A stretch of DNA of 42,234 nucleotides. Origin: Oscillospiraceae bacterium. Its GTDB lineage: Bacteria; Bacillota; Clostridia; Oscillospirales; Acutalibacteraceae. Position numbers and translations under genes: made by a program. The stretch is from the NCBI GenBank assembly GCA_902786285.1, contig CADABX010000022.1, positions 1-42,234 on the forward strand, written 5' to 3'. A model generated the notes under the pieces. That model did no database searches, was not told the origin of the DNA, and saw nothing but the letters and a program-made list of their open reading frames with translations. Numbering within the stretch: position 1 is the first letter of the stretch; each line of letters starts with the position of its first letter. Shown one piece after another: positions 1 to 42,234 of the stretch.

Positions 1-1
1 G

Positions 2-2665
2 ATGAAGCCCAAGAGCGCGTCGAATCTGAAGGTCCGCTGGTCCTCGTCCGACAAGAGCGTGGCCACCGTGGACGGCAAGGGCAAGATCACCGGCGTCAAG
101 GCCGGCACCGCAACGATCAAGGTCGTGTCCGGCGACAAGAATGTTTCCACCACCTGCAAGGTCACCGTCATTCAGCGTGTGACCAGCATCAAATTCAAAG
201 ACAGCACACCCACCGTCAAGGTCGGCAAAACAAAAAAGCTTGCCGTTACCATGCTGCCCGAGACCGCCAGTGAAACCGCCTTCACCTGGACTTCGTCCAA
301 CAAGAAGATTGCAAAGGTCAGCAAGGCCGGCAAGGTCCGCGGCGTAAAGCCCGGCACCGTGACCATCACCGTGTCCAACGCGGACGGCTCCGCAAAGGCA
401 AAGTGCCGTCTGAGCGTGCTCCAGGGCGTGACGGGCATGCAGTTTGACAAAGCGGCGCTGACCGTTTCCACGGGTAAAAAAGCAACCCTCAAAGCCAACA
501 TTGAACCGTCCAACGCCGCCGATAAAAAGGTGATCTGGACCTCCTCCAACAACGACGTTGCAACCGTCGACGAAAAGGGCGTCATCACCGCAAAGGCGGT
601 CGGCTACGCTGTGATTACCGGTAAAACCAACGACGGCGGCTTCACCGACAGCTGCCGCGTCAATGTGGTCTACGGTGTGAAGAAGGTCCGGCTCAACAAG
701 ACGAGCGCCACGCTCGATGTGGACGAAAAACTGACGCTGAAGCCGACCATCTCGCCGGCCAACGCCAGCAACAAGGACGTGAAATGGACGTCGTCCAACA
801 AGCATGTGGCCAAGGTCTCGAAAAAGGGCGTTGTCAAGGCCGTTGCCAAAGGCTCGGCTGTGATCACGGTTTCCACCGTGGACGGCGGCTATACTGCCAC
901 CTGCAAGATCGACGTGGTCAGAAAAGCGACCGGCATCAAGCTGAGCCGCAGCAAGGCGACGGTTGAAAAGGGCGATACCTATCAGCTTTCCGCATCCGTG
1001 CAGCCGACCGACGCCACGATCCGCACCGTAAAATGGAAATCCTCCAACAAAAAGGTTGCCACGGTCAGTGCGAACGGACTTGTTACCGCGGTTGCGGCAG
1101 GCAAGGCAAAGATCACGGTGACGTCGACCGACGGCGGCTTTAAGAAAGCCTGTGTCGTCACGGTTCATGTGACGCCGAGATCCATTACACTCAATAAAAA
1201 CACCGCTTCGATCAATACCGGAAAATCACTCCGGCTCAAAGCGTCGGTCGCGCCGGCGGACGCCTATGACGCCGTTGTCTGGACATCGTCCAACAAGGCG
1301 GTTGCCGCTGTAAGCACAAGCGGCGTTGTCACCGCACGCAAGGGCGGCAAAACCGTAATCACCGCAACAACAGACAACGGTCTGACTGCAAGATGTACCG
1401 TGACCGTCAACCAGCTGGTGGAAACGGTCAGACTGAACAAAACAGCTTTGACGCTGTCGCCCAACGAGCGCGCCACGCTCAAAGCCACCGTCAGCCCGAC
1501 CAACGCCGTTTATCAGACGCTGGAATGGACGAGCGACAACACCAAAGCGGCCAAGGTCACACAAAAAGGCGTTGTCACCGCTGTTGCGCCGGGCTCGGCA
1601 ACCATCACAGCCAAGAACCTTGTCGGCGATGTGAGCGCTGTTTGCAAGGTGACCGTCCGCAAGGCCGTTACAAGCGTAACGCTGAACGAAAAAGCGCTCT
1701 CGCTCGTGTATCCGAAGACTGCGGCGCTGACCGCAACGGTTGCGCCGGACGACGCCAGCAACCGCAGCGTTACCTGGACGTCCTCCGATCCCGCTGTGGC
1801 AACCGTGTCCGACAACGGTCTGGTAACGCCGGTCGGCTCGGGCGAAACGACCATTACCGTGAAAACGGTTGACGGCGGGCTGAAAGCGGCCTGCACCGTC
1901 AGTGTGAATGTTCCCGTTACGGATATCAGTGCACCGGCGGAAAAGACGTTCTATGTCGGCCAGAAGACGTCGCTCGGCATCACAACCGTGCCGGCCGGCG
2001 CCACCAACCGCGCCATCTCCTATACCATCGCCGATCCGTCGATCGCCACGATCAGCAGCAGCGGCGAGATCGAGCCGCTGAAAAACGGCATGACCTCCGT
2101 TACAGCCAAGACGGCGGAGGGTGGCTTCTCCAAAACGATGCGCATCATCGTGGAGACCAAAGTGACCGGTATCACGCTCGACAAAAAAGAGCTGAAGCTC
2201 GGTGTTGGTGATACCCAGCGGCTGATCGCTTCTGTTGCGCCGACAACGGCAACCAACAAAAAGGTCTTATGGACGAGCAGCAACGAAGCGGTTGCAACGG
2301 TCAACGAGACCGGCGTCGTCACCGCAAAATCGCTCGGCGCGGCGATCATCACCGCCACCACCGAAGACGGCAAAAAGGCTGCGACCTGTGCCGTTACCGT
2401 GCTGGTGCCGCTGCAGTCCATTTCGCTCAGCAGCAGCACGCTGCGTCTGACAAAGGGCGAAACGGCAACACTGACCGCAACGGTCGAGCCGGAAAACGCG
2501 ACCTATCCGACCATCGTCTGGACCAGCGACAACTCCAAGATCGCGTCGGTCAGCTCCAATGGTCAGATTACCGCGAACGACCGCGGCAACTGTGTGATCA
2601 CCGCCGCCAGTGAGGACGGCACGATCGTTGCCACCTGCGTCGTCGCTGTCAGCGAAGTCGTATAA
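2..2665 (+). CDS. Bacterial Ig-like (BIG2) repeat surface protein, 5'-truncated by the window
   Basis: The reading frame is open at the left edge, so the true start and any signal peptide lie outside the window. The visible 887 residues are about eleven tandem BIG2-type Ig-like domains of roughly 80 residues. Each carries the pattern W-T-S-S-N..VATV..G.VTA...G.A.IT followed by a C.VTV strand; the ninth copy is degenerate (SYTIADPS in place of WTSSN). BIG2 domains are extracellular stalk or adhesion modules in bacterial surface proteins. No LPxTG, SLH or transmembrane anchor is present at the C-terminus, which ends just after the last Ig strand, so any anchoring element must be upstream. A strong terminator follows within 12 bases. 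The family is clear; ligand and biological role are unknown. Confidence 0.9.
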   Translation: MKPKSASNLKVRWSSSDKSVATVDGKGKITGVKAGTATIKVVSGDKNVSTTCKVTVIQRVTSIKFKDSTPTVKVGKTKKLAVTMLPETASETAFTWTSSNKKIAKVSKAGKVRGVKPGTVTITVSNADGSAKAKCRLSVLQGVTGMQFDKAALTVSTGKKATLKANIEPSNAADKKVIWTSSNNDVATVDEKGVITAKAVGYAVITGKTNDGGFTDSCRVNVVYGVKKVRLNKTSATLDVDEKLTLKPTISPANASNKDVKWTSSNKHVAKVSKKGVVKAVAKGSAVITVSTVDGGYTATCKIDVVRKATGIKLSRSKATVEKGDTYQLSASVQPTDATIRTVKWKSSNKKVATVSANGLVTAVAAGKAKITVTSTDGGFKKACVVTVHVTPRSITLNKNTASINTGKSLRLKASVAPADAYDAVVWTSSNKAVAAVSTSGVVTARKGGKTVITATTDNGLTARCTVTVNQLVETVRLNKTALTLSPNERATLKATVSPTNAVYQTLEWTSDNTKAAKVTQKGVVTAVAPGSATITAKNLVGDVSAVCKVTVRKAVTSVTLNEKALSLVYPKTAALTATVAPDDASNRSVTWTSSDPAVATVSDNGLVTPVGSGETTITVKTVDGGLKAACTVSVNVPVTDISAPAEKTFYVGQKTSLGITTVPAGATNRAISYTIADPSIATISSSGEIEPLKNGMTSVTAKTAEGGFSKTMRIIVETKVTGITLDKKELKLGVGDTQRLIASVAPTTATNKKVLWTSSNEAVATVNETGVVTAKSLGAAIITATTEDGKKAATCAVTVLVPLQSISLSSSTLRLTKGETATLTATVEPENATYPTIVWTSDNSKIASVSSNGQITANDRGNCVITAASEDGTIVATCVVAVSEVV

Positions 2666-2676
2666 GCACAAAAGAG

Positions 2677-2704
2677 GCTTCCGCTTTTTGCGGAAGCTTT
2701 TTTT
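2677..2704 (+). terminator. Rho-independent terminator after the Ig-like gene
   Basis: GCTTCCGC, loop TTTTT, GCGGAAGC, then a run of seven T. It lies 12 bases after the stop codon of the Ig-repeat gene. Confidence 0.93.
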
Positions 2705-2850
2705 GTGCAGCGTTAGGGGCCAAGGGCTAAGGTAAACTGTACCCGTAAAAGCGGACACAGTTCAGCGCGTCCCTTCATCCCGCAACCCCTCAGTCTCTAT
2801 CCCAAAATCCGGACTTTTCAAAAAGCCGCCCATGAATTTTGCAAAAAGCA

Positions 2851-2879
2851 TTGATTTTTCCTTTCATTTGTTATATAAT
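2851..2879 (+). promoter_or_regulatory. recA promoter
   Basis: The -35 TTGATT (2851-2856) is separated by 17 bp from a perfect -10 TATAAT (2874-2879). Transcription would start near 2886, about 33 bases before the recA ATG. Confidence 0.85.
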
Positions 2880-2887
2880 AGGCGCGA

Positions 2888-2901
2888 CGAACATTTGTAC
2901 G
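2888..2901 (+). promoter_or_regulatory. LexA (SOS) box candidate in front of recA
   Basis: CGAACATTTGTACG matches the Gram-positive LexA consensus CGAACRNRYGTTYG at 12 of 14 positions. It sits immediately at or after the predicted transcription start, a typical place for LexA repression of recA. The match was made by eye. Confidence 0.75.
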
Positions 2902-2918
2902 AACATGGAGGAGACGAT

Positions 2919-4034
2919 ATGGCAGACAAAAAATCAGCGCTGGAAACCGCATTGGCGCAAATCGAAAAGCAGTATGGCAAGGGCGCGATCATGCGTCTGG
3001 GACAAACGAGCGAGCTCAATGTGGAAGCGATCCACACCGGCTCGGTCTCGCTCGACATTGCCACCGGCGTCGGCGGACTGCCGAAGGGCAGAATTGTTGA
3101 GATCTACGGACCGGAATCCTCCGGTAAAACCACGGTTGCGCTCCACTGCATCGCCGAAGCCCAAAAGGCCGGCGGAGAAGCCGCGTTTATCGACGCGGAG
3201 CACGCGCTCGACCCGGTCTATGCCAAGGCGCTCGGCGTCGATATCGATTCGCTGCTTGTTTCCCAGCCGGACACCGGCGAAGACGCGCTGTCCATCGCCG
3301 AAGCCCTCGCTCGCTCCGGCGCGCTCGATATTATTGTTGTTGACTCCGTGGCGGCGCTTGTGCCGCGTGCCGAAATCGAGGGAGAGATGGGCGACAGCCA
3401 TGTGGGTCTGCATGCCCGCCTGATGTCGCAGGCGCTGCGCAAGCTGACCAGCGTGATCGCAAAGTCGAACACCCTCGTCATCTTTATCAACCAGCTGCGT
3501 GAAAAGGTCGGCGTAATCTACGGCAACCCCGAAGTCACCACCGGCGGCCGCGCGCTCAAGTTTTATTCCTCCGTGCGCATCGATGTGCGCCGGATCGAAA
3601 CCATCAAGGGTCCCGGCGGCGAATTCATCGGCTCGCGCACCCGGGCGAAGGTTGTCAAAAACAAGGTCTCTCCCCCGTTTAAAGAGGCGGTGTTCGACAT
3701 CATGTACGGCACCGGCATCAGCAAGGTCGGCGAGCTGGTCGACCTCGGCGTGGAATACGGTGTGATCAACAAGAGCGGCGCCTGGTTCTCCTACGGCGAA
3801 ACACGGCTCGGCCAGGGCAGAGAAAACGTCAAGCTGCTGTTTGAACGCGAAAAAGAGCTGGCCGCAGAGGTGGAGGCAAAGATCTTTGCCGCTGTGAAAA
3901 AGCAAAACGGCAAGGATGAAACCGAGGAAGCGCCCGCCGCGCCCGCCGCGCGCGAAGTGCAGATCCCGGTCACCAAGGGCCGCAGCGGCTCCGCCCGCGC
4001 CAGAATCGACATTGCCGTGGACGACGACGAATGA
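2919..4034 (+). CDS. recA: Recombinase RecA
   Basis: RecA forms ATP-dependent filaments on single-stranded DNA, catalyses strand exchange and triggers LexA self-cleavage. The 371-residue product carries the Walker A motif GPESSGKT, the DNA-loop region around [32 protein letters not shown] and the acidic C-terminal tail ending in DDDE. The ATG at 2919 was chosen because GGAGGAG lies just upstream and the protein then begins MADKKSALE as in other RecAs. An in-frame ATG at 2832 lies upstream of the -35 element and cannot be the start for this promoter. recX overlaps its stop by 4 bp, making recA the first gene of a compact operon. Confidence 0.98.
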
Positions 4035-4636
4035 GCGTTCTGACCTTGCAGCCCGGAAAAAACAACAAGGTCCATCTGCTGCTCGACGGTGAGTATGCCA
4101 TGACGGCGGACAGCGACTTTGTGGCGTTTTCCGGATTATATGACAATATGATATTAGACGACGAAGCGTTGACCGACCTGCAAGGGAAGGTCAACGCTCG
4201 CCGCGCATTCAACAAGGCGAGCGACCTGCTCGCGCTGCGCGACCACAGCGAAAAGGAGCTGCTGCAAAAGCTCAGGCAAAAGGGCTTTGCCGACGGCGCC
4301 GAGGAAGCGATGGAAAAGCTCAAAAGCTACGGCTACCTGGACGACAGCCGCTTTGCCCTGCGGTTTGCGCAGGAATTGCAGCGGGTCAAGCACTACGGTA
4401 AAAAGCGGATCGAACAGGAGCTTTACCGCAAAGGTGTCAGCCGCGATGTGGTCAGCGACACGCTGGAACAGCTCTCGTTTGACGAAGATGCGCTCACGGC
4501 ACTGATCGAACGCAGATATCTGCGGCAGCTCGATACTGAAAAGGGCGTGCAAAAAACCGTTGCCGCGCTGCAGCGCATGGGCTACAGCTTCGGCGAAATC
4601 CGCGACGCACTGCAGAAGGTGCAGGAGGACGTATGA
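4031..4636 (+). CDS. recX: Regulatory protein RecX
   Basis: RecX binds RecA filaments and restrains their ATPase and recombinase activity. The 201-residue protein has the RecX core of repeated three-helix units: [53 protein letters not shown] and a C-terminal [17 protein letters not shown] repeat. The N-terminal 50 residues (basic, beta-rich) are the usual variable extension. The ATG overlaps the recA stop (ATGA) and the 3' end overlaps rimO by 4 bp, so translation is probably coupled and expression should follow recA under SOS control. Confidence 0.95.
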
Positions 4637-5958
4637 AACAAAAGATTGCAATGATCGGGCTGGGCTGCCCGAAAAATCAGGTGGACGCGGAGCTTATGCT
4701 TGCGCGTCTGGCGCCGCAGTTCACGATCGTCGGCGAGGTTGCAGACGCCGACCTCGTCATCGTGAACACCTGCGGTTTTATTGAGGACGCAAAAAGAGAA
4801 GCCATCGAAACGATTCTCCAATGCGTCGAACTCAAAAACGCGGGCGTCATCCGCAAAATTCTGGTCACCGGCTGTCTCGCCGAGCGCTATCAGAATCAGA
4901 TCAAAGACGAGATTCCCGAGGTGGACGGCGTGATCGGGCTTGGCAAAAACGGCGACATCGTCGCGGTCTGCCGGTCGCTGCTCGGCGGAGGAAACGTCTG
5001 CGACTTCCCCGATAAATACAATTTGCCGCTCTCGGGCGCACGCGTGCTCACTACGATGCCGCATGTGGCGTATCTCAAAATCGCCGAGGGCTGCTCCAAC
5101 AACTGCACCTACTGCGCCATCCCGTCTATCCGCGGCAAGATGCGTTCCCGCCCGGTCGAAGACCTTGTGGCTGAAGCCGGGGAGCTCGCCGCAAACGGCG
5201 TGAAAGAGCTGGTCATCATCGCGCAGGACGTGACGAAATACGGCCTCGATCTCTACCACAAGCTCGCGCTGCCGGCGCTGCTGCGCGAATTGTGCAAAAT
5301 CGACGGCCTGCGCTGGATCCGGCTGCTCTACTGCTACCCCGACTGCCTGACGGACGAGCTGATCGACACCATTGCGGCGGAGGAAAAGATCTGTAACTAT
5401 ATCGACCTGCCGCTGCAACACGCCGACAAGACCGTGCTGCGCAACATGCACCGCGCCGGCGACGAAGAGAGCCTTTTAGCGCTGGTCAAAAAGCTGCGCG
5501 ACCGCATCCCGGGCGTTGTGATCCGCACCACGCTGATCGCCGGTTTCCCGGGTGAAACCGAAGCCCAGTTTGAAACGCTCGAGCGGTTTGTCAAAGAGGC
5601 GCAGTTCGACCGGCTGGGCTGCTTCGCCTACTCCGCAGAGGAGGGCACCGTGGCCGCCGCGATGGACAACCAGCTCGACGAAGAGACCAAAGCCCGCCGC
5701 GCCGAGCTGATTATGCAGACGCAGTACGACATCTTTTGCGAACGCCAGCAGCGCCACATCGGCAAGGTATATGACGTTTTGGTCGACGGATTTGACGAAG
5801 AGAATCTTTTGTATCTCGGCCGCACCTACATGGACTGCATCGAGATCGACGCGCAGGTGATTTTGTCCACCGAGGACGAGCTTTTGCCCGGACAGTTTGT
5901 CAAAGCGAAGATCACCGGCGTGTGCGACGCCGATCTGGTGGGCGAGGTGCTTTTATGA
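4633..5958 (+). CDS. rimO: Ribosomal protein uS12 methylthiotransferase RimO
   Basis: RimO is a radical-SAM enzyme that adds a methylthio group to a conserved aspartate of ribosomal protein S12. The 441-residue protein shows the three order-conserved parts: an N-terminal MTTase domain with Cys12, Cys47 and Cys81 for the auxiliary 4Fe-4S cluster; the radical SAM motif C154-x3-C158-x2-C161 (GCSNNCTYCAIP); and a C-terminal TRAM domain. The opening KIAMIGLGCPKNQVD and the NTCGFIEDAKREAIETI segment are characteristic of RimO rather than MiaB. It overlaps recX by 4 bp and the HD-domain gene by 4 bp. Its co-transcription with recA and recX would place an rRNA-protein modification enzyme under the SOS promoter. 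Confidence 0.95.
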   Translation: MKQKIAMIGLGCPKNQVDAELMLARLAPQFTIVGEVADADLVIVNTCGFIEDAKREAIETILQCVELKNAGVIRKILVTGCLAERYQNQIKDEIPEVDGVIGLGKNGDIVAVCRSLLGGGNVCDFPDKYNLPLSGARVLTTMPHVAYLKIAEGCSNNCTYCAIPSIRGKMRSRPVEDLVAEAGELAANGVKELVIIAQDVTKYGLDLYHKLALPALLRELCKIDGLRWIRLLYCYPDCLTDELIDTIAAEEKICNYIDLPLQHADKTVLRNMHRAGDEESLLALVKKLRDRIPGVVIRTTLIAGFPGETEAQFETLERFVKEAQFDRLGCFAYSAEEGTVAAAMDNQLDEETKARRAELIMQTQYDIFCERQQRHIGKVYDVLVDGFDEENLLYLGRTYMDCIEIDAQVILSTEDELLPGQFVKAKITGVCDADLVGEVLL

Positions 5959-6494
5959 GTGCCATCCACACGTTTACCGGCAAACAGATTGACCCGTGCC
6001 ATCCGGCGCCGGAGGCGCTGTGTGTGGCGGATATTGCCCACGCGCTGTCGCTGGTCTGCCGTGCGGGCGGACATTTTCCGCAGTTTTATTCGGTCTGTCA
6101 GCACTCCGTCGCCTGCGCCGGGGAAGCAAAGGCGCGCGGCATGAGCCAAAGAGTGCAGCTTCTTTGTTTGCTGCATGACGCGAGCGAAGCGTACCTTGCC
6201 GATATCACGCGTCCCGTGAAGGCGCAGTTGCCGCAATACTTCACCTATGAAGCGCGGCTGCAGACGATGATCTACGAAACCTTTGCCGGCGGTGTGCCAA
6301 GCGACGCCGAGCAATCGCAGGTTTCCGCCGTGGACGACGCGATGCTGCGCGCGGAGTTTCTGCATTTTATGGACGTTGACCTGCTGCCGGAAACGCCGGA
6401 CCTGCTGACTGCGCCCGACTTTTCGCTTTTGCCGTTCAACACGGCGGCGCAGCGGTTTCTCGATTGTTTCGCCGCGCTGACTGCGACGGCGTAA
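5955..6494 (+). CDS. HD-domain phosphohydrolase (YfbR-like)
   Basis: A 179-residue cytoplasmic protein with the metal-binding HD signature: a histidine in FPQFYSVCQHS, the HD pair in LLHDASEAYLADI and a distal aspartate in AVDDAM. The TRPVK segment after HD and the overall length resemble YfbR-type 5'-nucleotidases acting on (deoxy)nucleoside monophosphates, but the substrate cannot be read from sequence. The ATG at 5955 overlaps the rimO stop (ATGA), so it is the fourth gene of the recA operon. A terminator follows 20 bases after its stop. A nucleotidase role would fit nucleotide-pool control during DNA repair, which is inference. Confidence 0.8.
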   Translation: MSAIHTFTGKQIDPCHPAPEALCVADIAHALSLVCRAGGHFPQFYSVCQHSVACAGEAKARGMSQRVQLLCLLHDASEAYLADITRPVKAQLPQYFTYEARLQTMIYETFAGGVPSDAEQSQVSAVDDAMLRAEFLHFMDVDLLPETPDLLTAPDFSLLPFNTAAQRFLDCFAALTATA

Positions 6495-6514
6495 ACGCGC
6501 ATACAATCAAACAG

Positions 6515-6540
6515 CGGCACGGCCCTCCGCGCCGTTTTTT
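6515..6540 (+). terminator. Terminator between the HD gene and mntP
   Basis: CGGCACGG, loop CCCT, CCGCGCCG (one A-C mismatch), then six T. It separates the recA operon from mntP, although only 16 bases remain before the mntP start, so read-through is likely to supply at least part of mntP transcription. Confidence 0.75.
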
Positions 6541-6556
6541 CGTTGAAGGTGATCCG

Positions 6557-7144
6557 ATGTTTTCCCTTTCCTTTATCCTTAACAGTCTGTTGCTCGGCGT
6601 CGGTCTGGCGATGGACGCGTTTTCCGTTTCGCTCGCCAACGGGCTTGCGGCGCCGCGAATGCACCGGCGCACGATGCTCCTGATCGCCGGTACATTTGCC
6701 CTGTTTCAGGCGGCCATGCCGATGACCGGCTGGTTTCTCGTCCACACGGCAGTGCAGTCCTTTCAAAAGCTGCAGCCGCTGATCCCGTGGGCGGCGCTCT
6801 TGCTGCTGTGCTTCATCGGCGGCAAGATGCTGTTTGACGCACGCAAGCAGCAGGACGAAGACGCACCGCCAAAAGAGCTGACCGGCGTGGCTTTGCTCAC
6901 GCAGGGCGTTGCCACGTCGATCGACGCGCTCTCCGTGGGCTTCACCATCGCGCACTACGGCGCGGCGATGGCGGCGGTATGCAGCGGTCTGATCGCGGCG
7001 GTCACGTTCGTCATCTGTCTCGGCGGTGTACTGCTCGGGCGAAAATTCGGCACGCACCTTGCCGGAAAAGCGTCCGTCCTCGGCGGGCTGATTCTGATCG
7101 GCATCGGCGTGGAGATCTTTGTCAAGGGCGTTTTTTTGAATTGA
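6557..7144 (+). CDS. mntP: Putative manganese efflux pump MntP
   Basis: MntP exports Mn2+ across the cytoplasmic membrane. The 195-residue protein has six hydrophobic segments arranged as an internal duplication. Each half carries the family's acidic metal motif: LGVGLAMDAFSVSLANG near the N-terminus and QGVATSIDALSVGF in the second half. The ATG at 6557 follows GAAGGTG; longer in-frame starts would run back through the terminator hairpin. No yybP-ykoY manganese riboswitch, often found before this gene in Bacillota, fits in the roughly 60-base gap, and no separate promoter is evident. Confidence 0.9.
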   Translation: MFSLSFILNSLLLGVGLAMDAFSVSLANGLAAPRMHRRTMLLIAGTFALFQAAMPMTGWFLVHTAVQSFQKLQPLIPWAALLLLCFIGGKMLFDARKQQDEDAPPKELTGVALLTQGVATSIDALSVGFTIAHYGAAMAAVCSGLIAAVTFVICLGGVLLGRKFGTHLAGKASVLGGLILIGIGVEIFVKGVFLN

Positions 7145-7181
7145 AAATGGATCATGGAAAAATGAAAATTCCGACGCAAAA

Positions 7182-7211
7182 ACAGCACCCGTCCGTGTGG
7201 ATGGGTGCTGT
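7182..7211 (-). terminator. Terminator of the first secreted CHAP gene
   Basis: ACAGCACCCGTCC, loop GTGT, GGATGGGTGCTGT: a 13-bp stem with one wobble pair. Read on the minus strand it is followed by TTTTTG. Confidence 0.85.
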
Positions 7212-7223
7212 TGGTTTACTTGC

Positions 7224-7282
7224 CTTCCCCAGCGCATGCAGTGCGCGTTGGGGAAGGGGGACCGCACGCCATCGGCGTGTGG
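7224..7282. repeat. REP-like hairpin pair, copy 1
   Basis: The first hairpin (7224-7256) has outer arms CTTCCCCA/TGGGGAAG and inner arms GCGCA/TGCGC. A nearly identical sequence lies at 23899-23930. A second hairpin (7262-7282) is CCGCACGCC, ATC, GGCGTGTGG. Both lie between the CHAP gene stop and its terminator. Confidence 0.7.
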
Positions 7283-7291
7283 TGGAAGGGG

Positions 7292-9772
7292 TTACCGCTT
7301 AAAGATTGCCAGAATGCTGTGGAAGAACTTGATCAGCCAGCCGAACAGACCGGTATGTACCTGTCCGCAATATTTGCAGGCGTTCGGGTTCGGCTGCGGG
7401 TTGGACGGCTGCGACGGCGTCACGTCTTTGATGTGTGTACCGCAGCGGGTGCAGTTGCCGTTGCTGTCGGCGTTCGCGTGGCCGAGCGCGGCGATGGTGC
7501 TGCCCTTCGTGATTGTCTGCTTGCAAGTCGTGCAGTACTGGTCGCCGGTATAGCCTGCCGCGGTGCAGCTCGCTTCCGCCTTGTTGACCGTGGTCAGCGT
7601 GTGGGCTTTCTTTGCAATCGCCGTACCCTTGGTGATCGTCTGCTTGCACACGCTGCAGACCTGATCGCCGGTGTAGCCTTCCGCAGTGCAGGTGGCGGCT
7701 TTGGCGTTCTGTGTGGTGGTCTTGTGCGCGGCAAGCGGCTGCTCGGCGTGACCGCTGATGTACTTCTTGCAGTCGTTGCAATAGACGCCTGCGGTGTAGC
7801 CCTTCACGGTGCAGGTGGAGGCGGTGGCGGCGGTGTTCGTTGTGTTCACATGGTTCGATGCATTCACAGCGATCGTTTCTGTCTTTGTTGCGTTGCAAAC
7901 CGTACAGGTATAGGTTTTCACACCTGTTGCGACGCAGGTTGCCGCTTTGGTTATAGAGCCGGCGTTCCAGGTATGGTTCGCCTTTTCAACATGGCTGCTG
8001 TCCCGCGAACACACACGCTGATGCTGGGTATCATTCAGTTTTGTCCAGGCGCCGTAGCTGTGGCCAAGTTTGGCAATGGCCTCGGTGTAGCTTGCGCCAC
8101 AGGAGCAGGTGAAAGTTTTTGTGCCGGTTGCAGTGCAGGTAGCCGCACTTGTTACAACACCTTTCCAACTATGCGTATGATCGCCAATTGTAAACGTGAC
8201 CGAATTGCTCGGTGTGCTGTACCAATGGTATTTGGTGTTTACAGCTGTAAGATAAGCGGTATATTTGCCCTTCGGCAACCGAACACTGCATGTCGTGTCT
8301 GTCAGGTCAAGGACATGCTTATATTCTGTCCCGTTTTCGCCAAGCTCCGAGCCCTGCCAAATACGAAGATTGTATATTCTCTGATCATATTTCGCGCTTT
8401 TCACCGGAGATGCGGTCCATTTGAACACAGTGTCCGTGAGCGTACTACCCAAAGAACTGATGCTCAGCTTCGACGCATCCGGCGCATCGGGTTTGGCATA
8501 ATCTGTTTTCTTGACAACTGAAAAACCCTGTGCTGCAGTTCCAGTTCCAACCGTTCCGTTATCATCCCACAGATACACATTGGTGCCGGGTTCGGGTGAA
8601 GCGCCTTTTAGCGACATCAATTTGTTGCCGGAAGAGGAAACAAGACAGTAAACGCCGTTCTTTTTCGTAACAACCCAGTGTTGGCACGCACCGTCATAAT
8701 CCTTCTGGCAAACGATATTATCGCCGTTACTTGTACCGTCATTTTCTGCAGTAAGCAGTGTGCCATTATAAGCATTATACACCAGATAACTGCCGTCGTT
8801 GTTTCGCATAAAATGCCATATCAAACGAGGGTCGTTTGCTTCGTTGCTTGACGCCTGAACATTATTGTCATAGTTACCTATGATCCTGCTCGTGCTGGTA
8901 TTGACGATCTCCGCGAAGAAATCCTCACCAAGATTGACTGCCTGCGGATTAACGACAAACTTGCAGCTGGTTGAGGAATCCAACCCGACCTCCTGAAGAA
9001 TAATCGTATATCCGCCATCTTCGGGTGGGCTATAAGTATATGAAGTTGCTTTGCCGACATTCTTCGAAAGAACCTGGTGTGCATCTATCCACTCTCCGCT
9101 CCGCCGTTCTCCGGCTTTCCATATAACAACATTATAAGACGTTGCGCCTGTACAAGCATCCCATGTAATTTTTACTTTGGAACCGAAGGGATAAAGGGTC
9201 TCGTCTGTTCTAACATCTGATGACGTTGGTGTGATGGAAGGATAATTCGGTCTTAAATAAAGACGATAAGATCCAACAGAACTAACCTTTCTTTCACCAT
9301 TACAGCACCCCGGAGAAGAACCGTTATTTCCTCCTGCACAGTATGGAACACCATTCTCTACTTTGGTTATAATTTCAACATGACTCCAAGTAAAGAAAAC
9401 CAAATCGCCAGCTTTGGGCGAAGTAACTTCCACAGCGCCTCTTGCTCTCATTTTGCTTTCAAAATCAGCAACTGTTCCCCCGTGTGCAACGATGGAATCA
9501 TCTCCTCCTGCGTTTTCTATGCAGTCTGCAACATATTCATCGCACCATGCACCATAATCAACACCACTGTAACCAAAATCAGTGCATGTTCTTCCTTTTT
9601 GTGACTTCGCAATCATAGCAACGTCATATGCCATGTCGCCTGTCAAAGTATACTTACTCTTATCAAAGCTGTCTTTTCTGCAACAAGTTGCATTTGCCTC
9701 CATCACCGGCACCACCGCGACCAGCATCAGCAGGCAAAGCACCATGCTCAGTATTCGTTTTGTTTGTTTCAT
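7292..9772 (-). CDS. Secreted CHAP/NlpC-type hydrolase with lectin-like and Cys-repeat modules (copy 1)
   Basis: 826 residues. A signal peptide (KQTKR, hydrophobic core, ANA cleavage near residue 28) precedes a cysteine-peptidase domain of CHAP/NlpC type with Cys77 (GAWCDEYVADC), His131 (WSHVEII) and Asn149/150, suggesting a peptidoglycan amidase or endopeptidase. Then follow a fibronectin-like stretch (about 180-280), a ricin-like trefoil region starting LGEDFFAEI (about 285-420), another beta domain (about 430-530), six CxxC or CxC Cys-repeat units of pattern ATC..G...YTC..C...., a Pro/Asn-rich linker, and a C-terminal tail with CKYCG, H and the hydrophobic helix GWLIKFFHSILAIFKR. The gene starts with AAAGGAGG 7 bases before the ATG. 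The 5' two-thirds is visibly more AT-rich than the 3' third. It is divergent from a small XRE gene. The enzyme target and the role of the tail are inferred. Confidence 0.8.
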   Translation of the reverse strand: MKQTKRILSMVLCLLMLVAVVPVMEANATCCRKDSFDKSKYTLTGDMAYDVAMIAKSQKGRTCTDFGYSGVDYGAWCDEYVADCIENAGGDDSIVAHGGTVADFESKMRARGAVEVTSPKAGDLVFFTWSHVEIITKVENGVPYCAGGNNGSSPGCCNGERKVSSVGSYRLYLRPNYPSITPTSSDVRTDETLYPFGSKVKITWDACTGATSYNVVIWKAGERRSGEWIDAHQVLSKNVGKATSYTYSPPEDGGYTIILQEVGLDSSTSCKFVVNPQAVNLGEDFFAEIVNTSTSRIIGNYDNNVQASSNEANDPRLIWHFMRNNDGSYLVYNAYNGTLLTAENDGTSNGDNIVCQKDYDGACQHWVVTKKNGVYCLVSSSGNKLMSLKGASPEPGTNVYLWDDNGTVGTGTAAQGFSVVKKTDYAKPDAPDASKLSISSLGSTLTDTVFKWTASPVKSAKYDQRIYNLRIWQGSELGENGTEYKHVLDLTDTTCSVRLPKGKYTAYLTAVNTKYHWYSTPSNSVTFTIGDHTHSWKGVVTSAATCTATGTKTFTCSCGASYTEAIAKLGHSYGAWTKLNDTQHQRVCSRDSSHVEKANHTWNAGSITKAATCVATGVKTYTCTVCNATKTETIAVNASNHVNTTNTAATASTCTVKGYTAGVYCNDCKKYISGHAEQPLAAHKTTTQNAKAATCTAEGYTGDQVCSVCKQTITKGTAIAKKAHTLTTVNKAEASCTAAGYTGDQYCTTCKQTITKGSTIAALGHANADSNGNCTRCGTHIKDVTPSQPSNPQPNPNACKYCGQVHTGLFGWLIKFFHSILAIFKR

Positions 9773-9796
9773 AAAACATCCTCCTTTGATTATATG

Positions 9797-9863
9797 TTCA
9801 ATTTTTTGAGCATAATCGTATTATACTCAATTTTTTGAACATAATCAATAGTTTAAATATGAT
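9797..9863. promoter_or_regulatory. Divergent promoters and direct-repeat operator of the CHAP-1/XRE pair
   Basis: Minus-strand promoter for the CHAP gene: -35 TTGATT (9843-9848), 17 bp, -10 TATAAT (9820-9825). Plus-strand promoter for the XRE gene: TTGAAC (9835-9840), 17 bp, TATGAT (9858-9863). A 20-bp repeat, TCAATTTTTTGARCATAATC, occurs at 9798-9817 and 9827-9846. The second copy covers both -35 elements, so one repressor could shut both genes. Each copy is itself a near-palindrome around TCAATTTTTTGA. Confidence 0.7.
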
Positions 9864-9885
9864 AATCTATTAAAGGTGATAGAAA

Positions 9886-10086
9886 ATGATTAGCTATCGG
9901 CCTTTCTATGAAACCTTGTTTAAGAAGAACGTGACAGTCTACCACCTGATTTATCATGAAGGCTTTTCCGCAAACACGTTTTACCGGATGAAGCAGGGAA
10001 AGGACATCAGCACAAAAACATTGGACGCACTATGTTTTGTGTTGGATTGTGAAGTGGAAGATATCATCAAGCATGTCAAAGAATAA
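9886..10086 (+). CDS. Small XRE-family (Cro/C1-type) transcriptional regulator
   Basis: A 66-residue protein that is essentially a single helix-turn-helix domain (YRPFYETLFKKNVTVYHLIYHEGFSANTF recognition region, then KTLDALCFVLDCEVEDII). This is the compact Cro/C1 class with no effector domain. A ribosome site AAAGGTGA precedes the ATG. It is transcribed divergently from the secreted CHAP gene across a 113-base gap holding a duplicated operator-like sequence, so autoregulation plus repression of the CHAP gene is the simplest reading. A terminator follows directly. Confidence 0.85.
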   Translation: MISYRPFYETLFKKNVTVYHLIYHEGFSANTFYRMKQGKDISTKTLDALCFVLDCEVEDIIKHVKE

Positions 10087-10120
10087 ACCGCTCTCTCCTC
10101 TCGGAAGAAAGCGGTTTTTT
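10087..10120 (+). terminator. Terminator of the small XRE gene
   Basis: ACCGCT pairs with AGCGGT around an inner TCTCC/GGAAGA helix, followed by TTTTTT. Confidence 0.8.
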
Positions 10121-10161
10121 ATTACATTCTCTTGGAGCCGATCAGAGATCGGCGCTACAAT

Positions 10162-10196
10162 GCTGGCTGCTGATTGCTAACTGCTGACTGCTGACC
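10162..10196. repeat. Heptamer tandem array (five units)
   Basis: Five in-register 7-mers: GCTGGCT, GCTGATT, GCTAACT, GCTGACT, GCTGACC. The array overlaps the 3' end of the MFS gene, whose last codons and TAG stop are read from it on the minus strand. Related arrays lie at 13857, 15886, 17345 and 28753. Confidence 0.8.
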
Positions 10197-11361
10197 GCTT
10201 TCGCTGAACAAGCATCGCCAAAACCAGCACCAGCGGGAACAGCGTGCCGACGAGCAGCCCTTTTTGCAGACTGTCGCCAAAAAGGCTCGTCACCTGCCCC
10301 ACGACGAACGGCCCGGCCGCGCAGCCGAAATCGCCGAACAGAGCAAGCAGCGCAAACAGCCGGGTGCCGCCGGTCGGGATCTCCTTTGCCGCCAGCGAAA
10401 ACGTCCCGGGCCAGAGGATGCCCACCGAAAAGCCGCACACCGCGCACGCAAGCAGCGACACCAGCGGCCACGGCGACAGCGACGACACCACATAGCACAC
10501 CGCGCAAAGCGCGGCCGACGCGCCGAGCGCCACCGGCAGCGGCAACTTTTTGCTGATGGCGGCATAAAATACCCTTGCCGTCCCCATCAGCACCGCGAAG
10601 GCGCACGGGCCGAGCAGGTCGCCGGTCGTTTTGGACACGCCGAGCCCCGATTCCGCAAACGCGGACGCCCACTGGCTCATGGCAAGCTCGCTGGCCCCGG
10701 CGCACAGCATGACGAGGGCGCACAGCAAAAACGTCGGTTTGCGAAAGAGCACACGCACCGGGTCGCCCGGCGCTTCATCGAGCACCGGCGGGATCGGCAC
10801 CAGACACGCATAGACGGCGTTGCAGACCGGGATCACTGCCCAAAGATTGGACAGCAGCCGCCAGTGCGCGATGCCGACCGTGGAGAAAAAGACCGTGGAG
10901 AGCAAGACCACGCTCACCTGTCCCCAGCAGTAAAACGAGTGCAAAAGGCTCATGGACGCGGCTTTGTTTTTGGTGGGACACGCCTCAACGAGCGGGCTGA
11001 CGATCACTTCAATCAGGCCGCTGCCCACAGCATACAGAAGGATCGACACGATCACGCCGGCGAACGCGTTTGACAGCAGGAACGGCAGATGGCCGAGACT
11101 GACAAGCCCGACCGCGGCCAGCACATGGGCTGCAACGAGACAGCGGCGGTAGCCCAGTTTATGGATCACGAACGCGCTCAGCGCGTCCACACAAAGCTGA
11201 AACAGGAAGTTGAACAAAATCAGTACGCTGAGCTGCCGGTAGGAAAAGCCGAATGTCTGCCGGAAGGTGAGAAACAAAAGCGGCGCGAAATTGTTGATGA
11301 TCGCCTGCACGAAGTAGCCGGTGTAGCTGCAAAAAACGGTGTGGCGATAGCGGCCGAGCAT
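10177..11361 (-). CDS. Major facilitator superfamily transporter
   Basis: 394 residues with about twelve hydrophobic segments in two halves separated by a polar loop (VLDEAPGDPVRVLFRKPT, about residue 195), the standard MFS layout. The substrate cannot be assigned; the general pattern (N-terminal YFVQAIINNFAPLLFLTF, KNKAASMSLLHSFYCWG) resembles the sugar/fucose-permease-like branch. The start follows AAAGGAG 10 bases upstream. The last residues, SAVSS, and the stop codon come from a heptamer repeat array, so the C-terminus has probably been altered or extended by that repeat. Confidence 0.85.
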   Translation of the reverse strand: MLGRYRHTVFCSYTGYFVQAIINNFAPLLFLTFRQTFGFSYRQLSVLILFNFLFQLCVDALSAFVIHKLGYRRCLVAAHVLAAVGLVSLGHLPFLLSNAFAGVIVSILLYAVGSGLIEVIVSPLVEACPTKNKAASMSLLHSFYCWGQVSVVLLSTVFFSTVGIAHWRLLSNLWAVIPVCNAVYACLVPIPPVLDEAPGDPVRVLFRKPTFLLCALVMLCAGASELAMSQWASAFAESGLGVSKTTGDLLGPCAFAVLMGTARVFYAAISKKLPLPVALGASAALCAVCYVVSSLSPWPLVSLLACAVCGFSVGILWPGTFSLAAKEIPTGGTRLFALLALFGDFGCAAGPFVVGQVTSLFGDSLQKGLLVGTLFPLVLVLAMLVQRKRSAVSS

Positions 11362-11425
11362 GGGCGTAGCTCCTTTCTATATTTCCAAAATCGAACGAAT
11401 AGATGCGTATAAACAACTGTTTCAA

Positions 11426-11454
11426 ATAATAGCATAAAATTTCCCGGATTTCAA
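11426..11454 (-). promoter_or_regulatory. MFS gene promoter
   Basis: On the minus strand, TTGAAA (11449-11454), 17 bp, TATTAT (11426-11431). The start codon lies 65 bases downstream. Confidence 0.8.
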
Positions 11455-11479
11455 TTGTTGAATTCGTCAAAAAGACAGA

Positions 11480-11508
11480 TTGACTTTTGCGCTTTGGCGT
11501 AGTAAAAT
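11480..11508 (+). promoter_or_regulatory. serC-serA promoter
   Basis: TTGACT (11480-11485), 17 bp, TAAAAT (11503-11508). The roughly 65-base leader contains a hairpin TTTCGACT/AGTCGAAA (11536-11543/11551-11558) shortly before the GGAGG ribosome site (11568-11572). No T-box or other known riboswitch fits in this leader. Confidence 0.8.
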
Positions 11509-11580
11509 TATCAAAATGCATAAAAATTCAATCTTTTTCGACTCCAACACAGTCGAAACCGCGTATCGGAGGTTTTTTCA

Positions 11581-12672
11581 ATGGCAAGAGTTTACAATTT
11601 TTCCGCAGGCCCGTCCATGCTGCCCGAAAAGGTGCTGCAAACCGCGGCTGACGAGATGCTCGATTACAAGGGCAGCGGCCAATCCGTGATGGAAATGAGC
11701 CACCGCTCCAAGACCTATGACGCCATCATCAAGGAAGCGGAGGCGCTGCTGCGCGAAGTGATGAACATCCCCGACAACTACAAGGTCCTGTTTTTGCAGG
11801 GCGGCGCGTCGTCGCAGTTTGCCGCGATCCCGCTCAACCTGATGACGGGAAGCGGCAAGGCGGACTATGTCATCACCGGTCAGTGGGCCAACAAGGCGTT
11901 TAAGGAAGCCGCGCGCTACGGCGACGCCAAAGCGATTGCCTCCTCCGCCGACAAGACCTTCTCCTACATCCCGAAGCTCGACCCGGCGACCTTTACCAAA
12001 GACGCGGACTATTTCTATATCTGCATGAACAACACGATCTACGGCACGAAGTACCACACCCTGCCCGAAACCGGCAACGTGCCGTTGGTGGCGGACATCT
12101 CTTCGTGCATCCTCTCCGAGCCGATCGACGTGAGCCGGTTCGGCATTCTCTATGCCGGCGCGCAAAAGAATATGGCGCCCGCAGGTCTCACCGTCGTCAT
12201 CGTGCGCGACGATCTGATCGGCCACGCGTCCGACATTTGCCCGACCATGTTCAACTATCAGATCCACGCCGACAACGGCTCCATGTTCAACACGCCGCCG
12301 TGCTATACTATCTATATTGCGAAGCTTGTGCTCGAATGGATCAAGAACGACATCGGCGGTCTTGAGAATATGAAAAAGATCAACGAGAAAAAGGCCGGTA
12401 TGCTCTATGACTTCCTCGACAACTCCAGGCTGTTCCGCGGCACCGTGGTCAAGGAAGACCGTTCGCTGATGAACGTGCCGTTCGTGACGGACGACGACGA
12501 ACTCAACGCGCTGTTTGTCAAAGAAGCCGAACAGGCAGGTTTTGTCAACCTCAAGGGCCACCGCTCCGTCGGCGGCATGCGCGCATCGATCTACAACGCG
12601 ATGCCTGTGGAAGGTGTGGAAAAGCTCGTTGCGTTTATGAAAGACTTTGAAGAAAAACACAAGAAGGACTGA
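11581..12672 (+). CDS. serC: Phosphoserine aminotransferase
   Basis: SerC converts 3-phosphohydroxypyruvate plus glutamate to phosphoserine, the second step of serine biosynthesis, using pyridoxal phosphate. The 363-residue class-V aminotransferase begins VYNFSAGPSMLPEKVLQ, has the phosphate-binding LFLQGGASSQF and the PLP lysine K196 in YAGAQKNMAPAG, and ends with the conserved GHRSVGGMRASIYNAMP substrate-binding segment. It is followed 5 bases later by serA, giving a two-gene serine operon with its own promoter. Confidence 0.97.
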   Translation: MARVYNFSAGPSMLPEKVLQTAADEMLDYKGSGQSVMEMSHRSKTYDAIIKEAEALLREVMNIPDNYKVLFLQGGASSQFAAIPLNLMTGSGKADYVITGQWANKAFKEAARYGDAKAIASSADKTFSYIPKLDPATFTKDADYFYICMNNTIYGTKYHTLPETGNVPLVADISSCILSEPIDVSRFGILYAGAQKNMAPAGLTVVIVRDDLIGHASDICPTMFNYQIHADNGSMFNTPPCYTIYIAKLVLEWIKNDIGGLENMKKINEKKAGMLYDFLDNSRLFRGTVVKEDRSLMNVPFVTDDDELNALFVKEAEQAGFVNLKGHRSVGGMRASIYNAMPVEGVEKLVAFMKDFEEKHKKD

Positions 12673-12677
12673 TCACC

Positions 12678-13835
12678 ATGCAAAAAGTATTAACGCTCAA
12701 CAAGATTTCTCCCCTCGGTCTGGAACGGCTCGAGCCCGAAAACTTCACCGTCGGCGCAGAGATTGACAATCCGGACGGCATCATCGTCCGTTCCGCCTCC
12801 ATGCATGAGATGGAGCTGCCGCAAAGCCTGCTCGCCATCGCCCGTGCCGGCGCCGGCGTCAACAATATTCCGCTTGACAAATGCAGCGAACAGGGCATCG
12901 TTGTGTTCAACACACCCGGCGCAAACGCCAACGCTGTCAAGGAGCTTGTCATCGCGGGTCTGCTGATCTCCTCGCGGAAAGTCATCCCAGCCATCGAATG
13001 GGCCAAAACGCTCAAGGGCGAAGGCGACAAGGTCGGCAAGCTTGTGGAAAAAGGCAAAAGCTCGTTTGCCGGCGGTGAGATCAAAGGCAAAAAGCTCGGC
13101 GTGGTCGGTCTCGGCGCCATCGGCGCACTGGTGGCCAACGCCGCCGAAGCGCTCGGCATGGACGTTTACGGCTACGACCCGTATCTGTCGGTCGACGGCG
13201 CGCTGAAGCTGTCGCCCACAATCCACTATGTGCCGAAGATCAATCAGATCTTTGAAAAATGCGACTATATCACGCTGCATCTGCCGCTGCTGCCGAGCAC
13301 CAAGGATATGATCAACGCCGAAACGCTTTCCACGATGAAGGACGGCGTGCGCATCATGAACTTTGCCCGCGGCGGGCTGGTCAATAACGTCGACATGAAG
13401 GCCGCGCTGGCCGACGGCAAGGTCGCCGCCTATGTGGTCGACTTCCCGGACGATGAGATGCTCGACGTGGAAAACGTCATCGCCATCCCGCACCTCGGCG
13501 CCTCCACCCCGGAGAGCGAAGAAAACTGCGCGGTTATGGCCGCCAAGGAGCTGCGCGACTATCTGCGCAACGGCAACATCAAGCATTCCGTCAACTTCCC
13601 CGACGTGTCCATGCCGAAGTCCGGCGCCGCCCGCGTGTGCGTTTTGCACCGCAACATCCCCGGCATTTTGTCGCTGATCTCCGGCGCGTTCCTCGGCAAC
13701 AACATTGAAAGCCAGACAAACCGCTCCAAGGGCGACTACGCCTATACCCTGCTCGACCTCGCCAATGTGCCGTCGGAAGAGACGCTGAACAAAGTCAAAG
13801 CCGTCGGCGGCGTGATTCGCGTGCGGTTGGTTTAA
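12678..13835 (+). CDS. serA: D-3-phosphoglycerate dehydrogenase with C-terminal ACT domain
   Basis: SerA oxidises 3-phosphoglycerate to 3-phosphohydroxypyruvate with NAD, the committed step of serine synthesis. The 385-residue protein has the split substrate domain, the NAD-binding GLGAIG at 144-149, the catalytic-arginine segment NFARGGLVNN and a histidine in IPHLGASTPESEENC. A compact ACT domain (about 317-385, RVCVLHRNIPGILSLISGAFLGNNI) probably binds serine for feedback control. It is shorter than the classic 520-residue SerA because the intervening domain is absent, as in many Clostridia and Bacteroidetes. It lies directly behind serC. Confidence 0.95.
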   Translation: MQKVLTLNKISPLGLERLEPENFTVGAEIDNPDGIIVRSASMHEMELPQSLLAIARAGAGVNNIPLDKCSEQGIVVFNTPGANANAVKELVIAGLLISSRKVIPAIEWAKTLKGEGDKVGKLVEKGKSSFAGGEIKGKKLGVVGLGAIGALVANAAEALGMDVYGYDPYLSVDGALKLSPTIHYVPKINQIFEKCDYITLHLPLLPSTKDMINAETLSTMKDGVRIMNFARGGLVNNVDMKAALADGKVAAYVVDFPDDEMLDVENVIAIPHLGASTPESEENCAVMAAKELRDYLRNGNIKHSVNFPDVSMPKSGAARVCVLHRNIPGILSLISGAFLGNNIESQTNRSKGDYAYTLLDLANVPSEETLNKVKAVGGVIRVRLV

Positions 13836-13856
13836 GTTTCCGTCTGAAGCTTAAAC

Positions 13857-13884
13857 AGTCGTCAGTCGACAGTCAACAGTAAAA
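13857..13884. repeat. Heptamer array fused to the serA terminator
   Basis: Four 7-mers (AGTCGTC, AGTCGAC, AGTCAAC, AGTAAAA). The last one merges into the A-tract of the following GCCGCC hairpin. Confidence 0.75.
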
Positions 13885-13906
13885 GCCGCCTGCGGGCGGC
13901 TTTGTT
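13882..13906. terminator. Terminator between serA and the convergent hemolysin III gene
   Basis: AAAGCCGCC, TGCG, GGCGGCTTT, with T-rich sequence on the serA side. It lies between converging genes and could act in both directions. Confidence 0.85.
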
Positions 13907-13912
13907 TCTTTT

Positions 13913-14593
13913 TCAGAACAATAATATGCAATATTTGAAGATCCCTACAAACTGCAGCAGGCTGCCCGCCACGATGAAGATGTGGAAGATGCTGTGGAAC
14001 CAGGGCCTTTTGATGCCGAGGGCAAAGAAGATCATCCCCAGCGTATAGACTGCGCCGCCGGCAATCAGCCAGATTGCAAGTCCCCAGCCGAACGCGTCGA
14101 TCATCGGGCGGATCGCGAGCAGCGCGCTCCAGCCGATCAAAAAATAGCCGCCGGTGGCAAGGATGGCATAGCGGTGAAAGTCGATCGCCGTGAAGGTCAC
14201 GCCCACCGCTGTGGCGGCGATCAGCAGCACGGTCAGAATCAGCGTCAGCACCGGACGCTCGCGCCGCAGCCCGGTCAAAAGGATCGGCGCATAGGTGCCG
14301 AGAATCAGCGCATAGATCGTGCAGTGGTCGAGCACCTGCAACACCTTTTTGGCGCGTTCATGCCGCAAGCCGTGGTAGACGCTCGACATCGTATAAAGAA
14401 AGATCATCATCAGCGTATAGATCACACCGCCGAGCAGTCCCCAGTAGTTGTGCTTGACGACAGAGAACACTGTGCACAGCACCAGCGCCACCACGCCGAA
14501 GCCGCCGCCCACGATGTGGGTAACCATGTTGAAGATCTCCTCGCCGCGGGAATAGCCGGGCAGTGTGCGATCATCGAGTTTGGTTCTGGGCAT
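13913..14593 (-). CDS. Hemolysin III family (PAQR/YqfA-like) membrane protein
   Basis: 226 residues with seven hydrophobic segments. The family's metal-binding motifs are present: SSVYHGL after the second helix, LDHCTIYALILGTYAP and a distal H-S-I-F-H in the last part. Hemolysin III/PAQR proteins are integral membrane proteins of poorly defined role, proposed to be zinc-dependent amide hydrolases. Hemolysis is not established for most members. The ATG at 14593 was preferred over an upstream TTG at 14611 because AAAGGA lies 6-11 bases before it. Its first 23 bases overlap the end of the PHP gene, indicating co-transcription. Confidence 0.88.
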   Translation of the reverse strand: MPRTKLDDRTLPGYSRGEEIFNMVTHIVGGGFGVVALVLCTVFSVVKHNYWGLLGGVIYTLMMIFLYTMSSVYHGLRHERAKKVLQVLDHCTIYALILGTYAPILLTGLRRERPVLTLILTVLLIAATAVGVTFTAIDFHRYAILATGGYFLIGWSALLAIRPMIDAFGWGLAIWLIAGGAVYTLGMIFFALGIKRPWFHSIFHIFIVAGSLLQFVGIFKYCILLF

Positions 14594-15299
14594 GGGTACC
14601 AATCCTTTCAAGGGTCAATGCGTGGGTTGCCGGACGGTCGCCGTCGGTGATCAGCGTGTAGCTTTGCGTGCGCAAAACGTCGAGCAGCTCCTCGTTTGTT
14701 CCGATGGGCGTTTCGGTCCGGATGCCGCCGCAGATGCGGTCGGTCTCGTGGTGGGTGTCGCTGCCGCTGATCATCGGCTTGCCGTGCTTCTGCGCCCAAA
14801 GCAGCGCGTCGTAATTGGCACGTTCGTCCGTGTGGCCGTTGAACACCTCGATCCCGTCCAGCAGCGTCGGGTCGCAGCGGGTGATAAATGGGCGGTACGG
14901 GTGTGCCTGATACACCAGGCAGCCGGCGTCGTGCAAGTTGCGGCTCATGGTGCGCTCATCCCACAGCAGCAGATTGCCCTGCCGGCGCAGCCAGCGTTCG
15001 TCCACGCCATAGACAAGATAGTCGTTGACCGTGGCGTAATGCCGCAGCTCCAGCCCGAGCAGCACCGGAAACGCGCTGCCGCAATAGGCTTTGAGGGTAT
15101 GATAGGACGAAAGGTAAAAATCCAGATCCTTTTGCGGCGCAAAGAAATGGCCGCCCAGAAAGGTCATGGGGCTGAAGTGATCGGTGAGCACAATGCCGTC
15201 ATAGCCGGCGTCGGCATAGCGCCGGACGAGTGCTTTCGGATCGATCGAGGCGCACCGCGATACGGTGCCCGTGTGGCAGTGAAGTTCATATTTGTACAT
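14571..15299 (-). CDS. PHP-domain metal-dependent phosphoesterase
   Basis: 242 residues with the PHP metal-binding motifs in order: ELHCHTG (HxH) at residues 4-10, VLTDHFSP, LGLELRH, YQAHPYRPF and the C-terminal GSDTHH. PHP proteins of this stand-alone type hydrolyse small phosphorylated metabolites or nucleotides; the substrate is unknown. The ATG at 15299 follows GAAAGGAAG; longer in-frame extensions read into the promoter region. A possible minus-strand -10 TATACT lies at 15358-15363. It overlaps the hemolysin III gene by 23 bp. Confidence 0.85.
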   Translation of the reverse strand: MYKYELHCHTGTVSRCASIDPKALVRRYADAGYDGIVLTDHFSPMTFLGGHFFAPQKDLDFYLSSYHTLKAYCGSAFPVLLGLELRHYATVNDYLVYGVDERWLRRQGNLLLWDERTMSRNLHDAGCLVYQAHPYRPFITRCDPTLLDGIEVFNGHTDERANYDALLWAQKHGKPMISGSDTHHETDRICGGIRTETPIGTNEELLDVLRTQSYTLITDGDRPATHALTLERIGTHAQNQTR

Positions 15300-15413
15300 C
15301 TTTTCGCTTCCTTTCATAGGTTTTGACGGATTCGGCCGATCCCGTTTGTTGGGTGACAGTATAACGGTTTTTCCGGCGTTGAAAACCCCCTGACAAGAGA
15401 ACTGACTCTCCGA

Positions 15414-15457
15414 TTTGTAGAATTCCACTTGACAACTTCCTCTACAAATAGTAGAAT
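15414..15457 (+). promoter_or_regulatory. Promoter and inverted-repeat operator of the 110-residue XRE gene
   Basis: TTGACA (15429-15434), 17 bp, TAGAAT (15452-15457). TTTGTAGA (15414-15421) and TCTACAAA (15441-15448) form an inverted repeat bracketing the -35. A second palindrome, TCTAC-AAATA-GTAGA (15441-15455), covers the -10. Autorepression is the likely meaning. Confidence 0.7.
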
Positions 15458-15493
15458 AGAGAAAACTGTCGGTCAAAGGGAGGCGCAAAAGAA

Positions 15494-15826
15494 ATGCCGC
15501 AGCAGGAACTTGAACAAAAAATTGCCGAAAACCTGCGGCTCTACCGCACGCTGCACGGTTTTACGCAGGCGCAGCTTGCCGAATGTCTGAGCTATTCCGA
15601 CAAATCCGTGTCCAAATGGGAGCGCGGCGAAGCGACGCCGGACATCGGGATATTGTATACGCTGTCGGAGATCTACGGCGTGACGGTGTCGGAGCTGATC
15701 GGGCAGACGGAAAAGAGCAAGGAAACACAGGAAAAGCTCAAGGCCGTTGAAAAAGACCGCAAAGCGCTCGAGCGCGCCAAAAAGAAAGCGCTGGAGCGGG
15801 CGAAGAAACAAAAGAAGAAGAAATAG
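15494..15826 (+). CDS. XRE-family regulator with a Lys-rich charged C-terminal helix
   Basis: 110 residues. The N-terminal helix-turn-helix (about 8-66; FTQAQLAECLSYSDKSVSKWERGEATPDIGIL) is a canonical Cro/C1 domain. Residues 70-110 are a highly charged, probably coiled-coil or single-helix tail rich in K, E, A and R, ending KKQKKKK, unlike a ligand-binding domain. GGGAGG precedes the ATG. The gene is divergent from the PHP/hemolysin III pair and faces palindromic sites over its own promoter. Regulatory targets other than itself are unknown. Confidence 0.85.
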   Translation: MPQQELEQKIAENLRLYRTLHGFTQAQLAECLSYSDKSVSKWERGEATPDIGILYTLSEIYGVTVSELIGQTEKSKETQEKLKAVEKDRKALERAKKKALERAKKQKKKK

Positions 15827-15837
15827 CAAAACGAAAA

Positions 15838-15860
15838 GGCAGCCGCAAAGCTGCCTTATT
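15838..15860 (+). terminator. Terminator of the 110-residue XRE gene
   Basis: GGCAGC, CGCAAA, GCTGCC, TTATT. The same hairpin sequence is reused after the pyrophosphatase gene at 16685. Confidence 0.75.
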
Positions 15861-15885
15861 ATGATAGTATTACAACAAGCTTACC

Positions 15886-15941
15886 GCTGACTGCTGACTG
15901 CTGACTGCTGACTGCTAATCGCTAATCACTGACCACTGAAA
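15886..15941. repeat. Heptamer array (eight units) before the pyrophosphatase gene
   Basis: Eight consecutive 7-mers: four GCTGACT, two GCTAATC, then ACTGACC and ACTGAAA. It runs into AAGCGACCG, the same junction seen at 17379, but here the hairpin partner is decayed (GAAGGGTC), so no terminator forms. The rest of 15942-16047 holds a weak GTCCG/CGGAC hairpin and nothing recognisable. Confidence 0.8.
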
Positions 15942-16047
15942 AAGCGACCGACGAAGGGTCTTGTTCTGCCGGTTGTCCGTTTTCGCCGGACTTGTACAAT
16001 GCAAAGAAAAACTTTCTGCGCCCGATCGGAGAATTCTCATTTTTCTC

Positions 16048-16076
16048 TTTACTCTGCCGGAAAACTGTGCTACAAT
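16048..16076 (+). promoter_or_regulatory. Pyrophosphatase promoter
   Basis: TTTACT (16048-16053), 17 bp, TACAAT (16071-16076). Confidence 0.75.
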
Positions 16077-16117
16077 AAAATGTAAACAAACTCGCAGTTA
16101 AAAACGGAGGAAGCACC

Positions 16118-16666
16118 ATGAACGAAAACTGCATCTGGCATTCCATTGACCCGAAACGCGTCACTCCCGAAGACTTCATCGCTGTGGTGGAGATTCCCAA
16201 GGGCAGCAAAAACAAGTATGAGCTTGACAAAGAGACCGGTCTCATCATGCTCGACCGCATTCTCTATACATCCACCCACTATCCCGCCAATTACGGCTTT
16301 ATCCCGCTGACCTACGCCGACGACTTCGACCCGCTCGACGTGCTCGTCCTCTCTTCGGAAGCGCTGCATCCGCTCACGCTTGTGCGCTGCTATCCCATCG
16401 GCGTGATCCGTATGCTCGACAACGGCCGTGCGGACGAAAAGATTATCGCGGTCCCCTATTCCGACCCGATGTACAACTCCTACCGTTCCATCTTTGCCCT
16501 GCCGAAACACACGTACGATGAAATGACCCACTTCTTTTCCGTATACAAAACGCTGGAAAAAAAGGAAACCGCCGTGGACGAGGTGCAGGACAGAGATGTC
16601 GCTGTGGAAATCATCTCGCGCGCGATCGAAAGCTATCGGCAGAAATTTCCCAAAAAAGAACAGTAA
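16118..16666 (+). CDS. ppa: Inorganic pyrophosphatase, family I
   Basis: Hydrolyses pyrophosphate to two phosphates in the cytoplasm, pulling biosynthetic reactions forward. The 182-residue protein has the family-I active-site segments: [26 protein letters not shown] and the signature [11 protein letters not shown] with the three metal-binding aspartates. Length fits the soluble prokaryotic family I. GGAGG lies 7 bases before the ATG. It stands as a single-gene unit between its own promoter and terminator. Confidence 0.95.
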
Positions 16667-16684
16667 AACACAACACACAAAAAA

Positions 16685-16710
16685 GGCAGCCGCAAAGCTG
16701 CCTTATTATT
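16685..16710. terminator. Terminator between ppa and the convergent unknown gene
   Basis: GGCAGC, CGCAAA, GCTGCC followed by TTATTATT. The plus side is preceded by an A-run, so it could serve both converging genes. Confidence 0.8.
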
Positions 16711-16722
16711 ATAGTATAGAGA

Positions 16723-17298
16723 TTATCCTTCCGCGTGACCGGAGGCGTTGTTATAGCCTTCGCCAACGATGGAAACAAGATTGTCAAGAATAAACTGCTG
16801 CGCTTTCGGCTCATAGACCACAGAATAATATTTGATACCTGCTTCATTGGTGTTTTCCCGTTCAATAAGTCCCAAATTGACACCCTGTTGTGTCGGACGT
16901 TTACGGTTTTTGTTGTTGACGGTTTCCACGCGCAAAAAGCCGTGATCTGCCAACCAGTTGGTAACAGCCGTCACTTTCAGTTTCTTCATTGCCGGTGGTT
17001 TCAACTCATTAATCTTACCGACCAACACCGAAACCGTGATTGGTTTTTCTAAAAACACAAACTGCGATAAATCGATATTCTCCGGTACAAACGGTTGTGC
17101 TTCAAGAATTACATGCACACCGCCGTTGCGCAAGACCTCTTCAAGCACGTCGGACACATAGTAAAGGCAGCGCGAGATACGCACCTGATTGACCGCATCG
17201 TCTTCCCTGAGTTCTTCTTTTGTCAACGGATGGATGCCGCGCGCTAAATCATTAATATAATCCTTCGCGTGAGCAACCAGCTTCAAGTCCAGTTCCAT
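16723..17298 (-). CDS. Conserved hypothetical protein with winged-helix-like C-terminal half
   Basis: 191 residues, no signal peptide or membrane segment. The N-terminal 100 residues (LVAHAKDYINDLARGIHPLT, then VRISRCLYYVSDVLEEVL) look all-helical and contain an ordered pattern I recognise only as a widespread unknown family. Residues 105-185 (KVTAVTNWLADHGFLRVE, QQGVNLGLIERE, YSVVYEPKAQQFILDNLVSI) resemble a wing-containing helix-turn-helix. A nucleic-acid-linked role is possible but unproven. A GGGGAG ribosome site precedes the ATG. I see no clear promoter in the short gap to hydA. Functionally unassigned. Confidence 0.7.
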   Translation of the reverse strand: MELDLKLVAHAKDYINDLARGIHPLTKEELREDDAVNQVRISRCLYYVSDVLEEVLRNGGVHVILEAQPFVPENIDLSQFVFLEKPITVSVLVGKINELKPPAMKKLKVTAVTNWLADHGFLRVETVNNKNRKRPTQQGVNLGLIERENTNEAGIKYYSVVYEPKAQQFILDNLVSIVGEGYNNASGHAEG

Positions 17299-17344
17299 TT
17301 GATTCTCCCCTTTTTATTTCATAAATCCAACTGCAGAAATATCT

Positions 17345-17379
17345 GCTAACTGCTAATCACTAACCACTCACCACTGAAA
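17345..17379. repeat. Heptamer array fused to the hydA terminator
   Basis: Five 7-mers: GCTAACT, GCTAATC, ACTAACC, ACTCACC, ACTGAAA. They run directly into the hairpin at 17378-17405. Confidence 0.8.
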
Positions 17380-17405
17380 AAGCGACCGCCGAAGCGGTCG
17401 CTTTT
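17378..17405 (-). terminator. Terminator of the hydrogenase operon
   Basis: AAAAGCGACCGC, CGAA, GCGGTCGCTTTT: a perfect 12-bp stem, with a T-run when read on the minus strand. Confidence 0.9.
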
Positions 17406-17412
17406 CGCAGTC

Positions 17413-19164
17413 TTATTTCTTGAACATCGGACGCGCCACATAGGTGGTATGCAGCAGTTCGTGTGCCTTGTGACTGTTCGGTTCGCCGAGGAACTCCGCG
17501 TAGACCTGCTTGATGTCTTCGCTTTCGTGGCTCTTGCGGTGCGGGCGGTTCTTGTCGTTTTCATACAGCGCTGCGGCACGCAATGCCTTGAGGTCGGTGA
17601 AGTTGCGCACGGAGGCCGGCTGGGTCGGCTGACCGCCGCCGTTGATGCAGCCGCCGGGGCAGCACATGATTTCGATGAAGGTGTAGTCGGCGGTGCCGGC
17701 ACGAACCTTGTCCATCAGGATCTTCGCGTTCTTGGTGCCGCTGGCAACGGCGACCTTGACGGTCAGACCGGCGAGATCATAGGACGCTTCCTTGACGCCT
17801 GCCATACCGCGGACGTCGGTGAACTCCACGTTTTCAAGCTCTTTGCCGGTGATGACTTCCGCGGCGGTACGCAGCGCGGCTTCCATCACGCCGCCGGTCG
17901 CGCCGAAGATGACGGCGGCGCCGGTGCCCTGGCCGAGCGGCGCGTCCGGATTTTCATCCGGCAGCTCGGTGAAGCGGATGCCGGCCGTTTTGATCATGCG
18001 GCCGAGTTCGCGGGTGGTCAGCACATAGTCCACATCGGCGTAGCCGCTGGCGTTCTGGTCGTCGCGGCCGATCTCGAACTTCTTGGCGGTACACGGCATG
18101 ACGGAAACGGAGACGATGTCCTTCGGGTCGATGCCGTTCTTTTCGGCGATATAGGTCTTGATGATCGCGCCCTGCATCTGCTGCGGAGATTTGCAGGAGG
18201 ACAGATGCGCGAGCTGATCGGGATAGTAGTGTTCGCAATACTTGATCCAGCCCGGCGAGCAGGAGGTGATCATCGGCAGCACGCCGCCGTTCTTCACACG
18301 GTCAACCAGCTCGTTGGCTTCTTCCATAATGGTCAGGTCGGCGCCGAAGTTGGTGTCATACACCTTGTCGAAGCCGAGACGGCGCAGCGCCGCAAACAGC
18401 TTGCCGGTCACGTCGGTGCCGGGCGCCATGTCGAAGCATTCGCCCAAGGTGGCACGGATGGACGGCGCAGCCTGTACGACCACATATTTAGACGGGTCGG
18501 CAATGGCGGCAAAGACGTCGCGGGTGCAGTCCTTTTCATACAGCGCGCCGGTCGGGCAGGCGACGATGCACTGGCCGCAGGAGACGCAGCTTGTATTGCC
18601 GAGCGGCAGCTCGTAGGCGCAGCCGATGTTGGTGTCGATACCGCGGGCATTTGCGCCGATGACGCTGATATCCTGGTTCTTACAGGCGGCGACGCAGCGG
18701 CGGCACAGGATGCACTTGTTGTTGTCGCGCACCATGTGGGCGGCGGAGGTGTCAAGCTCGTAGTGCGGTTTGAAGCCGTCGAACACGCCCTCATCCTCAA
18801 TGCCGTATTCATGGCAGAGCTTTTGCAGCTCGCAGGAACCGGAGCGGATGCAGGAAAGGCACTTGCGTTCGTGGGTGGAAAGGATCAGTTCGAGCGTCTT
18901 TTTGCGGGACGCGCGGATCTTTTCGGTGTTGAGGAAGATCTCGGTGCCTTCGCGTTCGATCGGATAGACACAGGCAGCAACCAGACTGCGGGCGCCCTTG
19001 ACTTCCGCCACGCAGAAACGGCACGCACCGATTTCGTTCATGTCCTTCAGGAAGCACAGCGTCGGCACCTCGATGCCGATCGAGCGGGCAGCTTCCAGGA
19101 TGGTTGTACCGTAAGGTACCGTGCAGGGTATATTGTTGATTATGATGTTAAGCATGTTATCCAT
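17413..19164 (-). CDS. hydA: [FeFe] hydrogenase catalytic subunit HydA of the electron-bifurcating complex
   Basis: 583 residues. An N-terminal plant-type 2Fe-2S domain (ACRFC and upstream cysteines) is followed by the His-Cys3 cluster (H-x3-C-x2-C-x5-C), two 4Fe-4S motifs (CILCRRCVAAC, CVSCGQCIVACP) and the H-cluster domain. The H-cluster has TSCSPGW (299-305), MPCTAKKFE (from 355) and EIMCCPGGCINGGGQP (497-512), all catalytic cysteines present. A small-subunit-like tail follows. In the trimeric HydABC class it evolves H2 from reduced ferredoxin plus NADH by electron confurcation, or the reverse. The ATG at 19164 was chosen over a GTG at 19173 because GGGAGG is 8 bases before it. It is the last gene of the operon. 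Confidence 0.95.
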   Translation of the reverse strand: MDNMLNIIINNIPCTVPYGTTILEAARSIGIEVPTLCFLKDMNEIGACRFCVAEVKGARSLVAACVYPIEREGTEIFLNTEKIRASRKKTLELILSTHERKCLSCIRSGSCELQKLCHEYGIEDEGVFDGFKPHYELDTSAAHMVRDNNKCILCRRCVAACKNQDISVIGANARGIDTNIGCAYELPLGNTSCVSCGQCIVACPTGALYEKDCTRDVFAAIADPSKYVVVQAAPSIRATLGECFDMAPGTDVTGKLFAALRRLGFDKVYDTNFGADLTIMEEANELVDRVKNGGVLPMITSCSPGWIKYCEHYYPDQLAHLSSCKSPQQMQGAIIKTYIAEKNGIDPKDIVSVSVMPCTAKKFEIGRDDQNASGYADVDYVLTTRELGRMIKTAGIRFTELPDENPDAPLGQGTGAAVIFGATGGVMEAALRTAAEVITGKELENVEFTDVRGMAGVKEASYDLAGLTVKVAVASGTKNAKILMDKVRAGTADYTFIEIMCCPGGCINGGGQPTQPASVRNFTDLKALRAAALYENDKNRPHRKSHESEDIKQVYAEFLGEPNSHKAHELLHTTYVARPMFKK

Positions 19165-19179
19165 TGTCTGCACCTCCCC

Positions 19180-20973
19180 TTATTCCTTGATGATTGCGCC
19201 GAATTTGCAGGTCTCCATGCAGGCGCCGCACTTGATGCACTTCGAGGTGTCGATCGTATGCGGATTCTTGACCGTACCGGAGATCGCGCCCACCGGGCAC
19301 TTTCTTGCGCAGGCGGTGCAGCCGCGGCACTTGTCGGCGATGATCTTGTATTGCAGCAAATCTTTGCAGACGCCGGCCGGGCACTTCTTGTCGACCACGT
19401 GGGCGACATATTCGTCGCGGAAGAACTTGAGGGTCGCAAGCACCGGGTTGGGCGCTGTCTGGCCGAGACCGCAAAGCGAGTTCTCTTTGATGTAATAGCA
19501 CAGCTCTTCGAGCTTGTCCAGATCCTCGAGCGTGCCGTTGCCGGACGTGATCTTGTCGAGCATTTCAAGCAGTCTGCGGGTACCCACACGGCACGGTGTG
19601 CACTTGCCGCAGGATTCGTCGACGGTGAAGTTGAGGAAGAACTTTGCGATGTCGACCATGCAGTTGTCCTCGTCCATAACGATCAGACCGCCGGAACCCA
19701 TCATGCAGCCGATGGCTGTCAGGTTGTCGTAGTCGATCGGGGTGTCGATCAGGCTCATCGGGATACAGCCGCCGGACGGGCCGCCGGTCTGGGCAGCCTT
19801 GAACTTTTTGCCGTTCGGGATGCCGCCGCCGATCTCTTCAATGATTTCTCTGAGCGTGGTGCCCATCGGGATTTCCACAAGGCCGGTGTTCTTGATCTTG
19901 CCGCCGAGCGCGAAGACCTTGGTGCCCTTGCTCTTTTCGGTACCCATGGAGGCGAAGTATTCCGCGCCTTCGCGGATGATGGTCGGGATATTGGCAAAGG
20001 TTTCCACGTTGTTTTCCGTGGTCGGTTTGCCGAACAGACCCTTGACAGCCGGATACGGCGGACGCGGTCTGGGTTCGCCGCGGTTGCCTTCGATGGAGGT
20101 CATGAGTGCGGTCTCTTCGCCGCAGACGAACGCGCCTGCGCCGAGCTTGATGTGCAGATCGAAATCGAAGCCGGAGCCGAAGATGTCTTTGCCCAAAAGG
20201 CCCATTTCCTTCGCCTGCGCGATGGCGATCTCCAAGCGCTTGACAGCGATCGGATATTCCGCACGGACGTAGATGTAGCCTTCGGTTGCGCCGGTCGCAT
20301 AGCCGCAGATGGTCATCGCTTCGATGATGCAATGCGGGTCGCCTTCAAGCACGGAGCGATCCATGAACGCGCCCGGGTCGCCTTCGTCGGCGTTGCAGAC
20401 GACGTATTTCTGGTCGGCCTTGTTCGCCGCGGTAAAGCTCCATTTGAGCCCCGTCGGGAAACCGCCGCCGCCGCGGCCGCGAAGACCGGAATCCTTGACG
20501 ATCTGGATGACCTCTTCGGGCTTGAGCTCGGTCAGGCACTTGGCCAGCGCCTGATAGCCGTCGTAGGCGATGTATTCGTTGATGTCCTCGGGGTTGATGA
20601 CGCCGCAGTTGCGCAGCGCCACGCGCTTTTGCTTTTTATAGAAGTCGGTCTCCTTGAGCGGCTTGACCTCTTCCTGGGCGCCGGCCTTGGTCTCATCATA
20701 GAGCAGACGCTGCACGATGCGGCCCTTGAGCAGATGCTCTTCGACGATCTCGGGCACATCTTCGACCTTCACTTCGCTGTAGAAGCAGCCTTCGGGATAG
20801 ACCACGACGACCGGGCCGAGCGCGCAAAGACCGAAGCAACCGGTGCGGATGACCTTGACTTCGTCTTCGAGGCCTTTTTCCTTGATCTGGGCTTCAAACT
20901 GTTCGATGATCTTTGGGGAGTTTGAGGAGGTACAGCCGGTACCGCCGCAAACAAGCACATGGGATCGATACAT
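19180..20973 (-). CDS. hydB: Bifurcating hydrogenase NADH-binding subunit HydB (NuoF-like)
   Basis: 597 residues. The order is: an N-terminal thioredoxin-like 2Fe-2S domain (VCGGTGCTSSNS, TGCFGLCALGPVVVVYPEG); the NuoF core with the glycine-rich nucleotide site LRGRGGGGFPTGLKW and FMN site GAGAFVCGEETALMTSIEG; an SLBB segment; the 4Fe-4S loop ESCGKCTPCRVG; and a C-terminal double ferredoxin (CRGCTACARKCP, CIKCGACMETC). HydB carries the FMN where electrons are split or joined between NAD(H) and ferredoxin. AAGGAGG precedes the ATG. It lies between the 2Fe-2S protein and hydA with gaps of 12 and 15 bases. Confidence 0.96.
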   Translation of the reverse strand: MYRSHVLVCGGTGCTSSNSPKIIEQFEAQIKEKGLEDEVKVIRTGCFGLCALGPVVVVYPEGCFYSEVKVEDVPEIVEEHLLKGRIVQRLLYDETKAGAQEEVKPLKETDFYKKQKRVALRNCGVINPEDINEYIAYDGYQALAKCLTELKPEEVIQIVKDSGLRGRGGGGFPTGLKWSFTAANKADQKYVVCNADEGDPGAFMDRSVLEGDPHCIIEAMTICGYATGATEGYIYVRAEYPIAVKRLEIAIAQAKEMGLLGKDIFGSGFDFDLHIKLGAGAFVCGEETALMTSIEGNRGEPRPRPPYPAVKGLFGKPTTENNVETFANIPTIIREGAEYFASMGTEKSKGTKVFALGGKIKNTGLVEIPMGTTLREIIEEIGGGIPNGKKFKAAQTGGPSGGCIPMSLIDTPIDYDNLTAIGCMMGSGGLIVMDEDNCMVDIAKFFLNFTVDESCGKCTPCRVGTRRLLEMLDKITSGNGTLEDLDKLEELCYYIKENSLCGLGQTAPNPVLATLKFFRDEYVAHVVDKKCPAGVCKDLLQYKIIADKCRGCTACARKCPVGAISGTVKNPHTIDTSKCIKCGACMETCKFGAIIKE

Positions 20974-20985
20974 TTCGTTTCCTCC

Positions 20986-21357
20986 TTATTTTTTCAGTGC
21001 GCCGACGGTGTATTCGACGACGGGATTGCCGTTGACAAGATGATCCACAACAACCTTGGTTGCCTTTTCCGGATTCATCAGCACATAGGTGACCTTTTCC
21101 TTGCCCGGTTCGGTCACCTCCACGATCGGCTCATACTGGCACATGCCGATGCAGCCGGTCTGCGCGACGGTGACGTTGGTCAGGTTGCGCTTTTCGATCT
21201 CTTCGGAAAAGCGGTTCATGACCGGTCTTGCGCCGGCGGCGATGCCGCAGGTTGCCATGCCGACCACCACGCGGGTGACGGCGGTGGAATCTTCGCGGGC
21301 TGTCATTTTTGCTTTGGCGGCGTCTCTGAGCGCCATGAGTTCTTCGAGTGATTTCAT
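20986..21357 (-). CDS. Thioredoxin-like 2Fe-2S ferredoxin (HydD/HndB-like)
   Basis: 123 residues with a thioredoxin-fold [2Fe-2S] domain: cysteine positions in MATCGIAAGARPV and QTGCIGMCQYEPIVEV, then DHLVNGNPVVEYTVG. Similar small proteins accompany HydABC hydrogenases in clostridia and acetogens and may be an accessory electron carrier or structural subunit. It is separated from the upstream ATPase gene by a single base, with GGAGGTG before the ATG, so it is co-translated with its neighbours. Confidence 0.88.
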   Translation of the reverse strand: MKSLEELMALRDAAKAKMTAREDSTAVTRVVVGMATCGIAAGARPVMNRFSEEIEKRNLTNVTVAQTGCIGMCQYEPIVEVTEPGKEKVTYVLMNPEKATKVVVDHLVNGNPVVEYTVGALKK

Positions 21358-21358
21358 A

Positions 21359-21907
21359 TCATTGCACCTCCGTGAGTTCTTGTATATTGTCTTTGATATA
21401 GCCTGCCATCCACTGCATGATGGATGGATCGTTCATCGGCACATCGCCCAGAATCTCTTTGATCTGTGCGGTATCGAACAGGAATTCCCTGCCGTCGATC
21501 GCATGGCGGTATAAAAAGCGGATGTGTTCGTTCATCGCTGCGAGCATGACGACGGTGTTGGCCATGTCGCCCAGCGGAACAAAATCCACATGATCGGTAT
21601 GGAAGAAGGCGCGCACGTTCGTGCCCACGCCGACGGTGCTTTCAATTTCCAAAGAGCCGCCGGTCATCTCCGCCGCCATCTTGAACAGCGGCACACCCAG
21701 CCCGACCTTGCGCGTGGTGCGCGTGGTAAAAAACGGATCGCGAACCGACTGCACCTGTTCGGGCGTCATTCCCTTGCCGTTGTCATAGATGCCGATCATC
21801 AGCGTATGTGCCGCGGTGTCTTCGCAAATTTCGATCTCGATTTCGGACGCGTTGGCCGAAACGGAGTTCTGCGCCACATCCAGCACATTGAGGGACAGCT
21901 CGCGCAT
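21359..21907 (-). CDS. Histidine-kinase-like ATPase encoded in the hydrogenase operon
   Basis: 182 residues. A GHKL ATP-binding domain is clear: N-box LDVAQNSVSANASEIEI, G1 box DNGKGM, F-like DPFFTTRTTRKVGLGVPLF and the G2 region TGGSLEIES. There is no dimerisation/phospho-acceptor histidine domain and no sensor domain, so it is not a complete two-component kinase; it resembles anti-sigma or stand-alone HATPase proteins. The ATG shares one base with the hydC stop (TAATG), showing translational coupling. Genes of this type recur between hydC and the 2Fe-2S gene in clostridial hyd operons, but their function is unsettled. The last 70 residues are unassigned. Confidence 0.85.
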   Translation of the reverse strand: MRELSLNVLDVAQNSVSANASEIEIEICEDTAAHTLMIGIYDNGKGMTPEQVQSVRDPFFTTRTTRKVGLGVPLFKMAAEMTGGSLEIESTVGVGTNVRAFFHTDHVDFVPLGDMANTVVMLAAMNEHIRFLYRHAIDGREFLFDTAQIKEILGDVPMNDPSIMQWMAGYIKDNIQELTEVQ

Positions 21908-22401
21908 TATGCGTATTTTGCCAGAATGCCCTTGACGTCGGAGGCGCTGATCTTGCCGTAGACGTCGTCGTTGACCGTCATAACCGGCGCAAGACCGCAC
22001 GCGCCGATGCAGCGGCAGGCGGACAGCGAAAACTTGCCGTCGGCGGTGCATTCCTCTGCGCCGATGCCGAGCTGGGTGCAAAGCTCATCGAGCACACCCT
22101 GCGAGCCCTTGACGTAGCACGCCGTGCCGAGGCACACGCTGATCGCGTATTTACCCTTCGGCGAAAGCGCGAACTGCGCATAGAACGTGGCAACGCCGTA
22201 GACTTTTTCCAGCGGGACGTTCATGCCGTCTGCAATTTTCTTCTGCACCTCAAACGGCAGATACCCATAGATGTCCTGCGCAACCTGCATCACATGCATG
22301 AGCTGGCTTTCATCTCCGGCGCATTCAGCAATGATTGCGTCCAGCTTCTTAGCCTGTTCCGGCGTGTCGGAAAAGGGAATTTGGCTGATTTTCTTAAGCA
22401 T
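21907..22401 (-). CDS. hydC: Bifurcating hydrogenase subunit HydC (NuoE-like 2Fe-2S)
   Basis: 164 residues with the NuoE fold. A helical N-terminus (LMHVMQVAQDIYGYLPFEVQKKIAD, VYGVATFYAQF) precedes a thioredoxin-like domain binding 2Fe-2S through CLGTACYVKGS and CRCIGACGLAPV. It relays electrons between HydB and HydA. The ATG at 22401 was preferred over the longer frame beginning at 22428 because AAAGGAGG lies 8 bases upstream and the latter would use that site's own bases as codons. First gene of the operon. Confidence 0.94.
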   Translation of the reverse strand: MLKKISQIPFSDTPEQAKKLDAIIAECAGDESQLMHVMQVAQDIYGYLPFEVQKKIADGMNVPLEKVYGVATFYAQFALSPKGKYAISVCLGTACYVKGSQGVLDELCTQLGIGAEECTADGKFSLSACRCIGACGLAPVMTVNDDVYGKISASDVKGILAKYA

Positions 22402-22419
22402 GGATAGATCCTCCTTTTC

Positions 22420-22511
22420 ACGGGACAATCCCGTTTTGCAAATAATACATCATGAAAACTTTCTTTGCCGCAGCGAAAAAAACCTGCGACATGTCAAGTC
22501 AATATATCATA
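22420..22511 (-). promoter_or_regulatory. Leader and candidate promoter of the hyd operon
   Basis: On the minus strand an extended -10, TGCTATGAT (core TATGAT at 22506-22511), has only a weak -35 (TGGATT). The roughly 98-base leader contains a CGCAG/CTGCG hairpin and ACGGGA-TTG-TCCCGT (22420-22434), which ends just before the ribosome site at 22409-22416. Confidence 0.5.
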
Positions 22512-22581
22512 GCATATCCGCGCAAAAAAATCCATAGGTTTTTTCTGCCGTTTTTCATGAAAGCAGTCGTTTTTTGAAAAA

Positions 22582-22595
22582 TTAGCACATGCTAA
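22582..22595. promoter_or_regulatory. Palindromic operator candidate between hyd and GH43 genes
   Basis: TTAGCA-CA-TGCTAA is an inverted repeat. It lies 12 bases upstream of the weak -35 region (22607-22612) belonging to a -10 TAGAAT at 22630-22635 for the GH43 gene, and about 70 bases upstream of the hyd -10. The binding protein is unknown. Confidence 0.45.
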
Positions 22596-22672
22596 CCATT
22601 AAACACTGTGCAGCTCCTTCTTTTTATGTTAGAATATAGAGGATAATAAAAACAAGTAAAGGAGCCTTAACG

Positions 22673-23596
22673 ATGACGCATCAGGAAAACCGGTTTTCAA
22701 AAGCAGGCGGCGCCTGTCTGTTCGTCCACTTTGCCGGCAACCGGCCCGAAGAGGAGCGGCTGCGGTTTGCGCTGAGCGACGACGGGTTTCACTTCTTTCC
22801 CCTGTTCGGCGGCAGGGACGTTGTTTTGCAGCAACAAGGCACGGGCTGCGTGCGCGACCCGTATATTTTGCGCGGCGAGGACGGCGCGTTTTACATCATC
22901 GGCACCGACATGAAAAGCGACGACGGCTGGCTGTCGAACCACGCGCTGGTCACCTGGCGGTCGACGGATCTGATTCACTGGACGGACGAGACGATCCTCG
23001 ACATCCGCGCTTTCGGCGGCAGCTTCGCCGACACCACGCGCGCCTGGGCGCCGCAGGCGATCTTTGACAAAGCCAAAGGGCAGTACATGGTCTATTGGGC
23101 GCACTCCTCCGGCACCGAGATCCCGGCCGCGCTGTACTATGCGTATACGCGCGACTTCAAGTCGCTGTCCAAACCCCAGCTTCTCTATGCGCGGCAGGGC
23201 ATCCAGACCATCGACGGCGACATCGCGTACAATGAAAAGGACGGCTATTACTATCTCTATTTCAAAGAGGACGTCACCCAGTCCATCGCATGGGTGCGGT
23301 CAAAGAACCTCACCGGACCGTATGACGCCGCGCCGCCCGTGATCGCGTCGCACGCGCCGACGGGCGTGGAGGGCAGCTCACTGGTTCCGCTCCCCGGCAC
23401 GGACCGCCATTTGCTGTTCATGGACGAATACGGCAAACAGCGGTTCTTTTTGGAGGAGACGACGGACTTTCAGCACTTCACCCCGGTGCCGCGCGACCGG
23501 TACGGCTTTCACGGCTTTGTGCCGCGCCACGGGAGCTTTCTTTGGATTACACAAGAGGAAGCTCAGCGGCTGCGGACCGGGAGAATTAAGAAGTAA
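22673..23596 (+). CDS. Glycoside hydrolase family 43-like beta-propeller enzyme
   Basis: 307 residues, no signal peptide, so probably cytoplasmic. The five-bladed propeller signature is present: RDPYI with Asp62 as candidate base, a second aspartate pair in QTIDGDIAY (181/183), and Glu233 in GVEGSSLVPL as candidate acid. WTDE and WAPQAIFD blade motifs are typical of GH43 arabinofuranosidases and xylosidases. The likely role is cleavage of arabinose- or xylose-containing oligosaccharides after uptake, though no transporter is next to it. AAAGGAG lies 10 bases before the ATG. Substrate is not assignable. Confidence 0.8.
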   Translation: MTHQENRFSKAGGACLFVHFAGNRPEEERLRFALSDDGFHFFPLFGGRDVVLQQQGTGCVRDPYILRGEDGAFYIIGTDMKSDDGWLSNHALVTWRSTDLIHWTDETILDIRAFGGSFADTTRAWAPQAIFDKAKGQYMVYWAHSSGTEIPAALYYAYTRDFKSLSKPQLLYARQGIQTIDGDIAYNEKDGYYYLYFKEDVTQSIAWVRSKNLTGPYDAAPPVIASHAPTGVEGSSLVPLPGTDRHLLFMDEYGKQRFFLEETTDFQHFTPVPRDRYGFHGFVPRHGSFLWITQEEAQRLRTGRIKK

Positions 23597-23624
23597 GAAT
23601 TGAAAACGGAAGTGCCGGAAGAAA

Positions 23625-23812
23625 GGTGCAGTTTATGCAGTTTTTCTTTGAAACTGCACCAAAACTGCACCGCGATAAACCCAGACGTGGTGGGCGTTTT
23701 CGACCATTTGGTGCAGTTGGTGCAGCTTTTTTTAAGTCAGTGACAAAAAGTAAACCCTATAAAAAGTTTATAATGAACTGAAAAAAAGCTGCACTTTCTG
23801 CACCTTTGCACC
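23625..23812. repeat. GTGCAG/CTGCAC motif array with two perfect inverted repeats
   Basis: Nine TGCA-centred motifs in about 190 bases: GGTGCAG at 23625, 23710 and 23719; TGCAG at 23636; CTGCACC at 23654 and 23665; GCTGCAC at 23788; TGCACC at 23799 and 23807. GGTGCAGTTT (23625-23634) pairs with AAACTGCACC (23651-23660). TGCAGCTTTTTTT (23721-23733) pairs perfectly with AAAAAAAGCTGCA (23781-23793), enclosing an AT-rich 47-base core with TATAAT at 23770-23775. No convincing protein-coding frame. Part of a 622-base gene-free stretch (23597-24218). Confidence 0.65.
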
Positions 23813-23870
23813 TTTTATTGCAACCGCAGGGGCGGCCTGCTCCCCAGCGCCCGTAGTTGTCGAATCAAAT

Positions 23871-24012
23871 GCTGCCGCAGGCAGCCACCAAAGACGCCGT
23901 TCCCAGCGCACGCAGTGCGCGTTGGGGAAGGGCGCGGGTCTCCGGTGGAGACCTCTGCCGCAGGCAGAAGCGCCGACCGAGCCGGCAGGCGAGAAGGCAG
24001 CCCGAAGGGCTG
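23871..24012. repeat. Cluster of short perfect hairpins, including REP-like copy 2
   Basis: Stems with 3-base loops: GCTGCC-GCA-GGCAGC (23871-23885), GTCTCC-GGT-GGAGAC (23938-23952), TCTGCC-GCA-GGCAGA (23954-23968), CAGCCC-GAA-GGGCTG (23998-24012). Between them, 23899-23930 is a near copy of the hairpin at 7224-7256. Further right, CGACTGGGCGCG repeats at 24028 and 24082. Nothing else is recognisable up to the nrdR terminator. Confidence 0.65.
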
Positions 24013-24162
24013 ACGGAAGGGGTCGATCGACTGGGCGCGGACGTTAAACAAAACCCAGCGCCAGTAGCGTTGCGCTCCGCGCGACTGGGCGCGAACGGTG
24101 AATGAAACACAGATCGATCGGCGCTGCTGTCGACTGATGACTCAGCCGCACCGTACACGGAA

Positions 24163-24191
24163 ACAGCCGGCCGCAAAATGCGGTCGGCTGT
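24163..24191 (-). terminator. nrdR terminator
   Basis: ACAGCCGGCCGCA, AAA, TGCGGTCGGCTGT: a 13-bp stem with one wobble pair, 28 bases after the nrdR stop. The T-tract on the minus strand is short (TTTCC). Confidence 0.65.
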
Positions 24192-24218
24192 TGTGTTTCA
24201 ATACAAACTGTTTGCTTT

Positions 24219-24674
24219 TTACTTTTCGCCCAAAAGCTTTGCCAACTCTTCCATAAACGTGTTGATATCCTTGAACTGGCGGTAGACCGAGGCAAAACGA
24301 ACATAGGCCACCTCGTCCAGCCCCTTGAGCTTTTCCATCGCCATTTCGCCGATGTGCACGCTCGTGACCTCGCGGTCGAGCGAGTTTTGCAGTTCCTGTT
24401 CGATCTCCGTGACGACCGTTTCAATCTGCGCGATCGAAACCGGACGCTTTTCGCATGCGCGCAGCATGCCGTTAAACAGCTTGACACGGTCGAACGCTTC
24501 GCGCGACTTATCCTTTTTGACCACGATGACCGGCACGGTCTCGATGATCTCATAGGTTGTGAAGCGTTTGCCGCAGGCGATGCACTCGCGTCTTCTGCGG
24601 ATCCGCTCGCCCTCATCGGTCGGGCGCGAATCGATCACTTTGCTTTCGCTGCAGGCACAAAACGGACATTTCAT
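24219..24674 (-). CDS. nrdR: Transcriptional repressor NrdR
   Basis: NrdR senses dATP/ATP through an ATP-cone and represses ribonucleotide reductase genes. The 151-residue protein has the zinc ribbon C3-x2-C6...C31-x2-C34 ([14 protein letters not shown] with RRRRE between) and an ATP-cone at about 49-139 ([21 protein letters not shown]). Length matches the family. GAGAGG precedes the ATG. No nrd genes are in the window. Its own promoter carries an NrdR-box-like sequence, so autoregulation is likely. Confidence 0.97.
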
Positions 24675-24720
24675 GGTGTTTCCTCTCTTTCACTTGCCGA
24701 AGGCGGGAACTGTAAGAAAT

Positions 24721-24761
24721 ATTGTAGCACACTTTGGCAAAACATACAATATATATTGCGA
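24721..24761 (-). promoter_or_regulatory. nrdR promoter overlapped by an NrdR-box-like site
   Basis: On the minus strand, TTGTAT (24744-24749), 17 bp, TACAAT (24721-24726). ACAATATATATTGCGA (24746-24761) matches the 16-base NrdR box ACACWATATATWGTGT at 13 positions by eye and overlaps the -35. Confidence 0.6.
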
Positions 24762-24774
24762 AATTCCTGCGAAA

Positions 24775-25269
24775 TTATTTTGCCGAAAAATGCGCTTCAA
24801 ACGCCTGCTGCTGGGCGATTTCCTGTTGAATCCTCCAAAGGCACGCCCGGCATTCCCCGTCGCGGCAAAGCTGCTGCCCGACCCGGCGCACCCGGTGCAG
24901 AAACCGGTGGCTGAACAGCACGTCCTGCGATTGCCGCACCAACGGGCACACACCTTTGCCGCGCGGATCGATCCGCACGTCGACGCCGCCGTCGGCTTTG
25001 ACAAACGGAAAAAACGGAAAGATCCGGCACGACAGCGGCCTTTCGTTCCGGTTGCAGACCCCGCCGCAAACGGCAAGGCGCCGTCCCCCGGTTTCGACCA
25101 CACGAAGAACGGTCGGCTCCTCCGGAAACAGCAGCATCCCCGTCTCGTCGTCGCCCTTGCAGCAGCGTCTGCCGCACAGCACACCGCAGTCGGTACGCAG
25201 CGGCGTCGCATCACGCAAAAGGCGGAACGCTTTTTGATAGATCCGTTGTTGTTTTCTCGTCATACCCAT
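24775..25269 (-). CDS. YkgJ-like cysteine-cluster protein
   Basis: 164 residues, soluble, unusually rich in Arg and Cys. The pattern CGVLCGRRCCKGDDETGMLLFPEE followed by CGGVCNRNERPLSCRIFPFFP and CPLV matches the YkgJ-type zinc- or Fe-S-binding cysteine-cluster family, which has no firmly defined reaction. A C-terminal CRDGECRACL adds three cysteines. Start choice is uncertain: ATG at 25269 or at 25263, both with a partial ribosome site. It lies about 100 bases upstream of nrdR on the same strand, but nrdR has its own promoter. Confidence 0.7.
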   Translation of the reverse strand: MGMTRKQQRIYQKAFRLLRDATPLRTDCGVLCGRRCCKGDDETGMLLFPEEPTVLRVVETGGRRLAVCGGVCNRNERPLSCRIFPFFPFVKADGGVDVRIDPRGKGVCPLVRQSQDVLFSHRFLHRVRRVGQQLCRDGECRACLWRIQQEIAQQQAFEAHFSAK

Positions 25270-25384
25270 CACCTGCCCTACTGTACCACAATTCCCGCCG
25301 TTTCGTCAAGAGACTGCGGCGTTCGGCCGCACACACGGGCAAATCCGTCCTTTTTTCCATCACCGACGTTCTTCGCCGTTTTTC

Positions 25385-25405
25385 GACGATCGTCTGTGGT
25401 AGAAT
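25385..25405 (+). promoter_or_regulatory. Promoter -10 and palindrome before the 64-residue gene
   Basis: -10 TAGAAT at 25400-25405 with a poor -35. The perfect 10-base palindrome GACGATCGTC (25385-25394) lies in the spacer. Confidence 0.45.
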
Positions 25406-25446
25406 ACAGTCACAACCACAACATCTTGTGAAAAGGAGACGATCTT

Positions 25447-25641
25447 ATGTCGAATCAACCGAAGAAGGTATCCACCGTCTATACCGAAATGCAGCTTGCC
25501 ATGCTGGCCGGGATGCTCAATTGCTCCCTGAACGGCTCCGACGTCTGGCGGCAGATCCCCTGCCGCGGCGACTGCCCGACGCCGGATGAGCTGATTGCCT
25601 GGGCGGCAGCGGAGGCCGTCAGGCGGATCAGCCAAAAATAA
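25447..25641 (+). CDS. Small protein of unknown function (64 residues)
   Basis: A good AAAAGGAG site lies 10 bases before the ATG and the codon use resembles the neighbours, so this is probably a real gene. The protein has no signal peptide or membrane segment. The middle has three cysteines (LNCSLNGSDVWRQIPCRGDCPTPDEL), and the ends are helical. I do not recognise the family. It sits alone between the divergent Cys-cluster gene and the metallophosphoesterase, which has its own promoter 19 bases after this stop. Confidence 0.6.
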   Translation: MSNQPKKVSTVYTEMQLAMLAGMLNCSLNGSDVWRQIPCRGDCPTPDELIAWAAAEAVRRISQK

Positions 25642-25659
25642 TCGTTTTCGGGAAAGGGC

Positions 25660-25688
25660 TTGAAAAGGCGGCGACTTTGTGCTATTCT
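25660..25688 (+). promoter_or_regulatory. Metallophosphoesterase promoter
   Basis: TTGAAA (25660-25665), 17 bp, TATTCT (25683-25688), followed by AAAGGAG and the ATG at 25723. Confidence 0.7.
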
Positions 25689-25722
25689 TTTTCCATTCTC
25701 AGCACAAAGGAGCATACCCCTT

Positions 25723-27159
25723 ATGAAACGATGGATCGCATGGCTGCTGTGCCTGCTGCTTTGCTGCGGCACGCTGCCGGTATTTGCCGCAAACGAAGAT
25801 CAGATCTCCCGCATCTCCTGCTCGATGTACCGCGACGGTGCGACCGGCAGAGGCTTTTGCTGGTTTACCGAACAGGACGGCGGCAGCGATCTGCTGCTGC
25901 AAAAGGAAGGCGAAAATACCGCTGACGCAAAGCATTACAGCGGCACCTGCCGGGCATACCGCAAGCGGTATTCGCACCAGGTCGCCGTGACCGATCTGGA
26001 GCCCGGCACCGCCTATCGCTACCGCGTGGGCGACGCGCAAAAAGAGCTTTGGAGCGACTGGTGCACGTTTCAGACGGACGACAAGGACGACAGCTTTTCG
26101 TTTATCGCCATCGCGGACGTGCAGGCCGGCACGATGGAAAAGTTTTTGAAAGCGGCAAAAACGCTGCGCGAAGCGGAGCGCACACTGCCGGATTCCGACT
26201 TTACGGTCAATCTCGGCGACTATGTCAATGACAACACCAACGGGGAATGGGATGACTATTTCGAGGCGTTTTCGTTCAACAACGAAACGCAGACCGGCGT
26301 GCCCGTTGCCGGCAACCATGACGGCAACTTCACAAACAAATTCAACACCAACTGCTTCAAAAACATGTTTTGTCTGGATCAGTCGGTCAACCGCTCGCTC
26401 GAGGGCGTCTATTATTCCTTTGACTACGGCAACGCGCACTTTACCGTTTTGAACACCAACGATATGTACCCAATGAGTCAGGCACAGAAAAACTGGCTGG
26501 TCAACGACGTGACAACCAGCAGCGCCATGTGGAATATTCTTTTGATGCACCGCTCCTTCTATTCCGCCGGCAAGAACATCAATAAGCCGGATACCGTCAT
26601 CCTGCGCAACATGCTGCTGCCGCTCATCGACAGGCTCGGGATCGATCTGGTGCTGTCCGGTCATGACCACATGTATCTGCGCACCGCGCCGGTGAAGGGT
26701 GAAAAGCGTGTGGAAAACCTGACCTGCATCACCGAACCGTTCCGCGGAGAGAACGTCACCTTCACGCTGAACCCGCAGGGCACGGTCTATGCGATGCCGT
26801 CTACCGCCGGCACCAAACGCTACAGCGTCAACCAAAACGCCATCTCCCCGATTCTGTCGGCTGCGGACAAAGCGTTTTCCACCAAAGAACTCGGCGGATG
26901 CTTTGCAACAGTGGAAATCGACGGCGGACGGCTGGTCTACCGCGCCTACACGGTGGATGACGAAACCGGGGCGCGTACGCTTGCGGACACCTGTGCGCTG
27001 GCAAAAGATAGCGCAACGCCCCGAAAAGCAACCGCTCTCGATCAATCGCTGCTGTCCACCATTGCCGCCTGGCCGGGGAATCTGACGGTCGGCCTTTGCG
27101 GCATGTTCGTCTCCTATCTGAAGCTGCTTGTGCAGGTCATCGCGCAGGCAGTGCGCTGA
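25723..27159 (+). CDS. Secreted purple-acid-phosphatase-like metallophosphoesterase
   Basis: 478 residues. A signal peptide (KRWIAWLLCLLLCCGTLPVFA, cleavage near residue 22) precedes an N-terminal fibronectin-type domain (about 25-115, GTAYRYRVGD) and a calcineurin-like phosphoesterase domain. Its metal motifs are IADVQ, NLGDYVND, VAGNHDGN, LLMHRSFY and SGHDHMYLR. The first motif has Gln in place of the more usual His. The domain order fits purple-acid-phosphatase-like exported enzymes, so a role in extracellular phosphate release or teichoic/phospholipid processing is plausible. The C-terminus is a hydrophobic stretch ending QAVR, possibly a membrane contact. The ATG at 25723 follows AAAGGAG; the longer frame from 25660 would begin inside the promoter. 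Confidence 0.85.
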   Translation: MKRWIAWLLCLLLCCGTLPVFAANEDQISRISCSMYRDGATGRGFCWFTEQDGGSDLLLQKEGENTADAKHYSGTCRAYRKRYSHQVAVTDLEPGTAYRYRVGDAQKELWSDWCTFQTDDKDDSFSFIAIADVQAGTMEKFLKAAKTLREAERTLPDSDFTVNLGDYVNDNTNGEWDDYFEAFSFNNETQTGVPVAGNHDGNFTNKFNTNCFKNMFCLDQSVNRSLEGVYYSFDYGNAHFTVLNTNDMYPMSQAQKNWLVNDVTTSSAMWNILLMHRSFYSAGKNINKPDTVILRNMLLPLIDRLGIDLVLSGHDHMYLRTAPVKGEKRVENLTCITEPFRGENVTFTLNPQGTVYAMPSTAGTKRYSVNQNAISPILSAADKAFSTKELGGCFATVEIDGGRLVYRAYTVDDETGARTLADTCALAKDSATPRKATALDQSLLSTIAAWPGNLTVGLCGMFVSYLKLLVQVIAQAVR

Positions 27160-27196
27160 AAAGGTGCACGTTTGCGGTTGAATCCGCATAAAAATC

Positions 27197-27225
27197 TTGC
27201 AAAACCCGTTGGTCTGTGCTATAGT
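27197..27225 (+). promoter_or_regulatory. Promoter of the DUF1846 gene
   Basis: TTGCAA (27197-27202), 17 bp, TATAGT (27220-27225). Confidence 0.75.
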
Positions 27226-27264
27226 ATTTAAGATAATGTATATTCCTGCGGGAAGGTGAAAGAG

Positions 27265-28749
27265 ATGTTTCAATTAGGGTTTGACAACGACAAATACATC
27301 CGCATGCAGTCCGAGCATATCCGCGAGCGCATGAGCCAGTTCGGCGGCAAGCTGTATATGGAATTCGGCGGCAAGCTGTTTGACGACAACCACGCCTCGC
27401 GTGTGCTGCCGGGCTTTCAGCCGGACAGCAAGCTGCGCATGCTGCTGCAGCTCAAGGACGAGGCGGAAATCGTCATCGCCGTGTCCGCCGGCGCCATCGA
27501 AAGCAAAAAGCTGCGAAGCGATCTCGGCATCAGCTATGAGCTGGAGGTGCTGCGGCTGGTCGATTTGTTCCGCTCGGTCGGGCTCTATGTCGGCTCCGTG
27601 GTCGTCACGCAGTACAGCGGCCAGCAGTCTGCCGACCGGTTCAAGGCCAAGCTGACAGCGCTGGGGCTCCCGGTCTTCATGCACTACAAAATCGAGGGCT
27701 ACCCCTCCAACGTCAAGCTGATCGTATCCGCAGACGGCTACGGCAAAAACGAATACATCGAAACGACCCGCCGCCTGATCGTGGTCACCGCGCCGGGACC
27801 CGGCAGCGGCAAGATGGCGACCTGCCTGTCGCAGCTTTACCACGAGCATCTGCGCGGCGTCAACGCGGGCTATGCAAAATTTGAGACCTTCCCGATCTGG
27901 AACCTGCCGCTGAACCACCCGGTCAACCTCGCCTATGAAGCGGCGACTGCCGACCTCAACGACGTGAACATGATCGACTCGTTCCATCTGGAGGCCTACG
28001 GCGTGCCGACGGTCAACTACAACCGCGACATCGAGATCTTCCCGGTGCTCAACACGATCTTCCAAAACATCTACGGCGAATCACCCTACAAATCGCCCAC
28101 CGACATGGGCGTCAACATGGCGGGCAACTGCATCATCAACGACGAGGCGACCCGCGAAGCGTCGAAGCAGGAGATCATCCGCCGCTACTATAAAGCGCTG
28201 TGTGATCTGCGCAAGGGCTTTGATTCCGCCAAGGAGATCGAACGGCTGCAGCTCATTATGAACAAGGCCGGCGTAAGCGTCGCCGACCGTCCGGTTGCCA
28301 CACGCGCCAAAGCGGTTGCCGCAGAAACCGGCGCACCCGCCGCCGCGATCGAGCTGCGCGACGGCACCATCCTCACCGGCAAGACCAAGCAGCTTTTCGG
28401 CGCCACAACCGCGCTGATCCTCAACGCGCTGAAATATCTCGCCGGCATCGACGACGCGCACGACCTGATCCCCTCCTCGTTCATCGAACCGGTGCAGGCG
28501 CTCAAGGTGGAATACCTCGGCTCCAAGAATCCGCGGCTGCATATTGACGAAGCGCTCGTGGCTCTGTCGGTCAACGCGGCAACGGACGAAAACGCCGCCA
28601 GCGCGCTGCGGTGTCTCCCGGCGCTCAAGGGCACGGACGCGCACTGCTCGGTGATCCTCTCGGCGCCCGACGCCGCCGCGTTCCGCAAGCTCGGCATCAA
28701 CCTGACGACCGAACCGGATTACGAAAACGATAATTTGTATCATATTTAA
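27265..28749 (+). CDS. DUF1846 family protein
   Basis: 494 residues, matching the roughly 500-residue DUF1846 (UPF0371) family throughout: FDNDKYIRMQSEHIRERMSQFGGKLYMEFGGKLFDD at the start, a P-loop-like APGPGSGKMATCLSQLYHE near residue 180, and the conserved DVNMIDSFHLEAYG and NRDIEIFPVL segments. It is cytoplasmic. Structures are known but no firm function; nucleotide binding is suggested by the glycine-rich loop. The ATG at 27265 is placed 6 bases after GGAAGGTG; a GTG three codons earlier overlaps that site. Monocistronic with its own promoter. Confidence 0.88.
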   Translation: MFQLGFDNDKYIRMQSEHIRERMSQFGGKLYMEFGGKLFDDNHASRVLPGFQPDSKLRMLLQLKDEAEIVIAVSAGAIESKKLRSDLGISYELEVLRLVDLFRSVGLYVGSVVVTQYSGQQSADRFKAKLTALGLPVFMHYKIEGYPSNVKLIVSADGYGKNEYIETTRRLIVVTAPGPGSGKMATCLSQLYHEHLRGVNAGYAKFETFPIWNLPLNHPVNLAYEAATADLNDVNMIDSFHLEAYGVPTVNYNRDIEIFPVLNTIFQNIYGESPYKSPTDMGVNMAGNCIINDEATREASKQEIIRRYYKALCDLRKGFDSAKEIERLQLIMNKAGVSVADRPVATRAKAVAAETGAPAAAIELRDGTILTGKTKQLFGATTALILNALKYLAGIDDAHDLIPSSFIEPVQALKVEYLGSKNPRLHIDEALVALSVNAATDENAASALRCLPALKGTDAHCSVILSAPDAAAFRKLGINLTTEPDYENDNLYHI

Positions 28750-28752
28750 TTC

Positions 28753-28789
28753 AGTCGATAGTCATAAGCGAAAGCCGCCCGCGGGCGGC
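28753..28789. repeat. Heptamer array fused to a GC hairpin after the DUF1846 gene
   Basis: AGTCGAT, AGTCATA, AGCGAAA, then the palindrome GCCGCCCGCGGGCGGC (28774-28789). Same architecture as at 13857. There is no T-run after the hairpin, so termination here is uncertain. Confidence 0.65.
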
Positions 28790-28828
28790 AAGCCGAATTA
28801 GAGGCAAAAAGATGTTTATGGAATAGTA

Positions 28829-28972
28829 GAAACACCGGGGAATAAGGTTTCTGACCCGTTTACGGGTTGCAGTGCGTGTAATGCGATAATAAAAATCAGT
28901 GCCCCTTCCAGGGGTTAAGCCAGTAATAGCCCCTTTTAGGGGCAGAGCAAACCGCCGGTTGAACCGGCGGTT
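28829..28972. other. Hairpin array, candidate structured RNA or repeat element
   Basis: Four to five successive stems in 144 bases: an imperfect GAAACACC/GGTTTC, ACCCG-TTTA-CGGGT (28854-28867), CCCCT-TCC-AGGGG (28902-28914), GCCCCT-TTT-AGGGGC (28929-28943) and AACCGCCGG-TTGAA-CCGGCGGTT (28950-28972). It fills most of the 277-base gene-free stretch between the DUF1846 gene and the brn locus. No promoter or coding frame is convincing. Confidence 0.55.
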
Positions 28973-28992
28973 ATGATTGCTGCATAAAACGC

Positions 28993-29028
28993 TTGACAAA
29001 CGGGATAATATAATTATAATATAATTAT
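28993..29028 (+). promoter_or_regulatory. brn promoter with perfect palindromic operator
   Basis: TTGACA (28993-28998), 16 bp, TATAAT (29015-29020). A 19-base perfect palindrome, ATAATTATA-A-TATAATTAT (29010-29028), covers the -10 and the first bases of the brnT remnant. Ribbon-helix-helix antitoxins such as BrnA typically bind palindromes in their own promoter. Confidence 0.7.
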
Positions 29029-29095
29029 GGAAGCATTATATTTTACTTGGGATGAAAACAAAAACGCGATTAACAAAGCTAAACATTCGCTTTGA
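29027..29095 (+). pseudogene. brnT: Truncated BrnT-type toxin remnant
   Basis: The ATG at 29027 opens a 22-codon frame reading M-E-A-L-Y-F-T-W-D-E-N-K-N-A-I-N-K-A-K-H-S-L and then TGA. This is the characteristic BrnT N-terminus (F-x-W-D-E-N-K-N...N..KH). BrnT toxins are ribonucleases of about 90 residues, so roughly 70 residues, including the catalytic part, are missing. The antitoxin gene begins 14 bases after this stop. The predicted transcript would start at or next to the ATG. Too short for a toxin; best read as the scar of a deletion. Confidence 0.75.
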
Positions 29096-29109
29096 GAAGG
29101 TGAAGCACA

Positions 29110-29319
29110 ATGAGAGACGAATATGATTTTTCCAACGGCATCAAGAATCCGTATGCAAAACGGCTGAAAAAACAAATCACGATCAATATCGACAGCAGTA
29201 CCATCGACTACTTCAAAGAGCAGGCCGCGCAGTCCGGGATTCCCTATCAGACACTGATCAATCTGTATCTGACCGACTGCGCCGTGCATCAAAGAAAAAT
29301 GAACGTTTCGTGGAATTGA
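29110..29319 (+). CDS. brnA: BrnA-family antitoxin (orphan)
   Basis: 69 residues: MRDEYDFSNGIKNPYAKRLKKQITINID followed by a ribbon-helix-helix core (STIDYFKEQAAQSGIPYQTLINLYLTDCA). The opening and the YFK...GIPYQTLIN segment are typical of BrnA/COG3514 antitoxins, which neutralise BrnT by contact and repress the operon. GAAGGTG precedes the ATG. The partner toxin is reduced to an N-terminal stub, but the antitoxin frame is intact and the promoter palindrome is perfect, suggesting retention as a DNA-binding regulator. Confidence 0.88.
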   Translation: MRDEYDFSNGIKNPYAKRLKKQITINIDSSTIDYFKEQAAQSGIPYQTLINLYLTDCAVHQRKMNVSWN

Positions 29320-29337
29320 CACACAGCAAAACACAGC

Positions 29338-29374
29338 ACCCGCTTTCGACGTTTTGTCGAAGGCGGGTGGCTTT
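29338..29374. terminator. Bidirectional terminator between brnA and the second XRE gene
   Basis: ACCCGCTTTCGAC, GTTTT, GTCGAAGGCGGGT (13 bp, one wobble), followed by GGCTTTT. It overlaps the stop region of the convergent XRE gene. Confidence 0.85.
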
Positions 29375-29616
29375 TATATATTTTCGAGTTCTCTTGAACG
29401 GAAAACCTCTGTATTAAAGAAATCATACAGGCTGATTCCAAAACCGTCGCAAAGCAGCTTGATGGTCACAACACCGGGATTTTTGCTTTTTCCATATAAG
29501 ATACTCTTGATGGTGGATGCCGAAACACCGGATTTCATGGCAAGCGCATAGATCGACATTTGCTTTTGTTCCAGTAAAAACAAAATCCGGTTCTTCGTAT
29601 CAGCATAGGTATCCAT
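29374..29616 (-). CDS. XRE-family regulator divergent from the second CHAP gene
   Basis: 80 residues, a single Cro/C1 helix-turn-helix (RILFLLEQKQMSIYALAMKSGVSASTIKSILYGKSKNPGVVTIKLLCDGFGISLYDFF). The ATG at 29616 follows AGGAGG by 9 bases; the longer frame from 29643 would use that site as coding sequence. It is divergent from the secreted CHAP gene across 109 bases holding an ATTAGGGCGATA direct repeat. It is a different XRE subtype from the one at 9886 but occupies the same position relative to a paralogous secreted gene. Confidence 0.85.
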   Translation of the reverse strand: MDTYADTKNRILFLLEQKQMSIYALAMKSGVSASTIKSILYGKSKNPGVVTIKLLCDGFGISLYDFFNTEVFRSRELENI

Positions 29617-29663
29617 CACATATAACCTCCTGTATTGTTTCAAGAAGATTATAAGTTTTTTTC

Positions 29664-29703
29664 TTGACAGATTAGGGCGATATATGATACTATTAGGGCG
29701 ATA
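29664..29703 (+). promoter_or_regulatory. Promoter and direct-repeat operator of the second CHAP gene
   Basis: -35 TTGACA (29664-29669) with a probable -10 GATACT (29686-29691, 16-bp spacer). ATTAGGGCGATA occurs at 29671-29682 and 29692-29703, 21 bp apart (two helical turns), flanking the -10. A minus-strand TATAAT at 29648-29653 may serve the XRE gene. Confidence 0.7.
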
Positions 29704-29725
29704 AATAAACTAAGGAGGCTTTTTT

Positions 29726-31951
29726 ATGAAACAAACAAAACGGATATTGAGCATTGTATTGTGCTTGCTGATGCTGATCACGGTTGTGCCATTTGGGTGT
29801 TTTAATGCATCTGCTACACAGGACAGATCTTCAAATTTTTATAAGAATTATACTGTAGACAATGATCCGGGACAATTCATGGTTAATATTGCTTTGGCAC
29901 AATTGGGTCGCAGCACATCAAGCATGGGGTATTCTGAGGCTTGGTGCGCAAATTTTGTATCTGATTGTGCCAGACTTGCAGAGCAGTCAGATGCTATACC
30001 TGCACATAGTTATGTCCCAACGCTTTGGAGTAACATTTTGAGAGCTGGTGGCAGAGAAGTGTACAACCGAAAAGCAGGTGACATCATTTTTTACGATTGT
30101 CCAAAATGTGATACAGACGGAGACGGGGTTTCTTTGCAGCATGTTGGTATCGTAATAGATGGAACCTATTCTGTAGAGGGCAACTTATCTTCCAGTGTAA
30201 AAAAAGTATCTAACTTCACTGATAGCAGTGGTCATACCACTAGCTCTGGTGTTATTAAAAGAAGATATTTAAGGCCAAGTTACCAAAACAGCACACCATC
30301 TGCGCCAACCTACACCGAACCACCAACAGCGCCGGTTGTATCTGTTGATAAAAAAATCGGACTGGTCAATGAAGATATTACGATCTCCTTTTCTGCGGAA
30401 CGAGTATCCTACTACTGGATCGGCATTTATTGTGATGGGGATTTATATACAAATGTGAATGTTTATGATAATGAATATATCATAAGTTATCCTTGGGTAG
30501 GGAAATATGATATAGTTGTTGAGGCTAAGAATAATTGTGGTTCAAAAACAGGGTATGCCAGCTTCAAATTGGGCCACGAGGGAGATTACATACCAAGTGA
30601 TTTTTCAGTTTCCACAGATAAGTCGATTGCTTATAGAAATGAACCAATTACATTTACGTTTTCTGCTGATGACGCAGACCGTTATTGGATTGGTATTTAT
30701 ACGTCTGGCAATTATTGTTATGTCAGTGATAATGTCTCTGGAAACACTTATTCGGTTTCGCTTCCTTGGGTTGGTAATTATCATGCCACAATTGTTGCCA
30801 TAAATGATTGCTCGAGTACCACAAAATATCTTAATTTGTCTGTTGCTGAGAATGATTTGGGTGAAGACTTTTATGCGATAATAGAAAACAAAACTAGCGG
30901 GAAATGGCTCACCGATCGGAATTATAATGTCCAAGGAGAATCACCTGCCTGCGCTCGTAATCAAATATGGCATTTCATTCGGCATGAAGATGGTAGCTAT
31001 AGCATTCTATGCAACGACACTTATGCAATGGATATAGCAAATATTAGTACCACTGCAGGTGCCAATCTACAAATGGTTTATTATGCTGCAAATGCAGCAC
31101 AACGATTTTATGTTTTCCATAAAGATGGAGGATATTTTTTCAGATCTTCCTATGCCGATTTATGGATTGATATGGATCAATCTGACAACAATGCCGCCAT
31201 GTGGAATAGTGCCTTAAACTCAGCTCCACAAACATTTGATATTATCAAGGTTAACAAAGACTATACCCACACATGGAACAGCGGCACGATAACGAAAGCT
31301 GCCACATGCTCTGCAACCGGTACCAAAACCTACACCTGTACGGTCTGCAACGCAACAAAGACAGAAACGATCGCGGTCAGCCCTAACAACCACGTCAACA
31401 CAACGAATACCGCCGCAACCGCGTCCACCTGCACGGCGAAGGGCTACACCGCGGGCGTCTATTGCAACGACTGCAAGAAGTATATCAGCGGTCACGCCGA
31501 ACAGCCGCTTGCCGCGCACCAGCCCACCACGCAAAACGCCAAAGCCGCCACCTGCACCGCAGAAGGCTACACCGGCGATCAGGTCTGCACGGTTTGCAAG
31601 CAGACGATCACCAAGGGCACAGCCATTGCAAAGAAGGCTCACACGCTGACCACGATCAACCAAAAATCCGCCACCTGCACTGCGGCAGGCTACACCGGCG
31701 ACCAATACTGCACAACCTGCAATCAGACGATCAGCAGAGGCTCAGCCACCAACGCCCTCGGTCATGCGAACGCCGACAGCAACGGCAACTGTACCCGCTG
31801 CGGTCAGCATATCAAGGACGTGCCGCCGTCGCAGCCGTCGAACCCGCAGCCGAATCCGAACGCCTGCAAATACTGCGGTCAGGTGCATACCGGTCCGTTC
31901 GGCTGGCTGATCAAGGTCTTCCACAGCATTCTGGCAATCTTCAAGCGATAA
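29726..31951 (+). CDS. Secreted CHAP-type hydrolase with beta domains and Cys-repeat module (copy 2)
   Basis: 741 residues, paralogue of the protein at 7292-9772. A near-identical signal peptide (MKQTKRILSIVLCLLML) precedes a CHAP domain with Cys74 (EAWCANFVSDC), His139 (LQHVGIVID) and Glu151/Asn153 (SVEGN), suggesting peptidoglycan cleavage. Two tandem Ig/PKD-like repeats follow (about 205-375, each with YYWIGIY or RYWIGIY and PWVG[KN]Y), then a trefoil lectin-like region opening LGEDFYAII (about 379-510). The Cys-repeat module and C-terminal CKYCG...GWLIKVFHSILAIFKR tail are nearly identical to copy 1. Codons 1 to about 510 are AT-rich, the rest GC-rich like the chromosome. AAGGAGG lies 8 bases before the ATG. 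The target and trafficking are inferred. Confidence 0.8.
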   Translation: MKQTKRILSIVLCLLMLITVVPFGCFNASATQDRSSNFYKNYTVDNDPGQFMVNIALAQLGRSTSSMGYSEAWCANFVSDCARLAEQSDAIPAHSYVPTLWSNILRAGGREVYNRKAGDIIFYDCPKCDTDGDGVSLQHVGIVIDGTYSVEGNLSSSVKKVSNFTDSSGHTTSSGVIKRRYLRPSYQNSTPSAPTYTEPPTAPVVSVDKKIGLVNEDITISFSAERVSYYWIGIYCDGDLYTNVNVYDNEYIISYPWVGKYDIVVEAKNNCGSKTGYASFKLGHEGDYIPSDFSVSTDKSIAYRNEPITFTFSADDADRYWIGIYTSGNYCYVSDNVSGNTYSVSLPWVGNYHATIVAINDCSSTTKYLNLSVAENDLGEDFYAIIENKTSGKWLTDRNYNVQGESPACARNQIWHFIRHEDGSYSILCNDTYAMDIANISTTAGANLQMVYYAANAAQRFYVFHKDGGYFFRSSYADLWIDMDQSDNNAAMWNSALNSAPQTFDIIKVNKDYTHTWNSGTITKAATCSATGTKTYTCTVCNATKTETIAVSPNNHVNTTNTAATASTCTAKGYTAGVYCNDCKKYISGHAEQPLAAHQPTTQNAKAATCTAEGYTGDQVCTVCKQTITKGTAIAKKAHTLTTINQKSATCTAAGYTGDQYCTTCNQTISRGSATNALGHANADSNGNCTRCGQHIKDVPPSQPSNPQPNPNACKYCGQVHTGPFGWLIKVFHSILAIFKR

Positions 31952-31969
31952 ACGAACCACATATCAGTT

Positions 31970-32000
31970 CACCCGCCCGTTCAAAAGGCGGGTGTTTTTT
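31970..32000 (+). terminator. Terminator of the second CHAP gene
   Basis: CACCCGCC, CGTTCAAAA, GGCGGGTG, TTTTTT. Confidence 0.9.
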
Positions 32001-32082
32001 GCCTCTGCCGGTCTGTGCGGCGCGCCGGCCGCAGCCATCTTGCTTTCTTGCTTCTTGCCGTCTTGCAGTCTATCACATCCTT

Positions 32083-32126
32083 GCAACAAATTGTTGCTTG
32101 ATTTTTTCATAATTGTATGGTTTGAT
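32083..32126 (+). promoter_or_regulatory. Promoter and palindrome before the XRE-DUF2157 gene
   Basis: TTGATT (32098-32103), 17 bp, TTTGAT (32121-32126). The perfect inverted repeat GCAACAA-A-TTGTTGC (32083-32097) abuts the -35 and is a likely operator. Confidence 0.55.
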
Positions 32127-32150
32127 AGAGACGAAAGGAGGCATTCCTTT

Positions 32151-33605
32151 ATGACCAAGGTTTCCAAAAATATCAAACGAGCGCGGACGCGGCAAAGTCT
32201 GACGCAGGACGCGCTGGCCGAACAGCTCCATGTGACGCGGCAGACCGTGTCGAGCTGGGAGACCGGACGCACGCAGCCCGACCTCGATATGCTGCTGCAG
32301 CTTTGCACGGCGCTGAACGTGCCGGCGGAGGAGCTGCTTTACGGCGAAAAGAGAAATACGTCGCTCGACGCACCGGCAGGTTACCGCGGCACGGTCAAAA
32401 TCGTCCTCACGTCGCTCGCCTGTCTGTTCATCGCCGCCGGCGCGCTGCTGGTACTGCTCAACGGGTGGAAGGATCTGCCGCGTTCGGTGCGCTATGTCTG
32501 TGCATTTTTCCCGCTGCTCGGCGGCCAGGGCGCGGCGCTCTATGTCCTGCTGAAGCGAAGGGACAGCGCTGCCCACGCCGAAGGCGGCAGTGTGCTTTGG
32601 GCGGTGGGTCTGCTTGCCACAACCGCACTGCTGTATACGCTGCAGCACTACGCGCCCGATATCCCGGTTGTGGCGCTCGTGCTCTCGCTGCTGATCCTGC
32701 CGATGTTTCTGCTGTTTCGCTCGCTGTCGGCGCTGACGTTTTACATCGCCGGCATCACCGTGTTTGCGAGTACCGCCACGGACGACTGGCTGCCGCTTGC
32801 GTCGCTGACTGAAACGCAGACGAAGCTCGCCGTCTTCGTGGTCTATACCGTGCTGGTTGCCGCAGGTCTGTTTGCGGCAAAACGAAGCCTTGCCGCGATG
32901 GACGAACAGCGGCGGCATGTGGGCGTTTGGTTCTGCTTTGCCGCGGTGATCGACTGGTGCATCTGCTGCGCCGCCGTGCTGGACACAGGCGTGTTTTCCA
33001 TGCTGCTTTGCGTTGCGGTCACGCTCTATGCCCTCGACGGCATCGGCCAAAGCAAGGCGATGGCCACGCGCTATCTTGCGCTGCCCGGGCTGCTGTTTTT
33101 GCTGCTGCTCGCGTCCGGCGGCGTGCTGTTCAGTTTGCCGTCCGACTGGAAGTTTTCGCCCGTGATGCTGCCCGGCTTTTTGCTGCTCGGCGTTTTGCCG
33201 CTCGGCGCGCTGATTGCCAACCGCCGGGTTCTGCTGCACGACAAGCTGCGGCTCGGCCAGATTGCGGCGGGCCTTGCCGGCCTTGCGTTTTACACTGTGA
33301 TGTATCTGACGGAAAACAACGCCGACGACAAACGTGCCGTTGTCTTTCAGGCGATCACGTTCGTGCTCGCGGTGCTGCTTGTGATCCAGGGCGCGATGGA
33401 AAATGCATTGTTTAAAATCAACCTCGGCTTTATCTCCGTCTGCGTGCTGGCGTCCTTCCTTGTTTGGCACGCGGAATTCGGGCTTTGGCTCAAGGGTCTG
33501 ATTCTGCTGAGCTTCGGCGTACTGCTGCTGCTCATCAACCGCCATGCGCTGTCGCGCAAACAAAAAGCGATCACGGAAAGGCAGGTGCCGCCCGATGAAG
33601 GCTAA
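32151..33605 (+). CDS. XRE helix-turn-helix fused to a DUF2157-type membrane domain
   Basis: 484 residues. Residues 1-66 form a Cro/C1 DNA-binding domain (LTQDALAEQLHVTRQTVSSWETGRTQPDLDML). From residue 80 to the end there are about fourteen hydrophobic segments, the layout of DUF2157 membrane proteins, with WKDLPRSVRY and LLKRRDSAAH marking the start of that domain. It is therefore a membrane-tethered transcription factor or sensor. The ATG at 32151 follows AAAGGAGG by 9 bases. It overlaps the downstream membrane-anchored gene by 11 bases. The signal sensed is unknown. Confidence 0.82.
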   Translation: MTKVSKNIKRARTRQSLTQDALAEQLHVTRQTVSSWETGRTQPDLDMLLQLCTALNVPAEELLYGEKRNTSLDAPAGYRGTVKIVLTSLACLFIAAGALLVLLNGWKDLPRSVRYVCAFFPLLGGQGAALYVLLKRRDSAAHAEGGSVLWAVGLLATTALLYTLQHYAPDIPVVALVLSLLILPMFLLFRSLSALTFYIAGITVFASTATDDWLPLASLTETQTKLAVFVVYTVLVAAGLFAAKRSLAAMDEQRRHVGVWFCFAAVIDWCICCAAVLDTGVFSMLLCVAVTLYALDGIGQSKAMATRYLALPGLLFLLLLASGGVLFSLPSDWKFSPVMLPGFLLLGVLPLGALIANRRVLLHDKLRLGQIAAGLAGLAFYTVMYLTENNADDKRAVVFQAITFVLAVLLVIQGAMENALFKINLGFISVCVLASFLVWHAEFGLWLKGLILLSFGVLLLLINRHALSRKQKAITERQVPPDEG

Positions 33606-34254
33606 ACGCATCGTTGCATTCATACTCATCGCCCTGGTGCAGATCGGCGCGTGTCTGGCGCTGGTCGGCCGAAACAGTGTGCAGACGCGGCGGATCGAGC
33701 GCGGCGGCGAGCATTACCGCTTTGCCATCCAAAGCGTGACGTCCTACCGTTCAAACAACCAGACGTTTGTCAATATCGTCTATCCCCCGGCGCTGCCGCT
33801 GCCGGAGGCGGAATACAGCGCCGACACCACGGTCTATGTGATCGAGGTCGGCGCCGACGGCCTGGCGCGGCAAAAAGCCAAAGGCGTCTCCTTCGCCGAA
33901 GCCGAACAAACGCCGGATCTGACCCTGTACAGCGGCAGCGCGCCGCGTGCGATTCCGGACGTGGATCCCGACGTGTTTGACGATCTCGAGCTGCTCAGCC
34001 AGATTATGTCCCGCGTCCAGTCGATCGCCGGCCGGGATCCGCTGTGGATCACCGACGATCTGCAGGAGATCCAAAAGCTGCAGCAGCAGATCCAAAACGC
34101 CGACCTGCGCGCGCTTGCGCAGACCCAGATCGACACACGAAACGGCGACGAGCTGTCCGACAGCTATGTGACCGGCATTCTCTTTGAAGGCAAGCTGTAT
34201 CTGGAAGATCTGTATGTCGGAGGTTTGCACATCGCGTCGCTGCAAACGCAGTAA
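33595..34254 (+). CDS. Membrane-anchored protein partnered with the DUF2157 regulator
   Basis: 219 residues. One N-terminal hydrophobic segment (IVAFILIALVQIGACLALVG) anchors an extracytoplasmic domain of about 195 residues with mixed strands and a helical middle rich in Gln (LQEIQKLQQQIQNADLRAL). DUF2157 proteins are commonly paired with GDYXXLXY-domain proteins in this position, but that motif is not visible here; the equivalent region reads GEHYRFAIQSV. It may be a divergent member or an unrelated partner. The ATG overlaps the upstream gene's end, so the two are translationally coupled. Confidence 0.7.
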   Translation: MKAKRIVAFILIALVQIGACLALVGRNSVQTRRIERGGEHYRFAIQSVTSYRSNNQTFVNIVYPPALPLPEAEYSADTTVYVIEVGADGLARQKAKGVSFAEAEQTPDLTLYSGSAPRAIPDVDPDVFDDLELLSQIMSRVQSIAGRDPLWITDDLQEIQKLQQQIQNADLRALAQTQIDTRNGDELSDSYVTGILFEGKLYLEDLYVGGLHIASLQTQ

Positions 34255-34266
34255 CCAACCGGTTTT

Positions 34267-34293
34267 GCCGTCCCGTTTGGGACGGCGATTTTT
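34267..34293 (+). terminator. Terminator of the XRE-DUF2157 operon
   Basis: GCCGTCCC, GTTT, GGGACGGC, GATTTTTT. Confidence 0.9.
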
Positions 34294-34346
34294 TGTATAA
34301 ACTGTAAAAAGACTGTTTACGCTCTGTTAATAATTGAAACACCACA

Positions 34347-34376
34347 TTGACAAAATCGGACAATTATTTTTAAAAT
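34347..34376 (+). promoter_or_regulatory. Promoter of the first acyl-CoA ligase
   Basis: TTGACA (34347-34352), 18 bp, TAAAAT (34371-34376). Confidence 0.7.
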
Positions 34377-34421
34377 ATAGAGTGTCAAAAAATCGTAAAA
34401 CAGTAAATTGGGGGATTATCC

Positions 34422-36077
34422 ATGCTTCCGTCTGTTGAAAACTACAACTGCTATGAGTATCTCAAGCACTGCACCTCCATCTATCCCGATGTGTGGATGA
34501 TGCAGCACTTCGGCGTCAAATACCGCAAGAGCGAAATGTTCCGCGATATCGACGCGCTCTCCGCCTATTTTCAGAACGACCTGCGTCTGAAGAAGGGCGA
34601 CGTCTACACCGTGTTTATGACCACGACCGTGCAGGGCATTCTGACGTTTTATGCGCTCAACCAGATCGGCGTGATCGCCAACATCGTGCATCCGCTGATG
34701 AGCACGGAGTATCTCAAGGAAACGCTGGAAGATGTGAAAGCCAAGGGCGTGATGATTCTTGACATTCTTTCGAAGGATCACGTCAAAACGATCAACGATT
34801 CCGGTCTGCCATGCATCGTCTGCTCCTCGTCCGACTACGCCGAGGGCATCAAAAAATACGGCACCATGGCCGGCGAAAAGATTGCCAAGGCTGTGTTCCC
34901 GAAATTCAAGAACGCGATCCCCTACAGCCGCGCGGTCAGCAAGTATAAGACCTGCGAACCGTGCAAAAACAACGCCGACGACATCGCCGTCTATCTCAAC
35001 GGCGGCGGCACCACCGGCAAGAGCAAAACCATCAAGCTCACGTCCCGCGCCATCAACGAGCTGGTGCAGCGTGTGTCGGATCTCGACGAGATCCACGATC
35101 CCGGCAACGAGGCCGAGGTCATCGTTTTGCCGATGTTCCACTGCTTCGGCCTTTGCGTCGCGATCCATATGGCGCTGTGCAACTCCGCACGTATCATCCC
35201 GATGATGCAGTTTGACGCCGGATTGTTCTGCAAGCTGATGCGCCAGAACCTTGTCATCGGCTTCGGCGGCATCCCGCTGATGTTTGCGAAGCTCATGCGC
35301 CACAAGAAATTCGACGGCCCGTGGCTCAAGAATATCCGTCTGATGTTCTGCGGCGGCGACGACGCGTCGGACACGTTTTTGCGCGAATTCAACAGCTATG
35401 TTGAAAAATGGGGCGCCGTCGGCCGGTTGCGTCAGGGCTACGGTCTGACCGAGATCGGCTCCGTGTGCTGCACCAACTCCAACACCGATTTCCGCGAAGG
35501 CTCCATCGGCAAGGCGCTGCGTGGCGTGGAGATTCAGATTTGGGACGACGACCACAAGCAGGTGCCCACCGGCGAAGTCGGCGAATTCGCCATTGCCGGC
35601 CCGACCATCATGAGCGGCTACTACACGCAGGACGGCCCGGACGATCTGGGTCTGTATTACGACGAAAACGGCAAGCCGTGGGTGCTTTCGGGCGACCTCG
35701 GCTATGTGGACGAAGACGGCTACTACTTCTTTGCCGGCCGTAAAAAACGCGTGATCATCATCGCCGGCTACAATGTGTATCCGAGCGATATCGAAAAGAA
35801 GCTGTCCGAGCTGCCGCAGATCAAGGACGCCTGCGCCGTGCAGGGCTGGCAGGGCGACCGCTCGATCGTGCGCCTGTATGTCTCGCTCAAGGAAAGTGTG
35901 GACGAAGAGGCGTTCAAGGAGACCATCCGGCAAACGCTGCTCGACGCGTTCTCCAAGTTCTATGTGCCGCGCGAGATCGTGTTTATGAAAGAACTGCCGC
36001 AGACCCCGCTGATGAAGGTGGACTTTATGAAGCTGACACAGCAAAAGCCCGGCGATCCGCTCTACAGCGGCAAATAA
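34422..36077 (+). CDS. AMP-forming acyl-CoA synthetase/ligase, paralogue 1
   Basis: 551 residues of the ANL adenylating superfamily: activates a carboxylic acid with ATP to acyl-AMP, then transfers it to CoA. The motifs are: phosphate loop GGGTTGKSKT (in place of the usual SGTTGxPKG), FHCFGLCVAIHM, RQGYGLTEIGS, the hinge SGDLGYVDEDGYYFFAGRKKRVIIIAGYNVYPSDIE and the C-terminal catalytic Lys in TPLMKVDF. The proline of the phosphate loop is replaced by serine while both lysines are kept. No signal peptide. Substrate unknown; a medium or branched/aromatic acid is plausible next to the 2-oxoacid oxidoreductase operon. It has its own promoter and converges on a paralogue. Confidence 0.88.
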   Translation: MLPSVENYNCYEYLKHCTSIYPDVWMMQHFGVKYRKSEMFRDIDALSAYFQNDLRLKKGDVYTVFMTTTVQGILTFYALNQIGVIANIVHPLMSTEYLKETLEDVKAKGVMILDILSKDHVKTINDSGLPCIVCSSSDYAEGIKKYGTMAGEKIAKAVFPKFKNAIPYSRAVSKYKTCEPCKNNADDIAVYLNGGGTTGKSKTIKLTSRAINELVQRVSDLDEIHDPGNEAEVIVLPMFHCFGLCVAIHMALCNSARIIPMMQFDAGLFCKLMRQNLVIGFGGIPLMFAKLMRHKKFDGPWLKNIRLMFCGGDDASDTFLREFNSYVEKWGAVGRLRQGYGLTEIGSVCCTNSNTDFREGSIGKALRGVEIQIWDDDHKQVPTGEVGEFAIAGPTIMSGYYTQDGPDDLGLYYDENGKPWVLSGDLGYVDEDGYYFFAGRKKRVIIIAGYNVYPSDIEKKLSELPQIKDACAVQGWQGDRSIVRLYVSLKESVDEEAFKETIRQTLLDAFSKFYVPREIVFMKELPQTPLMKVDFMKLTQQKPGDPLYSGK

Positions 36078-36085
36078 AAAACAAC

Positions 36086-36128
36086 ATAAAAGCAGACACA
36101 GGTGCCAATCACCTGTGTCTGCTTTTAT
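36086..36128. terminator. Bidirectional terminator between the two acyl-CoA ligases
   Basis: A perfect 19-bp stem (36086-36104 with 36110-36128), loop CCAAT, flanked by A-tracts on one side and TTTTAT on the other. It serves both converging genes. Confidence 0.92.
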
Positions 36129-36159
36129 GAAGGAGTCAACCTTGAGATAAATATCAGAA

Positions 36160-37848
36160 TCAGATGGGAAGCAAGCTTTCCTTAACGCCCTTCGGCGGAT
36201 CGTAGACCTTGTCTTCGGGGCAGTTCTGCGTGAGCAGACGGAAGTCCACCTTCATCAGCGGCGTTTCGGGCAGCTTTTCCACCTCCACGATATCACGCGG
36301 CACGGAGAAGGACGAATAGTGATCCCGGATGAAATCACACATCTGCTTTTCATAATCCTTGCGGTCGTGGTCGGTGTCGTTGTATGCCACAAACAACCGG
36401 ATGATCTGCTTGCCGTTTTTGAAGCCCTTGACGCAGCACGCCTCTTTGACAAACGGCAGCGTCACAAGACCCTTTTCGATATCGCTCGGATAGATGTTGT
36501 AGCCAGAAATGATGATGACGCGCTTCTTGCGGCCGGAGAAGTAATAGAAGCCGTCGCTGTCGCGGTAGCCGAGGTCGCCGGAACGGACCCACAGCACGCC
36601 GTCCTTGTCGGCCACGAGCCCCTCGCCGTCGGAGCCGTCTTCGGTGTAATAGCCGCTCATAATAGTCGGACCGGCAATCACGAGCTCGCCGATCTCACCG
36701 TCGGGCAGCGGGTTGCCGTCCTCATCCCAAACGGCCATCTTGACGCCTTCGATCGCGGTGCCGATAGAGTTCGGTTTAAACGACGTGTTGGTGCAAGTAC
36801 AGCACACGGAACCGACCTCGGTCAGTCCGTAGCCCTGACGCAGACGGCCGACTGCGCCCCATTTTTCGAGATAGCTGTTGAATTCGTCGAGCAGCACCTG
36901 CGGTGCGTCGTCGCCGCCGCAGAACGACAATCGGATATTTTTCAGCGCCTTTTGGTCAAAGTGCTTTTCGTTCATCAGCTTTTTGAACATCACGGGGATG
37001 CCGAGGATACCGACCACGCAGTTTTTGCGCATCAGACGGTTGAACAGCTTGGCGTCAAACTGCATCATCGGGATCAGCCGCGCGCCGTTGCACATCGCCA
37101 TGTGCATGGCGACCGACAGGCCGAAGCAGTGGAACAGCGGGAGCACGATGATCTCCGCCTCTTCGCCCGGACGGTGGATACGGTCGAGTTTACTCATCCG
37201 GTAGACGATCTCGTTGATCGCGCGGGAGGTGAGCTTGATGGTTTTGCTCTTACCGGTGGTGCCGCCGCCGTTGAGATAGACCGCCGGCTTGTCGCAGTCG
37301 CAGTGACTTTTGACATTCGCCTTCATAAACCGCTTGACAGCGACAAGATATTCCTCGCGGTTGTTGATGGCCGGGAACGCTTTTTTGAGCAGCTTTTCGC
37401 CGGTGCCGACCGCCGCCTTTTTGAACGCCGGCGCATAGTCCGAGCTGTGGCACACGAGGACAGGCAGCCCCAGTTCGTTGAGCATCGGCGCGTATTTTTT
37501 GGACAGCACGTCAAGCACCATGACGCCCTTGCTGTGGAGCTGTTCGATCGTTTCCTTGACCACGTCGGGCGGCAGAAGCGGATGGATGAAATTGATGATG
37601 ACGCCGATCTTGTTCAGCGCGTAAAACGCGACAATGCTTTGCACGGTCGTCGGCATAAATACAGAATAGACGTCGCCCGGCTGCAAACCGAGTTCAATCC
37701 GCATATAGGCGGCCAGCGCGTCCATATCCGCAATGATCTGGGTGTTGAGGAACCATTTTCCGAAATGCTGCTGGCAATAGTAGGTTCCGTATTCGTCGGT
37801 ACAGGCTTTATAATAGTCGTAACAGCTCATGTCACGGGGTTCAACCAT
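36160..37848 (-). CDS. AMP-forming acyl-CoA synthetase/ligase, paralogue 2
   Basis: 562 residues, colinear with and closely similar to the gene at 34422, including the same unusual phosphate loop GGGTTGKSKT, FHCFGLSVAMHM, RQGYGLTEVGSVCC, SGDLGYRDSDGFYYFSGRKKRVIIISGYNIYPSDIE and TPLMKVDF. Divergence is greatest in the N-terminal half and around residues 120-190, which in this superfamily helps shape the acyl pocket, so substrate preference may differ. The start follows GAGGTG by 5 bases. It is divergent from the LuxR-type gene. A tail-to-tail duplicate separated by a strong shared terminator. Confidence 0.88.
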   Translation of the reverse strand: MVEPRDMSCYDYYKACTDEYGTYYCQQHFGKWFLNTQIIADMDALAAYMRIELGLQPGDVYSVFMPTTVQSIVAFYALNKIGVIINFIHPLLPPDVVKETIEQLHSKGVMVLDVLSKKYAPMLNELGLPVLVCHSSDYAPAFKKAAVGTGEKLLKKAFPAINNREEYLVAVKRFMKANVKSHCDCDKPAVYLNGGGTTGKSKTIKLTSRAINEIVYRMSKLDRIHRPGEEAEIIVLPLFHCFGLSVAMHMAMCNGARLIPMMQFDAKLFNRLMRKNCVVGILGIPVMFKKLMNEKHFDQKALKNIRLSFCGGDDAPQVLLDEFNSYLEKWGAVGRLRQGYGLTEVGSVCCTCTNTSFKPNSIGTAIEGVKMAVWDEDGNPLPDGEIGELVIAGPTIMSGYYTEDGSDGEGLVADKDGVLWVRSGDLGYRDSDGFYYFSGRKKRVIIISGYNIYPSDIEKGLVTLPFVKEACCVKGFKNGKQIIRLFVAYNDTDHDRKDYEKQMCDFIRDHYSSFSVPRDIVEVEKLPETPLMKVDFRLLTQNCPEDKVYDPPKGVKESLLPI

Positions 37849-37906
37849 GGAAACACCTCATTTTTGATTCTTTTTTGTTATACTCCGGTTAAAAACGATT
37901 AAATCT

Positions 37907-37935
37907 ATTGTATCAGCCCCGCGTTCATTTTTCAT
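37907..37935 (-). promoter_or_regulatory. Promoter of the second acyl-CoA ligase
   Basis: On the minus strand, ATGAAA (37930-37935), 17 bp, TACAAT (37907-37912). A nearer alternative -10, TATAAC (37877-37882), has no -35. Confidence 0.5.
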
Positions 37936-38027
37936 CGTCCCAAATCCGCCTTTTATGGACGATTGCACACTCGTCCATAAAATTCTTTTGAAAGACGATT
38001 GCAAATCCGTGAAAACTGTGCTATTAT
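37934..38027 (+). promoter_or_regulatory. LuxR-type gene promoter with repeated GACGA half-sites
   Basis: TTGCAA (37999-38004), 17 bp, TATTAT (38022-38027). Upstream, ATGGACGA and TCGTCCAT form an 8-bp inverted repeat (37955-37962/37971-37978). Further half-sites are ATCGTCC at 37934 and GACGATTGCA at 37994. These sites lie between this promoter and that of the divergent ligase. Confidence 0.6.
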
Positions 38028-38077
38028 ATCGTATATATTCAAAAATTTCTGTTTCAAAACAAGGAGCTGTCAGCCCT

Positions 38078-39103
38078 ATGGAACCGAACCCCGTGATCGG
38101 GCCGGATGCAGCGGCAAAGCTGAATCCGCTCGTGCTGACCACCGGACACTTTTCGCCCGGCGAGGCCGCGTCGTTTTGCGCCGGCCAACCGGATGAGATC
38201 CGCCGCCGGATCGGCGAGGCGGAGCTGCTGTATTACCGTGGCGAAATCCGCGAGGCGTCGGAGCGGTTTCAGGCGCTGTCGGACTCGGAGGATTTTTCCG
38301 GGTCGATCGCGTCGCTGTTGTGCCGGTCGATCTGCGCGCTGGCAGACGGCAACGTCCACACCCTGTTGGACAACTACCGCAGCGTCAAGCTGTTGCGCGG
38401 CATTTTGCCGCAGGACGACCCGCTGCGCAGCATGACGGAATACTATCTGCTTTACGTCAACATTTTGATCCACAACGTCCCGGACATCCATTTTCCCCAG
38501 TTCGGCATCGACGCGTTTTCCGTGCCTGATGCGCTCAAGCCCATGGCCTTTTACGCCTATGCCCACTATCTGATGGAGATCGGCGATATCGGCCGCGCCA
38601 TCGGGATGGCGGAGGGTGCGCTGATCCTTTCGGGCCGCGACTATCCGATTGCCGAAATCGATCTGTGTCTGCTCATCTCCACCGGCTATATGCTGCGTGC
38701 GGCGTGGGACAAGGCGGAATACTATTTCCGCCACGCGTGGGAAAAGGCGAAGCCCGACGGGCTGCTGATGCCCTTTGCCGAACACCGGCGGATGCTGTTC
38801 GGCATGCTGGAAAAATGTCTGCGCTATGAGGAGCCGACGGCGTACAAGCGTATTCAGGAGCTGGCGGTCAGCTATCACAAGCACTGGGTCTTTGTCCACA
38901 ACGAGCTGACGGGCGACACAATCACGGATTCGCTCACGTCGATCGAATACAATGTGGCAAAGCTTGCCAAAAACGGCATGGCCAACCAGGAGATCGCCGA
39001 TTTCCTCGGCATCACCGTAAACAGTGTGCGCGCACATTTGCGCCACATCTTTAATAAATTAGGCATTGAAAGTCGCAAGGAACTCTCGTTCCATGTGATT
39101 TAA
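38078..39103 (+). CDS. LuxR-type helix-turn-helix transcriptional regulator
   Basis: 341 residues. The C-terminal 60 residues are a LuxR/NarL DNA-binding domain (LTSIEYNVAKLAKNGMANQEIADFLGITVNSVRAHLRHIFNKLGI). The remaining 275 residues are helical, with TPR-like pairs (ELLYYRGEIREASERFQAL, AYAHYLMEIGDIGRAIGMAEGAL, AEYYFRHAWEKA), as in MalT/LAL-type regulators but without the ATPase domain. AAGGAG lies 11 bases before the ATG at 38078; the longer frame from 37955 would start upstream of the promoter. It sits between a ligase and the oxidoreductase operon, starting 22 bases after its stop, and is the natural candidate regulator of both. Confidence 0.85.
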   Translation: MEPNPVIGPDAAAKLNPLVLTTGHFSPGEAASFCAGQPDEIRRRIGEAELLYYRGEIREASERFQALSDSEDFSGSIASLLCRSICALADGNVHTLLDNYRSVKLLRGILPQDDPLRSMTEYYLLYVNILIHNVPDIHFPQFGIDAFSVPDALKPMAFYAYAHYLMEIGDIGRAIGMAEGALILSGRDYPIAEIDLCLLISTGYMLRAAWDKAEYYFRHAWEKAKPDGLLMPFAEHRRMLFGMLEKCLRYEEPTAYKRIQELAVSYHKHWVFVHNELTGDTITDSLTSIEYNVAKLAKNGMANQEIADFLGITVNSVRAHLRHIFNKLGIESRKELSFHVI

Positions 39104-39125
39104 CAGAAAGGAGCTGTTGTTCTAG

Positions 39126-39338
39126 ATGGTTCAGATCAACGAGAATCTCTGCAAGAATTGCGGCTATTGCGTCAAGTTCTGTCCGAAAAAGATTTTGGAA
39201 ATCGGAACAGTGCGCAACCGCCGCGGACAATTCTATCCCGTGATGACTGACGAAGAGAAATGCATCACCTGCGCCATCTGCGCCACCATGTGTCCGGAGG
39301 GCGCGATCGAAGTGACGGAAGGAGGCAGCAAGGCATGA
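39126..39338 (+). CDS. 2-oxoacid:ferredoxin oxidoreductase delta (4Fe-4S) subunit
   Basis: 70 residues with two ferredoxin motifs, CKNCGYCVKFCP and CITCAICATMCP. It carries electrons from the TPP/FeS core to external ferredoxin. The gene order delta-alpha-beta-gamma is the usual one for Vor/Kor-type enzymes. The stop overlaps the alpha start (ATGA). AAAGGAG lies upstream of the ATG. No separate promoter is evident in the 22 bases after the LuxR gene, so transcription may continue from the regulator. Confidence 0.92.
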   Translation: MVQINENLCKNCGYCVKFCPKKILEIGTVRNRRGQFYPVMTDEEKCITCAICATMCPEGAIEVTEGGSKA

Positions 39339-40414
39339 GCGAAAAGAAATTCATGAAAGGCAACGAAGCCATTGCCGAAGCCGCCGTGCGCGCCGGCTGC
39401 CGTTTCTTTGCCGGCTATCCCATCACACCGCAAAATGAAATTCCGGAGTATCTCTCCTGGCGTCTGCCCGAGGTGGGCGGATCCTATGTCCAGGGCGAAA
39501 GCGAGATCGCCTCGATCAACATGGTCTACGGCGCATCCGCTATGGGTACCCGCGCGATGACGAGCTCGTCCGGTCCGGGCATCAGCCTCAAGGCGGAGGG
39601 CATCTCCTATCTTGCCGCCGCCATGCTGCCCGCGCTGATCGTCAACATCAGCCGCGGCGGTCCCGGCCTCGGCTCGATCCAGCCGGCCCAGTCCGACTAT
39701 CTGCAGGCCACCAAGGCGCTCGGCCACGGCGGTTTCCACGCGATGGTCTTTGCGCCGAACTCCGCGCAGGAAGCGGTGGATCTCGTCTATCAGGCATGGG
39801 ACTATGCCGAACGCGACCGCAACCCGGTGCTGGTTTTGATGGACGGATGCCTCGGCAACATCATGGAGGAAGTGGAGCTTCCGCCGATGAAGGAACTGTC
39901 TGACGAGGATCTGCCCGAATGGAGCCTGACGCGCCGCAACGGCCGCGACTATCAGGGCAACATTACGCCGATCTATACCGAGCCCATTCTCGAAGGCATC
40001 AACGCGATGGCCGGCGAAATGTATAAGGCTTGGGAGGAAGAGGACGTCAAGGTCGAAACCTTCCTGCTCGACGACGCCGAATATGTTGTTGTCGCCTACG
40101 GCATCGCGTCGCGTGTGGCAAAGGAAGCGATCATGGAGCTGCGCAAAGAAGGCTTCAAGGTCGGCATGATCCGTCCGATCACGCTGTTCCCGTTCCCCAA
40201 AAAAGTGATCCACGATCTCGATTACACCCGCGTCAAGGGCATCATCGATCTCGAAATGACCATCCCCGCCCAGATGCGCGACGACATTGCGCTGCAGGTG
40301 ATGGAACGTTGCCCGATCCACGAATACGGCCGCAGCGGCGGCTGTCTGCTGGACGACGAGGGCGTGTATGACGCGATTAAAGAAATCGTTACAGGAGGTG
40401 TCGACAATGGCTGA
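39335..40414 (+). CDS. vorB: 2-oxoacid:ferredoxin oxidoreductase alpha subunit (VorB-type)
   Basis: 359 residues beginning MSEKKFMKGNEAIAEAAVRAG, with the alpha-subunit hallmarks GYPITPQNEIPEYLSW, GESEIASINMVYGAS, MTSSSGPGISLKAEGISY and RGGPGLGSIQPAQSDY. This pattern is the one usually annotated VorB (3-methyl-2-oxobutanoate dehydrogenase), but substrate (branched 2-oxoacid or 2-oxoglutarate) cannot be fixed from sequence. With the beta subunit it binds TPP and CoA and yields acyl-CoA, CO2 and reduced ferredoxin. It overlaps the delta gene by 4 bp and the beta gene by 8 bp. Confidence 0.92.
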   Translation: MSEKKFMKGNEAIAEAAVRAGCRFFAGYPITPQNEIPEYLSWRLPEVGGSYVQGESEIASINMVYGASAMGTRAMTSSSGPGISLKAEGISYLAAAMLPALIVNISRGGPGLGSIQPAQSDYLQATKALGHGGFHAMVFAPNSAQEAVDLVYQAWDYAERDRNPVLVLMDGCLGNIMEEVELPPMKELSDEDLPEWSLTRRNGRDYQGNITPIYTEPILEGINAMAGEMYKAWEEEDVKVETFLLDDAEYVVVAYGIASRVAKEAIMELRKEGFKVGMIRPITLFPFPKKVIHDLDYTRVKGIIDLEMTIPAQMRDDIALQVMERCPIHEYGRSGGCLLDDEGVYDAIKEIVTGGVDNG

Positions 40415-41144
40415 ATATAAACGTTCTTCCATGATTGCGGAGTCTCCCAGCGGCTACTGCCCCGGCTGTCTGCACGCGCTGGCAACCCGTCTGGTGTCCG
40501 ACGTGCTCGATGAGCTCGGACAGGGCGACAATTCGCTCAACGTCATCTCCGTCGGCTGCTCCGCGCTGAATCTGCTCTATTGGTGCGGCGACAACCTTTC
40601 CGTGGCCCACGGCCGCGCGCCGGCTGCCGCAACCGGCATCAAGCGCACGAATCCCGAACGGCTGGTCTTCGCCTATCAGGGTGACGGCGATCTCGCCGCG
40701 ATCGGTCTTTCCGAAATCATGTCCGCCGCCAACCGGGGCGAAAACTTCACGGTCATCTTTGCCAACAACCAGACCTACGGCATGACCGGCGGCCAGATGG
40801 CCCCGACCACGCTGATCGGCCAAAAGACGACCACCACCGTTTACGGCCGCGACCCGCAGACCACGGGCTACCCGATGAAGATGTGCGAGCTGATTTCCAC
40901 GCTCGAGGCGCCGGTCTATGTTGCCCGCTTTGCGCTCAACAGCCCCAAAGGCGTGCGCGACGCGAAGGCAGGCATTAAAAAAGCGTTTCAGGCACAGCTG
41001 GACGGCAAAGGCTTCACGTTTGTCGAACTGCTGACCAACTGCCCGACCAACTGGCATATGACGCCGCTGCAGACGCTCGATTATATGAACACCAACACGA
41101 TCCCGTATTTCAAGCCGGGCGTGTATAAAGACAAGACGGAATAA
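40407..41144 (+). CDS. 2-oxoacid:ferredoxin oxidoreductase beta (TPP-binding) subunit
   Basis: 245 residues. The TPP/Mg2+ motif is GDGDLAAIGLSEIMSAANRGENFTVIFANNQTYGMTGGQM, with the 4Fe-4S-ligating cysteines in YCPGCLH and VGCSALN and a distal Cys in LTNCPTNW. It is the catalytic decarboxylating half. AGGAGG lies 7 bases before the ATG at 40407, which is inside the end of alpha. Confidence 0.93.
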   Translation: MAEYKRSSMIAESPSGYCPGCLHALATRLVSDVLDELGQGDNSLNVISVGCSALNLLYWCGDNLSVAHGRAPAAATGIKRTNPERLVFAYQGDGDLAAIGLSEIMSAANRGENFTVIFANNQTYGMTGGQMAPTTLIGQKTTTTVYGRDPQTTGYPMKMCELISTLEAPVYVARFALNSPKGVRDAKAGIKKAFQAQLDGKGFTFVELLTNCPTNWHMTPLQTLDYMNTNTIPYFKPGVYKDKTE

Positions 41145-41156
41145 GGAGGGTCGGCG

Positions 41157-41705
41157 ATGAAAACATCTTTTGTATTTTCCGGCTCCGGCGGCCAGGGCAT
41201 TATGAGCGCCGGCATCACCCTTGCCCAGACAGCGATCATGATGGGCAAGCACGCGACGTACCTTCCCGAATACGGTCCCGAACAGCGCGGCGGCAGCGCG
41301 AAATGCACCGTCGTGATCTCGGACGAGCCGATCATCTCTCCCCTGCCGCTGCGGTGCGACAATCTGATCGTGATGAACAACCTCGCGTACAACAAGTTTG
41401 AAGAGGATCTCAAGCCCGACGGCGTGCTGCTTTGCAACGCCAGCCTGGTCACGAACCCGCAGCAGCGCGACAACATCACCGTCATCAGCGCCAACGTGGA
41501 CGACCTTGCGCTCGAGCTCGGCAATCCGCGCGCGGCGAATATCATCCTTTTGGGCATTCTGATCGGCGCGACCGGCATCGTTTCGAAAGAGGCATTCCAA
41601 AAGTCGCTCGAGCTCAAATTCGGCAGCAAAGCACCCGAAATTCTGCAAATGAACCTTGCCGCGCTCGACAAGGGCTACAACATCGGCATCCAGCACAAAG
41701 CATAA
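41157..41705 (+). CDS. 2-oxoacid:ferredoxin oxidoreductase gamma subunit
   Basis: 182 residues with the gamma-domain signature SFVFSGSGGQGIMSAGITLAQTAIM and YLPEYGPEQRGGSAKCTVVIS. This subunit contributes part of the CoA-binding and inter-subunit surface. AAGGAGG precedes the ATG. It follows beta after 12 bases and is followed after 15 bases by a small unknown gene with its own AGGAGG. Confidence 0.93.
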   Translation: MKTSFVFSGSGGQGIMSAGITLAQTAIMMGKHATYLPEYGPEQRGGSAKCTVVISDEPIISPLPLRCDNLIVMNNLAYNKFEEDLKPDGVLLCNASLVTNPQQRDNITVISANVDDLALELGNPRAANIILLGILIGATGIVSKEAFQKSLELKFGSKAPEILQMNLAALDKGYNIGIQHKA

Positions 41706-41720
41706 CAGGAGGCAATTATT

Positions 41721-42047
41721 ATGGCTAAAATTGGCATCGGCACATGGGCCGGCAAAATCAACGTGCGCCTTGCGCGCGGCGAAGTGAAGTTCACCATCGC
41801 AGAGGACGAAAACGGCGAATACAAAATCGACGTGGCTCTGCCCGGCGCACTGAAAAGCGCAAAGATCAAATTCATGAACCTCGTGGAAGAGGCAGACGGC
41901 AAAACCATCTCCGGCGAAGGCACCATCTCCGTGCTGCCCGGCCGCAAGCTGACCGGCGCGTTCACATTTGAAGAGGACACCTTTGTGGGCGAGATCAAAG
42001 CCCCCGTGGTCGGCAAAATCCGCATCACGGAAGGACACCGCGTATAA
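41721..42047 (+). CDS. Small unknown protein appended to the oxidoreductase operon
   Basis: 108 residues, acidic, no cysteines, no signal peptide. The alternating pattern (GTWAGKINVRLARGEVKFTIAEDENGEYKIDVALPG, then KTISGEGTISVLPGRKLTGAFTFEEDTFVGEIKAPVVGKIRI) suggests an all-beta barrel or sandwich. AGGAGG lies 9 bases before the ATG, 15 bases after the gamma stop, so it is translated with the oxidoreductase. I do not recognise a family. Position suggests an accessory or ligand-binding role, but this is inference. Confidence 0.7.
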   Translation: MAKIGIGTWAGKINVRLARGEVKFTIAEDENGEYKIDVALPGALKSAKIKFMNLVEEADGKTISGEGTISVLPGRKLTGAFTFEEDTFVGEIKAPVVGKIRITEGHRV

Positions 42048-42131
42048 CAAAAAAGGCGCCGACGGGGTGCCCTGCGTAAGGATGTGCCGCCCGCAAAGCG
42101 TCTCTTTTCCGCGAATAACTGTGTTAAAAAA

Positions 42132-42163
42132 ATGGGCAAGGCGTCAGCCTTGCTCATTTTTTA
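42132..42163 (+). terminator. Terminator of the oxidoreductase operon
   Basis: ATGGGCAAGGC, GTCA, GCCTTGCTCAT (one wobble), then TTTTT. The remaining 70 bases of the window show nothing recognisable. Confidence 0.85.
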
Positions 42164-42234
42164 TGCCTTGTTCTCGCGAAAAATAGTCTGCTTTGCAGGT
42201 GCCTTGCAGTTTTTGAAGTGCAAATTTTTTGCAA

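What the first reader, a model, noticed from the sequence alone, without database searches (positions are those of the whole stretch)
7292..10086. XRE-controlled secreted cell-wall hydrolase module, one of two in the window
A small Cro/C1 repressor is divergent from a large secreted protein with a CHAP-like catalytic domain, lectin-like region, Cys repeats and a distinctive tail. The same architecture is repeated at 29374-31951 with a different XRE subtype and operator. Two loci with paralogous exported hydrolases under dedicated one-domain repressors look like a modular system for surface remodelling, host-glycan contact or inter-bacterial antagonism. No immunity gene is visible next to either. 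Seen: gene layout, motifs, repeats. Inferred: function.
Basis: partly seen in the sequence, partly recalled or inferred. Interest (0 to 1): 0.75.

Follow-up and report, generated by a model that had tools for sequence, protein, structure and literature searches.

The report
Repressor-switched secreted cell-wall enzyme cassettes
A bacterium related to uncultured rumen Clostridia carries secreted enzyme genes that each sit head-to-head with their own small repressor gene and DNA switch and end in the same uncatalogued tail; related species keep such switches but can have a different protein behind them.

Summary
Window 7292-9772(-) and 29726-31951(+) encode signal peptide + CHAP-type cysteine hydrolase + ricin-B lectin + Cys repeats + a shared tail. 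Each is divergent from a single-domain XRE gene. A third copy (contig C30) has a third XRE class.

In all I found 16 distinct tail genes in six genomes with a divergent small XRE (84-132 bp between start codons), in nine XRE classes. In the five classes with two or more members the spacer is conserved across species, even where the protein behind it differs (class A: CHAP or DUF6273). In the window genome the class A and class C operators match only their own loci; class B was not searched. So the XREs look like dedicated local switches, and the coding parts like exchangeable modules.

XRE linkage is a subset trait: 11 of 86 tail genes, and two of the seven best CHAP-head matches lack it. The tail (CxxCGxxHxG, then an amphipathic helix with a second His) matched no Pfam or NCBIfam model. 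It occurs 12-36 times per genome in 10 of 34 congeneric genomes and 0-1 times in the other 24, like a sorting signal with unknown partner.

Repression, envelope anchoring and muralytic activity are inferred.

The parts
9886..10086 (+). XRE1, 66-aa single-domain HTH_26 repressor (class A)
   Evidence: Pfam HTH_26 47.4 bits; 97% identical in genome G009
9793..9813 (-). presumed operator copy ATGCTCAAAAAATTGAACATA
   Evidence: one of only two matches in the held 2.39-Mb genome at up to 3 mismatches
9822..9842 (-). presumed operator copy ATGTTCAAAAAATTGAGTATA, between -35 and -10 of the putative W1 promoter and over the -35 of the putative XRE1 promoter
9820..9848 (-). putative promoter of W1, TTGATT-17-TATAAT
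   Evidence: 3 sites found in the region versus 1.5 +/- 1.4 in shuffles, so weak alone; similar site in the other three class A spacers
9835..9863 (+). putative promoter of XRE1, TTGAAC-17-TATGAT
   Evidence: 9 of 12 matches; weak alone
7292..9772 (-). W1, 826-aa secreted CHAP / ricin-B / Cys-repeat / tail protein
9689..9772 (-). signal peptide of W1 (about residues 1-28, by eye)
   Evidence: sequence; the 5' ends of the three paralogues (79-108 bp pieces) are 76-84% identical DNA
9326..9556 (-). CHAP domain of W1; C77, H131, N149
   Evidence: Pfam 29.7 bits; invariant in the 8 sequences aligned
8567..8818 (-). RicinB_lectin_2 of W1
7463..7975 (-). Cys repeats of W1, unit about 41 aa (123-bp spacing); borders approximate
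   Evidence: no Pfam family listed there
7295..7384 (-). C-terminal tail NACKYCGQVHTGLFGWLIKFFHSILAIFKR
10085..10117 (-). terminator-like hairpin between the XRE1 and MFS genes
29374..29616 (-). XRE2, class B (open frame extends to TTG 29643)
   Evidence: Pfam HTH_26 35.5, HTH_3 32 bits
29664..29693 (+). putative promoter of W2, TTGACA-18-TACTAT
   Evidence: 3 sites in the region versus 0.9 +/- 0.9 in shuffles
29671..29706 (+). direct repeat ATTAGGGCGATAwAT x2, presumed XRE2 operator
   Evidence: not searched genome-wide, no second class B member found
29726..31951 (+). W2, 741-aa secreted CHAP-like / ricin-B / Cys-repeat / tail protein
29927..30166 (+). CHAP-like domain of W2 (below the Pfam cut-off)
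   Evidence: catalytic residues kept
30959..31195 (+). RicinB_lectin_2 of W2
31859..31948 (+). C-terminal tail of W2

Best explanation
Each locus is a self-contained repressor-switch cassette for an exported surface enzyme. A small XRE protein, made from its own divergent gene, binds a class-specific operator lying on the sigma-A promoter of the exported gene (and, at W1, on the -35 of its own promoter). It holds the exported gene low and limits its own synthesis, so the gene comes on as an individual switch when that XRE is lost or titrated. The product is exported by Sec. Its papain-like CHAP/amidase domain cuts peptide or amide bonds of peptidoglycan or similar envelope substrates, the ricin-B lectin supplies glycan binding, and the C-terminal C-C-H-H tail plus amphipathic helix keeps it at the cell envelope. 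Across species the switch and the tail are kept, while catalytic and lectin modules are exchanged. Shown by sequence: gene layout, class-specific spacers, promoter-like sites under the repeats, conserved catalytic residues, module exchange, tail distribution. Inferred: repression, the inducing signal, cell-wall hydrolysis, zinc binding, envelope anchoring.
For: Eleven of 86 tail genes (start recognised, at least 400 bp upstream) in nine genomes have a divergent small XRE with the HTH start 93-136 bp away; a second, overlapping set gave 9 of 55, five of them new; 16 distinct in all. 15 of 16 have TTGAC-16..20-TAnnnT towards the exported gene (W1 has TTGATT). Spacer alignment scores are 39-90 within XRE classes (10 pairs) against at most 24 between classes (110 pairs). 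Same class with different cargo: A CHAP versus DUF6273; G CHAP versus a protein with no Pfam head, C39-like by eye; E L163 versus L168; I L243 versus the small L268. In this genome the class A operator matches only its own locus, and so does class C. W1 versus its syntenic homologue in G009 (MFS neighbour 96%, XRE 97%): CHAP part 139 of 151 and C-terminus 179 of 186 identical, but the middle is replaced; the W1 middle is 75% identical over 344 aa to L139, which has another XRE class and an Amidase_6 head. Catalytic C/H/N invariant in the 8 sequences aligned.
Against: I had no expression or binding data; the named relatives are records of uncultured or metagenome-assembled bacteria. Two of the seven best CHAP-head matches (G041:C26, G018:C10) have no divergent XRE found, and 75 of 86 tail genes have none. 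Promoter-like sites alone are not clearly beyond shuffles. Exact inverted repeats with arms of 6 or more were found in 12 of 16 spacers, not in W1, W2, L141 and L246, and no shuffle control was run for them. The class C operator pattern had 5 chance matches in its reversed control. W2 is below the Pfam CHAP cut-off. The model of W1 30-421 is poor (mean pLDDT 55.5) and its PDB matches are weak (best calpain, E 6e-4 but TM 0.14). The tail helix is TM-like by hydropathy in only 24 of 113, and zinc binding was not tested.
Confidence: 0.6

Rival explanations
1. The proteins are secreted antagonistic lysins (bacteriocin-like) against neighbouring bacteria, kept silent by XRE until competition or stress; the lectin directs them to target cell walls.
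For: Papain-like catalytic heads, lectin, exchange of head and middle modules as in weapons; dedicated repressor-like control; a Barstar gene, a family known for inhibiting RNase toxins (recalled), lies 0.46 kb from XRE3 at the third copy.
Against: No recognisable immunity gene beside the two window copies, and a Barstar would not be expected to protect against a CHAP hydrolase; the tail is shared with LRR, GH25, M6 and DUF6273 proteins, so it marks a general class of exported proteins; the same XRE class also stands before non-hydrolases.
Confidence: 0.2
2. The XRE genes are leftovers of phage, ICE or other mobile-element control that happen to sit beside secreted genes, with no regulatory role for them.
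For: AT-rich cassettes (spacers and XRE genes 22-43% GC versus 55.7% for the window); W2 lies in about 3.2 kb missing from the same place in G012; a BrnA-like gene beside it.
Against: Nine XRE classes in the same geometry, with spacers conserved by class on the exported gene's side; no match of W1 in 50,697 phage records, and in 72,556 plasmid records one match, to the ricin part only.
Confidence: 0.07
3. The pair is a toxin-antitoxin or addiction unit in which XRE is the antitoxin.
For: Small XRE paired with a hydrolase; XRE2 has weak PADLOC matches.
Against: The partner has a signal peptide and would act outside, where a cytoplasmic XRE cannot bind it (sequence, established knowledge); no PADLOC match for W1 or W2; tail proteins with CHAP or amidase heads exist without XRE.
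Confidence: 0.03
4. The mosaic pattern and cassette copies are assembly or binning artefacts of draft genomes.
For: The genomes are drafts in many contigs; conserved ends and repeats can misjoin.
Against: W1 and W2 sit inside a 42-kb contig between ordinary genes; the W1 locus is syntenic in another genome (G009); the frames are open and the pattern recurs in six genomes.
Confidence: 0.05

Closest known systems
Secreted CHAP / Amidase_6 papain-like hydrolases (PF05257, PF12671)
   Same: Catalytic C/H/N, signal peptide, added binding domain
   Different: Cys repeats and the CxxCGxxH tail; head and lectin exchanged behind a conserved switch; substrate unknown
Phage CI/Cro-type divergent autorepressor switches (recalled, not tested)
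   Same: Small HTH protein, divergent promoter-like sites, presumed operator touching both at W1
   Different: Beside an exported protein, single operator locus per repressor for the two classes searched; no phage match
LPXTG/sortase and PEP-CTERM/exosortase C-terminal sorting signals (PMC1569441, PMC11980579; passages seen)
   Same: N-terminal signal peptide, tail at the extreme C-terminus with motif, helix and basic end; many copies per genome or few to none
   Different: Motif CxxCGxxHxG with a second His 12-13 residues on; helix short and amphipathic; no LPXTG-like motif; exosortase absent; sortase does not track
MYXO-CTERM/myxosortase (PMC11980579; passages seen)
   Same: Dozens of tagged proteins per genome, Cys-containing signature motif
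   Different: Two Cys and two His, no clear TM helix, Clostridia instead of Myxococcota

Membership tests
CHAP (PF05257) | score over the curated cut-off of 26 bits | tested here: met
   W1 29.7 and third copy 36.8 bits when the head is scanned alone; W2 23.9, not met
CHAP (PF05257) | catalytic Cys, His and polar third residue | tested here: met
   C77, H131, N149 invariant in the 8 sequences aligned
CHAP (PF05257) | peptidoglycan amidase or endopeptidase activity | not testable with these tools
   needs assay
Ricin-type beta-trefoil lectin (PF14200) | score over cut-off of 25.6 bits | tested here: met
   W1 50.3, W2 44.3 bits; third copy has none, but a Listeria-Bacteroides repeat
XRE / Cro-C1 HTH (PF13443) | score over cut-off of 22 bits | tested here: met
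   XRE1 47.4, XRE2 35.5 bits
XRE / Cro-C1 HTH (PF13443) | binds its operator and represses | not testable with these tools
   only class-conserved spacers shown
LPXTG / sortase substrates | LPXTG-like motif before a C-terminal helix | tested here: not met
   0 of 16 XRE-linked proteins in the last 60 residues; sortase in 34 of 34 congeneric genomes whether or not they have tails
PEP-CTERM / exosortase | exosortase PF09721 in the genome | tested here: not met
   0 of 34 genomes
C-terminal sorting tags in general (CTERM type) | many copies per genome or few to none | tested here: met
   12-36 in 10, 1 in 4, 0 in 20 of 34 genomes
C-terminal sorting tags in general (CTERM type) | hydrophobic transmembrane helix after the motif | tested here: inconclusive
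   mean Kyte-Doolittle above 1.6 in 24 of 113; amphipathic (z above 1) in 109 of 113
C-terminal sorting tags in general (CTERM type) | match to a catalogued Pfam or NCBIfam model | tested here: not met
   3 tails scanned, 0 matches in either library
C-terminal sorting tags in general (CTERM type) | a dedicated processing enzyme | not tested
Toxin-antitoxin pairs | both partners act in the cytoplasm | tested here: not met
   partner has a signal peptide by eye; export itself not tested

The most novel reading that the evidence does not exclude
A clade of uncultured, apparently mostly rumen-type Clostridia uses a new class of C-terminal surface signal, a C-C-H-H (probably zinc-binding) knuckle followed by an amphipathic helix, on a dozen to three dozen exported proteins per genome, with an unidentified partner. 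A subset of these proteins is wired as an expandable repertoire of orthogonal one-gene XRE switches, into which enzyme and lectin modules are plugged, so that each surface enzyme can be turned on independently.
Probability: 0.45. Interest if true: 0.8.

Novelty: new variant of a known kind. Interest (0 to 1): 0.6.

Why it matters
It turns a group of exported proteins of uncultured Clostridia into a testable system: nine repressor classes with predicted operators (two of them shown to have a single operator locus in this genome), and a C-terminal tail whose many-or-few distribution points to an undiscovered anchoring or sorting step. If the repressor-operator pairs are as specific as their sequences suggest they would be ready-made orthogonal regulators, and the tail gives a handle for finding the surface proteome of this group.

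Tried and rejected
Rejected: XRE tied to the CHAP domain (class A XRE also stands before DUF6273 proteins). Rejected: phage or plasmid origin of the proteins, as far as the two collections go. Rejected: sortase or exosortase as a partner that tracks the tail. Led nowhere: relatives of the CHAP head in viral contigs, 135 pattern stretches and none confirmed, but the patterns lay in the signal peptide; structure of W1 30-421 (mean pLDDT 55.5; best PDB match calpain, E 6e-4, TM 0.14; the protease-lectin protein Cwp84 at rank 4 with probability 0.12) and of the last 126 residues (mean pLDDT 72.2, helix over the tail, best E 1.8); Rfam on the window, nothing; PADLOC, only weak HTH matches. In seven literature searches the listings showed nothing on this tail or these cassettes; two papers were opened for passages only, and the library lacks most subscription journals.

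Rows dropped or doubtful: of 125 loci given to the tail script, 10 gave no tail by my first pattern. Looked at later, 8 of these hold the tail with a changed residue, 7 at the Gly and one at the second Cys; L165 and L044 showed no tail-like end. None of the ten gave an XRE hit. They are not in the 115, 93 and 86. Of the 115, L125 is a spurious match, L153 repeats the gene of L145, so the tail gene meant there was not analysed, and three have CxCG. Neither L125 nor L153 is among the 86.
Full report
What is in the window. W1 (7292-9772, minus) and W2 (29726-31951, plus) are large proteins with a signal peptide (by eye), a CHAP-type head, a ricin-B lectin region, Cys repeats and the same C-terminal tail; each starts next to a divergent single-domain XRE gene. 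CHAP is listed only when the head is scanned alone: 29.7 bits for W1, 23.9 for W2 (under the cut-off of 26) and 36.8 for the third copy. A third full copy lies on contig C30 of the same 2.39-Mb genome, again with a divergent small XRE. Among the three, pieces of 79-108 bp at the 5' end are 76-84% identical DNA and pieces of 597-688 bp at the 3' end 83-86%; the middle is diverged apart from one 394-bp piece at 67% between W2 and the third copy. The three XRE proteins belong to different classes. Spacers (22-31% GC), XRE genes (39-43%) and heads (41-42%) are AT-rich, while the C-terminal parts (57-59%) are like the window (55.7%).

The tail. Nineteen tails were found in this genome at E up to 10. 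A profile of 21 tails found 12-36 per genome in 10 of 34 congeneric genomes, one in 4 and none in 20; the 21 come from these genomes and match by construction. CxxCGxxH is present in 111 of 115 collected candidates (a looser form of this was used to pick them; one candidate is spurious and one counted twice). Features not used for picking are as constant: a second His 12 or 13 residues on in 111 of 111, and Gly two after the first His in 105 of 111. Eight further tails that the pattern missed differ at the Gly (7) or the second Cys (1). The 16 residues after the motif are amphipathic (z above 1 in 109 of 113) rather than clearly transmembrane (24 of 113), and 105 of 115 have K or R among the last four residues. 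Neither Pfam nor NCBIfam has a model that matches three tails given alone. A scan of one genome each for 84,980 species with one degenerate motif gave 108 stretches, 91 confirmed; the 80 listed are all records of Clostridia-type bacteria, described as uncultured or MAG, and those whose titles name a source name rumen or omasum of sheep, goat or roe deer. The tails sit on many protein types: in the first 300 residues of 75 XRE-free tail proteins, LRR_5 in 13, DUF6273 8, GH25 5, Peptidase_C1 5, Amidase_6 3, CHAP 3, M6 3. This resembles what was described for PEP-CTERM, many copies in some genomes and few or none in others, mostly with signal peptides (PMC1569441, passages). But exosortase is absent from 34 of 34 genomes, and sortase is in 34 of 34 irrespective of the tail.

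The XRE linkage in relatives. I fetched tail genes from nine genomes. Of 86 with a recognisable start and at least 400 bp upstream, 11 have a divergent small XRE whose HTH begins 93-136 bp upstream; three others have an XRE more than 650 bp away. The HTH model was built from four seeds, three of them the XREs of this genome, and iterated on the fetched frames. A second, overlapping set from named genomes gave 9 of 55, five of them new. They fall into nine XRE classes: 75-100% identity within classes (10 pairs), at most 59% and median 23% between them (110 pairs). Start codons of the pairs are 84-132 bp apart. Of the seven strongest CHAP-head matches in the genus (E below 1e-15), five have the XRE and two (G041:C26, G018:C10) do not.

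Operators. Fifteen of 16 spacers hold TTGAC, 16-20 bases, TAnnnT towards the exported gene; W1 has TTGATT-17-TATAAT. Repeats on or beside these sites differ by class: for example ATTGTAACATTTTGTTACAAT (class C), TTACAATACCATTGTAA (class E, both members), TAGTAAA with TTTACTA (class I, both members). Exact inverted repeats were found in 12 of 16 spacers, without a shuffle control; W2 has a direct repeat instead, and W1, L141 and L246 have none that is exact. Local alignment scores of spacers are 39-90 within the five classes with more than one member and at most 24 between classes; the spacers of a class share descent with its XRE, so this shows conservation of the switch as a unit, not binding. 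In the window genome the class A operator matches only its own two sites at up to three mismatches (0 in the reversed-pattern control). The class C operator likewise matches only its own locus, two exact sites and a reverse reading of one of them, while the reversed-pattern control had 5 chance matches. The class B repeat was not searched. At W1 one operator copy lies between -35 and -10 of the exported gene's site and covers the -35 of the XRE1 site. As predicted promoters alone these are weak (3 sites versus 1.5 +/- 1.4 in shuffles at W1; 3 versus 0.9 +/- 0.9 at W2).

Swapped cargo. The same XRE class stands before different proteins: class A before CHAP proteins (W1, L085) and DUF6273 proteins (L124, L181); class G before a CHAP protein (L141) and a protein without Pfam head that looks C39-like by eye (L246); class E before L163 (DUF1287-like, below cut-off) and L168 (CHAP); class I before L243 and the 186-aa L268. 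At one conserved locus the middle was exchanged: W1 and its homologue in G009 share the MFS neighbour (96%), the XRE (97%), the head (139 of 151) and the C-terminus (179 of 186), but of W1 181-280 only 8 residues align, and the lectin-containing part is 39% identical. The W1 middle is instead 75% identical over 344 residues to L139 of G019, which has XRE class D and an Amidase_6 head. W2 looks like an insertion relative to G012: there the sequence homologous to window 32083 begins 122 bp after the last codon of the DUF1846 gene, in the window 3,337 bp after it; in G011 it is 747 bp, with unrelated sequence between.

Cargo types. Among the 16, seven heads reach a Pfam cut-off for CHAP or Amidase_6 in at least one scan, mostly of the N-terminal part (W1, L031, L085, L141, L168, L139, L240), two match below it (W2 CHAP, L163 DUF1287), two are papain-like by eye only (L243, L246), and five are not (L124, L181, L162, L264, L268). 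Papain-like heads are thus commoner among XRE-linked tail proteins than among the other 75 (CHAP 3, Amidase_6 3, NLPC_P60 2, possibly overlapping; Peptidase_C1 5); I ran no test on this.

Surroundings. W1 lies between an MntP and an MFS gene, W2 between DUF1846 and XRE-DUF2157 genes with a BrnA-like gene. Beside the third copy, 0.46 kb from the end of XRE3, is a Barstar gene (66.9 bits, cut-off 23.4).

Reading. The best reading is a family of locally acting repressor switches for exported envelope enzymes, with exchangeable modules between a conserved switch and a conserved tail. The repression, the signal that releases it, the substrate, zinc binding by the tail and envelope attachment are inferences. 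Bacteriocin-like antagonism is the main rival; the lack of a recognisable immunity gene at the two window copies and the wide spread of the tail speak against it but do not exclude it.

Noticed in passing
window 29027-29319: A 22-codon open frame (looks by eye like the start of a BrnT toxin; no Pfam match) followed by a BrnA/CopG-antitoxin-like gene (29110-29319), both inside the stretch absent from G012.
   Followed up: partly
L031:2117-2419 (G000:C30): A Barstar-family gene (66.9 bits) lies 0.46 kb from XRE3 at the third copy; no barnase partner was looked for.
   Followed up: partly
window 31992-33605: A further XRE gene fused to a DUF2157 membrane part lies directly after W2; its homologue is present in G012 without the W2 cassette.
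   Followed up: partly
window 17449-20925: A 1158-aa open frame with no Pfam or NCBIfam match; long antisense frames overlap it.
   Followed up: no
G019 contig C19 (L139, L145, L147, L153, L163): Five tail genes lie on one 144-kb contig, and another small XRE (class F type) lies downstream of one of them; may be an array of cassettes.
   Followed up: no
G018:C5, G003:C20, G041:C60: Near the DUF1846 gene that precedes W2 here, other genomes carry a different tail gene (similar to the M6-type L087 in G018 and G003), so the site may be a hotspot for tail genes.
   Followed up: partly
G011:C229:65968-71401 (L087, L088, L091): Three neighbouring tail genes on one strand, their tails within 5.5 kb.
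   Followed up: no
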